A stretch of DNA of 21,567 bases from a virus. The position numbers were made by a program, and so were the translations under genes. This document shows, piece after piece, positions 1 through 21,567 of this stretch (the stretch's first letter is position 1; every line of letters starts with the position of its first letter). The notes beneath the pieces were generated by a model that searched no databases, had not been told where the DNA came from, and worked only from the letters and a program-made list of their open reading frames with translations. The stretch spans positions 1-21,567 of IMG/VR virus record IMGVR_UViG_3300034198_011125; one strand, 5' to 3'.

Positions 1-27
1 CCCATTTAAGGGTACGAATGGTGTAAT

Positions 28-55
28 ATGGGTGGGGGCAGAAACCCCCACCCAT
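28..55 (+). terminator. Hairpin, possible intrinsic terminator of the upstream unit
   Basis: The arms ATGGGTGGGGG (28-38) and CCCCCACCCAT (45-55) are perfectly complementary over 11 bp around a 6-nt loop. The stem is very GC-rich in an AT-rich genome. What follows (TACCATTTATAAG) is only weakly T-rich, so this is not a textbook intrinsic terminator and may instead be an mRNA-stabilising or processing hairpin. It sits between whatever lies to the left and the ribosome site of the gene at 91. An upstream gene could end at stops at 7-9, 24-26 or 65-67, but I cannot tell which. Confidence 0.5.
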
Positions 56-90
56 TACCATTTATAAGCACATAACTACAAGGAGATATC

Positions 91-339
91 ATGGCTCGCA
101 AGATTACGACCACCACAAATTGGGCAGAAGCAGTAGAAAACGATGAAGTAGTTATTGACGAACCCGTCATTGTTTCTTCATCTGACCCTGATTTTGTAAA
201 AGCAAGAGTTAAGGGAACATGGCTTATGTTCTGGGGTCAAGACAAGTTTGATTTTGTTGACGGAAAGAACTACAAGTTGCCAAAAGACTTGTTTAACTAC
301 CTCCGTAATAACGGTAACATTTACGACACTATGGCCTGA
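91..339 (+). CDS. Small conserved-looking phage protein, unknown function
   Basis: The protein has 82 residues and an excellent ribosome site (AAGGAG, 80-85). The N-terminal half is acidic and polar. The C-terminal half is aromatic and lysine-rich, with the segments WLMFWGQDKFDFVDG and YKLPKDLFNYLRNNGNIYDT, which look like a compact folded domain. There is no signal peptide or membrane helix. The C-terminal motif resembles short uncharacterised proteins I associate with structural regions of aquatic phages, but that is recollection and not a search result. It is followed 7 bp later by the collar fibre gene and so is probably cotranscribed with it. A structural or decoration role is possible but not shown. 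Confidence 0.85.
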   Translation: MARKITTTTNWAEAVENDEVVIDEPVIVSSSDPDFVKARVKGTWLMFWGQDKFDFVDGKNYKLPKDLFNYLRNNGNIYDTMA

Positions 340-346
340 GGTATAC

Positions 347-1825
347 ATGCCCTTCATAATCCCTAACGCTACCGATATTGATGGCAGTAAGTTTATTGCC
401 CTAGATCAAGCTGAACCAGATTCACTTGATTTTCAAATATTAGGAGACCGGTCAACCGGTGTACTTAGTGGCTGTGCTGTATCTACAGTTAATCAAAACA
501 CCGTTGGGGTGACTGGGGGATGGGTTGCTATCCAAGGTGTTGTGTATAAGCTTGCAGCTACTCCTCAACTAGAACTACCTACTGCACCAATTACTACTAC
601 TTATCGTTTTGATGTAGTTGTTGCGCGTTTGGACAGTGACACAGGCACTGTTTCAGTAGTTGCAATTTCAGGACCTGAAAGTACTACCAACCCTACTTTT
701 CCTAAAACACCCAGCAGACTTAATAGTCTTGTTGGTGCAAGTTATATAAACATTGGTAATATTACTGATAATAATCCAACTACTGATGTTGTATTAGCAA
801 CTGTGTTTCGTAATGCTGCGGCTGCAATTTCTAATGCTTGTATAGTAGACAAGCGTGTAAACGTTCCTTCAACAACCAGTTTGCGTGGAGCTACAGACCC
901 AGACAATACCATTGGTAATAATGGAGATTTGTATTACAGAACAACTGTAGTTACATCATCTTCGGGTGTTTTTATTAAAACAAATGGAACTTGGGTAGAA
1001 TTACTTCTTCAAGATAACTCAGGTTCAGTTACGCCCATTGGCTCTATTATTATGTGGCCAAGCAACACTAGCTCTCCAAACCCAGTTGGTAAAACATTTT
1101 GGTTAGAATGTAATGGTGCTTATGTAGGTAATTCAAACTACGCTGCCCTAAAAACATTGTTACAGGAAACATATGGACCGTATGTTGGTTCAACCTTTAA
1201 ACTACCTAATTTGTCAAGTGGGTTTATTCAAGGATCAGGAACGGCAGGAAGTACAGGTGGAAGTACTTCAGTTCCTATTATTGAAGACAACCTACCTTCT
1301 CACAAACACACTTTAAACAATCACTCCCACACTGTTGGGGATCACCAACACACTATGACTCACACACATGTTAGTCAAACTACTGAATTAGAGGGTGCCC
1401 ACAGCCATTTAGGTAACACTCAAGATGGTCTTACTCCAGCTGGGTTTGTTACTAGGCTTGGTAACTTTACAACCGGTACAACTGAAGTTGGTGGATCTAC
1501 TCTTTATGGAAAAACTGGGTTTGTAGCACCTTACTCATCAGGTGGAGATGGTGTAGCAGATGGTTTATATAACACAGACACCCAGGGTGCGTTAGGAGCA
1601 CCTGTAACGGGTATGCAAGTACACTACACTCCTGAGTTAGCTAATTCACCTACACATAAGCACCCTATTATATTTAATGAATATTCTGGAAATAGTGGTT
1701 CACCTACAAACTTAACTGTAAGTACTGGACCGAATAACAATAATACGGGAAATACAGGAAATAATATACCTTTAGTGGTTACCCCTCCTTATATAACCAT
1801 GCGTTGGTTTATACGTGCATTATGA
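347..1825 (+). CDS. Tail-collar (short tail fibre-like) protein
   Basis: The product has 492 residues and is probably a receptor-binding or short tail fibre protein. I chose the ATG at 347 because TGAGG lies just upstream and the preceding gene ends at 339; the frame stays open back to 248, but that extension overlaps the preceding gene out of frame. Residues about 230-300 match the phage tail collar domain, with IGSIIMWPS, then FWLECNGA, then TFKLPNLSSGF. Residues about 319-345 carry a dense run of HxH motifs (HKH, HSH, HQH, HTH), followed by further AHSH and HKH motifs near 351 and 437. In T4 gp12 such motifs bind metal in the intertwined receptor-binding tip. The C-terminus (PPYITMRWFIRAL) is the usual ending of collar fibres. 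The gene overlaps the next one by ATGA. It lies upstream of the neck genes and not after the baseplate, which is unusual. Confidence 0.9.
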   Translation: MPFIIPNATDIDGSKFIALDQAEPDSLDFQILGDRSTGVLSGCAVSTVNQNTVGVTGGWVAIQGVVYKLAATPQLELPTAPITTTYRFDVVVARLDSDTGTVSVVAISGPESTTNPTFPKTPSRLNSLVGASYINIGNITDNNPTTDVVLATVFRNAAAAISNACIVDKRVNVPSTTSLRGATDPDNTIGNNGDLYYRTTVVTSSSGVFIKTNGTWVELLLQDNSGSVTPIGSIIMWPSNTSSPNPVGKTFWLECNGAYVGNSNYAALKTLLQETYGPYVGSTFKLPNLSSGFIQGSGTAGSTGGSTSVPIIEDNLPSHKHTLNNHSHTVGDHQHTMTHTHVSQTTELEGAHSHLGNTQDGLTPAGFVTRLGNFTTGTTEVGGSTLYGKTGFVAPYSSGGDGVADGLYNTDTQGALGAPVTGMQVHYTPELANSPTHKHPIIFNEYSGNSGSPTNLTVSTGPNNNNTGNTGNNIPLVVTPPYITMRWFIRAL

Positions 1826-1977
1826 TAGAAAAGCTTCCAAAACCAACTGGCACTCCTGATCAAATAAGAATTAGGCGTATAACAAGCGTTGGGGCAATGC
1901 GCCCAGAACAACCAGCTATGGATCAACCAATAAAAAAGACTGTGCCAGGTAAAGACTCCGCTGACACCCCTACTTGA
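1822..1977 (+). CDS. 51-residue basic, proline-rich protein, unknown
   Basis: This short gene begins with the ATG that overlaps the collar-fibre stop (ATGA, 1822-1825), which suggests translational coupling, and stops at TGA 1975-1977, 14 bp before the next gene. It encodes 51 residues beginning MIEKLPKPTGTPDQIRIRRI and ending GKDSADTPT. The protein is rich in Pro, Lys and Arg and looks disordered. It has no membrane segment or recognised motif. The exact ATGA junction and its snug fit between two genes support it being real. The function is unknown. A small fibre or neck accessory is conceivable. Confidence 0.65.
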   Translation: MIEKLPKPTGTPDQIRIRRITSVGAMRPEQPAMDQPIKKTVPGKDSADTPT

Positions 1978-1991
1978 GATAGACTGGTTAT

Positions 1992-2792
1992 ATGGCAACA
2001 CAGACAGACATTGAAACTATCGCAAGGACCTACCTCAGGGATTTCCCTAAGTTTTTTCAAACATCTTTTGATGTAGTTGGTCGCACCTACGAATTAGATC
2101 ACATTAACATTGATTCTGAGTCACTTTGGGTGGCTGTCTACTTATCTGGTTCTGGTTCTGCCTCAGTTTTATCACCAACTCAATACAGTATTGACGAACG
2201 TAATGGAATTTTAAGACTTGCAGGAACGTACTCAAGCAGCACTAAAGTTATGGTTGAGGGTTATTACTATGAGTGGGTTACCCCTACTGACTTAGCTTTT
2301 TATTCTAAAAGAGCACTAGAAAAGCACCTACATGCTATTAACTTATCCGTAGAACAGTTATCTGACGTTGTAATTAATGCTATTGGTATTGCGTCTATCT
2401 GTGAGTCTCTATGGGCTTTAATGACTGAGTACAGTCGTGATATTGATGTAATTACTTCTGAATCTGTCCATATCCCTGCTAGTCAACGTTTTCGGATGGT
2501 TCAATCCTTATTATCTCAATGGGAAGGTGAATACAGGCGCCACGCTACATCACTTAATATTGGTTTTGACAGACTAGAAGTATTTAACCTTCGACGTACC
2601 TCTAGAACAACCAACCGACTTGTACCTCTTTACAAAGCTAAGGAACTTGGAGATTACTCTCCAATGGAACGTCAATGGCCTGAAATTGATGAAGGAATTG
2701 TTAGCCCAGAAATCAAGGGGGATAACCTTCGTGAAGACGTTTATGTGGACACCAACCCACCAATGGGTAATACTACGGACGCATTTTACTAA
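1992..2792 (+). CDS. Phage protein of the neck region, unknown function
   Basis: The protein has 266 residues. The first 100 are predicted mostly beta, with a YSIDERNGILRLAG segment typical of phage structural beta-hairpins. Residues about 105-190 look helical (FYSKRALEKHLHAINLSVEQ and the stretch after it), and the tail is polar. No catalytic motif or membrane segment is visible. The ribosome site is weak (GAGATAG upstream of 1992). Its stop overlaps the next start as TAATG at 2790-2794. Its place between the fibre and the head-closure-like gene suggests a head-tail connector or adaptor protein, but no family is recognised with confidence. Confidence 0.85.
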   Translation: MATQTDIETIARTYLRDFPKFFQTSFDVVGRTYELDHINIDSESLWVAVYLSGSGSASVLSPTQYSIDERNGILRLAGTYSSSTKVMVEGYYYEWVTPTDLAFYSKRALEKHLHAINLSVEQLSDVVINAIGIASICESLWALMTEYSRDIDVITSESVHIPASQRFRMVQSLLSQWEGEYRRHATSLNIGFDRLEVFNLRRTSRTTNRLVPLYKAKELGDYSPMERQWPEIDEGIVSPEIKGDNLREDVYVDTNPPMGNTTDAFY

Positions 2793-3334
2793 TGAATCTT
2801 CATACAGAACTTTCATTAATAAATAAACACTTTAATAAACGTCATAAAGAAGCTGGTCAAGAGTATCTAGTTTGGTATGAGTTTGTACCGTTAGGTTCAA
2901 GTACTAACACTACTAGTGTTTATGATGATGTGTATGATGAATCCCCAAGTGGTACTGGTGGTCGTAAGTACAAACCTGGTGTGGTGCTTCCAGCACTTTT
3001 AGCTTCTGAAACTGAAGACCAAAGAAGAGCTATACCTGAAGGTAGATTAACTTTAGAAACAATGAACTTGTTTATACCAATAGACGCTATGCGTAAAGCG
3101 GGTATTCAAACGGTATGGGAATACCGAAACCACCTTAATGACGTATTTTTGTATGATGGAAGATTTTTCTCTGTGTTTGATTATGCTGTTCGAGGACGTG
3201 TAAAAGGTGAAGTTTTTGTCCTTATTCAAGGACAGGAACTTTACGTTGACCAGGAATTTGTTAATGATGATACTTTTCCAGAGTTATCTGTTAATAATCT
3301 TCCATGGCCTGCAGCCTTACCTGAGATAGGCTAA
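2792..3334 (+). CDS. Probable head-closure (neck) protein
   Basis: The protein has 180 residues. The C-terminal 60 residues contain a run of beta strands, with VFLYDGRFFSVFDYAVRGR followed by KGEVFVLIQGQELYVDQEF. This resembles the small beta-barrel head-closure or stopper proteins of tailed phages (SPP1 gp16-like), which seal the portal and join the tail. The N-terminal half is polar and has an acidic, glycine-rich loop (VYDDVYDESPSGTGG). There is no membrane segment. Translation is probably coupled to the upstream gene through the TAATG overlap. The family call rests on pattern and position only. It could also be another neck component. Confidence 0.8.
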   Translation: MNLHTELSLINKHFNKRHKEAGQEYLVWYEFVPLGSSTNTTSVYDDVYDESPSGTGGRKYKPGVVLPALLASETEDQRRAIPEGRLTLETMNLFIPIDAMRKAGIQTVWEYRNHLNDVFLYDGRFFSVFDYAVRGRVKGEVFVLIQGQELYVDQEFVNDDTFPELSVNNLPWPAALPEIG

Positions 3335-3340
3335 AATTAT

Positions 3341-3385
3341 AGGAGTTACAACGTGCGTTGTAACATTCAACGCCTAGAACTGTGA
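3341..3385 (+). other. Leader: ribosome site, hairpin and 10-codon GTG mini-ORF ahead of the tail-component gene
   Basis: AGGAG at 3341-3345 is followed by a perfect 8-bp inverted repeat, GTTACAAC (3345-3352) and GTTGTAAC (3357-3364), with the 4-nt loop GTGC. The loop holds a GTG start at the proper distance from AGGAG. From it, ten codons (MRCNIQRLEL) run to TGA at 3383-3385. The mini-ORF is in the same frame as the gene at 3395, separated from it by the stop and three sense codons. A second ribosome site, GAGAGG (3384-3389), serves the ATG at 3395. The element could be a leader peptide, a structured control element, or the true N-terminus cut off by a stop mutation. Confidence 0.45.
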
Positions 3386-3394
3386 GAGGTCCAT

Positions 3395-3775
3395 ATGCTT
3401 GGACAAGCTACATCACCTATGTCTCTTACACGTTCTTCAACTAAAGGTGTTATTCCCCACGCAATGGCCAACACCATGAAAACATTAAAAGATGTTGAAA
3501 AAGCCATAAATGCAGCTGTTAAAAAATACCAGACTAAGCTTAGAAAAGATGCAGTTAGTTCATGGGGAGTAGAAGTAGCAAAAACTATTAAGGTTACTTT
3601 TAATTCTGATTCTATGGTTTTAACTATTAACTCTGATCACCCAGACGCTGAACTTTTAGAAGCTGGAGATTCTGAAAACCCACCTAAGCCCGTATTACGG
3701 TCAGCTGCAGTAAAAGCGCAAGCTGAACTAGTTCCCTTAATTAAAGAACAATTTCAAAAATTGGGGATCAAATAA
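3395..3775 (+). CDS. Tail component, possibly HK97 gp10-like
   Basis: The protein has 126 residues. The N-terminal half is basic and helical (LKDVEKAINAAVKKYQTKLR). It is followed by a beta-hairpin (VTFNSDSMVLTINSDHPDAE) and the segment LLEAGDSENPPKPVLRSAA. The last part resembles the substrate-like loop and 'P-x-P-hydrophobic-L-R' region of the HK97 gp10/tail-completion family, which acts at the tail-neck joint. The start at 3395 has GAGAGG five bases upstream. The same frame contains a stop ten bases before it, preceded by a 10-codon GTG ORF (see the leader entry). The stop overlaps the next start as TAATG. The family assignment is tentative and the gene itself is solid. Confidence 0.85.
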   Translation: MLGQATSPMSLTRSSTKGVIPHAMANTMKTLKDVEKAINAAVKKYQTKLRKDAVSSWGVEVAKTIKVTFNSDSMVLTINSDHPDAELLEAGDSENPPKPVLRSAAVKAQAELVPLIKEQFQKLGIK

Positions 3776-4476
3776 TGTCTAATAAGGGGTTTTTACTTGC
3801 AGAAGATGCTGCCGTAAAAAATAGGTTTAGTAATTTAACTGTTTCTGACGATAGAAACCAAGAACGTGCTGTTCAGGTTTTCTTTAGATATCCAGAAGGT
3901 GAAACCGAAAAAGCATACCCATTTATTACTATTGAAATGGTAAATCTTAGCCATGACACTCGTAGACAACTATCTGAGACTTACTATTATTACGCAAATA
4001 CAGTGTCTGCTTCAAATAGTAGTTCGTACATAGATTACTACCCATCTGAAATGACTGCTACTGAACTAGCTGGGATAAACACCCCTAATTCAGCTCTTAA
4101 AGTTCATTCATTCATTCCGGTTAACTTGATGTACCAAATAACCACTTATACTAGAACAGCCCTACATGATAGGCAGTTATCTAGTAAAATATTAAGAAGA
4201 GTTGTACCGTTCAGAACAGGGTTTATTGAAATCCCAGAAGATGGTACAGTTCGTCGTTTTGATCTTCTATCTTGGTCTACATCAGACCTACTGGATAGAG
4301 AAGCAGGATACCGCAAACGTATCTTTAGAAAAGTGTTTACAATACAAATGAATGCTGAAATAGCGGATACAGACTTTAGCTCTGTACCACTAGTAGGCGA
4401 ATTTGTCAGAGAATTAAATACAGATACTAACAGTAGTAGTTTTCCTACAGCAACCAATATTTTAGAGGAGTTTTAA
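3775..4476 (+). CDS. Probable tail terminator/completion protein
   Basis: The protein has 233 residues and lies directly before the sheath gene, where contractile-tail phages usually encode the tail terminator that caps the tube and anchors the sheath. Visible features are a beta-strand start (AVQVFFRYPEGETEKAYPFI), a Tyr-rich stretch (SETYYYYANT), and a strand-rich middle (SFIPVNLMYQITTYTRTALH) similar in pattern to terminator proteins, which keep a 'yeitvytr' strand before a helix. There is no membrane segment. Start is coupled to the preceding stop (TAATG at 3773-3777). Its last codons contain the sheath ribosome site GAGGAG. Assignment is from position and pattern. Confidence 0.8.
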   Translation: MSNKGFLLAEDAAVKNRFSNLTVSDDRNQERAVQVFFRYPEGETEKAYPFITIEMVNLSHDTRRQLSETYYYYANTVSASNSSSYIDYYPSEMTATELAGINTPNSALKVHSFIPVNLMYQITTYTRTALHDRQLSSKILRRVVPFRTGFIEIPEDGTVRRFDLLSWSTSDLLDREAGYRKRIFRKVFTIQMNAEIADTDFSSVPLVGEFVRELNTDTNSSSFPTATNILEEF

Positions 4477-6003
4477 ATGCCCACTTACCAAAATCCAGGT
4501 GTTTATGTAACAGAAGCGGCTTTTGTATCAAAGCCCAAGCAATCAAATACTTCAAGATCTACTGCAGTCTTCTTTGGAGAAGCTTCACGTGGACCTTCAA
4601 CTGCAACCTTGGTAACTTCGTGGTCGGAGTACCGTACTCTTTACGGTGAACTCTTACAGACCTCAGATCTTGGTTTTGCCGTTTACCACTATTTCTCAAA
4701 TGGTGGAAAAGATGCTTATATTGTTCGAGTGACTTCAAGTAATGCAGCAACAGCAAACATTTCTGTTCCGTATTACCCCAATGGTGGTACAGCTTCTGCA
4801 GTTCTTTTTACTGCTAACGCAATTAGCAAGGGCACTTGGGGTAACTCATTAACTTTGGAGTTTTCGACGGGAACTACTGTAGCTACCGCTTCAGTAATGC
4901 CCTCGTTTAACTTGATTGTTAAACTGTCGGGAACCGAAGTTGAACGTTGGAACGACCTCTCTCCTGATGTATCAGCTAACCGCTATTTAGTCACTATCTT
5001 AAATAACTATTCAAACTACTTGCGTGGAGTAACTATTGGCTCAGGTGTAGTTGCTGAAGGAGCCCATGTTTCATTTGGATATAAAACATCGGCTACCTCA
5101 TTTACCTCAGGTACTGATGGAGCAGCAACCCAAGATACTGATTATACAGCAGCATTGGACCAGCTTAATACCGTTGAAGGTGTTCTGCTTTTGAATGCTG
5201 TTAATAAGACTGGTACAGGACTTGTTAATGCTTTTATTACTAAAGCACAAACACGTGGTGACTCATTTGTAATTATTGACCCCGATATGACCGAAACCAA
5301 TCCTTTAACAATTGGTGGAACTGTTGTTGGTAACTACACAGCATCAAACTACGCCGCCGTTTATTATCCACATTTGCTAATGGTTGACCCATCAAAAACT
5401 GGTCCTGGTGCAATTCGAGCAACCGCTCCTGGTGGTGCAATTGCTGGTGCATACGTTCGTACAGAAATTGAACGTAATGTTGCTAAAACCCCTGCTGGTT
5501 TTAATGTGGCTGTTCGAAATGCAATTGGTTTGGGTACTTCTTTTACTGAATCACAAACTGGTACTTTGTATGGAACTTACAATATCAACACATTGAAAGC
5601 TATTCCAGGTGGTGGAATTGTTATTAATGGTGGGCGTACTTTGGATAAGTCGGCTCCCGGTAAGTACATTTCTGCCCGCAGAACTTTGAACTATTTGAAG
5701 CAAGTACTTAAAGATGCAACCAGCTACGCAGTGTTTGAACCTAACGATGAAAGACTGTGGACACAACTTTCAATGGGTATTTCTACCCTTCTTGCTGAGT
5801 TTTGGACACAAGGTGGACTAAAAGGCACAACTGCTAGTGAAGCCTTTTATGTAACATGTGATTCATCAAACAATACGGCCATAACTGTAGACAATGGGGA
5901 AGTTCATCTTGAGGTTGGAGTTGCTTTGCAATACCCAGCCGAATTTATAGTAATTAACCTGTCCCAGTGGACCGGTGGTTCTAACTCAATCGAAACAATC
6001 TAA
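4477..6003 (+). CDS. Tail sheath protein
   Basis: The protein has 508 residues and is the contractile sheath subunit that surrounds the tube and drives DNA injection. The start MPTYQNPGVYVTEAAF is the hallmark N-terminus of the family, with GVYVxE forming the handshake strand between neighbouring subunits. Residues about 20-90 (STAVFFGEASRGP, then FAVYHYFSNGGKDAYIVRV) match the first sheath domain. The C-terminal domain near 390-500 contains YISARRTLNYLKQVLK, NDERLWTQLSMGISTLLAEF and a closing FIVINLSQWTGG, also typical. The length is within the family range. The ribosome site GAGGAG (4465-4470) is strong. The codon choice (CGT for Arg) fits high expression. Confidence 0.97.
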   Translation: MPTYQNPGVYVTEAAFVSKPKQSNTSRSTAVFFGEASRGPSTATLVTSWSEYRTLYGELLQTSDLGFAVYHYFSNGGKDAYIVRVTSSNAATANISVPYYPNGGTASAVLFTANAISKGTWGNSLTLEFSTGTTVATASVMPSFNLIVKLSGTEVERWNDLSPDVSANRYLVTILNNYSNYLRGVTIGSGVVAEGAHVSFGYKTSATSFTSGTDGAATQDTDYTAALDQLNTVEGVLLLNAVNKTGTGLVNAFITKAQTRGDSFVIIDPDMTETNPLTIGGTVVGNYTASNYAAVYYPHLLMVDPSKTGPGAIRATAPGGAIAGAYVRTEIERNVAKTPAGFNVAVRNAIGLGTSFTESQTGTLYGTYNINTLKAIPGGGIVINGGRTLDKSAPGKYISARRTLNYLKQVLKDATSYAVFEPNDERLWTQLSMGISTLLAEFWTQGGLKGTTASEAFYVTCDSSNNTAITVDNGEVHLEVGVALQYPAEFIVINLSQWTGGSNSIETI

Positions 6004-6018
6004 TAAGGAGAACATCTA

Positions 6019-6624
6019 ATGGCACGTTCAGCTGCTTCAGATCCAGTACGTAACTTTAAATTCCAAGTTACAATTACACCACCTTCAGGTACCAGACTTG
6101 CTACTGCCCTTAGTGGCATTGGTAACTTGGGTTTTGCTGCCATGACTGGTGTTTCAGTACAGCACCAAATGGTTGGCTACCGTGAGGGTGGTATGAACAC
6201 TCATACCCATAAACTTGTTGGTCAGTCAGACTTTGGCCCTGTGACTTTTAGTCGTGGAGTTATTCAAAGCCAAGACCAACTTTGGAAATGGTCTGAGTTT
6301 ATTCATTCTTGGAGCTCAGCAGCTCTTGGATCAGACTCCAGTAGCACAAAAGGTAATGACTACCGCTGTGATGTTATGGTTAAAGTATTTGATCATCCTC
6401 ATGCAGTAGGTTCTTATCAAGAACCAGATTCAACTATTACACCAAACCTTGGTAAGGCTCGTTTAGGTATTAAGTTGTATGATTGTTGGCCTGGCGCTTA
6501 CACTCTTAGTGATCTTTCTGCTGGTGACTCTGGTATCATTGTTCAACAAATGACCCTTCACCATGAAGGATTCAAGCTTGCTTGGACTGAGAGTGACATT
6601 ACTTCACTAGCTACAAACCGTTAA
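6019..6624 (+). CDS. Tail tube protein (gp19-like)
   Basis: The protein has 201 residues and forms the inner tube inside the sheath. Conserved segments of the T4 gp19-like family are present: DPVRNFKFQVTITPPSG at the N-terminus, FAAMTGVSVQHQMVGYREGG near 35-55, THTHKLVGQSDFGPVTFSRG near 58-77, and LWKWSEFIHSW near 87-97. The C-terminal part (KLYDCWPGAYTLSDLSAGDS, then QQMTLHHEGFKL) matches the strand exchanged between ring subunits. The same fold is used in contractile injection systems. It follows the sheath by 15 bp and has a strong AAGGAG ribosome site at 6005-6010. Confidence 0.95.
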   Translation: MARSAASDPVRNFKFQVTITPPSGTRLATALSGIGNLGFAAMTGVSVQHQMVGYREGGMNTHTHKLVGQSDFGPVTFSRGVIQSQDQLWKWSEFIHSWSSAALGSDSSSTKGNDYRCDVMVKVFDHPHAVGSYQEPDSTITPNLGKARLGIKLYDCWPGAYTLSDLSAGDSGIIVQQMTLHHEGFKLAWTESDITSLATNR

Positions 6625-6658
6625 TACACTAATTTAAAACTACTACAAGGAGTACAAA

Positions 6659-7453
6659 ATGACTAATATAACTGAGGTTGAGTCTTTGGATGATGCATTC
6701 AAAGATCCAGCTCCTTCTATTGCCGTACCTGAATCTGTAATCATAGAATTACAGAGAGGTCTTTTAAACCCAGTTACTGGTCAGTGGCAGACAACTGCAG
6801 AAGTGCGGGAGCTCAATGGTAAAGATGAAGAATTCTTATCGTCTTTAGAAAACAATAAAAAAATTACATATGCTATGTATGTTAATACCCTTGTAAGTAG
6901 AGCTACTGTTCGTATTGGTGACACTACTGTTAGAAACACCAAGAGCATTATTGAAGAACTAATTACTGGTGATCGAGACATACTACTTCTTGCTATACTA
7001 AAAGCTACTTATGGACCTGAGCGTACATTTAAGTATCCTTGTAATTCTTGTAATGTAGTTAACAACGTAACAATTAATATTGAAGAAGACTTTCCAATTC
7101 AGGAAACCACTTTTAATCTTCGTGATCCATTTTTTATCACAATGAAGAACGGATCAAAATTAAAATTTAGGTACCCAGTAGGCTCAGATAATATAGCAAT
7201 GGCTAAGGGTGAAACAACTGCCCAGCAAAGTACTTTGTTAATTAGCAGATGTATAATTTGGGATGAACATAAAGATGCTTTGTACAGCGAAGAATGGGCT
7301 AAGAGTCTTGGGTTACAGGACCGTAATACTATTCTTGGAGAAATCCTAGGACCAAAAGTTGGTCCCAAGCTTGGGGAGGTGAAGACCCAGTGCGCCACTT
7401 GTGACGCTGACATTGCAATAAATGTAGACTGGGTATCACTTCTACTTGCCTGA
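6659..7453 (+). CDS. Tail assembly/baseplate-hub assembly protein with zinc ribbon
   Basis: The protein has 264 residues and sits between tube and tape measure, the usual place of the tail assembly chaperone (PBSX xkdN, lambda gpG). The core (LNGKDEEFLSSLENNK, then IIEELITGDRDILLLAILKA and TYGPERTFKYPCNSC) resembles the T4 gp26-like baseplate-hub assembly family. Two CxxC pairs, C128/C131 and C245/C248, probably form a zinc ribbon whose halves flank an 110-residue insertion. The ribosome site is AAGGAG at 6647-6652. The stop (7451-7453) lies just inside an open downstream frame at 7428-7601, offset +1 (or -2), so a frameshifted fusion is possible, as in many tail chaperone genes. Function is inferred from fold pattern and position. 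Confidence 0.8.
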   Translation: MTNITEVESLDDAFKDPAPSIAVPESVIIELQRGLLNPVTGQWQTTAEVRELNGKDEEFLSSLENNKKITYAMYVNTLVSRATVRIGDTTVRNTKSIIEELITGDRDILLLAILKATYGPERTFKYPCNSCNVVNNVTINIEEDFPIQETTFNLRDPFFITMKNGSKLKFRYPVGSDNIAMAKGETTAQQSTLLISRCIIWDEHKDALYSEEWAKSLGLQDRNTILGEILGPKVGPKLGEVKTQCATCDADIAINVDWVSLLLA

Positions 7454-7601
7454 CATAAAGAGTATATACTGGGAGTACGAAGGCGTCGCTACTGTCTACA
7501 AAGGGTTTAGTTTAGATGACATACGGGGTATGACTATCCGCCAAAGAGACTTTTGGTACCGTATGGCTAAATGGCGAATATCCGATGGAGGCAGTAAATG
7601 A
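7446..7601 (+). CDS. Short downstream-frame ORF before the tape measure (frameshift partner or separate small gene)
   Basis: The frame is open from 7428 (after a TAG at 7425-7427) to a TGA at 7599-7601 that overlaps the tape-measure ATG as ATGA. It encodes a clearly protein-like, charged and aromatic sequence, including IYWEYEGVATVYKGFSLDDI and RQRDFWYRMAKWRI. There is no ATG or GTG near the front. TTG at 7446 would give 51 residues but has no good ribosome site. Relative to the gene ending at 7453 the frame is +1, equivalent to -2. It is therefore either the C-terminal extension of a frameshifted tail assembly chaperone, as with gpGT, or a coupled gene with a TTG start. No obvious slippery heptamer is visible in the 26-bp overlap. 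Confidence 0.65.
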   Translation: MPDIKSIYWEYEGVATVYKGFSLDDIRGMTIRQRDFWYRMAKWRISDGGSK

Positions 7602-10600
7602 CAGGAATGTCTGAAGACGAGATTAACAAACAAGTCTCTAAAGAGACTGGTTCAATGTCGTCTGTTTCCGTTGGTATTGAACTTGACCGAGAAGCTCTTC
7701 GTGGACTGCGCGATAGCGTAAAAGCTATCAACAAAGAAGCCAAAGAAATGGCCATAAACTTTAAGGAAGCACTTGGTGCCCTTAAAGAAATGAAAAACGA
7801 TTATGGTCTAACCCAGGTTAATAGATCAACTGCAATATCACCTGGGGGTACTGGTGGTGCAGCACCACAACAAGGTGCTGCTGGTACACAGATTGTTGGT
7901 GGTAGAGCTTATGCAGCACAGCCAATAGCGCCTGCACCAAACGCCGTAACTGCGGCGTTAAGCCGACGTGAAGTACTTGGTGGAGGTTTTGCTGCTGGAG
8001 TAGACAGCGCAGAAAACTATGCTGGTGTTAAAGGTAAGTTTGGTGGTGGCACTGGATTTACGGGTCTTACGCAACAATGGGCTGGTGGAGGATTTACTTC
8101 AGGCGGTAACTTTGCAAGTATGGCTGGTACTCTTGCAAAAGTAGGAATAGAAGCAATAGACAAGCGTGTAGAGGATGGGCGTGCGTATGCTCTAGCTGCT
8201 GATAAGTCCACACTACAAATGCAGCAGATTACAGGTATGAGTCAGCGTGAGGTCATGAATAACCTACGTATGCCTTTGACTGACTACAAGCTTGGTACTA
8301 ATGGTATTAACCAATTGATGTCACTACAGGCTCGCACAGGTATCAATGCTAGCCAACAGGCATCTAGCGTGGAATTTATGCGTACTCTAAGTGGCTTCTC
8401 TATGGGTGCCGAGGGTGCTTCAAGTATCATAGAAAACCTAGCCGATCCAGAGACTGTAAACAAAATGTTTATGATGACTGGTATGAGCCTTATTGGGCCT
8501 GGCGGTAAGCAAAGAAGCACCCAATCTCTTATTCAAAACCTTGCTAAAAGGTCAGGATTAGATAATAAGAAAATGGCCGAATCAGCAATAGCCCCAGGTT
8601 CTGTTACTAGATCTACCCTTTCAGCAATGGGTGTATCTGGAGACTTACAGGATCAGGTTATTCAATATGCTCAATCTAATGTTGCTTTTCATGAAAAAGG
8701 TGGTAAAGGGTCATATGACCCAACTAAAGAAGCTGACCGTAAGCGTATGGGGATTGACGATACTTTTGCTATGGAAGCAGAAGAGACTGAACGTAAGCGT
8801 GGAAAAAGAGATGAACAGTTCTACCGAGATCAAGCTGGTTCATACGCAAAATTAGAACGTCAAACACAATCACTTACTGATGCTATGGGTAAACTTGAAC
8901 ATGCTATGGCTCCTATTATTGGAGCAAGAACAGGTAACCGTATTGGCCAAAAGTTAATTGGTGGTATTGCCAGTATTGCTGGTGGTTTTGCAATGGGAGG
9001 ACCACTTGGAGGGGCACTTGGAGCAATAGGAGCAATAGGTTCTATATTGGGTGACCCCCGTCCAATTGGAGACGAAAGGGATGATGAACCTTGGGGTACA
9101 GTAGCACCTTCAAGTACTATCCCTTCCAGCACTATTCCTTCAAGTACTATCCCTTCAAGTACTATTCCTGCTGGTGGAGGTGGTGGAGGTGGTGGAGGTG
9201 GAATAGACGCCTATAGCGAAGAAGCTTGGTCAGGAAAATCTGGAACAAGATTTGCATTACCAATATTAGATGCAACGTCACCTCAGATACGTATATCTCC
9301 ATTAGGATCTAACTCTGATTACACCCAATTAGATTACTCTTTTAAAAGAATGATAAGTCAAATGGCAAGTATGGCGTCACGTGAAGGTGTTGGTGTTTTA
9401 ACAATAAATGATGGTTATAGAACTGCCCAAGATCAAGAAACACTATTTAGATCAAGATACGAACCTGTTACAGGTGTAACGCACTATGTTGATGCAGCTG
9501 ATAATAAAACATATCCAGTAATAAACTGGAATGGCCAAACTTGGAGAAAAAAACTAAATAACAAAGAAGCTTATGCAGCTCCTCCTGGTCAGTCTTTACA
9601 TGAACTTGGTATGGCTGCTGACTTAGATTTATCTGATCCTAAAATGAAAGCATGGGTTTTAGCTAATGCAGATAGATTTGGATTAACTATTCCGGATAAA
9701 AGAGATGAACCTTGGCACATTCAGCCATCTTATGCTAAAAACATAAGTACACCTAAAGAACTTGTAGCATCAACAGGTATACCATTAGAAAAATGGGGTG
9801 CTGGTAAAAGACCAGATGGTACATACCCCCAATTAGGTTTTAACGTAACCGCTGGTACACATTCTACAGCTGGTATTAATGTTAATCGTTGGAGTATGGA
9901 ACTTTTAAGAAGATTAAAAGCTCCAATAACTGTTAATAACTTACAATTTTTAAAATCTTGGATGGCCGCAGAAGGTTCTGGTGGAAGATACAATCCATTT
10001 AATATTGTTCAAGGACAAGGTAAAACCACTGAAAGTGGTGTTTATAGAAGAGAAATGATTTTATCTAATGCAAATGGAGCAAATAACCCTGTAATGAACT
10101 ACAGGAATGAAGCAGAAGGGTTGGATACAACTAGTACGTGGTTAGCTAACCCTAAGCATTCTGAAAGAGTAGCTATTGTTAATGCTTTAAGAGACGGTAA
10201 TCACTCTGTAGCAGATTTGGCTCATTTAAGAAATTTAATGGGAGGCGGGGCACAACCAGGACCTTTTGCTCCTGGTAAATACACCGAAGGAACATACAAA
10301 AACATCATAAAAACTGATACTGGATATAATAGCTCACAAAGTTTTGTTGACACCATAAAAAGTCAAGCACTATCTGGTATTGGAGATCCTAATCCTAATG
10401 GACCATTGTCAATTCCAAATGCCCCAACATTATCAAGTACCTCATCAGGAACAGGTTCTACATACCACGAAGGAAGTACTATTACTATATCTCCAGTAAT
10501 ACATATGAATGGAACTGGTGGAAATAGTACTGTTAGTGAGTATGACTTAAAGTTAATGGCCAAAAAGATTGCTAGGTTAATTGAACAAGAAGCAAACATT

Positions 10601-10621
10601 AACAAGTTTAGGAGTATGTAA
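7598..10621 (+). CDS. Tape measure protein with fused M15 peptidase and lysozyme-like domains
   Basis: The protein has 1007 residues. Residues 1-500 have the tape-measure character: a charged coiled-coil start (SVKAINKEAKEMAINFKEAL), long helical stretches, and a hydrophobic Gly/Ala segment (GGIASIAGGFAMGGPLGGAL) near 455-485. A linker of four SSTIP repeats (505-524) and ten glycines (526-535) follows. Next is a D,D- or L,D-carboxypeptidase (M15/VanY) domain with zinc motif SLHELGMAADLDL (H668, D675) and EPWH (E704, H707). Residues about 755-885 (WMAAEGSGGRYNPFNIVQ, then NYRNEAEGLDTTSTWLANP) resemble the muramidase-like domains of phage tail proteins, E792 being the likely acid. It should set tail length and open peptidoglycan during injection. 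At about 0.15 nm per residue, the 500-residue part predicts a tail near 75 nm, up to 150 nm if all counts. Ribosome site GGAGG is at 7587-7591. Confidence 0.9.
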   Translation: MTGMSEDEINKQVSKETGSMSSVSVGIELDREALRGLRDSVKAINKEAKEMAINFKEALGALKEMKNDYGLTQVNRSTAISPGGTGGAAPQQGAAGTQIVGGRAYAAQPIAPAPNAVTAALSRREVLGGGFAAGVDSAENYAGVKGKFGGGTGFTGLTQQWAGGGFTSGGNFASMAGTLAKVGIEAIDKRVEDGRAYALAADKSTLQMQQITGMSQREVMNNLRMPLTDYKLGTNGINQLMSLQARTGINASQQASSVEFMRTLSGFSMGAEGASSIIENLADPETVNKMFMMTGMSLIGPGGKQRSTQSLIQNLAKRSGLDNKKMAESAIAPGSVTRSTLSAMGVSGDLQDQVIQYAQSNVAFHEKGGKGSYDPTKEADRKRMGIDDTFAMEAEETERKRGKRDEQFYRDQAGSYAKLERQTQSLTDAMGKLEHAMAPIIGARTGNRIGQKLIGGIASIAGGFAMGGPLGGALGAIGAIGSILGDPRPIGDERDDEPWGTVAPSSTIPSSTIPSSTIPSSTIPAGGGGGGGGGGIDAYSEEAWSGKSGTRFALPILDATSPQIRISPLGSNSDYTQLDYSFKRMISQMASMASREGVGVLTINDGYRTAQDQETLFRSRYEPVTGVTHYVDAADNKTYPVINWNGQTWRKKLNNKEAYAAPPGQSLHELGMAADLDLSDPKMKAWVLANADRFGLTIPDKRDEPWHIQPSYAKNISTPKELVASTGIPLEKWGAGKRPDGTYPQLGFNVTAGTHSTAGINVNRWSMELLRRLKAPITVNNLQFLKSWMAAEGSGGRYNPFNIVQGQGKTTESGVYRREMILSNANGANNPVMNYRNEAEGLDTTSTWLANPKHSERVAIVNALRDGNHSVADLAHLRNLMGGGAQPGPFAPGKYTEGTYKNIIKTDTGYNSSQSFVDTIKSQALSGIGDPNPNGPLSIPNAPTLSSTSSGTGSTYHEGSTITISPVIHMNGTGGNSTVSEYDLKLMAKKIARLIEQEANINKFRSM
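9110..9202 (+). repeat. Tandem 15-bp repeat (SSTIP x4) plus (Gly)10 linker inside the tape measure
   Basis: Four in-frame 15-bp units (TCAAGTACTATCCCT and variants) at 9110-9169 encode SSTIP each. Unit 2 differs from the others at synonymous positions (TCC AGC). An alanine codon is followed by ten GGT/GGA glycine codons at 9173-9202. This is a flexible hinge between the tape-measure part and the hydrolase domains. Its repetitive DNA should vary in copy number by slippage or recombination. Confidence 0.9.
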
Positions 10622-12819
10622 TGGTAGATTACAAAAGATACGATGATTTATATGAAACACTAAAAGGTTCAATGCCAGGTATTGTGCGGAATGAAGATTC
10701 AGCTGGTGCAGATAAAAGTAACGAACCATTTGCTTTTAACCCAAATATTTCTAGAGTTGGTAATCTTAGACGTGGAGCAAGTAATTTTAAAAATACTCTT
10801 AATAGCGACTTTCAAAAACTTCCACGTGGGTTTATACGCAATCTAGCTACTAGTCAAGGTAACAGTTTAATTAAATTTCCAAATATAAGATGTAACTTTC
10901 AATTTAACCCACAGGATATTCAACACCAAATTGAAGCACGTAAAGATATGTATTTACCTATCTTGCAAGACCCATCACAGTTAAACCAGCCAATGGCTGG
11001 CAATGCTTCGTTTGCTTTTGAATTAATTTTTGATAGAACTATGGAAGTAAACAGTAGGAATTCAGTGCAAGATGCAAATGGAATGCCTGATGTTAGTTCT
11101 CCTGAAACTGTTGGTGTATTTCATGATCTTAGAATGCTCTATTCTATAATTGGCCAAGGATTGAGCCAAGACTTAATGGAAGCTCAAATAGCAAAAATAA
11201 AAAATGATATTAAAGCATACGCACAAAGAAACTATAGTGAATTAAACATTCAATATGTAGCAGAAAGTAAAACGTTTGAACCTGTAAAAACAAGCCCAAA
11301 TAATGAAGATTCACCCGATGACCCAAACTCTTACGATACTACACAATTTTTAAATTCAATAGGTAGTGACCCAAGTAGTGACCCATCTGGAATAACAAGT
11401 TTTATGTCCAATCTAAATGTTGGTAACTCAGCTTTTTTAATTCCTCAACCGTGCAGAGTTGTATTTTCACCTATGTTTATGGTTGATGGTTTTGTAATGA
11501 ACACTAATGTTTTATTTACAAAGTTTAGTTCAACAATGATTCCTATACAGTGTAAGGTATACCTACAGATGCAGGCTATTTATATAGGTTTTGCTAGAGA
11601 AAGCACATTTATAACTGCACAAATTGCGCAAACTATTGAAGACAATAACACTAGTAGCGATGAATACGGCTCAGAAAAAAACAATTTAAGAGATATACTT
11701 GCTGCTAATATTAGGTCTGTATCAGTATCCTACACTGGAGACAGCCGTGTTTTGTCTGGACGTGCAAGTGAAGGAAAGATACCTACATTAGATGTTTTTC
11801 AAACAAAAGGAACATCTAACTCTAAAGGTGATTTTGGGTATATTTATCAACCTATATGGTTGTACGCAACAAAAGACTTTTTATATAAAAGACCATATTT
11901 AGTTAAAGGAACTCCTACCCCTTGGGTAAAACCACAATCATCAGATGATGGGACTCTATATGATCCTACATACAGACTAGATATTGATAACCCAATTGAT
12001 ACTCCGTATGGTTCTCCAACATTCTGTGTTCAAGTATGCCCATCAAAAGTAGAGTTTGAAAGTATAAAAACAAAAGTTTTCCAAGACTTGGATAGTAGCT
12101 CTCCTTATGTTGATATTAAAACAAGAATGTATGTATACGGGCCATATAACACGCAAACAGAAGCAACTACTTTTAGTAAAACAATTTCAACAACTCCAGG
12201 TGCTAAGGCACCAAGTGATTTTATTGGTAAATATAGTTTTGGATCTAGAATAGAAAATGAAGATAATTGGAATGACACTGCAAAAGATCCATTAAATTGG
12301 AGCATTGGTGCAGATAATTGGGATTCTCAATATAATAGTTCAAACACAGCTAGTAAAGCAATTGGACCTTCTACTAAAAAAACTAACGGTGTTAGTGTTT
12401 TTACTCAGTTACGTCAAAATATTAATTTAAATGCAAATCCGTTAGATACCACACAAGCTTTTTCTTTATTTTATCAAACAGATAAAACAAATCAAGAAAA
12501 CAGTAACCCCGAGTGGGACTCAAATCGTACAAGCAGTCGTTATGCATCTACACAACTTAATAGTGTTCCATTAGATTTGTACACTTATACACCTGACTCT
12601 TTACTTCAGTTAGTAGATGATGTTCATGGTTTATCTAGTAAGTACTTTGTTGTAACAACTGTAGTACAAGTTCAGTATGATCTATTAGGAACTGACGCAC
12701 AGAGTACTGGTTATTCTGAGGGACTTGGAATAAAAGTGGATGTTCTTAAAGGAAGTGAAGTGGGTTATGTAGCTAATGTTGACATTGTTTATAAGGGAGC
12801 GAGGCCACTACCAGTATGA
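10621..12819 (+). CDS. Large baseplate protein, possibly related to contractile-injection (Afp7/Pvc7-type) tube-proximal proteins
   Basis: The protein has 732 residues and follows the tape measure, with TAATG coupling at 10619-10623. Near residues 90-140 the segments IRCNFQFNPQDIQHQIE and ASFAFELIFDRTMEV match the pattern at the N-terminus of Afp7/Pvc7-type proteins, which link the tube to the baseplate hub. Residues about 275-325 (FLIPQPCRVVFSPMFMVDGF, then IPIQCKVYLQMQAIY) look like another strand-rich domain. The remainder is polar and rich in Ser, Thr and Asn, with no motif I recognise. In PBSX the corresponding gene xkdP encodes one protein ending in LysM. Here LysM is a separate gene immediately downstream. 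Baseplate location is well supported by context, exact role is not. Confidence 0.75.
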   Translation: MVDYKRYDDLYETLKGSMPGIVRNEDSAGADKSNEPFAFNPNISRVGNLRRGASNFKNTLNSDFQKLPRGFIRNLATSQGNSLIKFPNIRCNFQFNPQDIQHQIEARKDMYLPILQDPSQLNQPMAGNASFAFELIFDRTMEVNSRNSVQDANGMPDVSSPETVGVFHDLRMLYSIIGQGLSQDLMEAQIAKIKNDIKAYAQRNYSELNIQYVAESKTFEPVKTSPNNEDSPDDPNSYDTTQFLNSIGSDPSSDPSGITSFMSNLNVGNSAFLIPQPCRVVFSPMFMVDGFVMNTNVLFTKFSSTMIPIQCKVYLQMQAIYIGFARESTFITAQIAQTIEDNNTSSDEYGSEKNNLRDILAANIRSVSVSYTGDSRVLSGRASEGKIPTLDVFQTKGTSNSKGDFGYIYQPIWLYATKDFLYKRPYLVKGTPTPWVKPQSSDDGTLYDPTYRLDIDNPIDTPYGSPTFCVQVCPSKVEFESIKTKVFQDLDSSSPYVDIKTRMYVYGPYNTQTEATTFSKTISTTPGAKAPSDFIGKYSFGSRIENEDNWNDTAKDPLNWSIGADNWDSQYNSSNTASKAIGPSTKKTNGVSVFTQLRQNINLNANPLDTTQAFSLFYQTDKTNQENSNPEWDSNRTSSRYASTQLNSVPLDLYTYTPDSLLQLVDDVHGLSSKYFVVTTVVQVQYDLLGTDAQSTGYSEGLGIKVDVLKGSEVGYVANVDIVYKGARPLPV

Positions 12820-13061
12820 AAACTACTTATTTATCAACGGATCGGTATGCACTTGACGCCTCTGGACAAACAGCTTCTAGAAACAAGTTTGTTGGTGGTG
12901 CCTATGATGTGTATACCTCTGTACAAGGTGACACTTTTATGAAACTTAGTATGAGGCTACTTAATGATCAATCAAGGTATTGGGAAATTGCAGATATAAA
13001 TCCTCAAGTGCAATGGGCTGATGAAATACCAGTTGGAACTTTAATTAGGATACCATTATGA
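12816..13061 (+). CDS. LysM-domain baseplate protein
   Basis: The protein has 81 residues. Residues 32-81 form a single LysM-like module: VYTSVQGDTFMKLSMRLLND, then YWEIADINPQV, then IPVGTLIRIPL, the usual ending of tail LysM proteins (T4 gp53, tail protein X). In contractile tails this small domain joins the hub to the wedges and is not necessarily a wall binder. The ATG overlaps the previous stop (ATGA at 12816-12819) and its own stop overlaps the next start in the same way, so the three genes are probably translated together. It may be the detached C-terminus of an XkdP-like protein. Confidence 0.88.
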   Translation: MKTTYLSTDRYALDASGQTASRNKFVGGAYDVYTSVQGDTFMKLSMRLLNDQSRYWEIADINPQVQWADEIPVGTLIRIPL

Positions 13062-14218
13062 TAGTTAAATCTTTAAACAATTTTGCAGGTAAAACTGAAT
13101 TGATCATTAATAACATGCAAGTTTTATATAACTCTGTAATTGAGTATGAATTATCTTTGTCAGAAAACAAGCATGATTTGTTAATTATAACTATGACGGG
13201 TGTTCCACCTAAATCATTAACAGAATATATAGGTGCACCAGTTAGATTTTTTGTTGGTTCTTCTTCCGGGCGTAATCAAGAGTTTAATGGGTACGTATCC
13301 TACACTGAACCACTAATTAATAACAAAGACGGCTTTGTTAATAAAAGTCCAGTACAGTTAGCTAGGTTGTACTGTATAGGGGCCTCATACTCAATGAAAG
13401 AAATAAGATCTAAAGTTTGGGATTATCCGTCATTAACTGATATTATAAATGATATAACATCAAGATATAGGTTCAGTGTTGACTACCCTAAAGAAACCTA
13501 TCGTCCAGTAAGACTTGTACAATCTATGGAAAGTGATTGGGCCTTTTTGAACAGAGTATGTAAAACTTTTGGTTTAAGTTTTACACTACATGGAACACAT
13601 TTACATATTTGGAATAGGGATAAAGCTAATGGAAGACTAACTAGTTATCATAAGGCTATAACTAGTTCTAGAACACAGTCTAACCAACCATTCTCAGTTA
13701 TAAATTTTGAAGGAACACTTGGACGTGTTTCATCTTCTACTAATGCTAGTAAATCCACTATTACAATACTAGATAACCAAAATAACATACATACAGTTAC
13801 TTCTGATGGTACTGAGTATAACCCTGGTGACCCTTCATTAATTAAACTATTTAAAAAGCCATTGTATTATTCAGCTTCTTCCTTAGAGGAAGGTTTACGT
13901 ATGGTTGACTCAACTGATAAATACAATTATGTGTACAACGCTTCTATTAAAGTTCTTTATGGAGCAGGTGCAGTACCAGGTGGAGTAATAGACTTAGATG
14001 GATATTCATCAGATTTTGATGGTTTGTGGTATATAACAGATGTTAAACACATGGTAAAATCAGAAAATTATGTAACAGATTTATTAGTATCTAAAGATAA
14101 CAAATATGAAAAATCTCAAAGTAATGTACTTTCAAAACGCTTTACTAATCCACCTACGTCCAAACTTATTAATGATAAGTGGGTAGCAGAAACATCTGAG
14201 GTATTAGAGTATGCCTAG
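13058..14218 (+). CDS. Baseplate hub protein, gpD/gp27-like
   Basis: The protein has 386 residues and should form the trimeric hub at the tube end that carries the spike. The family order is visible: an N-terminal strand domain with SVIEYELSLSENKHDLLIIT and TEYIGAPVRFFVG, then LARLYCIGASYSMKEIRSKV, then the conserved middle WDYPSLTDIINDITSRYRFS, then SMESDWAFLNRVCKTFGLSF near 160-180, which is the signature of gpD-type hubs and VgrG. The C-terminal part contains GLWYITDVKHMV. The gene is coupled by ATGA to the LysM gene and overlaps the OB-fold gene by 8 bp. It corresponds to XkdQ in the PBSX order. Confidence 0.88.
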   Translation: MIVKSLNNFAGKTELIINNMQVLYNSVIEYELSLSENKHDLLIITMTGVPPKSLTEYIGAPVRFFVGSSSGRNQEFNGYVSYTEPLINNKDGFVNKSPVQLARLYCIGASYSMKEIRSKVWDYPSLTDIINDITSRYRFSVDYPKETYRPVRLVQSMESDWAFLNRVCKTFGLSFTLHGTHLHIWNRDKANGRLTSYHKAITSSRTQSNQPFSVINFEGTLGRVSSSTNASKSTITILDNQNNIHTVTSDGTEYNPGDPSLIKLFKKPLYYSASSLEEGLRMVDSTDKYNYVYNASIKVLYGAGAVPGGVIDLDGYSSDFDGLWYITDVKHMVKSENYVTDLLVSKDNKYEKSQSNVLSKRFTNPPTSKLINDKWVAETSEVLEYA

Positions 14219-14474
14219 TTCAGACATAACCATTCATAGAGCACTTGTAGTCAGAGCATTAGACCAAGAAGTTTACGTAAAAATACCGTCAATCCTTGGA
14301 TCTAATGAAACTATATCTATGTATAGACCAACTAGTGTTGGTGCAGATTGGCCACCTTCTGAAGGCGATCAACTATTGGTAGCTATTGAAGGTGAACATT
14401 TTAATAAAGTGTATTTAATAAGCAATATTACTAATGCTACTATACTTAATAGTATTAATGGTGGAAACGCTTAA
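14211..14474 (+). CDS. Small OB-fold-like central spike/hub cap protein
   Basis: The protein has only 87 residues. The pattern ALVVRALDQEVYVKIPSILG, then WPPSEGDQLLVAIEG, then FNKVYLISNI fits an OB-fold like the N-terminal domain of gp5/gpV spikes and of XkdR. It ends right after the OB barrel. There is no beta-helix, no lysozyme domain and no HxH metal tip, so it would be a minimal spike or an adaptor. It overlaps the hub gene by 8 bp (14211-14218), so translation is probably coupled. The fold is assigned by eye and position. Confidence 0.7.
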   Translation: MPSSDITIHRALVVRALDQEVYVKIPSILGSNETISMYRPTSVGADWPPSEGDQLLVAIEGEHFNKVYLISNITNATILNSINGGNA

Positions 14475-14486
14475 TTAGGAGGATGT

Positions 14487-14885
14487 ATGAAGTCAATTAA
14501 AACACCGTTTAGTTTTGTAGGTGGTAAAACTCAATCAACTAGCGACATTGGTACTATTATTAATCAAAAAATTGAGAATGTTTTAAACACTCTAAAATCA
14601 GACCGCATATTACATCCATCCTATGGGAGTACAATTACAAAGTTAATTAATGAAATTCCAGATGAACTAATATTAATGGATGCAAAAGTAGATGCTCTTA
14701 TGGATTTGAAAGACAGTATATCTAATGCGTCCATCCTGGATATGAGGTTTGACACTGAATCTATTACTTCTGCTGACCCAACTCTTAATGTTTACCTTTC
14801 ATATAGACTACCTATTGGGACTATACTAGGTGGTAAAGTAAAAATAGCTATACCAGGTATAGTTACTGAAGACACGATTGTGTAG
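14487..14885 (+). CDS. Baseplate wedge protein, gp25-like
   Basis: The protein has 132 residues, as usual for gp25 family wedge proteins, which bridge the sheath and baseplate and are the trigger point for contraction. The N-terminal half contains DIGTIINQKIENVLNTLKSD, then ILHPSYGSTITKLINEIPDE, the position of the family signature (R-x-hydrophobic-x-P-x-[YF]-G-[CS]). The C-terminal strands are LNVYLSYRLPIGTILGG. There is a strong ribosome site, AGGAGG (14477-14482). The position before the baseplate J gene matches XkdS in PBSX. Confidence 0.85.
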   Translation: MKSIKTPFSFVGGKTQSTSDIGTIINQKIENVLNTLKSDRILHPSYGSTITKLINEIPDELILMDAKVDALMDLKDSISNASILDMRFDTESITSADPTLNVYLSYRLPIGTILGGKVKIAIPGIVTEDTIV

Positions 14886-14893
14886 GTTGGGTA

Positions 14894-16378
14894 ATGGATC
14901 AGTCATTTAACTACGCTAGTAGAACATACAGCACTATTAGACAAGACCTTCTTAATCGTGCTGCAAATGTAGCACCTGAATGGACAGACAGAGATCCATC
15001 AGATTTTGGTATGTTATTTGTAGATTTGTGGTCATACATGGGTGACATTATGAACTACTACATTGACAGAGCTGGTAGGGAGTCTTTTATTACTACTGCT
15101 ACTCAACGAGAAAGCCTTTTAGCATACGCAAATATGTTTGGGTACCGCCCAAGTGGCAGAGTGTCCTCAACAGCTTATGTTGACGTAAGTAACCAATCTG
15201 GTGCGTCTACAAATATGTATACATTTGATGAAGGTTCAAAGTTTACTGCGTCCTCTGGTGGAGTTACTTACAATTTTTATTCAGTTGCTGAAAATATTGT
15301 TTACCCAGGTCAATCAACTACTATTGAACTTCGTGAAGGTACTCAAATATTTGATGAGACCTTAGTGTCATCTGCATCTGGTTTGCCTAACCAAACTTAT
15401 TTACTAGCTAATTCGGATGCTGATTTGTCTACAATAGGAGTGAGCGTTACTGAAGAAGGTACTGCAACAACCTGGGTTAGATACGAAACTATTCAAGATA
15501 TCCCACAAAACTCAAGAGGATTTAGTGTACTTCTTGCTGCATCTGGCAAAGTACAAATAAACTTTGGTAACAGAATTAATGGGTTTATTCCTCCTGCTGG
15601 GTCTACTATAACAACTAACTACACTAGAAGTTCTGGTGCCAATGGGAATATTGGAAGCAACTTAATAAAAACATTAACTAGCTCTACTCCATCCTATATA
15701 ACTATAGCTTCCTCAACGGCAGCTACTGGTGGTACTAATGGCGAAACTGCAGAAACACTAAAATCTAATATTATTTCGTATATTCGCACACAAGATAGAG
15801 CTGTTACCTTAAAAGATTATGAAGACCTTACGCGCGCTGTCAATGGTGTATATAAAGCAGTAGCTACATACACTCCAGGAGTAGGTTCGGCTAGTGGTGG
15901 TGCTTCAGTAATTCTGTATGGTTTGCCTTACATAAGTAACTTTTTAACACTACAAGATACTAATACTAATTCAATTACCGTACCTAGTTCTATAAAAACA
16001 GCCATAGTTGATCGTATTACTCCACGTTCTATGCTTGGTGTAAAACCTATTGCAGCAAGCACAATAGTATTAGACAAACTAAATATAATTGCTGCAGTGT
16101 ATGTATCTGATGGGTTTGTAAGTAGTGCTGTGGCTAGTAACGTATATAATGCAATAGATGGTCTACTAGATTTTGATGCTACTGATTTTGGTAAACAAAT
16201 AAGAAAAGCTGACGTTTATAAAGCTGTAATGGCTATAAATGGGGTTGATTATATTGAAATATCAGAATTTAAAGTTGTAAACTCAGTTGGTACAGAAATT
16301 ACTGTGTTAGACCCAACACACCTGATAAGAAAAGGTTCTGTATCTATTACCTTTTCTGGAGGGATGGTAGTTTCCTAA
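14894..16378 (+). CDS. Baseplate J-like wedge protein
   Basis: The protein has 494 residues and is a core wedge subunit (gpJ/gp6 family) forming the baseplate iris. The N-terminal signature is clear: WTDRDPSDFGMLFVDLWSYM, then MNYYIDRAGRESFITTATQR, then LLAYANMFGYRPSG. The central region contains FGNRINGFIPPAGSTITTNY, and the C-terminal half has RTQDRAVTLKDYEDLTRAVN with NGVYKAVATYTPG, the usual J-like core. The weak ribosome site (TAGGTTGG) and an 8-bp gap from gp25 suggest reinitiation. The stop abuts the next start with no gap. It corresponds to XkdT. Confidence 0.95.
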   Translation: MDQSFNYASRTYSTIRQDLLNRAANVAPEWTDRDPSDFGMLFVDLWSYMGDIMNYYIDRAGRESFITTATQRESLLAYANMFGYRPSGRVSSTAYVDVSNQSGASTNMYTFDEGSKFTASSGGVTYNFYSVAENIVYPGQSTTIELREGTQIFDETLVSSASGLPNQTYLLANSDADLSTIGVSVTEEGTATTWVRYETIQDIPQNSRGFSVLLAASGKVQINFGNRINGFIPPAGSTITTNYTRSSGANGNIGSNLIKTLTSSTPSYITIASSTAATGGTNGETAETLKSNIISYIRTQDRAVTLKDYEDLTRAVNGVYKAVATYTPGVGSASGGASVILYGLPYISNFLTLQDTNTNSITVPSSIKTAIVDRITPRSMLGVKPIAASTIVLDKLNIIAAVYVSDGFVSSAVASNVYNAIDGLLDFDATDFGKQIRKADVYKAVMAINGVDYIEISEFKVVNSVGTEITVLDPTHLIRKGSVSITFSGGMVVS

Positions 16379-18697
16379 ATGGCACGTAGATCTTTTACAG
16401 TAAGAAGAATTACTGGTGAGGGAGGTTCATACCTTCAATATGAACCTGAAGCAACTCCCATATTAAATATAACCGCAGCAGTTTATTCTCCTGGTTATGT
16501 CACACAAAGCTACACAACAGATAAACCTCACGGTTTTGTAGCAGGTGACACTGTAGAAATTATTGGTACAACTCCTAATTCATATAGTTATAAAGGGGTT
16601 ATATCTGGTGTTGGTACTAATTCATTCTTTTTTGTGTATGTTAACAACAACCCAAAGTCTGCACTTGGAACTGATGGTTCTACAACATTTACCTTTGCTG
16701 GTACTTCTCAACCTAGCGTCACGGCAGCGGCAACTTATACTGGAGTCACCCAAAGCGCAACTAGTGGTACTGGTAGTGGTGCGGTATTTACTATTACAAA
16801 AACTGGTTCGGGCACTGTTTACAGTGGATTTACAACAGTTACTGTAACCAGTGGTGGCTCTAATTACGCCGTAGGTAACACGATTACTATTCCTGGCGCA
16901 AGTCTTGGTGGCGTAACAGGCACAAATAACTTGGTTTTGACAGTTGCCACTAAAGCAGATGGTCTTTATGTATCGGGTGGTGTAGCACGCCGTAAAATAT
17001 CAAAGTTTGGAGAAGTTTATACATCTAGCAATACCTCAAGTGCTTCTGCTACTTACATAAAGGGCGACAACGTACAAACTGCACCTGTATTAAGTACTGC
17101 TCTTGTAGCCGGTAATACTCTTTCAAATGCCGCGTTCTTTGATGCTACACCTACTGATTACCAACAAGTAACTGTAACTTGGGGCCTTACTTTATACGAA
17201 CTTGGGGTAACTGCAGAACCATACTCAGTACACATTGTGTATTCCCCTATAGGTTGCCCAGATACTATTGCAGAGGGATCTGTATTATTAGAAACACGCA
17301 CAATTGAAGAATACATCCATACTGGGATAACAGGTGAGTGGGCATATTACACTATGTTTATTAGGTACCGCTCTAATAATGGTGATGACTATTATGAACC
17401 TGTATCAAAACTAGAAGTACTAGTTCCATCAAACTATGGTTCAACCGAAAGTTTGTATTCAAAAATACCAATGTATTACCAGTACCAAGATGAAATTGGA
17501 ACTGGCGACCTTAAAAAATACTTATCAATATTTGGATGGGACGTAGATAAATTTAGAACTACTCTAGATTTTTCAATGTCAATGAAAGACCCATGGGTAG
17601 CTAACGAAGAAACCCTAGATTATATTGCTGCAGATTTAGGTGCTGGTGTAACTGTTAGCGATCTTGGCTCTCAAAGATTAAGAGACCTTCTTACTATTCT
17701 TAGTAACTCACGCAAAAAAAATGGTACCGGTTCTTCAATTGAGCAGTTTTTAGAAGCAATAGTTGGTGCAAATGTAGAAATAAACGACACAGCTAAAACA
17801 ATAAAAGTGTATTCACAAAGAGTTAACCTTATTAAAGACCCCAAATTCTTTTGGGGAGTAGCAGCTGGTGTAGAAGGTGGCGGGCCATCTGATAACTCAG
17901 CAGTTGTATATGACTCTGGTGAGGTTGGTACAGCACAAGCAACTACAGTTGATGGTGGTTTGTACAATAATGTTTCTAGTGCTGCCACACCCACTACAGA
18001 AAAATGGTTAAGTTTTACTAGCCCCAATAATTTTTCTCACGATATCTTAGAAACAGTTGGTGCTGATGTAAAAGTAATTGGTGGAGATGTTTTTTATTTT
18101 TCAATAAACATCCCTAACATTGCGGGTGGTGAACCAGATGTTCCAGGAGCAATTGATAATGTTGCTATTTACAACTCGTCTGGAATAGCTGGTGGTAGTA
18201 CAAGTCTTATAGCACTAGACTCTGCACCACAAACTTTTGGTAATACAAAATATTGGAGAATAGTTATACCAGACACGGTAACAACCTACACTAATGCAAA
18301 ATTAACTATTGAGTATAATACTAGCTATAACTCTAATAGCATTTCATACTCTGATTTTAAATATATTTTGTTGGAAAGAAACTACATTGGTAAATACTTT
18401 GATGGGGATACTGTTGAAGGTGGTTGGTTGTTGAGTGGTAATGGCTCAACTGGAAGCATTTCTGACTATAGATGGTTAGGGTCACCTAGTAACTCTTTTT
18501 CTGTGTATACAACTAACTGGAAAAAAACTACACAAATTGTGTCTAGGTTGTTAAAAGACTTACTTCCTGTTAGAGAAACTATTTCATCAGGAACTCTTTA
18601 TAGCAATGGTTATTATAAAACAACAGTTGGGAATCCTGTAAAAACACCAAATTATAAGTACACTATTACATACGATAAGATACCAGGAGATACATGA
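16379..18697 (+). CDS. Baseplate/tail protein I-like with beta-module insertions and C-terminal fibre-like domain
   Basis: The protein has 772 residues and is much longer than simple gpI proteins (about 200). Residues about 40-100 form a beta module (YTTDKPHGFVAGDTVEIIGT). Residues 111-192 are a Gly/Ser/Thr-rich module (YTGVTQSATSGTGSGAVFTI, then TSGGSNYAVGNTITIPGASL) widely seen in phage adhesins. Residues about 352-475 hold the tail protein I core (YLSIFGWDVDKFRTTLDFSM, then RLRDLLTILSNSRKKNGTGS). The C-terminal part (SYSDFKYILLERNYIGKYFDG, cut to the first 20: SYSDFKYILLERNYIGKYFD) resembles jelly-roll carbohydrate-binding domains. So it is probably a wedge subunit carrying surface-binding arms. 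Confidence 0.85.
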   Translation: MARRSFTVRRITGEGGSYLQYEPEATPILNITAAVYSPGYVTQSYTTDKPHGFVAGDTVEIIGTTPNSYSYKGVISGVGTNSFFFVYVNNNPKSALGTDGSTTFTFAGTSQPSVTAAATYTGVTQSATSGTGSGAVFTITKTGSGTVYSGFTTVTVTSGGSNYAVGNTITIPGASLGGVTGTNNLVLTVATKADGLYVSGGVARRKISKFGEVYTSSNTSSASATYIKGDNVQTAPVLSTALVAGNTLSNAAFFDATPTDYQQVTVTWGLTLYELGVTAEPYSVHIVYSPIGCPDTIAEGSVLLETRTIEEYIHTGITGEWAYYTMFIRYRSNNGDDYYEPVSKLEVLVPSNYGSTESLYSKIPMYYQYQDEIGTGDLKKYLSIFGWDVDKFRTTLDFSMSMKDPWVANEETLDYIAADLGAGVTVSDLGSQRLRDLLTILSNSRKKNGTGSSIEQFLEAIVGANVEINDTAKTIKVYSQRVNLIKDPKFFWGVAAGVEGGGPSDNSAVVYDSGEVGTAQATTVDGGLYNNVSSAATPTTEKWLSFTSPNNFSHDILETVGADVKVIGGDVFYFSINIPNIAGGEPDVPGAIDNVAIYNSSGIAGGSTSLIALDSAPQTFGNTKYWRIVIPDTVTTYTNAKLTIEYNTSYNSNSISYSDFKYILLERNYIGKYFDGDTVEGGWLLSGNGSTGSISDYRWLGSPSNSFSVYTTNWKKTTQIVSRLLKDLLPVRETISSGTLYSNGYYKTTVGNPVKTPNYKYTITYDKIPGDT

Positions 18698-18948
18698 ACT
18701 TAGTAATAGCTTCACTAGCTGTATATAAAGTGTTACAACTTATTGACTCGTTGTTGCCAAAAGAGGCAATGCCATGGGTCAAAATATTGGCTTCAATAGC
18801 CCTATCCTACATTTCGTGTTTTGCCATAGACACGGATAATATACTTGTAGATGGTGCTGCAATTGCAGCTTTATCTGGTACAGTGCATTCAGCACTCCGC
18901 CTATTGACTCTTAGTGGAGATGCTGCACACCGCAAGAGTCTTCGATAG
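18694..18948 (+). CDS. Small membrane protein, holin candidate
   Basis: The protein has 84 residues. Hydrophobic segments at about 2-20 (NLVIASLAVYKVLQLI), 28-46 (WVKILASIALSYISCFAI) and a weaker one at 52-72 (VDGAAIAALSGTVHSALRLL) suggest two or three membrane passes. The C-terminus is basic (HRKSLR). The start overlaps the gpI stop by ATGA (18694-18697). Size, topology and place after the tail genes fit a holin, which would open the membrane at lysis. No endolysin gene is adjacent in this window, so another membrane role cannot be excluded. Confidence 0.75.
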   Translation: MNLVIASLAVYKVLQLIDSLLPKEAMPWVKILASIALSYISCFAIDTDNILVDGAAIAALSGTVHSALRLLTLSGDAAHRKSLR

Positions 18949-18955
18949 GAGCGTT

Positions 18956-19729
18956 ATGGCAAAGACAAATACGTACGGAATTCTTGGTGGGGCAAGTGTC
19001 CCTAAGGAAGTAATTAATGCTTCACTTAATGATATTGCAAAACATGCTTTTGTAGTCCCCTGGTATGGTTCAAAGACAATATCTCCATCAATGGAATGTG
19101 TCTATGACTGGATGTTAGATAATGAAATTGACTACGAGATAGTTGCTTCTTCAGAAGGCCGCCCACTTCCAAAAGCATTAAGTAAAAATGCTTTAAATGT
19201 AACTTTGGTAGAGGATGTAGATTCTACAGTAATTGATCTTTTGGTTGACTGTAAGCCTGGGATTGCTTTAATTATGTGGGATGAAACCAATCCTGAGCGT
19301 TCACTTAATCTTGCCAATAGTACAATTAATCGTGGCCTTGAATCATTAGAACTTACTAATGGTTTGTGCCCAATTGTAGTTGACCCGCCAGAACAAAATG
19401 AAATAACCCTGTCAGTAACAGAGGTATCTGAAATGGAAGACCATCTGGACAAAGTTCTTGATTTAGATGTAACTAGCTTTGATAGAGAAACTCTTGAAAT
19501 TATGCCAGCTGCATCGGTAAAAAGAATGGCAGCTAACGCTGGGTTTCTTGTAAAGAACAAAGAAGAAGCAATTGACGCTTTGACTGGTTCAACCAAAGTC
19601 AAAGAAGACATTGAAATTGGTTCAATACTGTTGTTATTTAATGACGGGACTGAACTTGGTTTTGGAATGAACAAAGATCTTTTGAAAAAGATTATGAATT
19701 TAGTTGTAGATAGTCAATCAGACGAGTAA
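18956..19729 (+). CDS. Protein of unknown function with Rossmann-like N-terminus and SAP-like C-terminal segment
   Basis: The protein has 257 residues. The ATG at 18956 is preferred because TAGGAG (18946-18951) precedes it, and it avoids overlapping the upstream gene; the frame extends back to 18914. The first 150 residues alternate strands and helices: TYGILGGASVP, then VYDWMLDNEIDYEIVASSEG, then IDLLVDCKPGIALIMWDETN, then LELTNGLCPIVV, which suggests an alpha/beta (Rossmann- or SLOG-like) nucleotide-binding fold. Residues about 198-225 (LEIMPAASVKRMAANAGFLV, then KNKEEAIDAL) resemble a SAP-like helix pair. No catalytic motif is evident and I do not recognise the family. It is the last plus-strand gene before the terminator. 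Confidence 0.82.
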   Translation: MAKTNTYGILGGASVPKEVINASLNDIAKHAFVVPWYGSKTISPSMECVYDWMLDNEIDYEIVASSEGRPLPKALSKNALNVTLVEDVDSTVIDLLVDCKPGIALIMWDETNPERSLNLANSTINRGLESLELTNGLCPIVVDPPEQNEITLSVTEVSEMEDHLDKVLDLDVTSFDRETLEIMPAASVKRMAANAGFLVKNKEEAIDALTGSTKVKEDIEIGSILLLFNDGTELGFGMNKDLLKKIMNLVVDSQSDE

Positions 19730-19762
19730 CATTGTCCTTCACATACGGTTCCCAAACCAAGC

Positions 19763-19788
19763 AAAAGGCCCCCTTGCGGGGGCCTTTT
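19763..19788. terminator. Strong bidirectional intrinsic terminator between convergent units
   Basis: AAAAGGCCCCC (19763-19773) pairs perfectly with GGGGGCCTTTT (19778-19788) around a TTGC loop, an 11-bp stem. The plus strand continues TTTTGTTATT, a good T tract. The minus strand reads TTTTGC, which is weaker. It lies 33 bp after the plus-strand stop at 19729 and 35 bp past the last minus-strand gene, so it can end transcription from both sides. Confidence 0.92.
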
Positions 19789-19823
19789 GTTATTCAATAG
19801 TAACTACTATTAAATTAGTGAGT

Positions 19824-19937
19824 TCACTTCTTCTTAGGAGCTGCCTTCTTAGCTGGCGCTGCTTTCTTCTTTGCGGGACCCTTGCCGTAACCAGGATCTT
19901 TCTTGTCTTTGAGACCACATCCACATGCTGCACACAT
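19824..19937 (-). CDS. 37-residue protein: Cys-rich head and H1-like Lys/Ala/Pro tail
   Basis: Last gene of the minus-strand operon. It reads MCAACGCGLKDKKDPGYGKG followed by PAKKKAAPAKKAAPKKK. Cys 2, 5 and 7 form a CxxCxC cluster that could bind metal or form disulfides. The tail is a histone H1-like AKKAAPKKK stretch, strongly basic and likely to bind DNA or other polyanions. GGAGG inside the end of the upstream gene, about 9 bases from the ATG, serves as ribosome site. Small proteins with this type of Cys-rich start are seen in phages, but I do not know their function. The start and stop are unambiguous in this frame. Confidence 0.72.
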   Translation of the reverse strand: MCAACGCGLKDKKDPGYGKGPAKKKAAPAKKAAPKKK

Positions 19938-19939
19938 AC

Positions 19940-20104
19940 TTACTTACCTCCCTTCTTAGACGCTTTCATATTGTCAATAAGATTAGGATAAGGGCGACCC
20001 GCGGCCTTGGCGGCGGCTTTTGCCTTGGCCTTCTGCTCGGGGGTTAGTTTCTTATCAGACTTAGTGGGGTCTTTGGTTTCCCATACCTTCTTTTTAGCAA
20101 CCAT
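19940..20104 (-). CDS. 54-residue Lys/Ala-rich basic protein
   Basis: It begins MVAKKKVWETKDPTKSDKKL and continues TPEQKAKAKAAAKAAGRPYP, ending NLIDNMKASKKGGK. The middle is a Lys/Ala helix. The ends are basic and flexible. The start ATG overlaps the upstream stop (TGATG, 20102-20106), which indicates translational coupling. The 5' end shares GCTAAAAAGAAG with the gene at 20403-20567, perhaps by duplication. The stretch at 19981-20040 is GC-rich with GCC alanine codons, unlike the AT-rich tail genes. A DNA- or RNA-binding role is plausible from composition only. Confidence 0.72.
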   Translation of the reverse strand: MVAKKKVWETKDPTKSDKKLTPEQKAKAKAAAKAAGRPYPNLIDNMKASKKGGK

Positions 20105-20403
20105 CAGCAATCCCAAGCACGAAGAGATTTATTAATACGGGAATCAGGATCGTTGGCAGTTTTAGAAGAAGTGTTCTTCTTCTTCATACCTTCCATACGA
20201 GCACAAAAAGAATCACGACGAGCTGCTGATTTCTCAGACTTAGCAGCTTGTTCTTTCTTTACCGGTGGCTTAAGGTCACTACCGGGATGCTCCCGTTCAT
20301 AAGACTTACGACCCTTTTCGTTAAGTCCACCCTTAGGGTCTTTTCCTTCAGAACGTGACCAAGCAGCGGTCTTTTTAGCTGGTGCTTTTTTCTTTTCTGC
20401 CAT
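20104..20403 (-). CDS. 99-residue basic phage protein (DUF6321-like)
   Basis: The start ATG at 20403 overlaps the upstream stop as TGATG; a GTG one codon earlier (20406) is less likely. The N-terminus is a lysine-rich tail (MAEKKKAPAKKTAAW). The body contains SRSEGKDPKGGLNEKGRKSY, then HPGSDLKPPVK, then ARRDSFCARMEGMKKK, and ends DSRINKSLRAWDC. This combination (PKGGLN-GR-SY, RR-SF-RM, SLRAW) matches a domain of unknown function that I recall as DUF6321 from phage genomes, to be confirmed. No enzyme motif is visible. The high charge, many Arg/Lys and lack of hydrophobic core suggest nucleic-acid binding, which is inference. Confidence 0.82.
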   Translation of the reverse strand: MAEKKKAPAKKTAAWSRSEGKDPKGGLNEKGRKSYEREHPGSDLKPPVKKEQAAKSEKSAARRDSFCARMEGMKKKNTSSKTANDPDSRINKSLRAWDC

Positions 20404-20567
20404 CACTTCACCTTCTTAAGATTAGGGTTTTTCTTTTTAGCTGCTGGTGAAGCTTTACGAGAACTGGCTGCAAGAATAGCACCGGCACTTTCCTTACTCA
20501 CACCAGACTTACGAGCAATTTCTTCCTGTACTTTTTCAAATCCAGGATGCTTCTTTTTAGCTGCCAT
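20403..20567 (-). CDS. 54-residue Lys-rich small protein
   Basis: Reads MAAKKKHPGFEKVQEEIARK, then SGVSKESAGAILAASSRKAS, and ends PAAKKKNPNLKKVK. The middle (EEIARKSGVSKESAGAILAA) looks like a short helical domain with a helix-turn-helix flavour, flanked by basic tails with AAKKK at both ends. The ribosome site AAGGAG overlaps the Dps stop codon, and the ATG is 9 bases after that stop. The stop overlaps the next start. I recall similar small phage proteins with the 'AGAILAASxRKAS-AAKKKNPxLKKV' pattern, but no function is known to me. Confidence 0.78.
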   Translation of the reverse strand: MAAKKKHPGFEKVQEEIARKSGVSKESAGAILAASSRKASPAAKKKNPNLKKVK

Positions 20568-20576
20568 GTTGGCTCC

Positions 20577-21011
20577 TTACTTGGTTGAGGCTCGGAGTTG
20601 CCAAGCCCATTTTTGATGCATGTCAATACGTTCTGCCAAGAAATTAGCAATGCCCTGTTCGTCAGCTTTTATAGATACATCAAAAGTATCTTTAAGAACA
20701 CCCAATAGTGCGTCATTAGCAGTTAGTAAAGAATTTGCCATTGCTTTAGGGTTAGGTTGTACATCTTTAAATTCAATAGTTCTTAAATCAAGAAACTTCT
20801 GAAGACTAAACGGGGCATAATCATCTAACTTACGGATGTTTTCAGCAATTGGGTCAATTGAACTATAAGCATCTGAATAGATTGTTTCAAATAGTTCATG
20901 ATATTGACTAAAATCTGGACCCTCTACGTTCCAATGATAACCATGTGCCATAAAATAGAAAGTGACTACATCTGACATTAGCACTTTGAGCGACTTGATT
21001 AAATCTTTCAT
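20577..21011 (-). CDS. dps: Dps-like ferritin (DNA-protection / iron-storage protein)
   Basis: The protein has 144 residues from the ATG at 21011, which follows GGGAG by four bases; the frame is open further upstream to 21167 but that part overlaps the divergent gene and is not protein-like for the family. The four-helix Dps signature is present: HGYHWNVEGPDFSQYHELFE, then SSIDPIAENIRKLDDYAP. All four ferroxidase ligands match Dps spacing: H26, H38 (12 apart), D53 (15 apart) and E57 (4 apart). Dps assembles as a 12-mer shell, oxidises iron with peroxide and can bind DNA. It lacks a long lysine-rich N-terminal tail of the DNA-binding type. Here DNA-binding tails may be supplied by the four lysine-rich proteins downstream, which is a hypothesis. 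First gene of its operon. Confidence 0.93.
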   Translation of the reverse strand: MKDLIKSLKVLMSDVVTFYFMAHGYHWNVEGPDFSQYHELFETIYSDAYSSIDPIAENIRKLDDYAPFSLQKFLDLRTIEFKDVQPNPKAMANSLLTANDALLGVLKDTFDVSIKADEQGIANFLAERIDMHQKWAWQLRASTK

Positions 21012-21087
21012 AAAACTCCCGGTTGTTTTGTCCACCCTAAATCGTACCATTTTTGAATGTTGGTTGTGGAGACAGCTGGAGTGGGCT
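21012..21087. promoter_or_regulatory. Divergent intergenic region with a likely minus-strand promoter
   Basis: These 76 bp separate the divergent Dps and winged-helix genes, so at least two promoters should lie here. On the minus strand, TGGTACGAT (21049-21041) fits an extended -10 element (TGnTAnnnT), 30-38 bases upstream of the Dps start; I see no good -35. For the plus strand no clear -10/-35 pair is visible. GGAG at 21078-21081 is the ribosome site for the gene at 21088. The three repeats in the downstream gene suggest that its own product may act nearby. Confidence 0.35.
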
Positions 21088-21567
21088 ATGATCACTAGTC
21101 CAATGGGAACCAGTAACGTTTTTGGTGGACGCTTTTTAGCAGTCCCTGAGTGGGCAGTGCCCCTCATTTTTAAGCATGGTCAACCACGCGATCTGCAGGT
21201 TTTAACATGCCTTGTTTCAATGATGCACATCCATAATAAATCTGTTTCGGCGTCTATTCAAGAGATTGCTGATGCATCGTACACTTCAAAAGAAACTGTA
21301 AAACGATCACTCAAATGGCTCTCAGAGCAACAAATAATCACAACAAAATTACGACAAAAACCAAAACCAAACACTTACATTATTAACTACACACAACCAG
21401 CAATAGGGTCACCCATGACCCTATCAACCACCAACACAACACCCTTAATAGGGTCACCCATGACCCTACCCACTACCCCCAATGGGGTCACCCATGACCC
21501 TATCAAAATGAACATAACACCAGCACAAGTAACAAAAGCGCTGATCTCTAGAGAAATAGTAATAATA
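21088..21567 (+). CDS. Winged-helix DNA-binding protein, partial (replication initiator or regulator)
   Basis: At least 160 codons are open to the right edge without a stop. ATG 21088 has GGAG six bases upstream. The N-terminus contains GGRFLAVPEWAVPLIFKHG, then QPRDLQVLTCLVSMMHIHN. Residues about 52-100 form a helix-turn-helix and wing: SASIQEIADASYTSKETVKR, then SLKWLSEQQIITTKLRQKPK, then PNTYIINYT. This is the arrangement of initiator-like and MarR/GntR-like DNA-binding proteins, the helix being ETVKRSLKWL. The following 50 residues (IGSPMTL repeated) are low complexity and derive from the three DNA repeats. It is divergent from the Dps operon. The role as initiator or repressor remains open. 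Confidence 0.8.
   Translation, partial: MITSPMGTSNVFGGRFLAVPEWAVPLIFKHGQPRDLQVLTCLVSMMHIHNKSVSASIQEIADASYTSKETVKRSLKWLSEQQIITTKLRQKPKPNTYIINYTQPAIGSPMTLSTTNTTPLIGSPMTLPTTPNGVTHDPIKMNITPAQVTKALISREIVII
21403..21502. repeat. Three copies of a 20-bp inverted repeat (iteron- or operator-like)
   Basis: TAGGGTCACCCATGACCCTA occurs at 21404-21423 and 21449-21468, and as TGGGGTCACCCATGACCCTA at 21483-21502. Each has 8-bp arms (TAGGGTCA and TGACCCTA, one mismatch in copy 3) around the loop CCCA; copy 1 extends to 9 bp arms at 21403-21424. Start-to-start spacing is 45 and 34 bp, so copies 1 and 2 share one reading frame and copy 3 is in another, although all three lie in the open frame of the same gene. 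Conservation across frames indicates selection on the DNA itself. Confidence 0.85.

Follow-up and report, generated by a model that had tools for sequence, protein, structure and literature searches.

A lake-phage Dps encoded with lysine-rich small proteins, and its possible association with the phage head

Introduction

Why does a lake phage encode a Dps directly ahead of four small and very lysine-rich proteins, and at what stage would such a set act? Phage Dps is already known, as is DUF6321, a domain found at this locus, as a Pfam family. The DPS of 'Gratiaviridae', of other gut phages and of Lactobacillus plantarum phages has been proposed to limit oxidative damage, and the accessible parts of those reports describe it without a lysine-rich cassette or a head-protease fusion (PMC8008677, PMC6669764). 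Here we analysed the locus in the 21,567-nucleotide stretch of phage DNA that carries it (the window) and in its relatives, and we suggest that dps and its partners may be parts of the virus particle rather than serving solely as enzymes produced in the infected cell.

Results

The cassette occupies the reverse strand of the window. It begins with dps (20577..21011), encoding a 144-aa ferritin-like Dps without terminal tails, followed after a 9-bp gap by s1 (20403..20567; 54 aa, net charge +11). The s2 gene (20104..20403; 99 aa, net +13), which encodes a DUF6321 domain, overlaps s1 by TGATG, and s3 (19940..20104; 54 aa, net +11; phrog_34011) overlaps s2 in the same way; s4 (19824..19937; 37 aa, net +10) follows after 2 bp. 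All of these sizes, positions and junctions agreed to the base with the preliminary description of the locus, as did its picture of four very lysine-rich, basic proteins: lysine makes up 19-32% of s1-s4 compared with 2-12% in the window's other genes, and net charges run from +10 to +13. Dps itself is acidic (net -6, pI 5.1). Sequences resembling ribosome-binding sites precede dps, s1, s2 and s4, that of s3 being weak, and a stem-loop terminator with a 12-pair stem (19762..19789, reverse strand) lies 3' of s4, between the cassette and a convergent structural operon. The spacing and the terminator suggest that dps and s1-s4 would share one transcript.

The coding status of the cassette was assessed by a codon comparison of dps, s2, s3 and s4 with four relatives, s1 being left out. 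Against one of these relatives, L006, synonymously and non-synonymously changed codons numbered 49 and 18 in dps, 36 and 2 in s2, 22 and 5 in s3, and 14 and 2 in s4, clearly pointing to purifying selection on the four genes. The s1 protein is kept at 64-81% identity among relatives.

The window is part of, or in the cassette region identical to, an 89.8-kb phage record, where a 519-aa terminase-sized gene, portal, major capsid and then tail genes run on the opposite strand toward the cassette and where dps and a replication-initiator-like gene point away from each other. The cassette of the window's phage thus neighbours the replication-initiator gene and is no part of the head module, whose genes occupy the other strand. 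Two neighbouring features were observed. A very acidic 271-aa protein (18914-19729; net -23) is encoded convergently with the cassette and is kept beside it in relatives; it had no PHROG match. Inside the replication-initiator-like gene, three copies of a repeat (21389-21511) have the core GGGTCACCCATGACCCT, which is itself palindromic and which we take to mark an iteron-like origin, as in lambda O.

Pfam, PHROG and solved structures all identify the window protein as a genuine Dps (Ferritin PF00210, 7.9e-15, 55.5 bits against a cut-off of 24.5; phrog_3636, 1.4e-25; solved Dps 8ff9, 2.7e-21). Its ferroxidase positions H26, H38, E42, D53 and E57 have Dps-canonical spacing, and all five are present. 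The earlier claim of complete ligands therefore holds for the window Dps but not for its clade: in an alignment of relatives (A1) H26, H38, D53 and E57 are invariant, whereas position 42 is A, S, G or E, with A, S or G in many. The claim that Dps lacks a lysine-rich tail can be extended, since none was found at either end among the relatives aligned in A1 or in the window protein. A tail-less Dps with separate basic partners is supported, from these sequences, as the family-wide state.

A tree was built of Dps from viral contigs and 18 cellular-genome sequences; in it the former made up one branch with a long stem and support of 100/100. Inside this branch, at 60% identity, fell the Dps of a contig from a gammaproteobacterial lake MAG (L499), possibly a phage contig binned with its host. 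The Dps of S-SRM01 was considered as a relative and set aside: it is too divergent (26%, long branch), lies outside the viral branch and has no cassette, with no basic families nearby.

How closely the small proteins are tied to Dps was examined in 65 dereplicated viral Dps loci. Further small basic families, s5-s9, are present in relatives' cassettes, and 103 genes of the nine families were found within 1.8 kb of dps, compared with 2 in the other 603 kb. Without exception the counted genes shared the strand of dps, and the density near dps was about 116-fold that in the rest of the loci. None of 1000 random anchors gave a count as high as that observed, although these anchors were drawn from all ORFs, overlapping non-genes among them, which makes their mean only a rough background. 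At least one small family was present within 1.8 kb of dps in 40 of the 65 loci, with none nearby in the other 25, and none of the nine was found near Dps in 80 cellular-genome Dps loci. On the Dps tree the association requires 6 changes as compared with 28 in shuffles, indicating that it recurs but is clustered on the tree.

The expected co-occurrence of the small families with Dps was borne out in one direction only. They are linked to the viral Dps clade, but they are mostly found without Dps: dps was present in 4 of 78 loci fetched with s3, 1 of 80 fetched with s1 and 12 of 78 fetched with s2, counts that short contigs make lower bounds. The scattering that the preliminary description had named as evidence against its proposal thus occurs in part. 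Since most small-family loci are without Dps, we regard these families as a wider aquatic-phage toolkit recruited by the viral Dps clade; s2 was present in 60 of the 78 s3-fetched loci. Nor did a fixed operon of Dps and four partners survive, as s2-s9 shuffle in varied order and lie upstream or downstream of dps. In two close relatives another gene is inserted between dps and s2, one of 210 aa (L010:10442-11074) and one of 169 aa that is methyltransferase-like by eye (L016:5242-5751), showing that the site accepts other cargo.

Among the partners, s2 matched DUF6321 (PF19846) over the whole model (1-72 of 72) at 1.7e-25, with 89.9 bits against a cut-off of 28.5, and its AF2 model is helical (pLDDT 82). 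No solved structure was found for s2, and no DNA-binding fold, a PDB search with the DUF6321 fold giving no match up to an E of 10. Against a viral library most of the named matches to this fold were DUF6321 proteins; one protein labelled 'Ferritin/DPS protein domain' matched at E 0.05, hinting at a Dps-DUF6321 fusion, although the match fell short of significance. In L382, DUF6321 and s3 are fused in a single gene directly after dps, and s5 and s6 also occur fused.

In large cyanophage-type proteins DUF6321 is nearly always the C-terminal domain. It forms the C-terminus of S-SCSM1 ORF29 (1.3e-40), whose detection in the virion we take from the record's label, 'virion protein', and in divergent form (7e-16) that of S-CREM2 gp137, for which the virion proteome gave 4 unique peptides. 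DUF6321-ending proteins are thereby reported in the virions of two cyanophages, both unrelated to the window's phage, and the accessible part of the S-SCSM1 paper gives 45 proteins by mass spectrometry (PMC9602691, PMC10665884). No paper naming DUF6321 was found in the open-access literature, and for DUF5872, DUF6496, DUF5661 or 'HVA1 family protein' there was one, on an algal virus.

The s1 family reads GFxxVQxxIAxxxGVSxExAGAILAxSxRKASPAAKKxNPNLKKV (alignment A3), with 80 loci fetched and 454 relatives confirmed in its scan; PHROG gave weak matches only. Its AF2 model (pLDDT 81) predicts a helical hairpin with a basic C-terminus, and the best HU match in Foldseek was to the N-terminal helices of HU at a non-significant E of 1.8. 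As this structural resemblance is weak and the sequence search returned no HU, s1 is at best a doubtful HU relative. The s3 protein matched phrog_34011 at 8.1e-22, its family reading KLTPEQKAKAKAxAKAAGRPYPNLxDNM with 377 relatives among viral contigs. Isolated phages yielded no match for s3 or s4 and three records only for s1; s4 was also without a PHROG match.

A feature absent from the preliminary description is the N-terminus of s4, MCAACGCG, a metal-type MCxxCGCG motif followed by a lysine-rich tail. The motif is kept among the listed s4 copies found by HMM, one of which reads MCTACGCD at its last position. A pattern scan found an MCxxCGCG protein in 102 stretches, where invariance of the motif follows from its being part of the scan pattern. 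In 22 of 33 of these loci with enough flank dps lay within 5 kb and in 11 it did not, the loci being non-independent. In E. coli HypB an N-terminal CXXCGC binds nickel with high affinity (PMC7055735), and s4 carries this cysteine pattern at its own N-terminus. The motif is short and homology is not claimed, s4 being without the GTPase domain of HypB and bearing a lysine tail; metal binding by s4 is suggested by the pattern.

In contrast to the window's own phage, distant relatives encode Dps in the head module or fuse it to head proteins (L374, L375, L592, L080, L360, L364 and L376). In L374 an XkdF-type head protease (PF14550), DUF6496 and Dps form one protein, whose locus has a head-morphogenesis protein on the upstream side and the major capsid gene on the downstream side. 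L375 and L592 encode fusions of Dps to the portal/head-maturation-protease family, and in L593 Dps follows a weakly head-maturation-protease-like N-terminus. In L609, L610, L619 and L620 Dps is the N-terminus of mosaic proteins, which have a phrog_9737 domain in common with a DUF6321 protein of cyanophage S-B43. These architectures were drawn from the best matches per scan, and long ORFs in L337, L358, L595 and L598 were left uncounted as they may only be start-codon extensions. Fused Dps is about 50-58% identical to the window Dps and mostly falls in a neighbouring clade with modest support. A free dps is found between the terminase and portal genes in L080 and, judged by the same gene sequences, in L360 and L364, and near a major capsid gene in L376; free Dps of the L080 type is nested near cassette-type Dps in the tree.

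Other domains were met in these surroundings. In L372 (7581-9977) and L377 (2807-5827) Dps is fused in frame to a zeta-toxin-like kinase domain, both proteins having a common N-terminal domain and a KHPGHPxQKVH motif. In L497 (7402-10374) a 990-aa head-morphogenesis protein with an Alt-like ADP-ribosyltransferase C-terminus is encoded directly upstream of a protease-Dps fusion.

Discussion

The preliminary description supposed that the small proteins might compact or shield the phage or host genome; the comparative evidence points to the phage head. The Dps-protease fusions, the placement of free dps and the virion reports for DUF6321 favour a head-associated role for the cassette, though each of them concerns a relative. 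We put the chance that the cassette encodes a head-associated protein set, in virion or procapsid, at a little under even, a virion location in the window's phage being extrapolated from these relatives. The broader proposal, that some freshwater tailed phages build a ferroxidase into the virion head and so shield the packaged or entering genome from iron damage, is advanced more tentatively still. An acidic, tail-less Dps together with four proteins of +10 to +13 could place a ferroxidase at the phage genome. The lysine-rich s1-s4 would attach to phage DNA, whether packaged or entering the cell, to the acidic shell of Dps, or to both, and would supply in trans the DNA affinity absent from Dps. 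On the broader proposal Dps would enter the procapsid as a domain of the head-maturation protease or free, held by its lysine-rich DNA-binding partners. Dps would oxidise ferrous iron with peroxide and store it, and the cysteines of s4 might provide a metal site near the complex on the DNA. The phage genome would thereby suffer less damage from iron-generated hydroxyl radicals, be it inside the particle, on ejection or while particles assemble. That s1-s4 bind DNA, that they contact Dps, and that metal and peroxide are handled in this way are all predictions from sequence.

The set might instead act as an auxiliary oxidative-stress module, present only in the infected cell and never in the virion, that lowers free iron and peroxide and protects replicating DNA. 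Published accounts of the DPS of gut and Lactobacillus phages interpret it in this way, as far as the accessible parts of those papers go (PMC8008677, PMC6669764). That the window cassette adjoins the replication initiator, away from the head module, agrees with this reading, as does an S-SRM01 Dps that manages without basic genes. The reading leaves unexplained, however, why Dps of the same clade is fused to head-maturation proteases, why dps lies between terminase and portal and why DUF6321 occurs in reported virion proteins, and we consider it rather unlikely. The fused forms in a head context also speak against a takeover of the host nucleoid, in which the lysine-rich proteins would coat or compact the host chromosome and stop transcription, with Dps assisting compaction. 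The high positive charge of these proteins and the non-significant match of the s1 model to HU helices could be counted in its favour. Their AKKAAPKKK tails and charge also resemble those of histone-H1-like proteins. But the window Dps lacks the sort of basic tail with which E. coli Dps binds DNA, and s1 is without a sequence match to HU, so that a nucleoid takeover appears improbable.

A last view is that the small genes are mobile or accessory passengers, which would gather at a permissive location where the structural operon ends and have no functional connection with Dps. The order, number and identity of small genes do vary between close relatives, the 169-aa and 210-aa genes are inserted at the same place, and most loci of these families lack Dps. 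Against this view stand the recurrence of the Dps link on the tree, the common orientation of all counted genes with their steep rise in density near dps, and the fusion of these domains into neighbours of Dps (L382, L374). We hold a passenger cluster to be very improbable, and return to a head-associated set as the preferred reading.

How does such a set compare with what is known? With Dps at large the window protein has in common the ferritin-like domain (PF00210, PHROG 3636), the canonical ferroxidase spacing and matches to solved structures. It differs in belonging to a virus-specific branch without basic tails and with a variable fifth ligand, encoded with separate basic genes and, in relatives, fused to head proteases. 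The DUF6321 proteins of cyanophages (phrog_727, phrog_4689) have the same domain as s2; there it is part of large mosaic proteins, some reported in virions, whereas s2 stands alone beside Dps. Tailed phages are known to carry internal head proteins, such as IPI-III and Alt of T4. The analogy we propose is that of cargo carried with the genome; no homology is claimed, the virion location in the present case is our own suggestion, and here Dps relatives are fused to the protease class that matures the head. Literature searches found no paper on a virion-borne phage Dps, and neither the cassette nor the fusions of Dps to head proteases turned up in the papers searched, which were open-access only, so that an earlier description elsewhere is possible.

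So far, phage Dps has been treated as a metabolic accessory that serves while the cell is infected. A viral Dps clade with head-protease fusions, or encoded beside lysine-rich domains whose family has been reported from virions, suggests that some phages equip the particle itself with an iron-oxidising enzyme. If true, this would be a starting hypothesis for what DUF6321 does, and likewise several other lysine-rich families, common in aquatic phages, to which no function has been assigned.
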